Assembly: GCA_032622095.1 (NCBI GenBank) | Contig: CP136064.1 | Coordinates: 175,104,247 to 175,168,246, forward strand | Direction: 5' to 3' | Length of the DNA: 64,000 nucleotides | From: Siphonodentalium dalli | Lineage: Eukaryota > Mollusca > Scaphopoda > Gadilida > Siphonodentaliidae | Shown: positions 1 to 64,000 of the stretch, in pieces | Layout of the letters: the number at the start of each line of letters is the position of its first letter | Numbering within the stretch: the first letter of the stretch is position 1 | Made by a program: the position numbers and the translations under genes | Notes under the pieces: model-generated | What the model saw: the letters and a program-made list of their open reading frames with translations, nothing else | What the model was told of the DNA's origin: nothing | The model's database searches: none

Positions 1-100
1 TAGGCCCAAAACAAAACAGGCATCACAGAACAATGAATATGGCGTGCCACTCGGGACGCCGAACAAAGCGGGGCATGGAGCTCCAAGGGGGGGAGGGAGG

Positions 101-300
101 GAGCGCGATGCGTATAATTCAAAAGTGAATTGCTTTCTCAGTTACCGGAAGGAGGCAGCATTCCGGGCGGATGTAAAATGCGGACTTTAAGTTCGGCCGA
201 TACGGAACGGATCGTACCGAAAAACCGGAATGTCTGCCGGATGACAGGATCAAAGAACCACATAAATCACCCCGAACCTTATCGGCCCTGGGTGCATTAT
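101..300 (-). repeat. Ngaro A repeat, 3' copy (A2)
   Basis: This 200-bp block starts GAGCGCGATGCG and ends GGGTGCATTAT on the plus strand. It is repeated at 5482-5681 with an offset of 5381 and no difference seen. On the plus strand it is preceded by a G-rich run (86-102). Confidence 0.9.
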
Positions 301-932
301 GTGATCACTCAGATCCAAGAGACACTACCCCCACCAGTGACAGCCCTGCCACTACTGCATGGAATATTTAAATGACAACACATGAGTGGGTTATGATCTC
401 AGCTTTAATGAAATTATAAGCTTCTCCTGCAGATAGCCCATACGCATGGAAAACCAATTAAGCAGAGCCTTCGCTCTGACGAGAAGCCGAAGCAGAGAAC
501 GCTGAAGAAATACTGCTGTACAGCGCAGGCACGAGCATGGCCCGACGAGCTAAGGTACGATTCGGAGCCGGCGCCCAAGAATTGCTATGAGGCGCCCTAA
601 GCAATAAGCACACACGGCCACCAGGGAGAAGCCCAACGAGTGCGACGCAGGAATGGCAGTAGAGACCACTGGACAGCCCAACTCCCTATGGCTAAGCACA
701 GGCCTGGAATATTACACTCAGGCTACAGATCGAGAGCACTCTCAAATAAGCATAAGATGACTGCGCAGTCATAAACATACTAAGCTACTATTGATAAGCC
801 ACCCATCAAAGTTACCAGACAGGTTATAACGCTATGGCGACACTACCACTACCACTATCTGCAGGACCGCCATAGAGTGCGCAGCACTCCCCCAAACCAG
901 GAGCTCCATGCCCAAATACATCAATGAAACAG
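301..932 (-). other. 3' non-coding tail of the Ngaro element
   Basis: This is about 630 bp between the hydrolase stop and the A2 repeat. No long frame is convincing here. It should contain the B1 region in the Ngaro layout. A 14-bp stretch at 900-913 is the reverse complement of 71-84. Confidence 0.5.
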
Positions 933-1616
933 TTAAACCACCGGGAAAACCATAGTGTCAGATGCCAGGAAGGTCTCCAGGGCGCCCTGGAGACTATTCA
1001 GATAGATATCGTTGCCGACGGGGGAGAGATGGATCCCATCTGTACGATACATGCCCTTATCAGAAGCGCAAATGTCTGGGTGCTTGATGCCACGACCCCC
1101 GTGATGCAAGACGAAGCCCAACATGCGTTGGTTAAAGTCCCGGCGCTGGCGAGCACCAATACTCGGGCGATGGGCGTTGTGCCAATAGCGACGCGGGAAC
1201 ACGTGTGACCAAATAAGGGTGCAGTCAGGCAAAGTTTCCTGCACATAAGAAAGTTCCCGCTTAACACTGGCACGCAAGTCACGGTACCCACCGGCTGTGA
1301 TGTCGTTAGAACCAAGCTGGATGATGATGTGGGTAGGATGCCGAGACTGCGGACAAGCGGCGAGCTCCCGGTCGAACGTGGCGTGGAAATCGCTCCAGAG
1401 CATCCCACGAGTGCCGATCCATCTAACAGAAGCGCCGCGGCTGGACAGCTGGAGATGTTGGCCAACAGGACGCCGCACAGCACGCTGGTGAGCCCAGTAG
1501 ACGTGGGATGAACCCAAGACCCAGATAATGGCTACTGAAACGAGACTAAGCAGATGTTGAGTGGATGTATCGACGACAAACATCAGACCGCCAACGACCC
1601 CGGTGTTGGATGGCAT
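933..1616 (-). CDS. SGNH/GDSL-type hydrolase carried by the Ngaro element (ORF4)
   Basis: From the ATG at 1616 the frame encodes about 227 residues. A hydrophobic segment (about residues 20-36) runs directly into block I, where GSS in VLGSSHVYW supplies the catalytic Ser. Block III is LGSND, with Gly and Asn of the oxyanion hole, and block V is DGIHLSP with the Asp-x-x-His pair. All four SGNH landmarks are therefore present. Ngaro elements with an additional SGNH-like hydrolase frame are known from animals; the substrate is unknown. The hydrophobic segment next to the active site suggests membrane association, which is inference. The start overlaps the end of the recombinase frame. An open extension upstream to 2057 lies within the recombinase gene and is probably not used. 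Confidence 0.8.
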   Translation of the reverse strand: MPSNTGVVGGLMFVVDTSTQHLLSLVSVAIIWVLGSSHVYWAHQRAVRRPVGQHLQLSSRGASVRWIGTRGMLWSDFHATFDRELAACPQSRHPTHIIIQLGSNDITAGGYRDLRASVKRELSYVQETLPDCTLIWSHVFPRRYWHNAHRPSIGARQRRDFNQRMLGFVLHHGGRGIKHPDICASDKGMYRTDGIHLSPVGNDIYLNSLQGALETFLASDTMVFPVV

Positions 1617-2457
1617 GGTAAGGGGTGCCCAGATCCGCCAGATAGGTAGCACCACCCGAACGAAATGAATGCGGCGTGATATATTGTCGAGAGCCGGACG
1701 TACGCAAAGCCTGATGGAGCACGGCCCGAAACTGCGCGACTGTGAGCGGGGTCTGAGCCTGGTGAGAAAGGAACAGTCCCGACCGGGAGCCGCGAATGGC
1801 AAGAAATGTGGTGGCCGCGCGCAGCGGGCAGATATGTGGATCAGTCGGCAGGCACGGAATGCGAATATGAGCGGGAGGACCACATTGGTTCGTTTTAGAA
1901 TGCCGGAGCCAAACGTCAATGGCGGAGCCGCACAACGAGACATCGCGAAGAAATATAGCATGTCCAAAGTCGGCCTTGGACACAGCGGCCAGTTCCCCCA
2001 CGCGGAACAGTCCAAAAAAGGCCATCGTAAAGGCAGACGTAAACAAAGCGACCTCATGTGGCGACGAGCATATGCGAGGAAGCACGCGGAGCAAGGTGCG
2101 CAGCAAAGGTATTGTCACTGGAGCAGGACGAGATGATGAAGGCGTCAAGCGATGGACCCCGGTCAATAGTTGGCGAATGAGGTAAGTCGAAGTGGGATCT
2201 CGCATACCCCGGAGTCGATGCTGCCGACCGATGGCAGCCAGGTAGGTGGAAATGGTTGAAGCAGAATGCTGGGAGCGATGAAGCCCCGCGATAAACCCGA
2301 CGATAGCGTGTTCCGGGAGCGGCCAGGAAACGGCCAAGTGATGCTGGTGTGCGAAATCGAGATAAGCCCGTATGGCGGTGCGATACGTGCGGTGAGTTTT
2401 TGGCGCCCGGGAGGAAGTCAAAAGCAGCGTTACATGTCGACGCAGGTCCACAGGCAA
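1546..2457 (-). CDS. Tyrosine recombinase of the Ngaro element (ORF3)
   Basis: This roughly 303-codon frame is a phage-integrase-like tyrosine recombinase that would integrate a circular DNA copy without a target-site duplication. The N-terminal SAM-like core-binding part begins with HRTYRTAIRAYLDF. The catalytic part shows all expected residues: Arg I in LFRVGEL, a Lys in the beta hairpin (RHSKTNQ), H-x-x-R in TPHSFRSGGAT, a Trp in HRGRWRSD, and the nucleophilic Tyr in RRYIHST near the end. Its first codon is not ATG and the first internal Met is about 90 residues in. Expression probably depends on recoding from ORF2 (28-nt overlap) or a non-AUG start. The C-terminus overlaps the hydrolase frame by about 70 nt. 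Confidence 0.9.
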   Translation of the reverse strand: MPVDLRRHVTLLLTSSRAPKTHRTYRTAIRAYLDFAHQHHLAVSWPLPEHAIVGFIAGLHRSQHSASTISTYLAAIGRQHRLRGMRDPTSTYLIRQLLTGVHRLTPSSSRPAPVTIPLLRTLLRVLPRICSSPHEVALFTSAFTMAFFGLFRVGELAAVSKADFGHAIFLRDVSLCGSAIDVWLRHSKTNQCGPPAHIRIPCLPTDPHICPLRAATTFLAIRGSRSGLFLSHQAQTPLTVAQFRAVLHQALRTSGSRQYITPHSFRSGGATYLADLGTPYHAIQHRGRWRSDVCRRYIHSTSA

Positions 2458-4238
2458 CTGGGAAATGGTGTTGGCGTTCGGGCGGCGGACGGCGCCAGTC
2501 GACGGAAACGTTTCATCTGGAAACGAGAGAGGCTGTCAGCGAGAGCATTATCACGAGACGCGATCCATGAAGCACGCAAGGAGATGTTGTGAGACAGGAG
2601 CAGCAGGACCAGCTGGCGCAACAGGGCCATGAGCGGCTTGCATTTGGAAGTTTGGTCGTTGATGGCGCGGACCACGGTAATGTTATCACAGTGTAAATGG
2701 AGGCGATGATTCCGGAGGCGACGCCCCCAGACGCTGATGGCCACTAAGACCGGGAACATCTCGAGGACACCCATATTGCGGGTCAGGCCCAAAGCATGCC
2801 AAGGAAGGGGCCACTTGCCAAAAGCCCAAAGGCCGTTGAAATAAGCGCCAAAGCCGCCGGACTGACCACCACAAGCGTCTGTGTGGAAATTGATGTCGGT
2901 ATCATGGAGCCAGGTCGCAGAAGGGAAAAGGTAGATCCCATTGAATGACGTGAAGAACTGTAACCACGTGGCCAAATCGGCACGCATGCCAGAATTAATT
3001 CGGATTTTGTGATGCGGCTTAGAAAATCCCTGCAGGGCATCAATCAGGCGACGACAAAATGGGCGGCCCGGACGAATCGCCTTGCACGCAAATTGTAATG
3101 AGCCAATGAGCGACTGTAGTTCACGGACCGAGATTTTACGGCAGCGCAAAGCCATAGAGATTTTGGACTGAATGGCTGTGAGCTTCTCAGCAGGGAGACG
3201 CACCGCGTTAGCCAACGTATCGAGTTCGAGACCAAGGTAGCAGAGCTTCGAGGTGGGCGAGACCGTTTTTTCATGAGCAATAGGTACGCCAAGATCAGAG
3301 CAAACACGATGAAACATGTCAAGACTGTCTGAGGCCTGGGACGTGGCTGGCGGACCACAGAACAGGAAGTCATCGCAGTAGTGCAAGATGTGTGGGTTGC
3401 CGGACCGCTGCTTAACAACCCATTCCAAAAATGTCGAGAATTTTTCAAAAGTTGCGCACGACACGCTGCAGCCGAAAGGTAAGCATTTGTCGAAATAATA
3501 CATGTCGTCCAGTTTAAAACCAAGTTGATCGAAATCGCCCGGGTAGATGCGAAGATTACGATAAGCAGCCTCCAAATCCCCGCGCGCGAGCAAAGTCCCG
3601 GCCCCAAGGGACTGGATGGTGGCAACAGCAGCGTCAAAACTGGTATATGTGACAGTAGTGAATTCGCGCGGAATATGATCATTGAGCGACTGGCCTGCCG
3701 GATAGGAGAGGTGATGGATGAGACGGAATGAGTCAGGTTCATGTTTAGGCACCAGTCCAAGCGGCGACACGCGGAGCGTTGGAATTGGACGAGCACAGAA
3801 AGGACCAGCAATGCGACCAAGGCGAACTTCCTTAAGGATCTTTTCCCGGACGACCTCGGGACGGTCACGAGCAGACTTGAGGTTCGGAGCGTCAGTTGGC
3901 AGACGCGGGCCAGTATAATGGAGTGGAAAACCATGAGTAAAACCGAACCGGAGTTCCCGCGCGACTTGGTGGCGAGGGTACCTCCCAAGCCACCAACACA
4001 AATAGTCTAGATTAACGGCGGAAGGGGCGAGCTGGTAGACGCTGCTGGCGACCGCCGCGGGCTGAGCGGCGAAAGTCTTGTCCATGGGCAGCGGTTGCGG
4101 CATGAGGCTCTGAGCAGATGTTGCAGATGTGTCGAAAACGACAGTTTGGCCAGGAGCAGCGGCCGGCGTTGAATTCAAAACAGACGGGACTGGGACGGCC
4201 CGGACGCGTGGGAAAATTGTCCGCACGCCCGGAGGCAC
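2430..4238 (-). CDS. Reverse transcriptase-RNase H of the Ngaro element (ORF2)
   Basis: The open frame is about 602 codons. The RT domain runs from a FRLIHHLSYP motif through a GDLEAAY block to a YCDD catalytic box in HYCDDFLFCG, followed by the thumb. The RNase H domain shows HTDACGG, an ELEMFPV-like Glu block (VLEMFPVLVA), HCDN and SRDNALADSL, so the usual D-E-D-D acidic residues are visible. The protein should copy element RNA into DNA and degrade the template. The frame begins with GTG rather than ATG inside the Gag gene and overlaps it by 227 nt. The first internal ATG lies shortly downstream, so the true start is uncertain and ribosomal frameshifting is possible. It overlaps the recombinase frame by 28 nt. 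No stop or frameshift interrupts the catalytic core. Confidence 0.9.
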   Translation of the reverse strand: MPPGVRTIFPRVRAVPVPSVLNSTPAAAPGQTVVFDTSATSAQSLMPQPLPMDKTFAAQPAAVASSVYQLAPSAVNLDYLCWWLGRYPRHQVARELRFGFTHGFPLHYTGPRLPTDAPNLKSARDRPEVVREKILKEVRLGRIAGPFCARPIPTLRVSPLGLVPKHEPDSFRLIHHLSYPAGQSLNDHIPREFTTVTYTSFDAAVATIQSLGAGTLLARGDLEAAYRNLRIYPGDFDQLGFKLDDMYYFDKCLPFGCSVSCATFEKFSTFLEWVVKQRSGNPHILHYCDDFLFCGPPATSQASDSLDMFHRVCSDLGVPIAHEKTVSPTSKLCYLGLELDTLANAVRLPAEKLTAIQSKISMALRCRKISVRELQSLIGSLQFACKAIRPGRPFCRRLIDALQGFSKPHHKIRINSGMRADLATWLQFFTSFNGIYLFPSATWLHDTDINFHTDACGGQSGGFGAYFNGLWAFGKWPLPWHALGLTRNMGVLEMFPVLVAISVWGRRLRNHRLHLHCDNITVVRAINDQTSKCKPLMALLRQLVLLLLSHNISLRASWIASRDNALADSLSRFQMKRFRRLAPSAARTPTPFPSCLWTCVDM

Positions 4239-5286
4239 GAACCGGAGGCGGAGTCGGCTGCGGAGGTTGCCGAACCTGGGGCGTCATGACCAGCAGCCAA
4301 ATGTTAGGGTCGATGGTCTCCCAAGGAGTAGCTGTATTACCATCCCACTTCAACCGAAATTGGGTATCGTACACCTGCCAGGCAGATCCCCCACATTTAG
4401 CAGCCGCCCAACGAATGGTGCGCAGGTAACGCAAAAGGGGCTGGGCCGACGATTCAGGGTGAACGTCGAGGTATACCAAAATGAAAGTGAGAAATGCATC
4501 GGTCCACGAGTCAACAGACGTTATTGGAGCAGCATGCCCGCTTGGCGCAACACGGATTCGCCCGGAAGCAGAGACAACCAACTGATGGGGGTCAACGGTA
4601 TGAATAGAGGCGGCAGGTTCCTGCAGCTGATCCAAATTGATAAAATCGCCCCGGAAAATTTTGTCGCGAATAGATCGGGAAACATGAGAGCCATAGCCAT
4701 CTGCCGCCGTAGGAATCGGCAAGGGGGCGTCCCAAGGGGAGACCAGCGAGGATGGAAAACTAAATAAGGCATTACCCGGATCAGTTCTGTCTCTTGCCGG
4801 AGCGTTCGGTCGGTGGATCACTGACGCCACACGGGAATCCTCGCGGCGGCGGAGAGAAGTGGAGCTGTCATCAGAACTGCTGCGACGACGGGTCGACAAA
4901 GGAGACGCTGATGGTGACCTGGATCCATAGCGCGGAAACTTGGGGCGCGGAGAACCATCCTGTCGGCGACTAGCCTGGCGACGAGACTGACGACTGGGCT
5001 GACGACGAGGCTGACGAACAGGATCGCGGCCACGAGAATGGGAAACCCGGCCACGGGAGGCGCGGCGTCCCCGTCCAGAGCCACGAGCAGGCCTGCCACG
5101 CGAATGCTGACCACGGCCGCGCACCCGTGAATCAGCCACAGATGACACACTGGCCGAACCCCGAGAAGAAGGCCCAACACGGTCACTGGAAGCAGGACCA
5201 GCACGAGACGAGCTGGCAGACGCATCCTGGCGACTGCTACGAGATGAACGGTCGCGGGCCCGACCGCGAGATCCCGTACGAACCAT
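4012..5286 (-). CDS. Gag-like nucleocapsid protein of the Ngaro element (ORF1)
   Basis: The first ATG in the frame is at 5286, giving about 424 residues; the frame stays open further upstream only with non-ATG starts. The N-terminal third is extremely rich in Arg and Ser (RS and SR runs with Gly and Gln), consistent with RNA binding. The middle holds a more hydrophobic Trp-containing segment that could be the capsid-like part. Near the C-terminus there is a CCCH-type knuckle, C-x8-C-x5-C-x3-H, followed by a basic tail ending in RPFRR. The likely role is packaging of element RNA in the cytoplasm. The last 227 nt overlap the RT frame, which lies in the +1 frame, so the polymerase may be made by recoding or reinitiation. 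A truncated duplicate lies at 5760-6863. Confidence 0.8.
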   Translation of the reverse strand: MVRTGSRGRARDRSSRSSRQDASASSSRAGPASSDRVGPSSRGSASVSSVADSRVRGRGQHSRGRPARGSGRGRRASRGRVSHSRGRDPVRQPRRQPSRQSRRQASRRQDGSPRPKFPRYGSRSPSASPLSTRRRSSSDDSSTSLRRREDSRVASVIHRPNAPARDRTDPGNALFSFPSSLVSPWDAPLPIPTAADGYGSHVSRSIRDKIFRGDFINLDQLQEPAASIHTVDPHQLVVSASGRIRVAPSGHAAPITSVDSWTDAFLTFILVYLDVHPESSAQPLLRYLRTIRWAAAKCGGSAWQVYDTQFRLKWDGNTATPWETIDPNIWLLVMTPQVRQPPQPTPPPVRASGRADNFPTRPGRPSPVCFEFNAGRCSWPNCRFRHICNICSEPHAATAAHGQDFRRSARGGRQQRLPARPFRR

Positions 5287-5481
5287 AAGAGAAATATGTG
5301 ATTGCCACCGAACGACAAACACAAACAGGGAAACACGTGCGCTACCCACGAAAATAGGTAACGCCGACGGAACAGGACGCAGACAGAACGCACAAGGAAC
5401 AAGATGATAGACGAATAAATGAAGGCTGGCGAAGAAACACGGTGACGGATGGAAACAGATAGGATTTGACGACACACAACC

Positions 5482-5681
5482 GAGCGCGATGCGTATAATT
5501 CAAAAGTGAATTGCTTTCTCAGTTACCGGAAGGAGGCAGCATTCCGGGCGGATGTAAAATGCGGACTTTAAGTTCGGCCGATACGGAACGGATCGTACCG
5601 AAAAACCGGAATGTCTGCCGGATGACAGGATCAAAGAACCACATAAATCACCCCGAACCTTATCGGCCCTGGGTGCATTAT
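5482..5681 (-). repeat. Ngaro A repeat, 5' copy (A1)
   Basis: This block is identical to 101-300 and marks the 5' terminus of the element, which is read leftward. Flanking DNA begins at 5682. It probably contains the promoter of the element; no TATA box at a conventional position is obvious. Confidence 0.9.
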
Positions 5682-5759
5682 ACAAATTATTATAGCAGGG
5701 AGCAGACTTTGTTATATACAAACAATTATGAATAGGCCACTAATTTTTTTTTATGTTTC

Positions 5760-6863
5760 TCACTTCGTGTTTAAAATGTGGAAAAGTCGAAAATTGTCCG
5801 CACGCCCGGAGGCACGAACCGGAGGCGGAGTCGGCTGCGGAGGTTGCCGAACCTGGGGCGTCATGACCAGCAGCCAAATGTTAGGGTCGATGGTCTCCCA
5901 AGGAGTAGCTGTATTACCATCCCACTTCAACCGAAATTGGGTATCGTACACCTGCCAGGCAGATCCCCCACATTTAGCAGCCGCCCAACGAATGGTGCGC
6001 AGGTAACGCAAAAGGGGCTGGGCCGACGATTCAGGGTGAACGTCGAGGTATACCGAAATGAAAGTGAGAAATGCATCGGTCCACGAGTCAACAGACGTTA
6101 TTGGAGCAGCATGCCCGCTTGGCGCAACACGGATTCGCCCGGAAGCAGAGACAACCAACTGATGGGGGTCAACGGTATGAATAGAGGCGGCAGGTTCCTG
6201 CAGCTGATCCAAATTGATAAAATCGCCCCGGAAAATTTTGTCGCGAATAGATCGGGAAACATGAGAGCCATAGCCATCTGCCGCCGTAGGAATCGGCAAG
6301 GGGGCGTCCCAAGGGGAGACCAGCGAGGATGGAAAACTAAATAAGGCATTACCCGGATCAGTTCTGTCTCTTGCCGGAGCGTTCGGTCGGTGGATCACTG
6401 ACGCCACACGGGAATCCTCGCGGCGGCGGAGAGAAGTGGAGCTGTCATCAGAACTGCTGCGACGACGGGTCGACAAAGGAGACGCTGATGGTGACCTGGA
6501 TCCATAGCGCGGAAACTTGGGGCGCGGAGAACCATCCTGTCGGCGACTAGCCTGGCGACGAGACTGACGACTGGGCTGACGACGAGGCTGACGAACAGGA
6601 TCGCGGCCACGAGAATGGGAAACCCGGCCACGGGAGGCGCGGCGTCCCCGTCCAGAGCCACGAGCAGGCCTGCCACGCGAATGCTGACCACGGCCGCGCA
6701 CCCGTGAATCAGCCACAAATGACACACTGGCCGAACCCCGAGAAGAAGGCCCAACACGGTCACTGGAAGCAGGACCAGCACGAGACGAGCTGGCAGACGC
6801 ATCCTGGCGACTGCTACGAGATGAACGGTCGCGGGCCCGACCGCGAGATCCCGTACGAACCAT
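5760..6863 (-). pseudogene. Truncated duplicate of the Ngaro gag
   Basis: The frame matches the intact gag from its ATG (here at 6863) through the Arg/Ser-rich region and the Trp-containing middle. It then runs over the duplication junction into 28 nt of flank and stops, so the CCCH knuckle is lost and replaced by about ten unrelated residues. It is followed by no RT. It is a by-product of the tandem duplication and could only make a zinc-knuckle-less Gag fragment. Confidence 0.85.
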
Positions 6864-7058
6864 AAGAGAAATATGTGATTGCCACCGAACGACAAACACA
6901 AACAGGGAAACACGTGCGCTACCCACGAAAATAGGTAACGCCGACGGAACAGGACGCAGACAGAACGCACAAGGAACAAGATGATAGACGAATAAATGAA
7001 GGCTGGCGAAGAAACACGGTGACGGATGGAAACAGATAGGATTTGACGACACACAACT

Positions 7059-7257
7059 GAGCGCGATGCGTATAATTCAAAAGTGAATTGCTTTCTCAGT
7101 TACCGGAAGGAGGCAGCATTCCGGGCGGATGTAAAATGCGGACTTTAAGTTCGGCCGATACGGAACGGATCGTACCGAAAACCGGAATGTCTGCCGGATG
7201 ACAGGATCAAAGAACCACATAAATCACCCCGAACCTTATCGGCCCTGGGTGCATTAT
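7059..7257 (-). repeat. Third Ngaro A repeat, in the tandem duplicate
   Basis: This 199-bp copy of the A repeat carries a 1-bp deletion in an A run. It is followed by the same 107-bp flank found at 5682-5788. Confidence 0.9.
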
Positions 7258-7364
7258 ACAAATTATTATAGCAGGGAGCAGACTTTGTTATATACAAACA
7301 ATTATGAATAGGCCACTAATTTTTTTTTATGTTTCTCACTTCGTGTTTAAAATGTGGAAAAGTC

Positions 7365-7899
7365 AATCTCCAGACACTGCTGATCCGACACGATTGTTGG
7401 CAAATGATCACCGCGACCATCTCAAAATTAAAGCGTGGCGAGTATTCACATTGTGGTGGGGAAAATTATGTTTCATCTCGTCTTCCGTGTTTTTTGTCAA
7501 CCCATTTTACGAAATGTCAAAAACAAACTTCATGCCCGATATTCATTTTGATTTCATGTATTGAGATTTTCTCTGATTTACTCTGAGTCAATTATTTCGT
7601 TGGGTTTTGATTTCATGGTTGGGTCGAACCAAATCAACGAATAATGAACCCCCACGTATAAAAAGGATTTTACAGTACGGTACCCAATGTTCAGTTTGTC
7701 AGTGTTTTATTCACAGAAAAAAGTTATTTGTAGTCTTGAAAATTGTTTTTATAAAAATTATGTTGTAATTGTTGTCCGGAAGAGACTGACCATCTTTGAC
7801 ACCTATGGTGAAATCTCTTATTTAGCTAGTCTATCTGTTTTTAGCTCACCTGAGGCAAAGTCTCCGATGGATCTATAGCAGTGTTCACACTGGGCCGAA
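7365..7899. other. Flank between the Ngaro duplication and the first MITE
   Basis: AT-rich sequence with short chance frames only. No exon with splice signals was recognised. Confidence 0.4.
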
Positions 7900-8373
7900 T
7901 TAACCCTTTCATGACAAGAGCTTCCTGAATTAATGTGAAAACCCTGTGCCATAGGTCGGCTCGCATATATAGGAGAATGCATTGGCACTAACAATTTTTA
8001 TATTATTTTGTATAATTGTTAAAGAATGTAAGAAAAAATGATAAAAATTGTTGAACAATGTAAGAAAAAATAAAGAAATAATGATACAAAATGATAAAAA
8101 ATGATAAAAATTGTAAAAGAATGTAAGAAATTTTTAAAAAATTGATAAAGAATGTAAGAAAAAATTATAAAAATTGTTGAAGAATGTAAGAAAAAATTAT
8201 AAAAAATGATAAAAATTGTTAAAGAATGTAAGAAAAATTATAATAAATTATTAGGCCAATGCATTCTCTTATATGTGCGAGGCGACTTATGGTTGACTCG
8301 CATATTTAAGAGATTGCATTGGCACAGGGTCTTTATTGTTGCACCAGCGCAGCTCCCATCATGAAAGGGTTAA
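7900..8373. mobile_element. TTAA MITE, piggyBac-like, family 1, with internal minisatellite
   Basis: Both ends are TTAA followed by CCCTTTCATGA in inverted orientation. Subterminal parts show the family signature: inverted blocks with GCATTCTCTTATATATG and its complement. The middle (about 7990-8250) is replaced by an AT-rich tandem array of a GTTAAAGAATGTAAGAAAA-like unit of roughly 30-40 bp. TTAA target duplications and CCC-starting termini are typical of piggyBac derivatives. No transposase is present. Confidence 0.8.
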
Positions 8374-8683
8374 ATCCTCATTTTCTGGGCTCACAATTAA
8401 TGACTAAATTTGTTTAATTTCAAGGTTTATTTGTTACATGAAATGCATTCGTGATTGTATTTGACATCTCTTCATTATATGGAGGAAAATAAAGATATAT
8501 ATAACTAATGATCAAGTGTGTTAATTGTCACCTTTTTTGCCAAGATACAAAACACTGTTAGTGTTGCTTATTACAGTGAGGTGATACCTGTTGATTATCT
8601 ATTGTTGGATTAAGACCTTTATGAGGTGAATCAAGTTTCTTGTGATTATAAGCCCTAGATGGGAGTTTATTACACATTTACGT
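8374..8683. other. AT-rich intergenic or intronic stretch
   Basis: No gene, repeat or structure was recognised in these 310 bases. Confidence 0.4.
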
Positions 8684-8693
8684 AACTAACATG

Positions 8694-9572
8694 AATCCAG
8701 GACATATCCCCACTGGACATTTCCCCACTTTCAAAAGTGGACATTTACCCACCCGGACATTTACCCACCCGGACATTTACCCACTCGGACAATTATCCAC
8801 CGGACATTTCCCCACCCTGCTAATAAAATGCTTTATGCTACATCCTCATCCGATGTAATGTTTTGACAAACATGAATGTGTGTTTTGACAAACATGAAAG
8901 TGTTTTGACAATAGTTTGGGACATCAACGCAGTTGAAAAAATGTTGTGACAATTCTGATGACAGTATGAATTCTAGTGACTGAACTCTAGACAGCCTATA
9001 TAACCTTAGAAAAGTTATCATGGAATCATATCTTCACCTCCAATCATGGAACTGATCAAGAACAATCGTGGTGGTGACAAATTATATGTCGACGGTCATG
9101 CTTATACCCTTGGTATATCTTTAATTACTTTAATAGACAATAGTTAATACCCACCAAGTGCATGAAAATATAAATGAACATCGTATGAGGAAAACATATG
9201 AAATAACAGGATTAACACGTTCATCGGTAAATACTCAATTATTCGAATAAGGAATGTATATATATGGTGAATAATTGTAATATTTTTGTTCTTTTGTCCT
9301 TATCGTGTATCGAAAGAGATATTAAGATTAAGTGATTTGTTATGTACCGTTACCATTTGTTGTTGTTGTTCCTTGTGTATTTTCTTTCATTGAAATAAAT
9401 TTGATTTTACCACACACCCATAGTAATAATCAGTCAAAGGTGGGGAAAAGTCTGGTGGGGAAATGTCCGCTTTGCTATTGAGTGATTGGGTAAATGTCCG
9501 GGTGGGGAAATGTCCGCTTTGCCAATTTCAGAGTGGGTGGGGAAATGTCCGGTGGGGAAATGTCCGGTTACC
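8694..9572 (+). mobile_element. Non-autonomous Mutator-like (MULE) element carrying a FLYWCH first exon
   Basis: A perfect 10-bp target duplication AACTAACATG flanks the 879-bp element (8684-8693 and 9573-9582). Both ends are complex inverted repeats made of several copies of a CGGACATTTCCCCAC-like unit: about five on the left (8700-8815) and six in reverse orientation on the right (9438-9567). A 9-11 bp duplication with multimeric termini fits MULEs. The interior keeps what looks like the promoter and first exon of the transposase (9046-9112). The rest of the transposase is missing, so the element would need one supplied in trans. Confidence 0.85.
9046..9112 (+). pseudogene. Orphan first exon of a FLYWCH-domain MULE transposase
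   Basis: From the ATG at 9046 the frame reads MELIKNNRGGDKLYVDGHAY and then TLG before a possible donor (G|GTATAT at 9113). The RGG-x-KLYVDGxAY pattern is the start of a FLYWCH zinc finger, commonly fused to MULE transposases. The cysteines and the Trp-x-Cys of the finger would lie in a following exon, which is absent. Its position inside a MULE-type element supports the reading. It is only 22 residues, so the call leans on context. Confidence 0.6.
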
Positions 9573-9582
9573 AACTAACATG

Positions 9583-9950
9583 CCATTGAGTAGTGCGGCT
9601 GGCTGGTACATCCAATTTCTATGTACCGCCCCATTATGGGACAATGCATTCTTTTTTTGTATTTTATCTTTTAATGAACAAAATATAACATAACCAGTGC
9701 ACATTGAAGCTTTGCTATAGTTTGCTATAAGCCTGTAATGGTACAATGTTTCCAAAGTACGAAACCAGCTTGTTCAAGACTGGCCAACCAACGATATTGT
9801 TTCATTGCCTAATTTCGGCACTGTTGTTCGATTCAATGTGTTTGAATTAGATTTCCGTCTCAATTTGTGGTACAACAAATTTATATTTGGGCATTTAAAA
9901 AAAAAATGGCCATTGGCTAATTTGGCCACCGACAGGGTGAACCCTGATCT
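9583..9950. other. Unassigned AT-rich stretch
   Basis: No feature was recognised beyond short chance frames. Confidence 0.35.
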
Positions 9951-10560
9951 ATAGTCATCACTCCTTGTCTGTCATTGGGGCATCCGTATGTCCATCCATC
10001 TGTCATCAATTGTCTTCTTCTACAGAACAGCAAGACCGAATGGGGTGATATTTTGTGGGGATTGTCCCTAGGTGACTGGGATTCAGCTTTGTTCAATTGG
10101 GGTCACCAGGTTAAATAGGGGTCAAGCCAGGGACCTAACTCATTCTTTTAGTAGTAATCATTAAAATGTCTTCTTCTCAAGAACCATCAGGCCTATTTAG
10201 CTTATATTTTGGTATGGAGGGTCATTGGGTGAATGTGATTCAGATTTGTTCAAATGGGTCGACTGGGATAATATTTGGTGGGAATAGTCCCTAGGTAACT
10301 GGGATTCAGATTAGTTAAAATGGGGTCACCAGGTCAAACATAGTGGGGACATAATTCTTCCCGCTATAGTAATTTTTTAAACGACTTTTCAAGAACCATC
10401 AGTCCTATTTAGCTTATATTTGGCATGGAGGGTCCTTGTGTAACTTCGTTTTAAATTTGTTCAAATAGGGTCACCAGGTGGACATAACTCTTTCCATCTT
10501 TAATAATTATTAAAACATCTTCTCCAGAACTGCATGTCCATGGGGTTATATTTGTGACTG
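9951..10560. repeat. Diverged tandem repeat with about 208-bp spacing
   Basis: Phrases such as AAGAACCATCAG followed by CCTATTTAGCTTATATTT recur near 10180 and 10389. Related GGGGTCACCAGGT and ACTGGGATTCAG phrases recur between them. The array is old and diverged, with no open frame. Confidence 0.6.
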
Positions 10561-11099
10561 GGATTCACATTTTGATTTTTTTTTTTAAATGTCTATTTTT
10601 GAGATTGCTAAATTTAATTTTTGTTTGTTTGTTAAATAAAAATTAAAAATTGATATTCGCCGGGGTACCCCGAGTTTCCACAACAAATTTGATTGAAATC
10701 GCAAATAGACAGATCATTAATGATGCAAATATTCAAGAATTCCTTACCCTTGCCAATTGAAGGGTTAAGCACCCATGTTATGTTATTGTCTATCTATTAT
10801 GCTGACAATTAAGGAACAATTATCAGTGGTGCCATGCTGATAACCCTTTCCTAAATTTTGTATCTAATTTTGAGGAAAATGTATTCACATCAACTCCTAA
10901 AATATACCCTTTGAATTTACTAGATCAAACGGATCTCATAGATTGGGATTTACATTTGGTTCAAAGGGGCAGAGATAGGAGATTTAACAATCCCCACCCA
11001 CCATATCTATGCTGTTGAATTCTAGTTTGGTACTGGTATTTTTATCACAATGAGCATATATACAAAAATTATAGATTTATTCAATTCGGTGGCCTTTCA
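10561..11099. other. Unassigned AT-rich stretch
   Basis: Contains a small perfect GGGGTACCCC palindrome near 10664. Nothing else was recognised. Confidence 0.35.
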
Positions 11100-11549
11100 T
11101 TACTTTCTGTTATCAATCATAGGGGTGTAATGTTTCTTGGCAATGTTCAATACATCACTTGTTTTTGCTGCTTTCTTTCCTATGACGTTCAACTTTGGTT
11201 GAAACAGTTGCTGCAAATAGGTTTCCATACAAAGTCTCTGTGCCATCGTGCACCATTTTATAGAATGGGAAACAGAGAAGTTTCCCCTTCCACAAACATC
11301 CAGATGTTCACTAAGGGGAGTCTTGCGGTATACATCATGGCGTATATGTTGACGGTGTATCTGCATTCTTGCCGCCAGGTTATCAGTCTGTCCAATATAG
11401 GACTCTCTACACGATGCACATTGTATATTGTATATATTTTGTATGAGATTCTTTGACTTGAAATTTATGTCTGCATTTCTAATATGGGGAATGTCAGGTT
11501 GGAAATTTCCAACAGTTGGAGAGCTTGAAGTACTGTATGTAAAATAATT
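11100..11549 (-). pseudogene. GIY-YIG nuclease domain relic, C-terminal part of a retroelement protein
   Basis: The minus-strand frame is open for about 150 codons, although its first Met comes only after the GIY-YIG motif. It reads NLIQNIYNIQCASCRESYIG then QTDNLAARMQIHRQ, which fits the GIY-YIG core (Y-x-I-x-C, YIGQT, an Arg/His-rich helix). Downstream lie SEHLDV and ETYLQQLFQPKLNV, matching the terminal E-x-x-L-x-x-P-x-LN pattern of GIY-YIG domains found on Penelope-like and related retroelements and on single-exon mollusc genes. No reverse transcriptase is visible upstream and no ATG starts the domain, so it is read as a fragment. It lies antisense, just upstream of the first recognised transporter exon. 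Confidence 0.65.
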
Positions 11550-11584
11550 TGGTCCAGATGAGAGCAGACGGGCTATGAGTTATT

Positions 11585-11603
11585 GGGGGGGGGGGGGGGG
11601 GGG
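11585..11603 (+). repeat. 19-bp poly(G) run
   Basis: Nineteen consecutive G, with potential to form G-quadruplex and prone to assembly error. Confidence 0.9.
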
Positions 11604-11804
11604 CAGGGGTGTGCAGCTGGAAATTTCAAGGTGGATATCCCCCTCTGTTCAACGAAGACACTCTAGCTATGTCCCTGTTTAGAACTACTTGGTTTAAAGT
11701 AATTTGAGAAATACTGATTATCATAGTCTTCAGAGTACCAGTTTTCTCCGTCTATACAGTCAGGTGAGCTACACCACATTCATTGTCGGTCTTGTTATTT
11801 TCAG

Positions 11805-11934
11805 TGATTGAAGAAAATGATCTCAAATCATCTCCAGCTCCTCTCATGGCTCCTGTAAACTATCACTCTCTCGGGGATATGTTTCTATGCTGTGGTGTCA
11901 GCTACTTGTATGACTTCTTCATCATTCTTTCATT
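11805..11934 (+). CDS. Transporter exon a (first recognised)
   Basis: The acceptor is TTATTTTCAG and the donor GTAAGT; the exon is 130 bp and enters with a split codon. It encodes IEENDLKSSPAPLMAPVNYH and then the first visible membrane segment, LYDFFIILS. Confidence 0.75.
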
Positions 11935-14900
11935 GTAAGTAATAACAAAATTATGTCAGCCTTCCTGGGTATTTAAAAACATATTATGGACTTGTTCAGG
12001 TGCAGAAACTGATAAGTTAGTACTCAGATGCTATGCCAACCTGTGAAATGTAGCGTTCTACTAACATTGCCGAAAATATCAAAGAAATCAACCATGCCAC
12101 TCCATAAAAAATATCACCTGAACTATGCTCAATTGTAAATATTTACATCTTGATTTGGGATGCAACCATCGGCGATAAACTAACTCAAACGATTTTCGCC
12201 ATCGAGAGTCATTGCATTTGAATAATATATAAGAATGATAGTGTGTGTTGTCAATTTGGATTCATAGTTGTAAAAATAACTACTTTGAGCAAGATTATTC
12301 TCCATTTCTATTTGTTCACCCAACCGGAGTGTTTCTCATCACTTTAAATGTAGTGACACAATGGGTCAGTGGTTAGCATGCTTCACTTCCATTGAACATG
12401 AAATGCTGAGTTTGTAGCCTTTGGTAAGCTGTCTTACTATTTTAGAATTATGGCAGGAAATAGCGTTCTAAAGTGAATTGAAACTAATTATCTTGTGGAA
12501 TGCACAAATACAAGTGCATTTATTTTTAGTAATATGCATTTTTATGCTCAACTTGGAAAAGTCAAGTTGAACTATTGTCATGGGTTGATGTCCATGCCCT
12601 TGTCCGTCAGGGTACTAGCAGCCATCTTGGATTTTATAATTGAATCCATTGGAACACTCTGCAGCCCACATTTATTGAAGAAATATTTTTTATATTTACA
12701 GGCATGTTTAAGATCACGTCTAGATGGGAGCTTTCAATTCCAACATTTTCAATGAAAACATGGTTGCCGGCAGCCATCTTGGATTTAATTCTTTCCATGA
12801 CTAAATCCTTTTGTTTTTCGCTCCATTGATCCCAAACTTTACTTGAGGGGAACTTTCATGATGGGAACTGCTCTGATGCAGCATTAAAGATCCTGTGGCA
12901 GTACATTCTCTTATATATGCTAGTCTCCCATAGGGTGCCTCACATATATAAGAGAATGCACTGGCTTACAAGGTCAAGGTAAATATTGTTAGGCCAATGT
13001 ATTCTTCTATATATACGAGGCTCCCTATGGGAGACTCACATATATAAGAGAATGCATTGGCGAAGGGTTTCGGCAAAATTTCAGGAAGCTCCAGTCATGG
13101 AAGGGTTAAACGTTTCCACTTTACTTATTCCGTATCACTCACTATAATGACATTATCACTTCTCAAATTTAGTTGCATCATATTCATTCCTAATAAACAC
13201 ATGGAAAATTATTCCGTCAATGAGAGGCACTACAAATAGCCCATATGTGAGAATGATGATGTATGTTTTTTCTATTTCCAGCATTGCCTTCATGATAAGT
13301 TATGCCTTAGCAGGGAGCGAAGCCTATGCACAGCTTTTTGGTTTCCAGTATGTATTTTATTTCTATATTCCCTGTACAATATCGATAGTATCAGAAATAC
13401 TATGGTGTTTCTCAGTCTCTGTCCATCAAGCCGATTAGAACATATGTTTGATCGTCTTGATTACTTCCTCATACAAAATACACTAAACTACCTTCGGTTT
13501 CGAAACATGCTGTAACTATTGTTTAATTCTATTTTAAGACGAAGATGGGACATTGAAAACTGACAATCGAAACAGGAATTTCCAGGAATCCCTGATACTC
13601 AATTCTCATTGGCACATGTTCATTTGTCGCGATAATTGATTGGATGGAATGTTTCAATTCAGTATATGTAGTCGATCTTGTGTAAACTTTTGTTTAAATT
13701 TTTCTATACAAAACAGGTTCGACACAAATAACATAACTATGCACGCAGCTCAGATTGCTTTGATACACAGGAGAAAATCATTGCAGATTTCTAGATTATT
13801 TTATAGTTGAGACAACAGAAATGAATATATAAGACAGGAAACAATCTTCTGTCCCTGCAGAGCACATTACAAATACAGCAAACTTTAATTCACCAAGTAA
13901 AATATCAACAAAATTGATTCTGCACTGAAGATGTACTGATGCTGTCTCTTCCAAATTATGCATTATACAAAGATTCAAATGAGCTATGTCTTTATGTCTT
14001 TAAATATTCATTTTCTTTGTTCAGCGTAAAAAATATTATTTGACTCTCAGAAAATATTTGTGTGTGAATCAGTGAGGAAGGGAGGACTTTATTTTTTATT
14101 TTGTTGTGCACATCGTAAGCATAGATCATGATAGCTTCCCTTATATAGTAATAGTCAGAAAATGTAGAGGGAACTTTGTTTTGCATGTACACACACTCAT
14201 TTATTCTGACATAAAAATTACATTGTGCTACTAGTATACCTGTATGCCATAGTGATTACTAAATAATGTTCTAATGCCCCTGACTATTCACAATTGTTAT
14301 TGTGTTCTATAAATTGACACCTCTCCATTATAACATGAGATCCTAAATTCCTCCAATACCTTTCAATTGTTCTGGAGTTACAATAAGAACACCAGACTAT
14401 GATGATCAGCTAATTATTGTCATCTACTTAATGTTCTATTCTATGTCACTATGTGTATACATGATAGTCAATCTTTCAATCACATACATATGTTAAGAGT
14501 TCATGTATGCTGCAATTAATGCTGAATATGTATGGATATGTTGGTAAAAACATACCAAAATAATTTTGAAAAACAAAATGAAATTGTTATTTTTTGTTTT
14601 GTTATTTGTTTTTACATTTTGTCATAATATCAAAAATAAAACGTCCAATGCGGGCTATTTATTTAAAAGCGGCAATGTCTGAGACTCAAATAATATTTGT
14701 TATTTGGCCTTATTATTTTTACTGGTTGAATTATATGTTGTGTTTTAAATATTTATTCTTTCGTTTGTTTTAGTTACTTCTATGCTATACCAGCATTTAT
14801 ATGGATCCTCTCTCTTTCTGTCATGTTTGGCTTGAAATTCATTCAACCTGTGGTTTCCATATTAACATTTTTCAAAGCTTCTCTGTTTGGGGGAACGGTA

Positions 14901-17900
14901 AGTGCAATCTATGTTTAACTTGTTTCACTCGAACAACAACAAAATTATTTGTTTTCATTTAGATAGAACTTTGTGTTGATATGTATAGTGTAACTTTATA
15001 CATTAACAGAGTGATCCCATACACTGTGTAGACAATGATTATATATTAACTCTTTCATGATGGGAGCTGTTTTGGTACAGCATTAAAGACCATGTGCCAG
15101 TGCATTCTTTTATATATGCGAGTCTCCCATAGGAAGCCTTGCATATATAAGAGAATGCACTGCTTACAAGGTCAAGGTAAATATTGTTAGGCCAATGTAT
15201 TCTCTTATATATGCAAGGCTCACATATAACAGAATGCACTGGCTTACAAGGTCAAGGTTAATAATATTTTGCGAAAACCCTGTGCCAATGCATTTTGTTC
15301 TATTAGGGAGCCTCGCATATATAAGAGAAAACATTGGCCTAACAATATTTACCTTGACCTTGTAATCCAGTGCATTCTCTTATATATGTGAGGCTCCCTA
15401 TGGGAGACTCGCATATATAAAAGAATGCACATGCACATGATCTTTAATGCTGTACCAGCGAATTGCCCGTTGTGAAAGGGTTAAAACCATCCAATCAGAA
15501 TTATCATACCAGGAACTGCTTTGAAAAGAGAAATTCAACATTTTAGAATTAACAATACAATTTGGCGGGAAACACTTATACTACATTTTAGAACCCAAAT
15601 TTTCCCTAAAAATTGCATTTATACTTGAAAAATTGACAAGTTATTTGAGGAAATGATGTAATGGAACCAGTATATTCTACCAAAATGACATATACAACAT
15701 TTTAGAAGCCCACTGACGCTAAGTTATGGAAAGATATAATGAACAAGCAAAACTTGTAATCTATGCAGCAGTATTCAGCTTCTCCGCATGTGGGTCTGTC
15801 TATTTATAAAAAATATGATGAGTAGTTACTTGGTTTCCAATGATTGTTTCATATGGAGTTTCAGCTGTGCTATTGGTCTAAAATCAAAATATTCCCCACT
15901 AATTACTGGTTGGAAAATCAAACAATGAGAACAATTTCAAAACCTTTATGTGGTGTAAATTTCCAACTAATGCTGCATTAGGTCAGGGATGAAATTTCCA
16001 ACTGTTAAAAGTTGTGACCATAGTCCGGGTGGGGGTGAGTTCTCACCCCCTCCCCTCCACACATGCTTAATATACCTTTAAAAAATATTCTCATCTATTT
16101 TCAGGTTGTGATCACATTGTTTGTGGGTTCATCCGTTCATAAAGAAGTACATAATAGCTACGAACATATAGGAGAACCATTCCTAATGGGTTTTATAGCC
16201 ATAAGTACGTACCATTTGATGAATATTGATGTTTTAAATATTCTTTTCTCACCTGTGCTAAAATCAAAATTTGCTCATGAAAATTTAAAAGATGTGGTTT
16301 ATTTAGCACCATTATTTGTGTATACATGAAGGCATAAGATCTGATTGCACACAGTTTCTCATGATAATTTAGGTATTTCAATGTTACACTTCTGCGAACA
16401 CAATTTTTTTCATTGAATCGAACTTTAATCGAACCGGGGGCAAGATTTCACATGGATTCAAACCACATAATCAAAAGTTCAGCAACATTAACCTGGCTAA
16501 CAATTTGTTTTCATAGCCGATAATTATAAAAAAATGACGAGTAATTTATCACTTCATCATGGCCCTACACTGGAGTATTTTAGCTGATTATACTGGAAAA
16601 TTTAAATGATAAATATAATCGGTTAAAAAAAAAATCCAATCTTCACAATCATTTCAATCGAACCTTTTGAGTGATATCACATTGAATTGAATCTCGAAAG
16701 TTGAGGAGCCTAGTCTATGTGACTTTCTGAACTTCAAGCATCGACTGACTATAATATTTTATATTCATGGCTGATAAGATTATAGCCATGTCACTACTGG
16801 GTGATCTTTCCCATCATGCATGTGGATTATTGTAGGTGGATAATACCTGAAATTTGACTTAATCACATCTAAACCTGGTTAATGTCTCAGTTGAAGAAGA
16901 ACTGTAGATTGTTTAACAAGAAAAATAGTCAGACATTAAAGGAACTCAATCCGATCAGACAGTCCCCATTACATCAAAATACATTAACAACAGCAACATG
17001 TCTTCAAAATACGCTTTCAATTTATTGCAACAAAATAATGCTAACCACTGTCAACTATGGTATCAAATTTCCCAAAACTTGTTATTTATCAACATTTTGT
17101 TCAACAAAATATGGCCGTATTGTCACTAAAGTATCACAAAATTTGACCGTATTACCACTTGATTTTAGAGTTATCCATCTTCATCCGCAATTTTGTGCGA
17201 GACCCACCATTTGACCACGTGTTTCTGAGCCACATATTATTACACATCTTGAGAAATAGCAAACTTAAAATATCGATATCTGATCACTCTGAGCTTTGAT
17301 GGGTGGGTTCCTCGACTCGAATCAAATATTTTTTACCCCCGAAGCCAAAGAAATAGTAATTTAGGAGCGTCTGATCGGATTGAGTACCTTTAACAAAATA
17401 GATTTATTGTTCATCTAATTTCTGTCCAAATTAGTATAAAATAAAGAGATGTAAATGTAAAGCATCATATGATTTTGAGTATAGAGTGTTGAATATAACA
17501 CCTTAAGACTTATTTAATTTTATTATACTCCCATCCCAAAAGATGGGGGGTATACTGGATTACATGTGTCTGTCCGTCGAGCTGTGCATCTGGCTTGTCA
17601 TTCGTCTGTCCGCTCATATATCTCAACCATGGGTTATCGGATCTCAATGAAATTTTGTATGCATGTTTGGCTCGTGAGGGCTTTCAAAAGAGGGTTCAGT
17701 GACGTTGTTCACATTTTCCGTTCAAGAGTTATCGCTCTTTCATTATCTGAAAATGTTGGATTTCCGTATGTCATTTATTAGAATTGTAAGTAATTTGTTC
17801 CCTCATCACATTTTTTTTTACAATTTGGTTTCCGACCTGCCCATATTTAAATTTTCACCATGGGGGTATCCCAGCATCCATGGTGCAACCTCTTGTTTAA

Positions 17901-20900
17901 CATGCTTTCGCTCAGAGGTAGCCTTCATCAGATTACAATGGAAGAACAACAAGAATAAGATATTTAAACACAACATGTGGGAATGCAGGAAATAAATCAT
18001 TAGAGGGCTGATAAGTGTGGAACTAATTGACAAATGAGATAGAAATTGAAGAATATCCCTTGAATAAGCTTCTTGAATTTTTGAGAAAAACCTCTGCCAA
18101 TGCATTCTCTGTATGCATGTAATGGCCTAACAATATTTACCTCAACCTTGTAAGCCAGTGCATTTTCTTACATATGCGAGGCTCCCTATGCAAGACTCGC
18201 ATATATAAGAGAATGCACTGGCACAGGATATTTAATGCTGCACCAGTGCTGCTCCCATCATTAACACATTTATTACTGAAGAGCATGCTTAACCCTTCTC
18301 CCGCCCAGATTAGTGTAATTTAACGGCCTGCTACTTGTATGTGTAATGTTGACACATTTGTCATTACAGGTGGAACTGTCACCATCATGCCATTCATGTT
18401 TGAGAAGATACACAAATCAAAACAAGAGGTGAGTCACTAGGTTTTGTGGAGGCTTGATCTTAGGAAAGTTAGCGATTTTTCTAGCCATTTTAGAAAAAAT
18501 TCCCAGGCCATTTCCAATGGGAAACTTTGGGCCCCTAGAGTAGGCTGCTGCGTACCATGATATTTTCGTCAAATTAAACCTTGAATCAGATAAGGGGAGG
18601 ATTTTACAGTGAATTAAACCTACCATAATAAAAATTTCAGTGACATTAGCAATTTGTTATTGTTGCTGGTCATTATAGAAACATACATGACGAGTAATTT
18701 ATGAATTCATCATGGCCCTACACTGTCATATTTTGGCTGATTATACCCGATTATAATGGAAAATTGAATGGATATCTAAAATCATTTCAAACGGATCAAA
18801 TTTTGAACGTTTGCAGGAGTCTATACTAGAGGCTTTTAAATTTTATATTGCTGTATCATTGTTATTGGATATACTAGCCATACATCTGATACAACATGGG
18901 CCCTCGAATATCCGAGATATTGATTCATTGTCAATATCGCCGATCTGATTTGGTGTCAACATTGAATCAGACCCCGATTTGAATATTCTTGAATATCCAA
19001 TTTGTCCCCATCATTGATGCATTGTTGTGAATTTTGCTCAATATTATAATGAAATAGGAGTGATGCATCTGCAGTATTTGTCGCAACAGGCGTATTGTGT
19101 TAAATTATCAAAGGTTGTTTGACTTAGCCTATGTATAACATCGAAAAAGGGCACATAACAGACGAAGTGTCCAAAACACACCTAGCATTTTATTATCAGT
19201 CGGTACTGGATTAATTATATGTTATCTGGGTATGTGTATATGTACCACAAAGGAGCACAACCTTGGTTATAGATGTAAATAGATTGCTATAGTTAGTGTG
19301 ATGTGATCATGACATGAATCTGTCTGCAGGTTATGCAGTAATGATATCAACTTACATCAAGATTATAAAGATTAACTGAAAATTGCATGATAATTTTGCA
19401 CAGAAACATATTCTGAGTCAGTTTAGTTTAATTACTAAACATTAATCGCAATGTGTATAAATTATACATTGCACATTTTATGAAATTTCTTGATGCCTAA
19501 TAGGAACAAACCCACGACAGAATTTGAGGACATACACTGTGCCTGCGATTAGCTGATTCTATTCAAAATTTGATTTGTTATCGACATTGGCCACCCTATT
19601 TGATGTTGGATTTCGAATCAGCTGAAAAGTGTTGATTCCCAGGGCCCTAGATACAAATTCATCGTTTGAATCGCAAATATTTGCAGCACATACTGTATCA
19701 TATAAAAAGATCATGGTATATTTCCTCACTCCTTACATTCACTTATTAAACTTTTGTTAATATTGGAATGGATATTTCTTGGTTATTATGTGGAATAATA
19801 TTTCTGAAAACTAAGCGAGAACTGGGTTTGCTTTAGTTTTTATGAAAATTACCAAAAATACTTGAAGCGATGTGAAACAGTTAAAATATTCAAGTCACAG
19901 AAACTTATCAGTCATATTGAATTTTTATATTTTGACGATCGCTCTTCATTTCTCACCATAATATGAATGGACTGAGGCGATCGATTCTATAACTTGAATA
20001 TAAGTTATTCCTTGGCATTTAAAGTCCAGTTAAAAGTATTTCACAAGTTCATTGACCAATTTTGATCCCTGGAACCAGGCCGGAATGTAACAAAATCTAT
20101 CACTGCTAAGACAAATTTAAAGCTTCTAAATGCCAAATGCCTTTAACCCTTTCATGACGGGAGCTGTACTGGTGCAGCATTGAAGTTCCTGTGCCAGTGA
20201 ATTATCTTATATATGCGAATCTCCCATAGGATAAGAGAATGCTCTGGCTTACACAGGTCAAGCTAAATATTTTTGGGCCAATGTATTCTCTTATATATGT
20301 GAGGTGCCCTATGGGCGACTTGCATATATAAGAGAATACATTGGCACAGGGTTATCGCAAAATTTCAGGAAGCTCCAGTCATGAAAGAATTAATTTAAAT
20401 TGCTCTAGAATCTACATTTTTTCCATTTTTATTTTCAGGTCAAATATTTTAACTTGGCTGTGTTGCTGGGTCTATATACCTGTGTCGTAACTAATATATT
20501 ATGGTAAGTTTTATATCAGTGCTTCATTTTAAATTGTAATTTAAGTTGAATATTTGTCATTAAAATAAGCATTCTGATTGGTTTAGAGCTGCTAACTTTA
20601 GTTATCGATTCACCAGCATCGCTCGCTGACTTGTGAACAGATTTTAATGAAGCATGTTATGATTGCCAGGTTTGCATCAAAAACAATAATGCTCTAAGTA
20701 ATCAACTTCTTAACCACAGCAGAATTATTGGTAACTTTTCAGGATTTAGTCGGAAATATGGCTTGTTGCCATTCATCGGAAAGCTCTCGGCGAGAGCTTT
20801 CCGATGAATGACAACAAGCCATATTTCCGACTAAATCCTGAAAAGTTACCCATAATTGTGCTGTGTTTAAGGAGTCGATTACTTAGGGCATTACTGTATG

Positions 20901-23900
20901 TCACCGTGCAGCCAGGTGTTGATGATAGTTGTTAACTATAGATAAGATTAACTGTTGTTCGGGTGCTGTTCATGTAACCCAATGGAGCGTACCTCGAGAT
21001 TTGATCACAGGAAAAAGGATATCTCACTTCATAGAATATAATGCCGACAGAAAGTGCTTTTCTTGCAATTTCTTTTGAATGTTTTTGTGATTGAATTACA
21101 ATGGAGATAAACATACCCTGTTTCAATGGATATTCAGGGATTCAAGCATGAAAACAGTTTGTGAATTCACTAGCAAGCCAACTTGTTCATAAAATATTTT
21201 CATGCTCGATTCCCTGAATATTCAACTCAATATAGTATGTTTACCTCCTAAATGTATACAAAATGATGTTCCAAGTTATTATGGTTGATTCAGGGTAACA
21301 TGGTGTGACTTTGGCAGCTTGGAGTTTATATTCAATCGATATGCAAGTATGTTTTGTCGATAGTCACTGCCATCCACAGACATTACAAATGTATTCATGG
21401 TTTCAGACATCTAATTACAACAATAACAATGACAAAATGTAAATTAGCATCACTAATAATTGGATTTGTTGCACTGAAGAAATGCTAGAAAAAAAACTCA
21501 AATGTGTTGTATAAACTAGGGTTATTGAAAAATTAACAAGATAATTATTTCTGTTCCTCCAAATCATCCAAACAATGTGACATAAATTTCCTTCCAATTA
21601 AGATACTTGTAATGTCTTTCAGGAGGCACTTCTTCTCCGAACATCTTACTTTATACTCTCAAAGCACAATATAGAAAGCTAAATAGGTCTACAAAAATAA
21701 ATATGGTATGGAACCCTGAATACATACTAGTATGATTCTACACAAATGTTTACTTTCCCTAGGTGCTGGGCTGTTTTAGAGATTGTACCACAATTAGCAA
21801 AGGACCACTGTCACATTCTTTCTTCAGATTCAGAACAACAAACTACGTCAGGCATTCCATTGGTAGTTTGTACACAGAATAATATTTCTTTACAACAGTA
21901 AGTATATTCTGAAATAACTACTATCAATGCGATCGCGAGAATTACCAATAGGAGGAGAGATTTAGTGAAAAAGTTTGATTATTTGAAAATAATTGGAAAC
22001 AATTGTTTGCAAGCACAACATGTGTTTCTAAGATGAAACTTCTGGTTGAATTGCTATCTTCTCTACCAAAATGGCCATGAACTTCTTGTCTGAACATTTC
22101 CCACGTATGAAAATGAATTCTTTTGCACTATTATTTTTTTGCCTGTCTGTCATCTGCTTACATTTCCTGAACATCCCCTTTATAACTGAATGAGAGATCC
22201 ATTTATTGAGTATGCATTGCAATTAAATGACATCTAGGACCTGAACTGTGTTCATGCCATTAAAAATAAATACCTGGGTTCTTAGGCAATTATATATGGA
22301 AAACTGGATGAGGAAGGGATGCTTTTTATTCTTATTGTTTCCCAAAAAATCTTTAAATTCATGGATTTATAGATAATTATATGGAAAGTTTTCAAGAAAT
22401 CTATTGAAATTCTCAGCAGGTGCATCTTAGCTGCTATATCTTCAACAAAAATCTCTTAAATTAATAACTGGATAATTGGGTGATCGAGGTTTGAACTTTG
22501 GATATTCCTATGTGAATATGCAAATTAAAATGTTTGTTGAGGCCCTCTTTGGGTGATGAGGGAGGTGCATGAGAACATAAACTATTTATTTAAAAGTTTT
22601 TCAACCAAATTTTTCAGTCAAGGATTTTCTTTGAAAATTTTTTAGTTTCCACTTTTCTGCTGTTCTTTACAGGTCTTTCAAAATTGGTGAAATATCAACA
22701 ATTCCTCTTACAAAAGTGAGTAAATATTAAAGCTGCAACATATAAGTATACCGGTAAATATGGCATGGTATTTAAAGGCCCACCTAATTTTCAAACCCCC
22801 AGATCACATTATATAAAATATATGCCATATTATATACCATTTGAAAGAGGAAGCTCCAAAACATTGTATTATTAACGTATCTGGTGTAATAAACTGAACA
22901 TGTTGTTTTTGTTGAGGTACTGATGTGTTTTTTGTGCTTAAGTTTCTATTATTTTCAATGGAAGGGGAATAACTCTATATCTTAGTTTGAACTTGCATTC
23001 TGGGAGTGAGACAGGGGAAATGTTTCTAAGACTTCAGCTATTTTCAATTACTCTATAGGCTCCTTCTGAGACTCAGACATTCCAAATGGTGATGAATAAT
23101 CGTATTTTAATCATATTTTATGTCATAGATTGTTATTAAAACCATATATTAAGGCACTATAAAAACATAATTGGTGACTCGAAAATTAAATGGGCCTTTA
23201 AAAAATAGCACTAGTGACTCAAGTACAGTCTCTCCCTACTAAGATTGATCATTACTCAGACTTTCAGTGAAATTAATTTATCTTTACCAGCTTTTTCTCA
23301 GAGCTATGCCAAAAATAAAAGGAAACTTTTGCTTATCACATTTGATGGTCTTAAAGGATTGCTATCCTGATGAATACAACAATACACTATCGGAAAGCCA
23401 CCCCTATTATGATCACAATGATCCAAGTCCCATAACAATCGCATAATAAATAAGTCGAGAAATAAAGAAATAATACCACACCGGTTGTCGGCTATCTTCG
23501 TCGCAAATCCTCATATGACGTCAAATGAGTAGACTAATTAAAAACACGGTATCGAATTCAGAATTAATTGTGTCTACTTATATGACGTCATCTGAGTGGT
23601 GATGTGAAGTGCGGAATCGACATGAGCACGTGAGTGTAATGGAATTACTGCGGGGCATGTCAATAACATTGTCAGCGCCCGGTGAGTTATCTTCACTTGT
23701 GATTTGTCAGCAGTGCTGTTTGGAAAGTTATTGTTTTGACAAAAATATGGAAGGCTGATTGAGTGGGGAAGATAACACTGTCGTATAAAAAATAAAGCTA
23801 ATAAAATGAATAATAATGAACTCTATTCGGGTGCGTGTTCACGATGTTGTTTTAATTTTCCATATATATACACCGAGTGTCCCGTATATTCACAATTTTT

Positions 23901-26900
23901 TTCATTCATTCTTGACAATGCCAAATAAATGCAGTGTTTTTGGCTGTGGCCGGTATAGTGACACTCAATTGGGTATACTTCTACATTCATTTCCAGTTTC
24001 AGTAATTAACGGATATATTACTATTTCAGATTATATTGGAGAAGCATCCATCGTTTAGCTGGGTGGCTGTGTTGGTTGAATTTTTTATCACTATTAGTAT
24101 CACAGTATCATATCTGGTCAATGCTACAGCACTTCATCATACATGTGAGTAGCATAATAACACATTAGTATATCAGGTTTAACCCTTCCTGAAATTTTGT
24201 GAAAGCCCTGTGCCAATACATTCTCTTATATATGCGAGTCTTCCATAGGGAGTCTCACATATATAAGAGAATGCATTGGCCAAACAATATATACCTCTAT
24301 CTTGTAAGCCAATGTATTCTCTTATTATGTGCAAGGCGTCCTATGGTAGACTTGAATATATTAGAGAATGCATTGGCACAGGATCTTTAATGCTGCACCA
24401 GTGCAGCTTCCGTCATGAAAGGCGTAAGAAAGCTACAGTTACATCTGGTTACATTCCAGTGGGTAGTTACCCAGCCTTCAAGCTTAGATTCTTCATTGGT
24501 GTGGCTTGCAGTCATTTACTGACTATTATAAGCATGGATCGAGTAGGTTCACCCACTTTCTCCAGAATTTTGCCGAACCTGTGACTTTGCCACAGCAGGG
24601 ATCTTTAATGTGCACAAATGTGTTGCAAACAGGACATCTATTAGCGTTGGCCACCAGACTGACAGTGTGCCTGGCATATAGTTTCATCCCTGGTCATGAC
24701 ACTATGAGAGGAGCGGATGTACAAAATTTCAGCTTCTGAACTAATTTTCAGAGCACTGATTGTGCCACCGATGGTCTATTATTCTCGGTACTGGGAACAC
24801 GGATGATGACACAAATCCAACCGATACCCTGTCGGATTCGAAACATTGAACTATCAAAGGTTTATCTCCGAAGTTGGCCTACTAATAACTGAACTATCGG
24901 CTACAACAAACTTCAATGACATAGAAAAATCCAGTATAGAATTTCATGCAATTTTAAAGCAATGCCGTAAAAAGAATTTATACCAGCATTAAAAGTTGTG
25001 TTGGAAAGTATTAGAATGACAGTAAACAGGCCTCTAGTGTTGAAATGATTAATCGACTTGTCGAAGTCGACGCGATTATTAAATTAGTCGATCCCGAAAT
25101 CTGCTAGTCGATTAGTCGGGAAAAAGCACTACCTATGTGATATTGTGACAGCAGTGCCATTGCACGGCCATATTATCACGTAATCTGTAACAGTTAACAC
25201 ATATTAACTTCCTAAAGCCTTATTGCATTGTTCCTTTAACGATGCCACTGCCATCAGTTATGCACGGGCGGTGAACTCCATGACCTGAACTGAACCCAAT
25301 GTATGCACGAAAAGGCGCGGTTTATTTTATGTTGATCATCAAAGACATGAAGTGTCGCTGCCGACTGAACACTGTCTAGTTCGATGTGATGCAATTGACG
25401 AGTGATAACTTCTCACTGTGGCACGTGTAATACTAGAGTAATGATGCAACAAAATTCACAACAAGTCAAGCTGGTAAAGTCAACTCAGTAACTGAATAGA
25501 TTCTAATACCCCCCCCCCCCCCCACGACATGAGGCGCCTATTCAGTGAGACAATAGAACACACCCGACATCTCGTTAGCGAGACTTACGAACGAGACTTG
25601 CCTATTTATTTCCTTGTTACCGGCGACAATTTTGTTTAAATAAAATTGTATAACCTGCATTCCCCAAACTGAGATTATATGGAGGTTGCAGGAGAGCCGG
25701 GTTTAAGACATTAAATTGGGAGACTCATGGGCAAAACGGGAGATTATATAGTTCTCGTGCTTTCCGTTTGAACGTTCTGAAACGAAGAGTTGGATACTCA
25801 AAACTGCGATGCCACATGGCCCATTTTATATGTCATATGGGCATAGAAACGGGAACTCTTAGAAGGGGTCTGACTAGTCGACTAGTAGTCGATTACCTCT
25901 GGCAACTTGTCGATTCCTTAAATTCGCTAATCGTTTTAACACTACAGGCCTCTCCACAGTTAAATAAAAAACATTCTGTGCCATTCTATTTTTTTTTCAT
26001 TAAATATAATTAGAATGGAAGATTTTTATCTAACCCTTAAATGCACTGTGTAGGAACTGTTTAATCGGAAATCGTTCTATCGCCGGTTTGTGATGGTTCT
26101 TGACTGATTTGTGACGGTTCCTGATGATCGAAATTATACATTTTCACGACTTTTTGACAGTTAAAACGCTATTTTGAGGCAGCTAGGTGATAATTCGATT
26201 AGTTATTTTCAATCCCATCACAATCTGTGGCACAAATGAGCGTGTTAATAATGAAACTTTCATTGTGCGAGTCATAACAACGACAAAAACCACGAATTTT
26301 GATAATTGTTTGGGTTCTCTCCTGATCGAGTCTGTTCTCTCCCCATTTAATCGTTCTATACCGGTAAAACTATGGCTAATATTTGCCATGGTACATGGTT
26401 CAAACTGCCAATTTTGTGAAAGTATACAAAGATAAACACAACAAACTTTGCATTAAGTTGAAATTTGCACCACTTGTCATTAATTTCGATGAATTACACT
26501 GCCTTTCTATGCTTATTCAATAACCTGTGTTACGCCTATCAAAATTCACAAAGTCACCAGCTTGTTTGAAACATAGCACGTTTTGCAGGCCCAACATTTC
26601 CATGAGTCAATAGCCGGTTAACAATAGTGAAATTTCATAGCGCTGGACTTCGAAAAGCGTGAGCGTAGACGGTATATATAGAGTTATCTCTCTTGTATTT
26701 TATCTATTATATGTTTTGGAACTTCTGTCTGTATGTATGTATTTGTGTTATAGACTCGAAAAACTGCTCGACCGATCCGACTCAAATTTGGTGTGTTGGC
26801 ATACTTTGGGTCCAATTTGGGTCCAATTTCACGTGCGACCGTGTCCTTGACCTCACTCATATAGGCATGTTTCTGGACCTCGACCGATCCCACTCAAATT

Positions 26901-29900
26901 TGGTAGCTGGGTCTACTTTTATCACAGGAACAATATGGGCGGGTCCAATTTCACTTACGACCATGTCCTTGACCTTGACCTCGCTCATATACTCTTATAT
27001 AGGCATGTTTCTGGACCTCGACCGATCCGATTAAAATTTGGTATAATGTGGGCCTACTTTGATCCTGAACACTATGGGTGGGTCCAATTTCATGTACGAC
27101 CGTGTCCTTGACCTTGACAATGTTCGCTCATAAAGGCATGTTTCCGGGCCGATCAAACAATAGTTTGTCCAGGCGGAGACGATCACAAATAAATCCCTAG
27201 TAGCCCGGACGAAGAGGGGCACATCAGCTATATAGTGTTGTCTATTTTCGTAGACGTATTTTACTCAACAAAAAGCCAAAAATAAGACTTTAAAAGTTCG
27301 TTGTCACCCATACAATTTTCTGATTACGCAGTTTATGAAGTTTATGTCGGGCATCCGCTTGCTGGATGCTGATTATCTATGTTTAATTCTAGAATTCTAG
27401 AATATGCAGCTATTAAAACATATACAAGCACGATAACCTTTCACTCAATCATATTTTAGATTGACTAGGGATCTCTGATTTTTTAATAGAAGATATAAAA
27501 TAGCAAAGAATCCTACAGTTACAAATATTATTATATGGATGTTAAACCTTTGGTTACTAAATGAGGTGTAATGAGAATTGACTTGAATCCTATTGATTAA
27601 TTTATAGGAATGCTTAGCTATTAAGTTCAACAAGCAGTAACATATAAAAAAGAGAAAAGAATAATGCAGTTACAATTATTATTATATGGATGTTAATCCT
27701 TTGTTGACTAAATGTGCTGTAATGAGCAGCGACTTGAATCCTATTTATTCATTTGTAGGAATGCTCAGCTATTAAATTCAACATGCAGTAACAGATTGTT
27801 TGAATTATTAGCTAAACATTCATACAAATGAATCATTAGAAATCAGTGTTATGGGTGTCTGAACCTGGCTATTATAAGGCACATTATTATTCCTCGCTGA
27901 TATCGTGTCAAGTGAGCAGGGACGTGGGCTGGAGGGTCTCCAATGTTGGGGCGTCCACCATGGAATTTCCAACCGCACCATCCCTTTGAAACAGACCAAA
28001 CTCATGCACAAGGCCTGGGCTTTGGTTTTTAGTCGAGTTTTTCAAAAACTCAACTTATGGTTTGACGAGGGACGGTTGGCGGGCGGGCGGCGGGCGGACC
28101 TAAAGAATGCCTTATAACTTTGACATTTGTGAACGGATTCAAACAAAATTTGGTATGTCAGTTGCTCCCAATGACTATTTACTGCCTGTAGAAAATGGGT
28201 CACGTCCGAACTTTTTTACAAGAGTTATCCATCTTAGATGGTTTTTAGTTAAGTTTTTCACCATTAGCGCGATAACTCACGCAAATATTAACCAATTTCA
28301 ACAATATTTGGTATATGAGACTCTTGCAACAATATCTCGGACGAGTTCGAAAACCAGGTTTGTCTGAATTTTTTTTCCGGAGTTATGGGTCTTAGTTTGT
28401 CTATTTTTAGCAATTTTATCACCGTTAGCGCGATAACTCGATGAAATATTAACCGATTTGAACAATATTTGGTATATGAGTCTCCTGCAACAATATCTCG
28501 GACGAGTTCGAAAACCAGGTTTGTCCGAATTTTTTCGCGAAGTTATGGGTCTTAGTTTGTCTATTTTTAGCAATTTTATCAATGTTAGCGCGATAACTCA
28601 ATGAAATATTAACCAATTTCAACAATATTTGGTATATGAGTCTCCTGCAACAATATCTCGGACGAGTTCGAAAACCAGGTTTGTCCGATTTTTTTTCGCA
28701 GAGTTATGGGTCTTAGTTTGTCTATTTTTAGCAATTTTATCACCGTTAGGGTGATAACTCGATGAAATATTAACCGATTTCAACAATATTTGGTATATGA
28801 GTCTCCTGCAACAATATCTTGGAGGAGTTCGAAAATCAGGTTTGTTCAAAATTTTTTCGCAGAGTTATGGGTCTTAGTTTGTCTATTATTAGCAATTTTA
28901 TCACCGTTAGCGTGATAACTCGATGAAATATTAACCGATTTCAACAATATTTGGTATATGAGTCTCCTGCAACAATATCTCGGGACGTGTCCGATTTTTT
29001 TTCGCAGAGTTATGGGTCTTAGTTTGTCTAATTTTAGCAATTTTATCACCGTTAGCACGATACCTCGATGAAATATTAACCGATTTCAACAATATTTGGT
29101 GTATGAGTCTCCTGCAACAATATCTCGGGACGAGTTCGAAAACCAGGTTTGTCCGAATTTTTTTCGCAGAATTATGGGTCTTAGTTTGTCTATTTTTAGC
29201 AATTTTATCACCGTTAGCGCGATAACTTGATGAAATATTAACCGATTTCAACAATATTTGGTATATGAGTCTTCTGCAACAATATCTCGGGACGAGTTCG
29301 AAAACCAGGTTTGTCCGAATTTTTTTTCGCAGTGTTATGGGTCTTAGTTTGTCTATTTTAATCACAATTTTATCACCGTTAGTGCGATAACTCAATGAAA
29401 TATTAACGGATTCAATTGATATTTGGTAAATAGGTCTATTGCAATAATATACCACCGTTCAACTTTTTTTCCCGGAGTTGTGCACCTTATTGGCAGAAGT
29501 TTGGTTCGACTGCCAAAAAACTCGACAAAAGCATCTTAGATGCGTACCCCTTGTTCCCAACTGCATGACACATTATAGCACTAGATTGTATGCCATTCTG
29601 AAGTGAATTGATCAGTAGCCTTTGATTGGCCACCATGCAAACTGGGGGAGAAACTCAGGATACATGGGCCCAGTGAGAAAATGTGGATATCTGAACCTGA
29701 AAATCATCTAGACTGGCTTCAAGATTCCCAAGTGTTTGAAATTTCCAACCCCCACAAGATTGGAAATGTTCCCAACAGATGGAGAGAGAGAGAGAGAGAG
29801 AGATTATTTATTTTGCAAAAGAGCATACATTATTTAATACAAAGCATTTTAATAAAATGGAATTAGAATCTTTGTCCATTAAAACCAGTTTCTTGCCAAT

Positions 29901-32900
29901 TGGGGGGGGGGGGGGGGTAAATGTGATATAGAAAACTAGATCACACCTGCTCCCTACTTCCTGTCCACCCATCATGAGATTTGGATCAACTCTAAAGAAG
30001 AGGTGTCCATTTGTATATGTCAAATATGGTTGATTACATGTTTAAAGTGTAGGAAAGTATGCAAATGTTGGTCTAAAAACGACAAATTCCCCGCTATTAA
30101 ATTGTTGTCAAATCAAACTAAGAGAACAATTTCAACATATTGTTGGTGTTAAATTTCAAACCAATCTATTGTAAGATAAGAAATTTGTAACTGTTGAACA
30201 TTTTGACCAAAGTTGGGGATAGACACCAATTAAGCACCCCGTCCCCAAGTCCCCCCACCACCCCAATCACGTCACAGCCTATCAATGATTCAGTTGAACG
30301 TGATTTCATAAGAACTTTATATTCATGTCTGGATGACAAACATGTGTAACTGTCCCTCATGCGGACTTCATAGGAGGAAATATGATGGCGTTGGCATTTT
30401 AATATTGACACACCTGGATCTTTCAATAATGCCCAGATTAATTAAATGAATATAACATCTCATATTCTCCTGAGAGTAAATTTATATTACCATTGGTCAT
30501 TTATATAGGCGGGCATTATTATGATACTATACTCATTGGGACTTTCAATATTTTATTTCTGCCTATTAATGTCACTTAATCTCCCGTATTAGTTATTTAT
30601 TGTGTTATTTCTTAATATACCTGTTCTATTATGCAAATTACATAAGCTACAGTCATTATCTGGTTTAAAATGTCAGATACACAAGACGATTTTTGGACCA
30701 AAGTGCAGAAATCGTTCGAATAAATCTCATGTACAGAACCGTCACAGCCATGAGTGGTTTGAAATAGAACCGTAACACGCACCCGTGTTGATTACGAGGC
30801 CACAGCTCCCAATTATCAACCCCTATCGGGATACTTTCTCAGCTATTTTACAAAAGAATAACACAGGTATACTTTATAGTCAGTGTTTGTCTTCAGAATG
30901 CGTTTCATATTTTATACGCCACGAAAAACAAATAAATTGCGTCCACGTGGCTTGATTTTCAGTGATAACATGTTGATATTTACGCGTTAACTCGCTAATA
31001 CCGAGTTAATTGTGGTCTAGAGTTCAGGTTTCGATAACACGGCACTTCTGCAGCCTCTGTTCATTCAGGGAAGTATAATATATTCCTATAATTATGCGTG
31101 ATTTTGTCACAAAAATGATTATTTTCAATCATCAGGAACCGTAACAAATCAGGCAAGAACCATCACAATAATGGTGATAGAACGTCTTCCGATGTAACAG
31201 TTCCTACACAGTGCTTAATTGACTGGATGCTCATTGATGGGTTTGGGGAATGTTCAGATTGTTCAGTTGTTGAACTTATCTTATGAACAAACCCCATGAA
31301 TGAATGGGAATCTTATATTTTCTGAACTTGTATTATTATTATTAAACACTTTTCCTTCAATTCTGATCCAAATTTGTAATTTATGACATTGAATTAATAG
31401 TAGCACATCTTTTATTTTAGTGAATGGTTTCATAGATTCTATATTTGGTACACGGGAAATGTGCAAATGTAAGCAACTATCAAATAAAACTGGTGAGGAG
31501 TCCATTTCTGAATCTCTGTTCATATCTCCTGGTCAGAAAAATAACTGGTGAGTATTTAGTTATGATGTGCGGAGCTGTGAATATAGATATGGATTTAAAA
31601 TTTATGCCAAAATGGCACTATATACTCATAACACTATAAAGTCTGTAGTTATGATTTTATTGTAATGGAAAGATCAGCACTCAATTTTGATAGCAAGTTT
31701 TACTAATCAAATAATTTTTTTTTTAAAAAGGGTTGTTTTATATAATCCATTTGTCCGTCCGTGCCACAGTAACAATAATGTCTACATCACAAATATATTA
31801 ACATGCGCATCTCATAATAGGAAAGTTATTAATAATGCAAATAAGATCAAAGTCTATCTATATTTACATGTTAGCCTTATATTCTTAGTGATGATGGTTT
31901 TACAAACTTATGTTTTTTCACATTTACCGACTGTAAAGGCATTATGGCTCTTTGAAAAAGGATTTTGAATTTATATTCCTTTCAGTTGTAATAACATTGC
32001 CAAAGTTTGAATATTTCTAGAAATAAATTGTGAACATGCCATTTCTAATCCATTCATGTAGCAATACATTCTATACAAAAATTATGAACCTCTTTATTAA
32101 AAAATTACGTGCACGAAAACGATGTTATTCAATAATTTCTCTCGGGTTTATCATCATTGATTGATATGAAGTGATGTTGGGGATATAGATGTGAGACTCA
32201 CAGCTATATTTTTGGCACCATAAGATGAGCCACAGTCATATAATTATCACAGTGACATAATCATAGAAACTGAAGTCATGCTCTGTATGAGAGATGGATA
32301 TAGAATTAGTTAGTCTATTGACTATACCTCTGAGTTCCTTTGGAGCTGAGGGTGTATATATAGAAATCTGTCCATTCACTTTCTGTTCATTCATCTCTGG
32401 CACTATTTGTCCATAATTTTTATCTCCAAATTAATTTTCGGAGGACTATAGATTATCCGTTTATCTGTTTGTATGTCTATCACACATTATGGTTACCTTC
32501 ATTGTGTAATCAACTTCTCCCACGGTTTTGAACATGGAGAATTGAAACTTTAGGATATTGTTACCAATATGATCAGCAACATGTATATGGATGACGGAAC
32601 ATTGTTTTTAACCAAGTTAATCCCCTTTCTTGACAGAGAAAAATGTTGACCATTGACCATTTTGATTTTAGATACATTCATTGTGTAATCAACTCCTCCC
32701 AGTTTCAAATGTAGGAAATTGTAACTTTAGGTACCCCTATATTGCTAATGTGCAACATGCATGAGTATATGGACGACGAAAAAAATCAGGTATTCCCCTT
32801 TCTTGACTTAAACAAAACTTGGGACCGTTTTTTTGTTTGAGTACCTTCATTGTGTAATCAACTCCTCCCACAATTTTTAATGTAGAGAATTAGACCCATA

Positions 32901-35900
32901 TATTGCTAATGTGCAACATGTATATGACAGAATTGTTTTTTAATTTTTGATCGATTTTACCAAAGTTTGATCTTTTTGTTCCAAAAAAAGCCAACCTCCT
33001 GAGAAAACCTTTTTTTGGGGGGTGGGGGGGGTGGGGGGTGGGACGTGTGGTCAGCGACCTTTCATATGTATGGCAATGGAGCTCTATAAGGGTCTGAAAG
33101 TACTCTGCTGGTCTCATTCTTATTATTAATTTAATTTTCATTCATCTTATTATTAATAGAGTTATAAATTATTCACTCATGCTGCTGTTTTATTTTTTTC
33201 AGGTTATGCAAAATTGGGGTGTCTTTTCTAGCGTTTGCCTTGATTTTCATCGTCTCCATGCTTAATCCACAGGTGAGGTTATTTATAAGTCACAAATCCT
33301 GAAAACTAATGATTATGATCATGTTATTTAATTAGTATATGCATCAGGGTAATATGGATCTAAGATATATCCACCGCTATGTGGTCTAAGTTTTAAGTTA
33401 TATTTTTACTCAGATATAACTGGTAAGCATGATATGGCCCAATCAAACAATATCCAGCTATGATTCCTACAAATGGTTCATTCTCATTCACATGATGACA
33501 TCGGATAATTGCCCACTTCTCATTCACAGTCTAGTTATACCCCCACTATTTGAAGAAAAGTCTGTCTGGTCATCCATCCGTCTGTCGAGGCATATATCTC
33601 AAATTTGGTATGGGTTTTCACATCATGACTGCTTTCAAAAGAGGGTCCAAATGAAGTTGTACGCATTTTCCATTCTAGAGTTATCCTTCTTGTTTATCTG
33701 GAAATATTTGGGTTTTTTTAGTCTGTCTGCTCAGATATTAGACATGGGTTATCGGTTCTAAATTAAATTTGGTATGTAGGTACGCCATTATGACTACTTT
33801 CAAGAGAGCCAAATGACGTTGTTTGCATTTTCCATTCAGTTATCCTTTTTGTTAGCTTTGTAAAGTTTGAGCTATTGCCATGGGTTAGTATCCGTCATCC
33901 ATGTGTGTGTGGAGACGTCCGTCAACAATTTATATTACCACGGGCTACAGGTTGTACCTTTGGTCGGATCATTATGAAAGTTGTCATGGATGTTAACATT
34001 GACATGTAGATGGGAATGAGTCATTTTGGGTTCATTTGGCAAAAAAACATGGCCGCTGGTGGCCATCTTGGATTTCAAAATTCAATCCATTACCAGGCTA
34101 CAGGCCGTACTGTTTGTCTGTTCATCGTGAAATTATGGATATTGATATTGACTTGATGGGAACGAGTCATCTTGAATTTTACTCTTTGCATGACTAAATC
34201 CTTGGGCACAACCTACAGACCACATCCCTCATTTGATCATCACCAAACTTCATATGGATCATCGGGGTGACCTCTAGATGGGAGCCATCAAAGTTTTCCA
34301 AATTTTGTGACCATCTTGGATTTTGCTCTTTGTATGACTAAATCCTTTGGTGCACCCTACAGACGACACCCTACTTGCTCGATCATCACTAAACTTCACA
34401 TGAATCTTCGGGATGACCACAAGATGGGAGTAATCTAATTTTTCCGAATTTCGTTAAAAAACATGCCACTGGCAGCCATTTTGTATTTTACATTTGCATG
34501 GTAAAATCATTTAGCACACCCTACAGTCCAGTGGACTACAATTCCCTCATCTGATCATCACCAAATTTCATATTGATCTTGATATTGATCTACTAAATGG
34601 GTGCTATCAAATGTTTTTGAATTTCATTGGAAAACAGGGCCCATTGACTGTAACACATGAAATTATCCCCTCTCCATGTTGAGCTACAGTGTCATTTGAC
34701 TCTTTCATTTATTTTTAATTTTGGGTTCCGTCCTGACCATGTTTCAATTTGGCACCTTGGGGTATGCCAATGCACCCGAGGTGGAACTTCGTTTTGCTAG
34801 TTTCAGCTTCATTGACATTGTGGTTTTATTATTATTCCAGGGTTTTGTCGACATGTTGGACAAGTTTGGATCCTGCATAATGGGATTCTTCTATCTGTTT
34901 GTGACTCTTATGATTTATAATTCTCTAAAATACAAGTAAGTGTTCCCACATATAGAGGTGATATGTCATTTTCATGCCTGCAAATAGTGTGTCTGTTATT
35001 TGCAGAATGAGATCCCCAGAGGGGGGATTTAGTGAAGCTATCCCCTGCTGTGGGAGACCTAGGATCAGATTGAAGTTCCCCAGTTAACAGTTAACCCATT
35101 AGTTACCTCGATTATGCATTTTATCTTCTGTAAATTAGGGGATACAGAAACTTAACAGAATGAAAAAGTAACTAAAAACAATGTTAATTTGAGACTATAG
35201 ATACTTCCCAGAAGATGAGGCCTAAGCAGAATGAGGTTCCCAGAGGGTGAATTTGGGGATGCTAGCCCACTGTGCAGGATAGTATCACTAAATTCACCCT
35301 CTGGGAATCTCGAAACCGGACATACCTTTGAAATCCCATCAAATATAACATAGTAGCACAGGTCACACAGACAGGACCACACACAGTGAATCATTGGAAT
35401 TCTGCAGTAGTACTATGCTATATTTGATGGGAATCTGTTTAGGGGTTTGTCCGGTTTCGAAAGTGTGCACATATTCATATATATCTGTGGTGATCGATGC
35501 GGGAAATACACCAAATTAAAAGTGCGTATATGGTTTAAAGAATTGGGCATGTGGCCTTATCATATGCTCAGGGGATATTGATGAATATTGATCACAAGTA
35601 AGTCTATGCTCAATATAGGTCCGATAGATATAAAGCTTGCATTAAGGTATATACTCATGGTAGTGTTGTTGCACCAGGGGACCTGTGATGCGAGGCTCCC
35701 TATGGGAGACTTGCATTTATAATAAGAGAATGCATTGGCATAGGGTTTTCACAAAATGTCAGGAATGGTTAACTAAATTAGGATTTCAATTATATATATG
35801 CCATTATATAAATGTGATTTTCATAACTGTTTTCATTGTAATTTTATGTTTGTCTTTTTCTTCTTTTTCAGAGATGTGAAGATACCATTTCCATTGCCAA

Positions 35901-36049
35901 AATATATGTACTATATCCAGTTTCTTCTACCAGTGTATTTGGTATTCTGTATTGTATATAGTATTTATAAAACCATAGAGGACCTTGCCATCACAGAACC
36001 TCTTGATCTTGTCACAATAGTCACTAATGTAACACAACCAACTACATAG
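11805..36049 (+). CDS. Multi-pass membrane transporter, amino-acid/auxin permease-like, 13 exons, N-terminus missing
   Basis: Thirteen exons were joined by hand. Every junction has AG acceptors and GTAAGT/GTGAGT-like donors, and the reading phase is kept throughout, giving 434 residues to a TAG at 36047. About ten hydrophobic segments are visible (near residues 27-43, 44-64, 67-88, 93-115, 130-151, 163-190, 250-275, 325-343, 356-373 and 389-407). A loop at about 191-240 has Cys residues and an NIS sequon, and the tail is short and acidic. The segments ISGTVTIMPFMFEKI and NILWCWAVLEIVPQ resemble the middle helices of amino-acid/auxin permeases and the aromatic amino-acid permeases of the same superfamily. 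The subfamily is not resolved and the substrate is not claimed. The first exon recognised starts with a split codon, and helices 1-2 expected for the fold are missing. An upstream exon must lie left of 11805, possibly beyond the Ngaro insertion. Confidence 0.7.
11935..12536 (+). other. Intron, unique part
   Basis: AT-rich, with no repeat recognised. Confidence 0.4.
12537..12800. repeat. Dispersed repeat of the GCAGCCATCTTGGAT family
   Basis: It shares phrases such as GCAGCCATCTTGGATTT, CATGACTAAATCCTTT and GTAGATGGGA with 33850-34650 and 53871-54835. This is a short, diverged copy. Confidence 0.65.
12850..13109. mobile_element. TTAA MITE, piggyBac-like, family 1
   Basis: The right end CATGGAAGGGTTAA is intact and the left end is degraded. 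It holds two internal foldbacks of the CTTATATATGCGAG type. Confidence 0.75.
13282..13347 (+). CDS. Transporter exon b
   Basis: 66 bp, acceptor TATTTCCAG, donor GTATGT. It encodes IAFMISYALAGSEAYAQLFG, completing a hydrophobic segment begun in exon a. Confidence 0.75.
13348..14773 (+). other. Transporter intron, unique part
   Basis: AT-rich, with no mobile element or repeat array recognised. Confidence 0.4.
14774..14897 (+). CDS. Transporter exon c
   Basis: 124 bp, acceptor TTGTTTTAG, donor GTAAGT. It encodes the membrane segment AIPAFIWILSLSVMFGLKF and then VVSILTFFKASLFGGT. Confidence 0.8.
15046..15484. mobile_element. TTAA MITE, piggyBac-like, family 1, extended copy
   Basis: The ends are TTAACTCTTTCATGA and TGTGAAAGGGTTAA. 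At least four alternating foldback blocks make it longer than the other copies, probably by internal duplication. Confidence 0.8.
15485..15880 (+). other. Transporter intron, unassigned
   Basis: AT-rich; no feature recognised. Confidence 0.35.
15881..16070. repeat. Dispersed repeat shared with 30085-30270
   Basis: Shared phrases include TTCCCC(A/G)CTA, AACAATTTCAA, GTGTAAATTTCCAA-like and AACTGTT. Both copies end in a C-rich stretch. Confidence 0.55.
16105..16204 (+). CDS. Transporter exon d
   Basis: 100 bp, acceptor TATTTTCAG, donor GTACGT. It encodes VVITLFVGSSVHKEVHNSYE and then HIGEPFLMGFIAI. Confidence 0.8.
16205..16935 (+). other. Transporter intron, unassigned
   Basis: AT-rich; a cytosine-poor stretch with no recognised element. 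Confidence 0.35.
16936..17393. mobile_element. TTAA-flanked MITE, family 2
   Basis: The element (16940-17389) is flanked by TTAA. Its inverted ends read AGG(A/T)ACTCAATCCGATCAGAC over 23 bp with one mismatch. No transposase is present. Confidence 0.85.
17531..17790. repeat. Dispersed repeat with CTGTCCGTC phrases
   Basis: It starts with a foldback around TCCCATCCCAAAAGATGGGG and continues with ATATCTCAA, ATGGGTTATCGG and TTTTCCGTTCAAGAGTTATC phrases. These are shared with 33535-33850. Confidence 0.6.
18068..18266. mobile_element. TTAA MITE, piggyBac-like, family 1, degraded copy
   Basis: The TATATATGCGAGGCTCCCTATG foldback core and the ATTTAATGCTGCACCAGTG subterminal block are present. The terminal TTAA ends are degraded. 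Confidence 0.65.
18370..18428 (+). CDS. Transporter exon e
   Basis: 59 bp, acceptor TCATTACAG, donor GTGAGT. It encodes GTVTIMPFMFEKIHKSKQE, which resembles the helix 5-6 region of amino-acid permeases. Confidence 0.8.
18429..18887 (+). other. Transporter intron, unassigned
   Basis: No recognised feature. Confidence 0.35.
18888..19656. mobile_element. hAT-like non-autonomous element
   Basis: The direct repeat GATACAA flanks 18895-19649. The ends are inverted GGGCCCT-containing termini (CATGGGCCCTCGAAT on the left, complement of AGGGCCCTA on the right). The seven matching bases allow an 8-bp duplication with one change. The termini resemble those of 45540-46528. Confidence 0.6.
20143..20393. 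mobile_element. TTAA MITE, piggyBac-like, family 1
   Basis: The ends are TTAACCCTTTCATGACGG and GTCATGAAAGAATTAA. This is a typical 250-bp copy with two internal foldbacks. Confidence 0.85.
20439..20503 (+). CDS. Transporter exon f
   Basis: 65 bp, acceptor ATTTTCAG, donor GTAAGT. It encodes VKYFNLAVLLGLYTCVVTNI plus L, a membrane helix. Confidence 0.85.
20683..20897. mobile_element. Foldback MITE, mariner-like (TA target), copy 1
   Basis: A near-perfect palindrome whose arms read from the (TA)CAGTAATGCCCTAA-like end to a CGGAAAGCTCTCG centre. The left terminus is slightly degraded and the right ends GGGCATTACTGTA. Confidence 0.85.
20898..21762 (+). other. Transporter intron, unassigned
   Basis: Contains an imperfect inverted pair AAACATACCCTGTTTCA... 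around 21113 and TATAGTATGTTTACC at 21230, possibly an old foldback element. Nothing else was recognised. Confidence 0.35.
21763..21897 (+). CDS. Transporter exon g
   Basis: 135 bp, acceptor TTTCCCTAG, donor GTAAGT. It encodes CWAVLEIVPQLAKDHCHILS, then a polar loop with VVCTQNNIS (possible N-glycosylation at NIS), probably extracellular or lumenal. Confidence 0.85.
21898..22672 (+). other. Transporter intron, unassigned
   Basis: AT-rich; no feature recognised. Confidence 0.35.
22673..22715 (+). CDS. Transporter exon h (43-bp microexon-like)
   Basis: Acceptor TTCTTTACAG, donor GTGAGT. It encodes SFKIGEISTIPLTK. The phase links exons g and i. Confidence 0.75.
22772..23201. mobile_element. 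TTAA-flanked MITE, family 3, copy 1
   Basis: The element 22776-23197 lies between TTAA copies. Its inverted ends are AGGCCCACCTAATTTTC and the complement of AAATTAAATGGGCCT. The same element occurs in reverse orientation at 47792-48281. Confidence 0.85.
23505..23600. promoter_or_regulatory. Paired CRE palindromes in an inverted repeat
   Basis: Two perfect TGACGTCA octamers (23516-23523 and 23583-23590) sit in an imperfect inverted repeat of about 24-bp arms (TGACGTCA-AATGAGTAGAC against TGACGTCA-TATAAGTAGAC). TGACGTCA is the CREB/ATF consensus. It lies about 330 bp upstream of an orphan THAP ATG, so it may be a captured promoter. Confidence 0.6.
23918..24004 (+). pseudogene. Orphan THAP-domain first exon
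   Basis: From the ATG at 23918 the frame encodes MPNKCSVFGC then GRYSDTQLGILLHSFP. C-x4-C near the start and a (F/L)H-x-FP block about 14-18 residues later are the opening of a THAP C2CH zinc finger. The second C-x2-H half is absent, and the sequence runs into the intron end 25 bp before transporter exon i. There is no donor of good quality after FP. It is most likely a first-exon relic of a THAP-bearing transposon or THAP gene fragment, not part of the transporter. Confidence 0.55.
24030..24144 (+). CDS. Transporter exon i
   Basis: 115 bp, acceptor CTATTTCAG, donor GTGAGT. It encodes IILEKHPSF and then the long hydrophobic helix WVAVLVEFFITISITVSYLV. Confidence 0.85.
24179..24427. mobile_element. 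TTAA MITE, piggyBac-like, family 1
   Basis: The left end is TTAACCCTTCCTG and the right end GTCATGAAAGGCGTAA is degraded. Two CTTATATATGCGAG foldbacks lie inside. Confidence 0.8.
24428..25026 (+). other. Transporter intron, unassigned
   Basis: No recognised exon or repeat. Confidence 0.35.
25035..25944. mobile_element. hAT-like non-autonomous element, 910 bp
   Basis: A perfect 8-bp target duplication CAGGCCTC (25027-25034, 25945-25952) flanks inverted ends TAGTGTTGAAATGATTAATCG and TAGTGTTAAAACGATTAGCG. Several GTCGA/TCGAC motifs are subterminal. The interior holds a 15-bp C run (25509-25523) and no transposase frame. Confidence 0.85.
26749..27145. repeat. Short tandem array of a CTCGACCGATCC unit
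   Basis: Three units begin near 26767, 26878 and 27016. Each has CTCGACCGATCC(C/G)A-TCAAATTTGGT, a TCCAATTTCA phrase and GACCGTGTCCTTGACCT-like text. Units differ by insertions. Confidence 0.7.
27480..27800. repeat. Two-copy tandem repeat, about 151 bp apart
   Basis: Shared phrases are ATTATTATATGGATGTTAA, GACTTGAATCCTAT and AGGAATGCT(T/C)AGCTATTAA. The two copies are clearly diverged. Confidence 0.7.
28030..29530. repeat. Repeat element with eight-copy 161-bp satellite
   Basis: It starts at a GTCGAGTTTTTCAAAAACTC foldback, followed by a G/C-rich GGCGGGCGG stretch. It contains monomers beginning near 28259, 28420, 28580, 28741, 28902, 29047, 29209 and 29374 (spacing 161, 160, 161, 161, 145, 162, 165) and closes with AAAAAACTCGAC. 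Each monomer includes CACCGTTAGCGCGATAACTC, AACAATATTTGGTATATGAG, CAACAATATCTCGG and GAGTTATGGGTCTTAGTTTG. The period is not a multiple of three. Confidence 0.9.
29781..29802 (+). repeat. (GA)n microsatellite
   Basis: Eleven GA units. A 16-bp poly(G) run follows at 29902-29917. Confidence 0.9.
30085..30270. repeat. Dispersed repeat shared with 15881-16070
   Basis: It has the same order of phrases as the first copy and ends in a C-rich tract (CCCCAAGTCCCCCC). Confidence 0.55.
31421..31547 (+). CDS. Transporter exon j
   Basis: 127 bp, acceptor TTTTATTTTAG, donor GTGAGT. It encodes NGFIDSIFGTREMCKCKQLS and then a polar stretch with NKT and SPGQKNN, a hydrophilic loop between helices. Confidence 0.8.
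31548..32484 (+). other. Transporter intron, unassigned
   Basis: AT-rich; no feature recognised. Confidence 0.35.
32485..32950. repeat. Three-unit tandem repeat, 169-179 bp period
   Basis: CATTGTGTAATCAACT(T/C)CTCCCA recurs at 32500, 32679 and 32848. Each copy is followed by GAGAATTG-like, TATTG(T/C)TA and GCAACATG phrases. Confidence 0.8.
33203..33272 (+). CDS. Transporter exon k
   Basis: 70 bp, acceptor TTTTTTTCAG, donor GTGAGG. It encodes LCKIGVSFLAFALIFIVSML plus NPQ, a membrane helix. Confidence 0.85.
33535..34650. repeat. Adjacent dispersed repeats in the transporter intron
   Basis: Positions 33535-33840 match the 17531-17790 repeat (CTGTC, ATATCTCAAATTTGG, TTTTCCATTC phrases). From 33850 the sequence belongs to the GCAGCCATCTTGGAT family, also at 12537 and 53871, with about five diverged units. 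Confidence 0.65.
34841..34935 (+). CDS. Transporter exon l
   Basis: 95 bp, acceptor TTATTCCAG, donor GTAAGT. It encodes GFVDMLDKFGSCIMGFFYLF and VTLMIYNSLKY, a membrane helix. Confidence 0.85.
34978..35307. mobile_element. MITE of the GAATGAGGTCCCCAGAGGGTG family, copy 1
   Basis: The left end is CCTGCAAATAGTGTGTCTGT, as in the right terminus at 50068. It contains the AGAGGGTGAATTT block and its inverse. The right end is lost next to a second foldback. Confidence 0.65.
35308..35461. repeat. 154-bp foldback element
   Basis: Inverted arms CGAAACCGGACA(T/A)AC and CCCATCAAATATA(A/G)CATAGTA fold around a short centre near 35385. The right arm differs by a few bases. Confidence 0.7.
35667..35775. 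mobile_element. TTAA MITE, piggyBac-like, family 1, fragment
   Basis: One foldback (GCGAGGCTCCCTATGGGAGAC) and the right subterminal block remain. Confidence 0.65.
35872..36049 (+). CDS. Transporter exon m, last coding exon
   Basis: 178 bp to the TAG stop. It encodes DVKIPFPLPKYMYYIQFLLP, a final helix VYLVFCIVYSIY, and a short tail (TIEDLAITEPLDLV) ending QPTT. Confidence 0.85.
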
Positions 36050-36114
36050 AATTAGTATTGTAGGTTATGTCTAGTCTTGAGGTTGACAATTTACTTTGAC
36101 ATGCTCAAAATTAT

Positions 36115-36120
36115 ATTAAA
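36115..36120 (+). terminator. Candidate polyadenylation signal ATTAAA of the transporter
   Basis: ATTAAA lies 66 nt after the stop, close before an A-rich tract. A standard AATAAA is found only at 36817-36822, beyond a MITE. Confidence 0.4.
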
Positions 36121-36358
36121 TACCTAAAAAAAAAATAAGTTCCCATATCTCCCAAGAAAAATGGATCCATTTGCTATGAAATTTCACCTTTGTGATCAGT
36201 TTGATTAACTTTATTGACATTAAACATTTAATTGGAGTTATGCTTGCAAAAATCTAAGTTGAGACTACAAACTGTAAACTGTGCTCACCTGGTATTGTCC
36301 CATGTTCACAATTGGTCCAAATCCAATGTGTGGGGTGGTTGGAAAGGCTGCCATACAC

Positions 36359-36523
36359 TTAACCCTTTAATGACTGGAGCTTCCTGAATTTTTGCAAAAA
36401 CCCTGTGCCAATGCATTCTCTTATATATGGGAGTCTCATAGAGATCCTCTCATATATAAGATAATGCACTGGCACAGGATCTTTAATGCTGTACCAGCAT
36501 GGCTCCTGTCATGAACGGGTTAA
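36359..36523. mobile_element. TTAA MITE, piggyBac-like, family 1, short copy
   Basis: The ends are TTAACCCTTTAATGACTGG and GTCATGAACGGGTTAA. Only one foldback remains. Confidence 0.85.
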
Positions 36524-38067
36524 CTCTATGACTGGTATGTGGTTAACCCATCTATGGTCTGTGTTATTGTGGTCTAACTTTCTTCCTGTGAAAAAATTAC
36601 ATTTATCCTTTCAATTTATTCTCATTCAAGTTCACAGGGTCAATTTATACTCACTCAATTTCACAAGGTTAATTATTTTTCAGGTAGAGTATACCTGTGT
36701 AAAATTTAATAACAATGAAGCCCATATATTTGGAGAGAAAAAAAACCAAAATATTAATGAGGAACTTACTTTTTTGTTTAGGTCTTTATTAGGAATCCTG
36801 CCTTATGCAGTGCTCAAATAAATCCTTACCTATTTTTAACCCTTTGATTATTGAATAATTCTCCCTTTCAGTTCTAAAAGCTTACATATATATTAGAATG
36901 AACTATTCTTTGTTCTTAGGGTCAGGCTTTTTGGGGGGGGGGGCAAAAGACGGGGGCTGAAAAAAGGCCCCATTCGCAATGAGAACTATGAGAAATAGTC
37001 AGGTTTACCCCCTAATTTCTGACCCTAAAAATCTTCCTAATTCACAAAATCTCTCTTGGTTTCAAAGTGAACAAAATATTTCCCTTTGTATTTGTTTTAA
37101 ATAGGAATAAACAATTCATTATATAAAGAAATGCTTTAAAATGTGTTATTACACTGATTGTTACAAGGACAATGCTTGTCCTATATTATCTGTCACATTG
37201 AAATTCCCAATAATGTACATCTACATGTATGGTGCAGAATTTTCCAACACAAAGAACCCAGGACTCTTTCCCAAAAAGTGTAGAAAAATCCCTGAGGGTG
37301 TTGTGATAATACTAGCAGATACCAGTCAGAAAAACACTTACGATTCCCATTCATACATTTTTAGGAATGTTCAAATAAAAAGACTTATTAGCTGAACAGT
37401 CATACAAACGGAACAACATGAACCAAGTAACTACCCATCAGCAAGAGTCCAGTTATCAAAGGGTTAATGTCTATATAGTTGTATGAATTGATACAAACAT
37501 TCTATGAAACTTATGTGCACAGAGTAGACCATAACAAATTTAACCCTTTCTGTAATAAATACTCATTGAAGAGTAGTTCTCTTATGAAATGTTCAGATAA
37601 TAAGTTCAACAAAGGCTGTTTGTTGAACTAGTTTTCTGAAAGTTTCCCACCAATGAATAGGAATCTTTCTGCATTTATATTATCTGTTGTCTGCTTCCTC
37701 CAAATGAATAATAGACCTTTCTAATATAAACTATAGTAACTGAAAGTCCATTTAGTAAAGAAAGGGTTTAACTTTCATCCCAAATCAATAAAATATTTTT
37801 GATAATCATTTATTTGTAAACGTTGTCTGGACTGTAACAGTTTTTTTGTACTATTTACAAAGAATGATTGCAGAATTGACTGAGTGACTCTTAATCTTCA
37901 AGTTTCAAAGTTTATTTCACATAGAAATTACTCACTTTGATCACATTCTGGGGATCAAAGTAGGTCAATAAGAACATGAAATACTTACATGCGAAATATG
38001 CATGGACTGTAAAGACTTATCAAAGTGATAGAAATTATTGCTTTAGAGAGAAAAATGTTCCAGAAAG
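36524..38067. other. Intergenic region downstream of the transporter
   Basis: AT-rich with a poly(G) run near 36932-36942. An 84-codon plus-strand frame at 37141 has no recognisable domain and is not called. Confidence 0.4.
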
Positions 38068-38275
38068 TACAGTAATGCCATAGATAATCGACTCCTTAAC
38101 CACAGCAGAATTATGGGTAATTTTTCATGATTTAGTTGGAAATATGGCTTGTTGCCATTCATCGGGAGAGAGCTTTCCGATGAATTACAACAAGCCATAT
38201 TTCCGACTAAATCGTGAAAAATTACCCATAATCCTGCTGTTGTTAAGGAGTCGATTATTTAGGGCATTACATGTA
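38068..38275. mobile_element. Foldback MITE, mariner-like, copy 2
   Basis: It starts TA-CAGTAATGCC and ends GGGCATTAC. The arms match copies at 20683, 41117 and 61429, and the centre is shorter. Confidence 0.85.
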
Positions 38276-38960
38276 ACAATAAAGTCTGTACTCATTTAGT
38301 TTCTCGCTGACAGTCTCACTCTGTTGACTATATAAAGCAGCTAATAAGTTTATATAGCTTCAGGAATATATTATGAGCAATGTTAAGCCTGCACCCAAGT
38401 ATTTTATGAATTTATTGGCTTATTTTGATCAACAGACCATGTCCAAAATCAAGAGATTACTAGGCTCTAAAATGCATTCAGGGATCAAGACCTGAATTTA
38501 CAACAACAACATAAAATAATTATTATTTTAACAATGTTTCTGCTTTGTTCTTTTGAAAAATGTTGAAAACAAAATATGACATTAAACTGGACATATAATT
38601 ACCAAAGAATATAATTTTGTTATTGAAAAATTAACAAAATAATTTTTCGTGTCCCTCTGAAACATCAAAACTCTATGAAATAAATGCATAGAAAATTCAA
38701 TGTCAAACAAAATAGCATATTTATTGTGGCACTTATTGGTTCAAACATGTTATTTTATACACTTGAATCTAAATGAAAAATTGGTCTGGAACCCTGAATA
38801 CATCTATTAATTAGTTTAAAAATGTGATGCATGCTACAAATATAACTGCAAATTCAAGTGCAATGAAACACTTTATTTATTTCAACTATAAACTTGGTCA
38901 GTTTTATTGTTGTGTGTGACTGTGTGTGTGTGTGTGTGCATATGTTAGGGGAGGGGAGGG
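38276..38960. other. Intergenic, unassigned
   Basis: AT-rich, with a (TG)n tract at 38921-38939. Confidence 0.4.
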
Positions 38961-38968
38961 GATTATTA

Positions 38969-39556
38969 AGGGTTTCCGCTAAGTGTGGAATGGAACTTCA
39001 GTAGATGCCAGAGGGAAAACTCAGTCTATGCAACAAACTGCAAATATCTAATATCGGTAAATAAACCCATAACTTAAGCCTATACTCTGAACATACATGG
39101 AAATATAATTAGATTAATTCAAGGAATCACAATTAACCTTATTTTTTTTTAAACTGTAAGGTTTATATGATCAATTCATCACTTCATGTCTGGACAGCAT
39201 CATAGTAACATGCTTTATTTGACAACATAATTGCAGCATGACTGGGCAGATCAAGCATGTGTCTTTTAATGAAGAACAATTCAATATCTTTCAAAATAAG
39301 GCAATAACTATTGATGTATGTCCCCATGAAAAGTATTTTTATTATAAAACGGGTCTACCAGTGATCAACTTTGGCAATCAAGATAACATTATTTTTGTTT
39401 ATCATTCACTGTTGGTTTTATTTAATTGAAGATAAACTTGTGACATAGGCATTAGCAATTTAGCATGTGGATCTGGTAGGGGCGGTGTCATAGGGGAAAT
39501 AGGAGCTAGGGTAAAGGAACCTAAAAGGGACCCACTATCCCTCTAGCGGAAACCCT
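38969..39556. mobile_element. hAT-like MITE with AGGGTTTCCGCTA ends, copy 1
   Basis: The inverted ends are AGGGTTTCCGCTAA and the complement of TAGCGGAAACCCT. They are flanked by GATTATTA and GCTTATTA (7 of 8 match). The interior is AT-rich with no transposase. A related element is at 50569-51025. Confidence 0.7.
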
Positions 39557-39564
39557 GCTTATTA

Positions 39565-40561
39565 CAACTACATTAATAGCTGACCTTAAGTTCATTCATC
39601 ACTATTGACAATTAGACGTAAGGTTATGCATCATACCATGCAGGAAAGGCTTATACCTGCTGTATGTTGGCCAGTCTGTTCACCTTTGGCATACCAAACA
39701 TGAGCATCATGTTGTCTGGCAGTAGCTATTGTTTGTCCTGTACCAACATCTCGACCAAACTGGTAGGCAGAGTTCTGTCTCCTCGCTACGCTGATCATAT
39801 AACTGCCATCATGTGCTGTTTTGTCTATTTTTGGAACATGAAATTCCACATAAATGGCTGTCACATGTTTCCTTTCTAATCATGTTTTCTTCCCTAACTT
39901 CAGTCAAATAAAGTTGATTCAAGCTTACACAACAACAGTAAACCAAAAAGGACATTCCTACAAGTTGGAGTTGTTTAGATGATTCAGTGGAAGGTAGGCC
40001 CATTCCAAGCTCATTTCAGAAACATGTTTGTATATACTTTTGGCGAATCGACGTATGAATTGTTGGCGGTCTATTCTGTGCTACTATATCAGACTGATCC
40101 AGCCAATTTCCAATATAATATGGACAGCTTGGTTTCTAAGAGTAATGCAGAATGATTTGTAACCAACAAAGGTATATAAAAAAAATAAATTGGGAGAAAA
40201 GATTATATTCTTTACATGATGGCAATGGTCTAACCAGCGTATATGAGTTAATTCCCTTCAACTATTGTCACATCACACTCCTACAGTATATTATCATTTT
40301 GTGTAAGTTCTTTTCATGTCAACTCAAAAGGTGCATATATCTGTATATATTCAAGAGGGTACCATTATACATATCTATTATATACTGCTGTAATGTGATC
40401 TGTAGGATGAATTTATAAATACATGTATATGTTTAGAATGACAAAACAAGTGCAACTGTGAGTATTATGTACTTGGCTTTAAGTTAATAATACATGTATA
40501 TCAATCTGACTACATCACAGACTCAGTTATCGTTAACTCAGCTTGGGATTTCAAGTGTCTG
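39565..40561. other. Intergenic, unassigned
   Basis: Opposing small frames at 39631-39879 carry no recognisable domain. No other feature was seen. Confidence 0.35.
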
Positions 40562-40569
40562 CATGGAAA

Positions 40570-40913
40570 CATGGACCAGCCCAGAGGGTGACTTGGGAGA
40601 CAACTTCTGCCTATGATGTGCCACTTCTCCCTAGTTTTGTCCCAGGGAGAAGTGACTTCTCTCTCATATACCAGTATGTATAATCAAACAACATATTTGA
40701 AGTATATTTATTGATATAATGGTGTTGTTACTCACTATAATTGTTTTATAATTGGGCTCTTGTGTTGCATAATATTTATTAGATCATAGAAGGGTGATGT
40801 TGGGATGAAAATTCAGTTTCAGCCTTTGTTATTTCTCCATGTTAACAGCCCACTTCTCCCTAATACAGGGAGAAGTGACTTCTCCTAATTTTAAACCTCA
40901 AGGCTGGTCCCTG
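40570..40913. mobile_element. hAT-like MITE with CAGGGACCAGCC ends, copy 1
   Basis: A perfect 8-bp target duplication CATGGAAA (40562-40569, 40914-40921) flanks the 344-bp element. The ends are CATGGACCAGCC and GGCTGGTCCCTG. Subterminal GAGAAGTGACTTCTC palindromes are present. Confidence 0.85.
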
Positions 40914-41116
40914 CATGGAAATGAAATCAGATATAAAATCTTCCCACATTTTTCCCTCGAAATAAACCAGCTTGTGATATTGGGTATTCAAGATGCTTGT
41001 TTACGTTGAAGATATGTTCCATTACTCTCCTATAGCGGAGTTTATTGCCATACTCTTGGGCAGGATTTTCTTTCGATTGTAACCAGCTTTATCCTACATA
41101 TCAACACAAAAAGCTA

Positions 41117-41320
41117 CAGTAATGCCCTATATAATTGACTCCTTAACCACAGCAGAATTATGGGTAAATTTTCAGGATTTAGTCGGAAATATGGCTTGTT
41201 GCCATTTATCGGAAAGCTCTCAATGAGATGAATGGCAACAAGCCATATTTCCGACTAAATCCTGAAAAATTACCCATAATTCTGCTGTGGTTAAGGAGTC
41301 GATAATTTAGGGCATGACTG
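41117..41320. mobile_element. Foldback MITE, mariner-like, copy 3
   Basis: TA flanks CAGTAATGCCC...GGGCATGACTG. It is almost perfectly palindromic over 200 bp. Confidence 0.9.
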
Positions 41321-41620
41321 TATATTTATTGGAAAGAGTGATATCTTATCGTCAGATTTTATTTAAAAACATATATAAATTATGCTGTGTAACTCGAAGT
41401 AATCATATTGGTTTATGTTGGTAAAAGGCGAGTTGGCATCCTCTCGATTAAATGCAAATATTGTGATAAATTGTACATTTTTTTGTATTAAACTCCTGTT
41501 TGATTGGACAACTCATGTAGAGCTGAGAACAAATATTATATCATCTATTGAATATACCGGTTACTGTGTTTATAGTTACAAGTTATCAACAGCATTAGTA
41601 ATTATAAATGAGCAGGTCAC

Positions 41621-41845
41621 TTGAACACTTCCATGACTGGGGCTTCCTGCAATTTTGCGAAAACCCTGTGCCAATGCATTCTCTTATATAAGCGAGTCTC
41701 CCATATGGCGCCTTGCATATATAAGAGAAAACATTGGCCTAACAATATTTACTTTGACCTTATAAGCCAGTGCATATATATGAGAATGTACTGGCACAGG
41801 ATCTTTAATGCTGCACCCGCACAGCTCCCATCATAAAAGGGTTAA
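41621..41845. mobile_element. TTAA MITE, piggyBac-like, family 1
   Basis: The right end ATCATAAAAGGGTTAA is intact. The left end TTGAACACTTCCATGACTGG carries substitutions. Confidence 0.75.
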
Positions 41846-42168
41846 ACTCCGCTATCAGATAGTAATGGAACGAATCTATGAAGTAAATCAGCATACAGAG
41901 CAAACAATATCTCAACTGGTTTATGTTGAAGGAGACTTGGAAGACAGCCAATTTTGTACTACTGAGGCTATGGTTCAGTCAGAATTGGACTTTCTGTCGA
42001 AAGTTGGACATAATTACCAAATTTCATGTAATCTATATTTTCTGAGTTTCGAATCAGACTAAACATTATTTACATATTTATCGTTGCTTCCGTAAAATGT
42101 CATACATGTACCTTGATATAAATTTTCACATTTTTGTACATTTGCAATTTATACAGGCCTTAAAATAT

Positions 42169-42628
42169 GGTGCTGGACATTTGCAGAATGAGGTCCCCAG
42201 AGGGTGAATTTATGATGCTACGCTGCACAATGGGCTAGCATCACTAAATTCACCCTCTGGGGACCTCATTCTGCTTAGGCCTCATCTTCTCTGGAAACTA
42301 TCTTTATTATCAAATTAACAAGTTTTTATAATTTCTTTGCTAACTTTACAAAAATTATTTTTCATTTTTAGTTTAGTTTAGTTTCTCCATATCCCCAAAT
42401 TGGCAGATGACACAACGCATGATCTAGGTTCCCAATGGATGCACATAACCATCTTGGAACTGAAATATGTGTTTAATTCTCCCATAGCAGATGAGTCCAT
42501 GCAGAAAGAGGTCCCCAGAGGATGAATTTGGTGATGCTAGCCAGCTACATGTATGTGGGAGCCTGCTGTGTTGGTTAGAGTCACTATATTCAGCCTCTGG
42601 AAATCTCATTCTGCAAATGTCCAGCACC
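42169..42628. mobile_element. MITE of the GAATGAGGTCCCCAGAGGGTG family, copy 2
   Basis: Inverted ends GGTGCTGGACATTTGCAGAATGA face each other. The interior has paired AGAGGGTGAATTT blocks. A perfect 20-bp direct repeat (42129-42148 and 42630-42649) flanks it, the left one with a 20-bp gap. Confidence 0.75.
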
Positions 42629-42710
42629 ACATTTTTGTACATTTGCAATCCACATTACATCCATCCTGCAAACCTCTCCACTCTTCCATTTCTCAATACC
42701 ATGTTTAAAC

Positions 42711-43942
42711 TAGAGCTGGGACGGTTATGGGTTTTTCGTGACCGGTTATGAACGGCAAAAAACCGCGATTAACCGGTTAACCACATATTATAGGTACTAT
42801 TATGGGTGGGTAAGCCCAGTATTCAGAACGGCGATGATTGTGATGCTCACTGACATGGTAAGTTTGAGAACGGCTCCTGCCCATTATACAAAGAAGTTGT
42901 CACCCATGACACACATAATCACATATCTAATTAATTACTGTATACACCCCGTCAGTAAGCCCAGGGGGCACGTGCACGTTTTTGTCCAAAAAGTGGGTAC
43001 TGCATGGGCTTACTCACGGGGATCCCCCCGTGCAAAATCTCAGTTAGCCTTGAGATGCTGGTTTACCATCGTATTTTATACTGATACCAAGAGTAGTTGC
43101 GTTATATAAAGAGAATGATGCGTTTTATTAAGATAAAATAATATAATAATAACAAGATACAGATGTCGACAGGTAAAACAAAAAATACAATTTATACGTT
43201 GTAAACATGCGTATGGAACGGTTAATAGCGCACATAAATAGCACAAAGTTCAGAAGACGACAAGTCCATCGTCGTCGAAACCATCGAACTCCAGGTCGTC
43301 GTCAGAATCTTCCTCGAAGAAAATTTTTTATGAATTTCGCGGTAATCGACGAAACGTATTATGTACGTTCTGCAACAAGAACAATAACTCTATAAATTCG
43401 AGGTGGATTAATATTCGAATGGAAAAACTCATTATCTGATACTATTTTAAATGTAATGGTTCAAAAATGATTTAATATAAATATTAGCTGCTCTGATATA
43501 TATATTGCCTCATGTTAAAATGAAATAATCCAAGATTAATTAACGGCAATTGAGCCACAAAGATTGTAAACGAATTAACACCAGAGAACGTGGCAACTTT
43601 TAAAAGTATATCATAGAAAGCAGGACTGCTCGTGGAAATTATTGGGCTCAATTTATATTTTCTTGGGATCAATTTGAAAACACAATAGTTGTGTAATGAG
43701 TTCACACCCAAATTTAGCCTTCAAAGAGCCGACACACCGCGTTTGATGTTTTTTCCGTCAATCTCGGATTCATTTTAATTGACGGAGACAGATTAACCCT
43801 CTTATAGCCAGTTATAGCTGACCATCACAGTGATCATACACTATAATAGTGATGTTACGGTTAACCGACCACGGCAAATCCGTGACCGGTCACGGCCATA
43901 GTTGGTGGTTAACCGGTTAACCGCATAACCGTCCCAGCTCTA
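42711..43942. mobile_element. hAT-like non-autonomous element, 1232 bp
   Basis: A perfect 8-bp target duplication GTTTAAAC (42703-42710, 43943-43950) flanks inverted ends TAGAGCTGGGACGGTTATG. Subterminal ACCGGTTAACC repeats lie on both sides. On the minus strand near 43245-43325 a short acidic stretch (EEDSDDDLEFDGFDDDG) ends in a stop and may be a remnant of a transposase or captured exon. No complete transposase remains. Confidence 0.85.
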
Positions 43943-44174
43943 GTTTAAACCATTTATGGGTTCTTTTGATCTTTGTTGGTATGTATGTTGTTTGTTTTAC
44001 CTTCTTAGGCCAGACCAATTTAATTACTTGTTTTACGAACGACTGGGAAAAAAATATGTAGATGCAGGAGGGAATAAAAAAAAAAATAATATTCCTAAAA
44101 AAAATTCAGAAATGACCGATATACATCCCATAGCTTCTAAATAATGTAATAAGTAGTGAATAAGGTAAACAAAC

Positions 44175-44180
44175 TTTATT
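44175..44180 (-). terminator. AATAAA polyadenylation signal for the minus-strand gene at 44438-45087
   Basis: A canonical AATAAA on the minus strand 258 nt past the stop, consistent with a short single-exon transcript. Confidence 0.5.
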
Positions 44181-44437
44181 CAATAAGAAATAACTCAAAA
44201 CAAAACAGATATACATGTAATTATCCATGTCTTCTAGCTTGTGGTACTGTGACTTGGGAAGACCTGAGTTAATTGGTAATTAATATGTTTTGTTCTGTGG
44301 GTGTTCTGAAAGTTGCTAGTAACTTGCTACTGAAAGATGTTTACCATATTGTACAATACATGCATGTTGGTGGGTACATTATATGGTGGATAATGAGTTT
44401 GGATACGGTAAAAACACTGATAGATACCACTTGCATA

Positions 44438-45087
44438 TCAGACCCATAGAAGAATATGTGCTCGTATTAATTGACATATCTGAAACCCATGATAAAATCG
44501 GCAATATCTCATCGATCCTCGTATATATAACTGTTGGAACATCTCAGGGATTTTGATGTTTCTGGACAAGAGTTTGTCATGGTGTGGGGTCATCCACCAC
44601 AATACATCCACCAGAGTTTTTATCACAAGTTTTCCTATGGTGTGGACGTTTTCAGGTATAAATGAATAGTGTTTTTGTTTGAACAGTTCGATGACATCGT
44701 TGTGTAGATCAAAATCTCTTCTGTTTATTTTGAATTCGACTTTATCTGGGTATAAACAAGAGTGACTTCGTGCCGACATCATTACATCGAATGCATCCAA
44801 AGTCTTCTTAGAAACTGACACACCATCACCAACTGACAGCTTTGAGACGTGGATAATGATGCGCCAAATCGGGAAACAATATTGAGGGGGGTGTTTGGCT
44901 GAACTTCGTGGCCATCAGTTGAGTCACTAGCGTTTTTAACCGTGATTTTATCCACTTTAAAGTCATCGCCCACCTCACTAAATGTCACGGATACTACATC
45001 AGAAAGACTCAATTGAACTAGCTTTTGCTTCAGCGTCCGTTGCGTGTCTGTTAGTATTTTTAAGCTGAAGTAATCTGCAGTCGCCAT
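44438..45087 (-). pseudogene. Unidentified small gene, frame broken by 1 nt in a homopolymer
   Basis: From the ATG at 45087 the frame starts MATADYFSLKILTDTQRTLK and continues with an acidic segment (SEVGDDFKVDK, NASDSTDGHE). At a run of six C on the coding strand (44886-44891 on plus) it leaves frame. One added base joins it to a second open frame reading PIWRIIIHVSKLSVGDGVSV to the stop at 44438, for 216 residues in all. Later parts hold SARSHSCLYPDKVEFKINRR and LVDVLWWMTPHHDKL. I do not recognise the family. It is called pseudogene because of the break, which could equally be a sequencing error. It is intronless as far as visible, with an ETS-like motif cluster upstream and an AATAAA downstream. 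Confidence 0.55.
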
Positions 45088-45152
45088 TCTATTTCGGACA
45101 TGTTTCACTAACAACGGAAGTTATGCACGCTGACAGATGTAAACAAAAGGTC

Positions 45153-45260
45153 ACGGAACCGGAACCGGAACGCATAACTCGGAAGGCCGGAATACGGAGC
45201 GTTATAATCCGGAATACACAACTCGTAGGCGGAACGAAATCACTAAAATCCGGAAAACGT
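45153..45260. promoter_or_regulatory. Cluster of five CCGGAA (ETS-type) motifs
   Basis: Exact CCGGAA occurs at 45159, 45165, 45187, 45209 and 45250, with several GCGGAA and ACGGAA variants between. It begins 72 bp upstream of the ATG at 45087, which is read leftward. CCGGAA is the GABP/ETS core typical of TATA-less animal promoters, so this is probably the promoter of the small minus-strand gene. Confidence 0.65.
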
Positions 45261-45539
45261 AATTTTTTCTCTGGGAAGAAAAGTGTATTATTTTTATTCG
45301 GTTTTGGCGGAAAAAGCTATCGGCGGTGTTCGTAAAACAAGTAATTAAATTGGTCACGCCTTATCCTACAATTTATTCTATAGATAGATGCAGAAATGAC
45401 TAGACAGTTTCTCATATCTATTCTGGATGGCATCACATTGTGACAATTGCCTCTATTTATATAATGTAATAATTCTAAATTACCTGTCATAATATTTACC
45501 TATAAATGCTGCAAGTCCACACTCTCTTTTATTCATAAT

Positions 45540-46528
45540 AGGCCCTGCGAATATTTGATTTTAGTTTTGTTATTAGATTCAACCTCGATATTTGATTTGA
45601 CTTTGAAACAACAAATTGTAATTCTGTATACTTCAAAACTGTCAACTTGAACATCATGCAATTATCGGTAACATTTGAATATTCACAACTACTGCGAAGC
45701 ATAGAAAGTAGATACACTCATAATTATTCCCTCAAAATCTGCCATTTTAAGATAACTTTAACGGTTCTAACCCTCTTGTTTTGCGACTGCGAATATAACA
45801 GTTTATAATTTATTCCAAAGACATTTAGTCGGAGACGGAAACATACTTCACAATTCAGTTGAACATTTTTTCAAACTTTACTAAGTTTGACTTGCAATGT
45901 TAGTTGTTATGCCCATATGGATCAATCGCGACAGTGCAGGTCAAACCCATTCACTCAAATACCCGTTTAATTTTTGAGAAAGCTATATTTCTGCAATTGT
46001 CCATTTCTGATTCTGCATTTTCGATCGATTCAGTGGAAAATTCCCCTCTAGTAACGTTATTCAAATATGGATGTTTTTATTTATAATTTTGAATCTTTAT
46101 TATTATGTTATTCTGAACTTCCTCACCTTGTGGTACAGAGAATGGCTAGGTTTGCCGAATGATTATTCTGTATGCCCTATAGCCTGATAGAGTTATACTT
46201 CCTCCAGCACATAACGTAATTGACATAACAGTCACATTGTTACTTATTCGCGATCGTGGCTAGAGAGATATTAATTGTTCCAAAAACAATACTAGTATGC
46301 GCTCGAAATGGTATTTTTCCAAAGTGTTTGTTATATTTTGAGGAAATTTTGTCCTTAATTGGTCCACCACAAAAACGATGACAGCATGTTTTATTTAGTT
46401 GATAATTATTCAATCATACAGATGAAAATGCAAAACATATATTATAATTTTGGCGACCAAGATTCTAAAATATTTTATTCAATTCAAAATTCGATTCGAT
46501 CAAAAATCTGGTATTCGCAGGGGCCTAT
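45540..46528. mobile_element. hAT-like non-autonomous element, 989 bp
   Basis: A perfect 8-bp duplication TTCATAAT (45532-45539, 46529-46536) flanks inverted ends AGGCCCTGCGAATA and the complement of GTATTCGCAGGGGCCTAT. The interior is AT-rich without a transposase. Confidence 0.8.
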
Positions 46529-46556
46529 TTCATAATGTATGTTTATTTCTTTCCAG

Positions 46557-47525
46557 TTAAAGGGACATAAGGCACTCGCAATGGGTAAATTAAAAAAAAA
46601 ATCATTGAAGTTTGGGCAAACATCATCACTAAGAAGAACATGGAAAATAGATAGACTTTGTTCTTATTTTTATTATTGATAACTCTTCAATGTTTTTAAA
46701 ACTTTTGATATATGAACATGACTGTTACATTACATTGCCAGCCATTTTATCAACAAACAATTGAGCAAATTCTGATAAAATCATTACAAAAGGTCAGAGC
46801 AATGAAAAATATTCCAGAAAAAGACAGATTTTCAACTAAAACATTTGATTTGCAAAAATGAATTTCACTTGATTTATTTGATGTTAATAAAATTACTTTC
46901 ACTATACCAGTAATGTTTACATAACAACGGTTTCAGCATGTGCAATATCAATATATATCATAAGAACAAACTATCTATTTTTCAATGATCTTCTTAGGGG
47001 CTTGTTACATGAACCAAGACAACCTGGTCTGCCAGGACAACTCAGTCACGCTGTTACATGAGCCGAGACAACTCGGTCACCTGGGACAACTCGGTTTGAC
47101 GTGCACAAAACTAGCTGTAAATCAATGCGTCACAGTGTGATGTGGGTGGTCATTATATGTCACTCACATATGCATGACGCCAACATTCTAGTGGCTGATA
47201 TCATGAAAGTCACAATGAATCATGTAACGTTCTGGTTAGCCGGGATGACTTGCTGTTACATGAACCGAGTTGTCCCAGCTACCGAGTTGTCCCGGCTAGG
47301 TGGTATGGGTTATCTCGGGTTGCCGAGTTGGCTCGGTCAATTTAACAGCGCACCATTATTTTAGTAAGAAAGCACAGAGGACCAAGGCACCCAGCAAACT
47401 AAGTTGTCCCGGCTAGCCGAGTTGTCCCGGCTCATGTAACAAGCCCCTTAGTGATGGTTGTTCTACAAACCTTTCCGATATTTCACATTTATCCATGAGA
47501 TGCTGAGTGCCTTAGGTCCCTTTAA
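46557..47525. mobile_element. TTAA-flanked foldback element, family 4, interrupted by a Harbinger-like MITE
   Basis: TTAA lies at 46557-46560 and 47522-47525. The inverted ends are AGGGAC(A/C)TAAGGCACTC. Further inside, TAAGAACAAA(G/C)TCTATCTATTTT and TTCTTAGTGATG recur inverted. The right-hand TTCTTAGTGATG is split by the element at 46997-47447, which shows the order of insertion. Confidence 0.85.
46997..47447. mobile_element. PIF/Harbinger-like MITE, 451 bp
   Basis: A 3-bp TTA target duplication (46994-46996, 47448-47450) flanks inverted ends GGGGCTTGTTACATGA. The inside has many copies of CGAGTTGTCCC in both orientations. TTA duplications with G-rich termini are typical of Harbinger/Tourist elements. 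Confidence 0.85.
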
Positions 47526-47791
47526 AGGAATAATGTGATAATGTTGAACATTTCAGTCAATTCAGTGCCCATCTAGAATACCTATGTGAATAAGGTCACA
47601 TGTAACACTGAATACATTTATAATCATAATAATGATCGTTGACTCTATGGATTACAATTCTATTTCATACACCTGTTTAACCAATGCTCTTTCATATATT
47701 GTTGTTGGTTATTCCTCGAAGGAAAGATTAAGCGCTAAGAAATTATTCATGTTTCGATAATAAGGTTATGAATTTATATACAAGTAATGTT

Positions 47792-48281
47792 TTAAAGGCC
47801 CACTTAATTTTCGAGTCGCCGATTATTTTTTTTATGGTGACTTGATATACGGTTTTAATAACAATCTATGCCATAAAATATGATTAAAATACTATAATTC
47901 ATCACTATTTGAAACATCTGTGTCTCAGAAGATGCCCACAGAGAAATAGAAAACTGCTGAAATAATTTAAAGACTTCTCCCCTGTGACACCCAGAATGCA
48001 ACAGAACTCAAACTTTTTCAATGGAAGGGGAAGAACTCTATCTTTAATGTATAGAGTTATTCCCCCTGCATTAAAAATAATACTGATTTAATACTGATTT
48101 TTACTTCAATCTTGATGACAAAACGTGTTGGCAACTCAACAAAAACAACATGTCCACTGTTTATTACACCGGATAAGTTGATAATACAATGTTTTGGAGC
48201 TTCCTCTTTCAAATGGTATATAATATGGCATATGTTGTATATAATGTGATCTGGGGGTTCGAAAATTATGTGGGCCTTTAA
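47792..48281. mobile_element. TTAA-flanked MITE, family 3, copy 2
   Basis: The inverted ends AGGCCCACTTAATTTTCGA and the complement of GAAAATTATGTGGGCCT lie between TTAA copies. It is the reverse-oriented relative of 22776-23197. Confidence 0.85.
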
Positions 48282-49674
48282 GACAAATTTATTATAATGC
48301 ACTGCTTTCCTTATATTATTCCACAACTGAGTTGCTATCAATTCACTAAATATTTTTTATATCATTGGTTTTTGAGTACATGTATCTCTTTGTAATTCTC
48401 TTTGTAACTCAACAGATAAAACTTCTCTTATTATTCAGATCTTACAAATTTATTTTCATTTTTTCATTACATAAGACAAACTGCATTATAAAAGGCCCTG
48501 TTTTTACAACTGTTTGTTAACACTTTGGAAAGTCATTGATTTTGTGTGCCTTTGTTTTTAGCCCATATCATTCAATTAGGTTTTTGACATCACTAGAAAG
48601 CTTGCTGGTTTGCAATTTGTTATAGGATGTAAAGATTAGTTTGATTGCATGCAATTTGTTACATGATGTAAAGATTTGTTTTGATTACATACCTATATTT
48701 TTATTATAAAAGTACACTAAACCTCTCCAAATCAAAGACCCTTCACATTGACCGTTTTGTTCGGTTTAGAGAGGTATTTAATTTAAGAAAATTTCGCCAT
48801 GGTGCCGGCACTACGCAATTACTAATTGATGTAACTTTAATAGTAAAGATATTTTTATAAAACTAACAATGAAAATGTATAGATAAACAAACAAATAATT
48901 CTAATATATGATGATTTTGTCCCAGTTTTTAATTTTGTCAGTGATAAGACGATTTGCTGATTCCATGTTTTATGCTAAGCTCTTTCTATGATGGCTGTAA
49001 ATAGTATACATTATACCATAGCCCATTTTGTAACTTAAATTTCTTCTCGGAATTAAATGCTGCATGCAATATCTGTGTGACGGTTCAATCATTATGGTTG
49101 AAAATCTTTTGGTGACAAAATTTAATGTACCACAGAGGATTTATAGAGAACTAGTGCCTTGTTCTTATGTTGACAGTGCTTGTGAACATCTCCATTCCTA
49201 CCTCCAATGATAGTGCATCAATTGAGATAAAAACAAACTGCCAATGATTTATAATCTAACTGTGAATAATAAATTGTTCACTAGTATATAAAAGTGTGAA
49301 ACAAACATAGCAATATCTAATGAGTAACCTGTTGTTATTGTCGGGATAAAAGCATTATCAGAAGAAAAACAACTGATTAGACCAGTATGTTAGACAATGG
49401 TATGAAAACATTGATCTGATGTGCATGCGCGTTCTGTTCTCAGGTCAAAATGCACATGTTCAGTCACTTGAGACTCATAATCCCATTCAATGTTAGGAAT
49501 GGAGAGGTTTTGGATGACATGTAATTCTTTTTTTATTTATTTTTTTATTACTGCGGCATATATCCAATGAATTTACAGCCATCTATAATGTTGTTCATCC
49601 TGCATAGTTTAAAGAAATTACTAGAATACCAGTCAGTAACAGGGTCACAGAGAACATGTATCCAATCAGATCAT
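48282..49674. other. Intergenic, unassigned
   Basis: AT-rich. No gene, repeat array or element was recognised in 1.4 kb. Confidence 0.4.
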
Positions 49675-50068
49675 TCCGGCAAATGGTGTGTCTGTCTTTG
49701 CAGAATGAGGTCCCCAGAGGGTGTATTTAGTGATTCTATCCCACACAGTGTGCTAGCATCTCAAAACCCCCCTCCGGGTACCTCATTCTGCATTGGCCTC
49801 ATCTTCTGGGAAGCATCTATAGCCTCAAATTAACATTGGTTTTAGTTACTTTTTACCATCTAGGTAGTTTCTATATCCCCTTATTTGCAGAATATAAATT
49901 GCATAATCGAGGTAACTGATGGTTGAACCTATATCACCAACTTCAACTGGGGAACTTCCATCTGATCCTAGGTCTCCCATAGCAGTTGATGCCAAAGCAG
50001 AAAGAGGTCCCCAGAGGGTGAGTTTGGTCATGCTAGTCTGCAAATGACAGACACACTATTTGCAGGCC
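49675..50068. mobile_element. MITE of the GAATGAGGTCCCCAGAGGGTG family, copy 3 (complete)
   Basis: The ends CCGGCAAATGGTGTGTCTGTC and GACAGACACACTATTTGCAGG are inverted. Internal AGAGGGTG blocks sit on both sides of a unique centre related in reverse to 34978-35270. Confidence 0.8.
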
Positions 50069-50568
50069 TAAATCAGATCCAATAATCAAAATTCAACATG
50101 TATACACAGAACTCTTGTGATACGATACCTCCGTCAGTATATGGCATGATTTGATAGTGAAATGATAAGCACAAGAGGCCGGAAGAGTACCATGAATTGT
50201 CAGCTAGTGACATCATTGTGTGATCTTATCTGATGTTTTCAGAAGATTTCTTCATGTTATATTATTATTTTGATATGTACAGATGATTTATTTATAAATG
50301 TTCCAGTCAATACAAACATTGATTATGTCACTAAGTATTTCCATTTCACACATATTTGTGGAACGGTCTAAACATTATGGAACAGTCTGAAATGCAGGAC
50401 TGGGGTGTTTTTCAGGAAAATAATAAATATATGCCGCATGAAATCCATCTTATAATGGTTTATGATCATAATTTTGACCAGACTCGGCCATTAAAACCAT
50501 GCTCACCATTTAAAGTTTTGTCCAGTTAGTTCAATTTCATCTAAAACTCAGTAAATAATTAATCATGC
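50069..50568. other. Intergenic, unassigned
   Basis: No recognised feature. Confidence 0.35.
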
Positions 50569-51025
50569 CAAGGTTTCCGCTAGGGTTAAAATGTATGGTC
50601 CATAGAACCTAGGATATGACGGTTTGGTCATCTGTATGCAAATGTATAAATTCCATGCCCAAAAACCCTGTTTCCTTGCACCAGAGAATAGTGCTGGGCA
50701 GTTGGATTGGGATATAGTATCATCTATGAACAAAATAGCTAATTTGTGAAATTGTTTACGGGACTATTTATCAGTTAATTCATGGCACATGATAAATATT
50801 TCCATTTAAATTCATAAATTTCTGACAAAAATATATAATTTGATTAACAGATGATTAAGAACACCGATGGCCGCTTTTCTTTGAGATGTTGCAGTTTGGT
50901 GACTGGTGATCGGATATCAAAAACAACTGGACCTGTTCAATATAACTCTTTTATATTGATATACGCCCCCTTTATTTATTTTGGTGGGCACCAAAACTGG
51001 ATCCACCAGCCTAGCGGAAACCCTG
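50569..51025. mobile_element. hAT-like MITE with AGGGTTTCCGCTA ends, copy 2
   Basis: The left end CAAGGTTTCCGCTAGGG and the right end CCTAGCGGAAACCCTG are inverted. A CATGC motif adjoins both sides but no clean 8-bp duplication was found. Confidence 0.65.
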
Positions 51026-51033
51026 CATGCATG

Positions 51034-51563
51034 TATCAGGGTAATCATTTTATTGTTGTATGCTTTGCATCCATACCATCATATTGATCTCTGGTTTGAC
51101 TGCATTACTTCATTTCTTTTTCTTTTGGAAATGAAATTATATACATAAAGGAATCCAAATTAACATTTGAATATACAGAGAGTAATCAATTGGTTTTGAT
51201 ACAATACTTTAAAAACCCAAAATTGTCTCATCATAAAAAAATGGAGTTAAAAAAAAGAAAAAAACAAGAATAACTATATCAGATAAAATAAAAAGAACAA
51301 ATAATAATACATAAATAAAATCTAAAAGAGAGAAAATCAAAAAAAAAAACATGAAAAATGGAGCAGAAAGTGCATTACAGATTTAACCAATAGGTCTGAA
51401 GAATGTCAAGTACTCATCAAAACCAATTGAATATTCTGTTTATTACACACCTTCTACCATTATAATTCGTTAATTTTATAGATAATATGTGACCAAAATA
51501 GTCCCTGGTAGCTGATTATCCCAAGCTGAGCCCCAACTTTCAGTTGCGCGTACGAACACGTTG
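51034..51563. other. Intergenic, AT-rich
   Basis: Includes an A-rich purine tract at about 51230-51360. No gene was recognised. Confidence 0.4.
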
Positions 51564-51677
51564 TACAGTAATGCCCTAAATAATTGACTCCTTAACCACA
51601 GCAGAATTATGGGTAACTTTTTCAGGATTTAGTCGGAAATATGGCTTGTTGCCATTCATCAGAAAGCTCTCACTGTG
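51564..51677. mobile_element. Foldback MITE, mariner-like, copy 4 (left half only)
   Basis: TA-CAGTAATGCCCTAAATAA through GAAAGCTCTCA matches one arm. The second arm is missing, so it was truncated at the palindrome centre. Confidence 0.85.
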
Positions 51678-52004
51678 ACTTAGCAGCTTACCGCAATGAT
51701 ATAGATCAATGTTATTATGTTAATTAGAATAGAATTTTGATATTCAATTTGTGTTGGGCTATTTCGTGTTGACTGAGATAAATATGGGTGATAACTTATA
51801 AGGTGGTTGAACAATTTTGTCAACATGAAAAGACAAATTTAAAATTAAAATATATTTTTTCTTGAAGGTGCCTTTACTTCCTCTTTGGTTGTGATAAGGA
51901 AATAAATATTTAATATTTTTTTAAATATCAGTAGTATCGAGAGCGTTTTTCCATGCTAAAATGTGATTATGTGATGATAAAAGCGATATCAAATTCATCG
52001 CAGT

Positions 52005-52090
52005 TTTATACAAAATTTATTAACCTCGTCCACTAAATTTGATTCAAATTTAGTGCACTCGGTTAATAAATTTTGTATATAGAATTTGCG
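52005..52090. repeat. Perfect short foldback
   Basis: ACAAAATTTATTAACC pairs with GGTTAATAAATTTTGT around a second inner palindrome ACTAAATTTGATTCAAATTTAGT, forming a strong hairpin near 52043. Confidence 0.8.
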
Positions 52091-52768
52091 ACTCATTAGA
52101 GATACTCTTTGAAATACTACATATGAAAATGTTACATATTATTACTTTTTTGTTTTGATCTTGTATTACTCATACTTGTATTTTATTGTTGTCTTATGAA
52201 TTTTGATTGGAGGTCCAGGGAATAAAGGGTTGGGCCCATTTTAAACTGGACATAATTCCAGAATCTCTGACTAGATCGCAAAATGTTTGATAAAAATAAT
52301 CAATTTATTTATATAATCACAGAGACCTGCCACCCAATATGGAGTCCATTTTCATGCGCCAATAGAGATTCAGAGAATGATAGCAATTTTGACCATTTTG
52401 ACTATGAAGCCACCCCTCTATTTGGTTGTCATCTATCATTTTATAATTGTATTGCTCATAAAGGAACTATTTTAAAAGGCAGACCTTTTAAATATATTTT
52501 CCATCAAATGAATCCTACCCTAATGTTATCCAAGGTTTCTCAGTCATTCAGACCGAGAAAATATCATTGTCAATTGTTGTGAACAGCAAAGAACCATTCC
52601 TGTACCTGGTATACATAGATGTAAATTCCATGAATTCCATGCCATTTTTAAATTTATGATCTGAACATTTCTCAGCAAGAATCCAGTAATGAAATGGTTA
52701 AAGGCTAGTTATGGTTTATAAGTGATTTTTGCTGACTAAGAAAATGTCTTAGGATTGGTAGAATTTTC
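52091..52768. other. Intergenic, unassigned
   Basis: A 99-codon frame at 52283 shows no recognisable domain and is not called. Confidence 0.35.
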
Positions 52769-52982
52769 TTAACCCTTTCATGGCTGGAGCTTCCTCAAAT
52801 TTTGCGAAAACTCTGTGCCAATGCATTCTCTATATATGTGAGTATCCCATAGGGAGCCTCGTATATATAAGAAAATACATTGGCCTAACAATATTTGGCT
52901 TGACCTTGTACGCCAGTGCATTCTCTTATATATGCGAGACTCGCATATATAAAAGAATGCTTTGGTACAGGATCTTTGCTCT
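52769..52982. mobile_element. TTAA MITE, piggyBac-like, family 1, right end lost
   Basis: The left end is TTAACCCTTTCATGGCTGG. Two foldbacks are present and the sequence breaks off at a T-rich tract. Confidence 0.8.
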
Positions 52983-53709
52983 TTTTTTTATCTCCCATCT
53001 CCCCAATTACATGGATATTATATGAGGCATCAAACAAGCCATGTCTGTTTAATGAAATATTTACAACATGATTGCGCTGATTGCTGGCCAGTCCTTATGG
53101 AAAGCATCTGTCATTACCAAGTATAGATATAGTTTTCTGGAATTCATGACAACTGTCTTGTCAAATTTTATACCTTGCTTGGGGGAGTTTTGTGATTATT
53201 TATGTGCTGTTATGGGTTGTTGAATGGATATATATATATATTTTATGAATAAACAAATGTTTATTTAAACCTTTTTATCTGCTTCGTAACTCCCCAATGT
53301 TATAAACCAGTATACGATACCCTTTGGCAGATATAAATTGTCCATCAGGACCTCCAACATAAGTGTATTGTTTTTCTCCAAAAAAATGTACATCATAATC
53401 TGTAATGAGCAGAGTTTTGCAGTAATGAGCCGAGTTTCACGCTAAGAGTAGCAATTAAGCACACCACATATTATGTTATTGGTCCGTCTGCTTTTTTTGT
53501 TTCCAGATGATAACTTTAGTAAGTCTGAATGGAATGAAATTTGGTACTTGAGTTTACATGACAGTTTAATTTCTTAATCGTTCCGTGCATATTGAATACA
53601 AACCACAACTGTGTAGGCTGCGGAGTTGAGAAAAAAATCTAAATTTGCATGTAAGTATTTGAAATAGATAGGTTCAGATAATTAACTCAGACTGAATGAC
53701 CTTAACACC
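52983..53709. other. Intergenic, unassigned
   Basis: No recognised feature apart from a (TA)n tract near 53231. Confidence 0.35.
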
Positions 53710-54916
53710 TTAACCCTTCCATGACTGGAGCTGCCTGAAATTTTGCGAAAACCCTGTGCCAATGCATTCTCTTATATATGCAAGTATCCCATAGGGAGCC
53801 TCACATATATAAGAGAATACACTGGCCCAACAATATTTACATGGACCTTGTAAGCCATTGTTAGCTCAACTTTACTTTGTAAAGTTTGAGCTATTGCCAT
53901 GGCTTGGTATCTGTCATCCGTGTGTGATTCGTCAACAATTTCCTTTAGCACGGGCTACAGGTCGTACCTTTGGTCGGATCATTATCAAATTTGTCATAGC
54001 TATTGACATGTAGATGGGAACAAGTCATTTGGGGGTTGTTCGGCCAAAAAACATGGCCGCCAGCAGCCATCTTGGATTTTACTCTTTGCATGACTAAATC
54101 CTTTGGCGCGGGCTACAGGTCGTACCTTTGGTCAGATCATTATGAAATTTGTCACGGCTGTTGACATCGACATATAGATGGGAACGAGTCATTTTGGGGT
54201 CATTCGGCAAAAAAACATGGCCACCAGCAGCCATCTTGGATTTCAAAATTAAATCCAATAGCACAGCTACAGGCCATACTATTTGTCTGATCATCATGAA
54301 ATTTGTCATGGATGTTAATATTGACATGTAGATGGGAACGAGTCATTTTGGGGTCATATGGTCAAAAAATATGGCTGCCAGCAGCCATCTTGGATTTTAC
54401 TCTTTGCATGACTAAATCCTTTGGCACGGGCTACAGGTCGTACCTTTGGTCAGATCATTATGAAATTTGTTGACATTGACATATAGATGGGAACGAGTCA
54501 TTTTGGGGTCATTCGGCAAAAAAATATGGCTGCCAGCGACCATCTTGGATTTCAAAATTCGATACATTAGCATGGGCTACAGGCCATACTGTTTGTCTGA
54601 TCATGATAAATTTGTCGTGGATGTTAATATTGACATGTAGATGGGAACGAGTCATTTTGGGGTCATTCGGCCAAAAAACATGGCCGCCAGCAGCCATTTT
54701 GGATTTGACTCTTTGCATGACTCAATTTTTTGGCACAGGCTACAGGTCGTACCGTTGGTCATATCTTTATCAAATTTGTCATGCCTGTTAACATTGACAT
54801 GTAGATGGGAAACAAGTAATTTTGGGGTCATTCGGAAGACTCGCATATATAAGAGAATGCACTAGCACATAATCTTTAATGATGCACTAGCACAGCTCAC
54901 GTCATAAAAGGGTTAA
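53710..54916. mobile_element. TTAA MITE, family 1, split by a tandem-repeat insertion
   Basis: The left half runs from TTAACCCTTCCATGACTGG (53710) to about 53870. The right half resumes at about 54837 with ACTCGCATATATAAGAGAATG and ends GGGTTAA at 54916. The intervening 965 bp belongs to a different repeat family, so the MITE is older than the insertion. Confidence 0.85.
53871..54836. repeat. Six-unit tandem array, about 157-bp period, GCAGCCATCTTGGAT family
   Basis: CTACAGG recurs at 53955, 54113, 54267, 54431, 54577 and 54740 (spacing 158, 154, 164, 146, 163). Units come in two types, GTCGTACCTTTGGTC and GCCATACT(A/G)TTTGTC, arranged A-A-B-A-B-A. Each holds ACATGTAGATGGGAACGAGT and CAGCAGCCATCTTGGATTT. 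Confidence 0.9.
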
Positions 54917-55033
54917 GCTGGAATTTTTGCAATATGTTATTGTCTAACAATCATTGCATCATCAAAGATTTTATCATGATTTATCGCTTTGTGAGTGAAT
55001 AATGTTGTTGAGACAGATTGTAAAATATAATTG

Positions 55034-55039
55034 TTTATT
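55034..55039 (-). terminator. AATAAA polyadenylation signal of COPS6
   Basis: A canonical AATAAA on the minus strand 251 nt after the COPS6 stop codon. Confidence 0.7.
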
Positions 55040-55289
55040 CAGTACAACTTTCCATAATGTACAGAACTCATTAAGATGGCCCACTTATTTGAAAATTAGT
55101 GCGTGAAAAAAAATACAGTTCAAATTTTAATAAGAGTACATGTAATGTATTCAACTTATAACCTGGGAGACTGGTTTGCTACTTGATCAAGGATATGTGA
55201 TTACACGTTTCATGGATGGATGATTTATTTATAGTACTCATGAGCATTAGCAACAACAACACATCAATATATAACAATAGAAAGCACTA

Positions 55290-55361
55290 TCAGAAGAATA
55301 ATCCCCGCATTCTTCTCGTCATTCCTTGTCTGTCATACAATATGTTGAATTTGTTTATAAA
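55290..55361 (-). CDS. COPS6: COPS6 last coding exon
   Basis: 72 bp: [23 protein letters not shown] and the stop. The RRMRGLFF terminus is diagnostic for CSN6. The 4.8-kb preceding intron is filled with repeats. Confidence 0.95.
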   Translation of the reverse strand, partial: FINKFNILYDRQGMTRRMRGLFF

Positions 55362-58300
55362 CTGAAAAATAGAAAAATATTAAACATTAACCGTAGCAGT
55401 TATAGTTGGGGTGGGAAGATAAATTATAAAGAAAATCAGCACAGCACTGAATCCAAAAAAACCATGTTAAGATGACAACTTAGATGTATTTGTTATAAAT
55501 AAACTATCATTAATTTTGTAGCATATTGCGGTCAAGAGGTTATATTGGTCAATTCATCATCAGGACGATGCCTGTCTGGATTAATGCTTCTCTTGCATAG
55601 CTTGATATTGGGATCATCAAACATGACTAGCCAGCCGGAACATTGATCAGAGAATAAGTATAATTTAAAATTTTTTAATTTTGTCACATAACCATCATAT
55701 TACTGACACAGAGACTACACATATTTGGAGTGATCTTTCCCACAATGCACAATACTTTTTGGCCTTCTCAGATCTCAGACCCTTTAAGAGTTTGAATAGA
55801 TTATCCCATTCATTCTTGGTTTGTAGAGATGTAACCAGAAAAAAGTAAAACATTGAACAACTATTATTAAAAGTTATAGAAACGAGAGACCGATAACAAT
55901 CATCAGATGTTTAACCAATACTTTCAACCATACCGCCTCGAAATTAGCAATCTAGAACTTAATATATGCCTGTACACATAATGTGGAGATGATTTGAAAT
56001 ATATATTAGGGGGTTTCCATCATTAACTTGGATACGTATAAATATAAGACTTTTCAGATAAAGTATTGCTATGAGCATGTGGTCATGTCATTTTTAGAGG
56101 TAGCGTTAATATTTTCAAAACCAATCCATCGATACTAACATCTATACAGGTGAAGAATGTGTAATGATAAATCTGAATGTGATTATGAGAGTGATTAAAT
56201 GTAAAAAATACATGGGTTATCATATTGGATAGCATGTGTCAATAAAATTGGAGGATGGGGTTAATATTTTTAGGCAATTCAACCAAATGACCCTCACTAT
56301 GCCAGGCCTGGAAATCCGAAAGTGGGCTGGCGGACCCCCTAGAATTTTCCAAGTAGGCTTTTTATAGCCCGCCTCGCCTCATCCACAATATGAAATTTGT
56401 TTAGTTATTTTATCGTGTTTTATGAAAATATTACTGCCTCGATACAGGGACCAGCCGAGAGGGCGAAGTGGGCGAAGAAGTCTCCCTATTCTTGCTCACT
56501 TCGCCCTAATTTTGCAGCCGGGCGAAGTTTAAGTCGCCCTGAAATTTCCGAAGTTTACCCAAGAAAAACGGCAAATTATTCACCCACTATTTACTGCCAA
56601 CATTGATTGAACCCAGTTATCCACTGACACTGTCGTAGATAACACCATAGTTACTATTAACAGCTGTATTAATCCGATTTGGGAGCACATTCACACCTGA
56701 GTGTTTATTGCAGACAGCTGTGAATACATCGTCAGGTGTCCAGTGACTTGTGATTTTGAGATTATCACACCTGAAGATTACAACTCTACACCTTGCATCA
56801 GATTATCACCCCTTTGTTAAATTATGTAAAGGCCAGATTAGCTTTGAAAACAGATGGGTACAGATATTACTATATTGCAAAAATGAATGTTAGGGACTTT
56901 TAATGAGTGAAAATGTTCAAGATTTCTACCGTTTTTATAGCATTTTTTTCGTATTCATAAGCATTGTCTAATTTTTATTTCTTTTGTATTCATAAGCGGT
57001 CGTAATTCTTATTTCTTTTTGTGTTCATAAGCGGTTGAAAAAATGCCGTTCTTTCAAAACCATTCTCTCATATTTGGATATTATTCATAGTTATTAGTGT
57101 AATGATTTGAACATAAAGCTTCCACATTTGAACCATTGTTTCGCCATTTTAATTTAAATATTACTTATCTCCTATTTTCTTTATATAATATAGCCTTTTA
57201 TAGGCGAATACAGTGCGGGCGGATTTCAATTTTGCCAACGCATTTCGCCCTGGAAACCTCCCACTTCGCCCTATTTTTGTGACAGGGAGAAGTCACTTCG
57301 CCCTGAAAATCAGGCCTAGGCTGGTCCCTGCCTCGATATTTTGTAAAGATTTAAATTGTACAGTGTACATTTATGACATCTGCAACAGATGGTAATGTCA
57401 AATGGCGGAATCATTAAATTCTGGAAACAAAATATTACGTAAATTGGATCTTTTGATAGATTCTCTCACATTTTAAGGACAAAATAAATTATTTCTCTTC
57501 ATAAGATTGAACTTACAATACAATAAACACCAAATAGTGAGCACCAAATTTCCCCGTCTTGATTGAGTTCAACCTTTTGTTCCGTTTCCGCTTCCAATCA
57601 GATAATATTGTATATCACTAAAATGGTGGCTTTCGTTCTTGTTTACAATGTTATTCAATTATTAAAGTTGAGAAACAATTCTCTATGTCCCAATTGCAAA
57701 CACCCAGTAAATCTATAGAGAGCGCCTTGACTGCTGGAAGCAGCAATCTGCAAAAGCGGTCATGTCAACTTGTCATCGGTGATGGAATATGGATTACTTT
57801 GACAAACAAAGCAGTCATTTGTAACTGTATTCAAGTGTACATATACTGCATTTAATATGCTACTTGATTGTGTATTCTTTGAAACATTACACAACATAGA
57901 AATTGCTTTAAACATTGACAAACTCAACCAATTCCGTTGCATGGGTTGGACCAACTGAAAATTGTTGAGTACAAACACACTTACATTTTGTTTGTGCTTC
58001 ATATTAATTATCATAACATATAAAACATAATTAAATATTCACCATACCATACTGTGGGGGATTTGGCATTCACAACTCTGGATAATTTTATTCTACATAA
58101 CAAAATGAATTTAGATGAAGTTTAACATCAAGAATAGACAAACTAAGGGCAGTAGTAACCACGTAAATTATATCATAACTGTAAAAGTTGAGGAGGGCTA
58201 TAACCCTCCTAGGCAAATCTAGGAGGGCTACTGAGGGCTATTAATAGCCCTCCTGGATTTTCTTGACCACCAGCCCTGCTATACAGGTCTGGGGTGTGTC

Positions 58301-61300
58301 ATGAAATATAAACAGGTTTGATCATAGATACCTGTATTTGAGTTATCAAATCAGATAGCATATGTCTATGGTTGGGTGGAAGGGGTTAATCTTTCCCAAA
58401 CTAATCAACTGATGAACACAAAATAGTACAAAAAAGTATGTCATTGGACTTAGAAACCCATACAATTAGTCAGTGCCAAAGAATATTACCTTGCAGACCA
58501 CATTCAATTGAGGGAATTTAAAAGCAGGACATTATTACTAATGATATAAGAATATTTAATAGGTGTATAGAATGTTCATTTGTTAATCTGGTTCAAAGTG
58601 GAAGGGTTAATTTAATATCTGCCTTATTGAAACAATATAGTCATATTTGAAACAGGTATATCTATCTGCTTGTTGCACAGATAATTCAAACTGGATAACT
58701 GCCTATAGAATAGTTCAGTTTAATATCGATAGCATGTGTCTATGGGGTTGGTGGGAAGAGTTAATATAATTTTAAAAACAAATTAATCCATCAATACAAA
58801 AATTCAGAGGCGAATAGTGAGCCAAGATAAACCTAGATAAGAAGGGCCGTAACTCTGGTGATAATTGGCAGGCGGAATATTTTCAAAGCAGGACATCACC
58901 TCTAATGGTATAAAACTATTAAATAGGTATAAAACTATTATATGCGCCTGTGGTAATTTCAACAATGGGCCATAACGAGTAATCCATAAGCCAAATTTTA
59001 AAACAAACAGATATTACTATAACTAAAGTTATCACACAGAAACAAAAATAATTTTCAAATTATAAGTCAACAAGGACCATAACTCTGGTTAAAATAGGCG
59101 GACAGAACCCAAATTCAAATTAGACTGGTATTTTCATATGAGTAATCCACATACCAAATTTGAAAACAATCAGATAACTAAAACTAAAGTTATCACCTGG
59201 AAACCAAAATAATTGGCAAATTCTATGTTGACAAGAACCATAACTCTGGCAAAAATGGGCAGACCAAATCAAAATTCGTACCTGACCTGTATTTCCATGT
59301 GGCTAATCTACATACAAAATTTTAAAACAGTCACACAACTTAAACTAAAGTTGTCATCCGGAAACCAAATCTGCAAATTCTAAGTCGACAAGGACCATAA
59401 CTCCAGCAAATATTGGCGGAACCCAAATTAAAATTTGACCTGTATTTTGGGCTAGTAAACTCACATACCAAATTTCATTCTATTCAGTTCACATTTACTA
59501 AAGTTATCATCCGGAAACGAAAGCTGAGTAAATTCCTCTATTTTGTGCTAGTAAACCCACATACCAGACAGAGGAACAGACGGACGAACCAATAACATAA
59601 CACCGTTTTTTTTCAAAACAGGGGTATAAAAATTATACAGGTGAGGGGTATGTCATCCCGAGACCCTGTAATGAAATTTCAATAGGATCAGAGGAAAATT
59701 ATTATTGCATAGGATAGCACATGTCTATGGGATAGATGGAAAGCGTTAATATATTCTAAACTGATCCAATGATCAATACGAAGAACTATACAGGTGACAG
59801 GTGTGTCACCGTAAACCTGGACATAAATGAACATGATCTGATAAAAAAAACTTCAGTTATCGCATCGGATAGACGGATGGACAGTTAGACAGACGAACAA
59901 CAAATGGTTGATCCGGACATCGGCATGTGTACCATACATGTTATGGGTATACATAAAAAGAAACCATATATCCAACAACCTATATTGATTCCAGAAAAAT
60001 AATAAAATTAAACAATATATTAATTTGCTATTGTGAATCCAGTGCAAGGAATTAACATTTTTGGTTGTAACAATTAATTTGCAGCAAGAAGACTATGTGC
60101 CCCTTTATATTAGGCTCTCATTTATTTCAGATTCATAGCTAGTTGCATCATTCCCCAATCTCCTAGCAGAAACCTTGTCTATTGTTTAAATAATCCACCT
60201 ACCTGGTTGACAGTGTTACAACCCTTTGTTATTGTTCCGAGATATGACATCAGGCTAACATCATTACATTGCTGAAATAAACAGGACAGTGACGAAGATA
60301 ATAATATAGTACAGAAGTTACAAAAACAACACTTCAATTTAATTTTTTAACCCTCTATAAGCTAAATACGTGTACAAGTAGTTCCCATTGGGAATGTTCT
60401 GATAATAAATTCAACAAAATGACCATAGGTTCAATAAATGGCCATGAACTTCTTGTCTGAACATTTCCTACCAATCTGTGCTAATTTCTAAAGTCAAAGT
60501 CATAGCTCAAATATTTCATGGACGAAGCCTGTTCCATATGGATATTCCTTCCCCCATGGTGGTTCTTGAGCATACCAAAGATTATTCAAATCCGACCTAT
60601 AATGGATGAGCTCCAAAGTTGTTACGGACGGATGGAACCCATTTCTGTATCAAAAAGATTCTGGGGGTAATGGAAACAAATTTATTGTAAAAAACAGTCT
60701 TCAAATTTTGTTTTGATCATGTCTGTACTAAGTACGTCTGTACCAACCTCATCAAATCAACTAGTCACATTTCAAAAACAATTCTCAGCAGAGAATCATT
60801 GGAGATACAGCTAAAATCACCCTTGAATTTAGCTGTATTTAACACAGGCAGTCTGTAACATAAGCTGTACGCTTCTCTCAAAACATCATGATTCAAATTG
60901 CATTTCAGAAAGATTTCCATTGACGAAAACCAATACAAAAAAAAATTCTAAGTAAAAAAGGGCCTACAAGTCGGGTGAGAATCATTCGACAAATTCCCGA
61001 ATCAAGCACAACTTATATTTTCAGCCAATTCAGTCACAAACCAAGTTCAGTGGTGATCAACCAACCCTAGCTGCAGTTATCAACAAGAAACCAAGAAAAC
61101 CAAAATTTCAAAGTCGGAAAATGTCTAACTCCAATAACTCTGTGGTAAAATTTGGGGGGGGGGGGGGGGGGAGGGGGGGCAGACCCAAAGATAGAACTGG
61201 ACGTGTACTTTATGGTTTCAAACCTGCATACCAAATTTCATTCCATTTGGTCAACATTAACTGAACTTATTACACTGAAATCAAGAAAACACGAATTTCA

Positions 61301-61846
61301 AAGTGGAAAAATGTCCATATGGTAAATGAAAGTGTCATTCAGTTATAGTAGAGGATGAAATGTTAGTTGAACATGAGCCTTTATGAGGTCTCCGTAAATG
61401 AATAAAAAGTTACTTCAATTTGGAACTACAGTAATGCCCTAAGTAATCGACTCCTTAACCACAGCAGAATTATGGGTAACTTTTCAGGATTTAGTCGGAA
61501 ATATGGCTTGTTGCCATTCATCGGAAAGCTCTCCTCGAGATCTTTCCGATGAATGGCAACAAGCCATATTTCCGACTAATCCTGAAAAGTTACCCATAAT
61601 TCTGCTGTGGTTAAGGAGTCGATTACTTAGGACATTACTGTATGAAGCAATGAAAGTTCTGACACACAGTATACAGAAACATGAAATCTTGTATTGTCTC
61701 AAATCTCATTGAGAGAGGGAGGATAATAATATGAATATGACTTACATTGTAAAAATCACCCTTGAATTTAGCTGTATTTAACACAGGCAGTCTGTAACAT
61801 AAGCTGTACGCTTCTCTCAAAACATCATGATTCTTAGGAACCTCAC
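55290..61846 (-). CDS. COPS6: COP9 signalosome subunit 6 (CSN6), C-terminal three coding exons
   Basis: Three minus-strand exons (61746-61846, 60203-60271, 55290-55361) join in phase. They encode [20 protein letters not shown] and [14 protein letters not shown], then [20 protein letters not shown] and VNQ, then [20 protein letters not shown] and LFF before a TGA. This matches the conserved C-terminal helix region of animal CSN6, an MPN-minus subunit of the COP9 signalosome, which removes NEDD8 from cullins in the nucleus and cytoplasm. This segment forms part of the helical bundle at the base of the complex. All splice sites are consensus (acceptors TTTTTAG, TATTTCAG and TTTTTCAG; donors GTAAGT and GTAGGT). 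The first visible exon starts with a split Gly codon, so the MPN domain lies to the right of 64000 or in sequence I could not recognise. Confidence 0.93.
55362..56436 (-). other. COPS6 intron, unassigned part
   Basis: AT-rich. From 56304 (CAGGCCTGG...) a possible left end of another hAT-like element appears; a loosely similar inverted right end lies near 58276. Confidence 0.4.
56445..57330. mobile_element. hAT-like non-autonomous element with CAGGGACCAGCC ends, copy 2 (886 bp)
   Basis: A perfect 8-bp duplication CCTCGATA (56437-56444, 57331-57338) flanks exact inverted ends CAGGGACCAGCC. Subterminal GGGCGAAGT and ACTTCGCCC motifs occur many times on both sides. It is the longer relative of 40570-40913. 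Confidence 0.9.
57339..58800 (-). other. COPS6 intron, mostly unassigned
   Basis: A cluster of AGGAGGGCTA palindromes at 58190-58270 is present. Otherwise no gene or element was recognised. Confidence 0.4.
58838..59640. repeat. Tandem repeat array with about 160-bp period
   Basis: CC(A/G)TAACTC(T/C)(G/A)G recurs at 58847, 59078, 59238 and 59395 (spacing 231, 160, 157). Each unit has ACATACCAAATTT, AACTAAAGTTATCA and GGAAACCAAA. It ends with GACAGACGGACGA-like text and a T run. Confidence 0.8.
59641..60202 (-). other. COPS6 intron, unassigned
   Basis: A right-end-like TAGCAGAAACCTTG at 60164 resembles the AGGGTTTCCGCTA family but has no partner. Confidence 0.35.
60203..60271 (-). CDS. COPS6: COPS6 exon (second from last)
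   Basis: 69 bp, exactly 23 codons, beginning [18 protein letters not shown]. Acceptor TATTTCAG, donor GTAGGT. Confidence 0.93.
60813..60894 (-). pseudogene. COPS6: Partial duplicate of a COPS6 exon
   Basis: 82 bp identical to 61752-61833, encoding [20 protein letters not shown] and AKFKGDF. It lacks the first 13 and last 6 bases of the true exon and so has neither the acceptor nor the GTAAGT donor. It lies inside the following intron, in the same orientation. With perfect identity it is very recent or an assembly artefact, and it is unlikely to be spliced in. Confidence 0.9.
60895..61428 (-). other. COPS6 intron with a poly(G) tract
   Basis: 18 G at 61154-61171, followed by seven more. The surroundings (61090-61330) resemble single units of the array at 58838. 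Confidence 0.5.
61429..61640. mobile_element. Foldback MITE, mariner-like, copy 5
   Basis: TA flanks CAGTAATGCCCTAAGTAATC through to GGACATTACTG. It is nearly palindromic over 212 bp and lies between the COPS6 exon and its partial duplicate. Confidence 0.9.
61746..61846 (-). CDS. COPS6: COPS6 exon (third from last)
   Basis: 101 bp: two bases of a split codon and 33 codons, [20 protein letters not shown] onward. Donor GTAAGT at 61745-61740. It is partly repeated at 60813-60894. Confidence 0.92.
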
Positions 61847-62407
61847 CTAAAAATTTGAAACATGAGACGCTAATTAAACCCAAGACAAGAATTAAAGACT
61901 CTCTGTTTTAACACCCCTAATTTACTATTTCTTTGACTTCGAGGGTAAAAATTATTTTATTTGAGTTTTGGGTTTATATCCACCTCGATTATTATTTATA
62001 AACCTAGCAAAAATTCTACTGGAAATATATTATATACAGACATGCCATAACGAGAGTTTGGGAGGTCACGCAAGGTTGTGGTTTGCGATGGCTTTGTCAT
62101 ATCGGAAATTATTTTTTGGAACACAAGATGACGAAAATTATCGCAGAAACAAAATTGACATTATCTTGTTATAGATGGCATGTGGTTACATAGGCAAACT
62201 ACCCAATTAAGTATTATATTTTATTCACGAAAATAGAATCACAAGTGAAAGAAGATGTTTGTTTACATTTGTAATGACAAGCGCTGGGGAATTCCAGTTC
62301 AACCAGGCATTAAATTCTAATAACTGTGAGTTGACTCAAATAAAATAATTTTTACACTAAAGTCGTAGAAATAGTAATACAGAGGTGTTTAATCCGACAA
62401 TGCATCT
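61847..62407 (-). other. Upstream COPS6 intron, unassigned
   Basis: No further CSN6 exon was recognised here. Confidence 0.4.
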
Positions 62408-62675
62408 TTAACTCTTTTATTTCATGACTGGAGCTTCCTCAAATTTTGCGAAAACCCTGTGCCAATTCATTCTCTTAAATATGCGAGTCTCCCATAGGGA
62501 GCCTCGCATCTATAAGAGAATGCATTGGCCTAACAATATTTAAATTGACTTTGTAAGCCAGTACATTCTCTTAAATATGCGAGGTTTCCTATAGGAGACT
62601 CACATATATAAGAGAATGTACTGCCACAGGACCTTTAATGCTGCACTAGCACAGCTCCTGTCATGAAATGGTTAA
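62408..62675. mobile_element. TTAA MITE, piggyBac-like, family 1
   Basis: The left end TTAACTCTTTTATTTCATGAC has a 5-bp insertion and the right end is GTCATGAAATGGTTAA. Two foldbacks are present. Confidence 0.8.
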
Positions 62676-64000
62676 GGATTACATAAAGCAGTATATGTGT
62701 TGAATACATGATGTGAATTAGGTTTGCATTAGTTGACTGGTATGCTCAAACTAATTGTTCACATCCAAATAAGATAAATAGTGGAACAACACTTGGAACA
62801 AAAGAGAGACAAGATATGAATTTGATCGAAATGTAAATGTCACAATATCATATAAACAGTAAAAAGTTTTCCTCGCCTCAACCAGATAACCTATGCCCTA
62901 CAATTGGTAGTGAATCACGCACAGGTGCTAAATTAAAAAAAATAGTCATCCCGAGGTTATGACTTAAATCTATCCGAAAGCTCACTGTTCATAATTGGAT
63001 GTCAAACAAAGTCTTTTTCTACCATACAATATTAATTCTGGATCTGATGATATTGGACCAACAGATATGGAGACAAGTTGTTAAGCAGAATTCAATGTTT
63101 AATTTTCATTTTGCTCTAGACGGTGTTAGACATTGGAACAAATAACAGGACCTGAAAGGACTGGATATGTAGAATAATAACCTAATTAGGTAATTACTCA
63201 GTGTAAAGCAGGCCTCAGCTCACAAGGCGACTCGGGCGAGATTGTCGCCTTACTGTTGCTGACTTCGCCCTATCGTCGCTCTAAGGCGAAATCGAAGTCG
63301 CCTTCAATTTTAGGGGGAATTTTTTTTTTTTTCTAGTTTTTTTCCCAGACATGTCCGTATATAGATGAATTGTGGCGGCCATCCCAAAAAGAAACAGACG
63401 ATGCAGAGACAAAGACCCAAGTGTTTAAAATAAAAAATAAAATGTGACCTATTGTTTTGTGTTGTTATTCAGTCGCCTTTGTTCCCTTTGCCGTAATGAA
63501 TGTTAATCACGAATGTTTTGACACGCTGAAAACACGATGAGATGTTCGCATCTGTGTTGTTACTGACCATCGTGAGTGTCACAAATAAATGTTTTAATTA
63601 ACTTAAAAGACCGCCGTCCCGCTTTTCAGATATAAAACAATTACGACATTATGTATCAGGCGCTTCGGAAGTTCGTTTCGGTAACGCGTCGCACTTTTTG
63701 AAGAGACCGCGTTGCACTTTTTGAAGAGGCCGCTTCCGTAAATAAATGTCAAGTTTATTGCTTTAATCGGATTATACCAGTGATGTTGGCATTAATTAAG
63801 GGAGGCCATTAATTAATAAAAGCTTTAGCAATAAAACTAAAAGCTTTTGCAACTCCTTTGTTAGTTAGTCCTTATTGTTTATTTTAGCGGACACCCACAT
63901 TACAGCCGTGACCAAATTAAACTTACAAAGTTACATGCATCATGATTCAGACTGTACAAACGTATCTTCCAAGCTGCAGTCTAGGAAATAATACTACTTC
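62676..64000. other. Right edge, unassigned, with a possible hAT end
   Basis: From about 63210 the sequence has GGCGACTCGGGCGAGATTGTC and many TCGCC/GGCGA motifs. These resemble subterminal repeats of the GGGCGAAGT family, but no right end lies in the window. No exon was recognised. Confidence 0.35.

Follow-up and report, generated by a model that had tools for sequence, protein, structure and literature searches.

Is the stretch at positions 101-5681 a Ngaro-type retrotransposon with every catalytic motif intact, and could it be active? Both had been proposed in a first-pass annotation, on the grounds of undamaged catalytic motifs and identical terminal repeats. We analyzed the window (the whole stretch of DNA, 64,000 nt), and our preferred reading, to which we assign a probability of about three in four, is that the locus holds a Ngaro-group tyrosine-recombinase retrotransposon with an SGNH hydrolase frame, which inserted recently and whose 5' part was then duplicated head to tail. 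This reading is based on the order of Gag-like, reverse transcriptase-RNase H, recombinase and SGNH frames, with no methyltransferase match in ORF2; on recombinase residues common to the element and bacterial integrases; on identical 200-base A repeats, with A1 placed at a step in GC content; and on the same overlapping four-ORF plan in Xenopus DIRS-53_XT (PMC9210276, excerpt). Against it we count that the RNase H and hydrolase Pfam matches lie under curated cut-offs, that no B1/B2 pair is visible, and that all neighbouring frames overlap, whereas Ngaro elements are described as usually free of overlapping ORFs (PMC3266345, excerpt). The features are as follows.

1-100, no strand: GC-rich stretch (0.58) beyond A2, perhaps the first part of a B2 truncated by the window edge
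101-300, minus strand: A2, internal A copy near the 3' end (identity with A1)
301-932, minus strand: non-coding 3' segment that separates ORF4 from A2, the expected place of B1 (no above-chance direct match to 1-100)
933-1616, minus strand: ORF4, SGNH/GDSL-type hydrolase, 227 aa from the ATG at 1616, overlapping the end of ORF3 (Lipase_GDSL_2; block residues)
1546-2535, minus strand: ORF3, 329 aa between stops, encoding a tyrosine recombinase (Phage_integrase, Phage_int_SAM_1; alignment with three plasmid integrases)
2430-4283, minus strand: ORF2, 617 aa between stops with its first ATG at 4103, encoding reverse transcriptase and RNase H (RVT_1, RVT_3)
4012-5286, minus strand: ORF1, Gag-like, 424 aa (open frame from the ATG at 5286)
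5482-5681, minus strand: A1, terminal direct repeat at the element's 5' end (200/200 identical to 101-300)
5682-5788, no strand: 107 AT-rich bases (GC 0.29) outside A1, most likely host flank (identical repeat at 7258-7364)
5789-7364, minus strand: second duplication unit, holding a Gag frame that stops short of the finger, an A1 that lacks one base of an A run, and the flank of 107 bases

Coding frames and their domains

The four minus-strand frames follow one another in the order Gag-like, reverse transcriptase-RNase H, recombinase and SGNH hydrolase, and none contains an internal stop, in agreement with the first-pass annotation. GC content is 54-56% across positions 1-6000 and 32-41% from 8001 onward. 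Judged by its content, the window would be eukaryotic. Long frames here are partly due to composition: in 500 order-1 Markov sequences the median length of the longest frame was 236 aa and the maximum 480 aa, and among the top observed frames (617, 495, 393 and 329 aa) only the first two beat every simulation. The case for the element rests more on domain matches than on frame lengths.

ORF1 has an N-terminus rich in arginine and serine. The whole frame gave no Pfam match at E 1, and the finger region matched Muscleblind (E 0.11) and zf-CCCH_10 (E 0.033, under cut-off) weakly. A Gag knuckle had been claimed for this protein, but the cysteine motif at 4123-4182 reads C-x7-C-x4-C-x3-H, a CCCH-type pattern, and not the CX2CX4HX4C knuckle that is described for retroviral Gag and some tyrosine-recombinase retrotransposons (PMC6681497, excerpt); its weak matches are likewise to CCCH fingers.

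ORF2 matched RVT_1 at 8e-10, over the curated Pfam cut-off, and RVT_3 at 0.0011, under the cut-off (0.00029 when the C-terminal piece was searched alone). The YCDD motif of the reverse transcriptase, named in the earlier claim, was found at 3369-3380, and the four acidic residues of RNase H, D/E/D/D, are also present, with codons (low coordinate) at 2877, 2760, 2685 and 2550 (or 2535). The frame stops 34 aa beyond the last of these. As a criterion of class we used the methyltransferase domain, which DIRS-like and PAT-like elements carry and Ngaro-like ones lack; Pfam gave no match to it in ORF2 (E up to 1) or in its C-terminal piece (E up to 10).

ORF3 matched Phage_integrase (1.6e-8) and Phage_int_SAM_1 (3.4e-7), both over curated Pfam cut-offs, while NCBIfam returned Xer-type matches far under the family cut-offs. 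All residues of the proposed R-K-HxxR-W-Y set are present, the codons of R, K, H, R, W and Y lying (low coordinate) at 2002, 1894, 1669, 1660, 1591 and 1567. When plasmids were searched with the recombinase, 110 records were obtained; the five matches listed were all annotated as integrases or recombinases, at 25-29% identity, and three of these five were aligned with the element. R178, K214, H289, R292 and Y323 were identical in 4/4 sequences, and W315 in 2/4. The residues named here for RNase H, recombinase and SGNH hydrolase are presumably the catalytic ones, those of the recombinase being also aligned. The bacterial integrases share only the recombinase with the element. Together, a reverse transcriptase, an RNase H (below its Pfam cut-off) and a tyrosine recombinase in place of a DDE integrase are the components of a Ngaro-like element of the order DIRS.

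The frame of ORF2 is +1 relative to ORF1, and that of ORF3 is -1 relative to ORF2. The first ATG of ORF3, at 2205, corresponds to residue 111 and falls within the recombinase region, leaving the frame with no usable ATG of its own; ORF3 would therefore need to be reached from ORF2 by frameshifting, splicing or re-initiation. Slippery heptamers of the forms NNNAAAN and NNNTTTN (first three bases alike) were absent from the ORF1/ORF2 and ORF2/ORF3 overlaps in any frame, and a frameshift of another type, splicing or re-initiation is possible. In the hydrolase-bearing Ngaro families of Xenopus every ORF overlaps (PMC9210276, excerpt), and in fungal Ngaro elements the recombinase frame is either in frame or shifted (PMC3783388, excerpt).

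ORF4, whose frame also has ATGs before 1616, is placed after the recombinase and carries the block residues, as is characteristic of hydrolase-bearing Ngaro elements. Its match to Lipase_GDSL_2 stayed under the 32.9-bit cut-off in both Pfam runs (1e-5 in the first; 3e-6 and 28.3 bits in the second). The SGNH blocks reported earlier could all be located, with S, G, N, D and H codons (low coordinate) at 1509, 1413, 1305, 1038 and 1029; the assignment of these motifs as SGNH blocks is our assumption. Among solved structures, the hydrolase matched just two sequences, both of polyprenyl diphosphate synthase (E 0.18 and 0.19), which were taken as chance. Two AlphaFold models predicted without an alignment had mean pLDDT values of 41.1 and 35.3, too low for use. 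With the poor hydrolase model, Foldseek gave 710 matches up to E 10, of which none reached 0.001; the best was an XPF nuclease (E 0.034), and the last among the best 50 of the 710 was 2wao_A, a family-2 carbohydrate esterase (E 0.40), which we take to have an SGNH-type fold. This result was counted neither way.

By likeness to the zebrafish ZfL2-1 esterase, ORF4 would probably be an esterase of low turnover with lipids or acyl groups as its targets. The ORF1p esterase of ZfL2-1, from the CR1 clade of LINEs, is also an SGNH-type hydrolase of a retrotransposon, with catalytic S, H and D and oxyanion G and N, but there the hydrolase forms part of ORF1p, as one of its domains, and the element is of the non-LTR type, whereas here it is the separate last ORF of a tyrosine-recombinase element (PMC3905857, excerpt). 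The excerpted text of PMC9210276 describes the Ngaro hydrolase as without proven function.

Terminal repeats and the 3' end

The A repeats had been said to look identical, and A1 and A2 do agree over 200/200 bases, which bounds their divergence at less than about 1.5% (95% bound). GC content is 0.495 within A1 versus 0.29 in the 107 bases outside it. The insertion is probably recent. The fold of the A-repeat RNA (z -1.73, with 10/200 shuffles equally good) was not taken as significant.

The published Ngaro plan is A1-[ORFs]-B1A2B2 (PMC8547959 and PMC9210276, excerpts), and the sequence just past A2 should therefore recur before A2. The A pair of this arrangement is present. For the B pair, positions 1-100, the only bases visible past A2, reached a best direct local score of 22 with 301-5481, exactly the median over 200 shuffles; the same 100 bases shared zero direct 10-mers with 301-5481, and blastn with them gave one direct 15-base match at E 0.52. 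With just 100 bases to compare, the failure to see a B pair does not amount to its absence. In the inverse orientation, a 14-base match between 71-84 and 900-913 had an E value of 0.003 against 301-4211 and of 0.055 against the window; with gaps it scored 29, above every one of 300 shuffles against 301-960 (maximum 28) but not above all of 200 against 301-5481 (maximum 37), and we regard it as borderline. A DIRS-like element would have inverted terminal repeats together with an internal complementary region; inverted repeats of at least 20 bases were absent from positions 1-7000, in which the 3' end is incomplete.

These observations bear on whether the copy was damaged at its 3' end. If B2 had been lost or replaced right after A2, no normal circle could form and the copy would be dead despite its open frames, an alternative that is compatible with our preferred reading and that we hold as tentative but serious. 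It is favoured by the lack of an above-chance direct match of 1-100 in 301-5481, though 632 non-coding bases occupy the place of B1, and the borderline inverted match may hint at a rearranged end. Set against this are the mere 100 bases visible past A2, whose GC content moreover resembles the element and not its AT-rich surroundings. The 3' end of the putative element runs off the window edge, and its completeness is unproven.

Probable duplication of the 5' end

Positions 4212-5788 are repeated head to tail at 5789-7364, the two units abutting, with 1573/1577 columns identical. The extent first annotated, 101-5681, leaves out this repeated front end. The units differ at four sites, 4478/6055, 5141/6718, 5481/7058 and 5601/7178, of which three are transitions and the fourth is a single base of an A run; the three substitutions in 1576 positions correspond to 0.04-0.56% (95%). 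Two of these substitutions fall in the Gag frame and alter the residue (L/S and S/F). No exact microhomology was found at the joint, and a similar GTGG(G)AAAA(TT)GTC string occurs in both break regions.

Both units end in the same 107-base, 29% GC stretch outside A1. Since two abutting units share this end, a duplication is indicated, and since the stretch would be host flank, the duplication would have followed insertion. The simplest reading is that the element inserted into AT-rich host DNA and that a local duplication across its 5' edge took place afterwards. The duplicate is the sole near-identical copy within the window: neither blastn (E 0.1) nor tblastn (E 0.05) found others in 7365-64000. 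Copy counts by identity could mistake such a duplicated front end for a second insertion.

An assembly artefact, in which two haplotypes or a mis-joined read were placed serially to give the unit at 5789-7364, is unlikely in our judgement; the small number of differences and the joint free of exact microhomology would suit it, and nothing positive speaks against it, a real tandem duplication looking alike. We consider it quite improbable that the Gag frame of a near-identical element was the insertion site of the intact one, the 107 bases then being element and not host sequence. The outer edge of the intact unit (5788) does exactly adjoin the truncated one, whose remainder could sit left of the window. 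However, the 107 bases have a GC content of 0.29 and start exactly where the A1/A2 identity ends, the Gag frame is not continued by positions 1-100, and A1 comes first in the published plan (PMC9210276 and PMC8547959, excerpts).

Related elements, proposed cycle and the rest of the window

Relatives were sought in viral, prokaryotic, phage and plasmid collections, by methods sensitive to close relatives alone. In viral contigs, pattern matches (reverse transcriptase 2, recombinase 19, Gag 15, hydrolase 11, reverse transcriptase core piece 6) yielded no confirmed relative and one degenerate pattern gave 0 matches; in prokaryotic genome contigs, none of the pattern matches to the reverse transcriptase (12) or its core (92) was confirmed. 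The reverse transcriptase had no match in phages. Searches of solved structures by sequence with the reverse transcriptase and recombinase gave nothing at E up to 0.1, and in NCBIfam neither ORF1, ORF2 and ORF4 nor the second, duplicated Gag frame had a match.

Xenopus DIRS-53_XT also has overlapping Gag-like, reverse transcriptase/RNase H, recombinase and SGNH ORFs, a likeness of plan, the sequences not having been compared; its identical A repeats measure 236 bp as against 200 here, and it has B repeats of 152 bp, of which none is seen here in the 100 bases visible past A2 (PMC9210276, excerpt). The consensus of DIRS-54_XT is also given without split repeats, yet its copies 5 and 10 have them (PMC9210276, excerpt). 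We give hardly any weight to the reading that the element has a simple A…A terminal pair without B repeats and would be a hydrolase-bearing tyrosine-recombinase retrotransposon completing its DNA without split repeats. An amphioxus Ngaro-like element beside the VCBP2/5 cluster resembles the present one in its Gag, reverse transcriptase/ribonuclease and recombinase ORFs and has an unusual arrangement of split direct repeats, but three ORFs are reported for it and the word hydrolase is absent from the main text (PMC2632668, excerpt). For Lottia and Nematostella, the excerpted text of PMC4157794 gives 53 and 114 Ngaro instances, respectively, and does not state whether they have a hydrolase.

The Ngaro assignment of the first-pass annotation is borne out by the reverse transcriptase and recombinase, the A pair, the frame order and the lack of a methyltransferase match. 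Its view that intact, hydrolase-bearing members are uncommon finds is not supported: 20 potentially active copies of hydrolase families are already described in X. tropicalis (7) and X. laevis (13) (PMC9210276, excerpt). The element is a well-preserved example of an already known kind of retrotransposon.

If the element follows the published models of its group, ORF1 would supply the particles or complexes in which ORF2 reverse transcribes the element RNA, circular DNA could form through the repeats, and ORF3 would insert the circle by site-specific recombination. Reverse transcription, a circle formed through the repeats and insertion by the tyrosine recombinase make up the general cycle of such elements. 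After insertion, as the shared flank suggests, the 1577-base stretch, which takes in the 5' end plus 107 bases of flanking host DNA, would have been duplicated head to tail. The element may or may not be active: its 3' end is incomplete in the window, and its sole near-identical copy there is the abutting duplicate.

In the window as a whole, neither Rfam (at gathering score) nor ARAGORN gave a hit. Ten other frames, drawn from a list of 37 with a length of at least 90 aa, were searched against Pfam, and the one match that passed its cut-off was to GIY-YIG.

GIY-YIG reading frame

An open frame on the minus strand (11100-11579) matches the GIY-YIG domain family (Pfam PF01541) at E 4.2e-7, which passes the cut-off. 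This frame may be the 3' terminal part of a Penelope-like element.

Inverted match flanking A2

An exact inverted match of 14 bases (71-84 versus 900-913) places one arm on each side of A2, the 200-base repeat copy near the 3' end of the Ngaro-type element, and falls where B repeats would be expected.

Tandem and dispersed repeats

Tandem arrays were observed in the window:
8700-8817, short array, unit GGACATTTACCCACCC
9439-9568, short array, unit GGTGGGGAAATGTCC, the near reverse complement of GGACATTTACCCACCC
28242-29479, longer array, unit of approximately 161 (also 468) bases
53941-54835, longer array, unit of approximately 154/309 bases

The two short arrays form an inverted pair spaced by approximately 620 bases. 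Segment 7898-8000 is matched by 24 other pieces, scattered on both strands (27-54 bases, 79-93% identity; for example 36359-36410, 53710-53761 and 62492-62542), and this set may represent a short interspersed element or one with inverted repeats.
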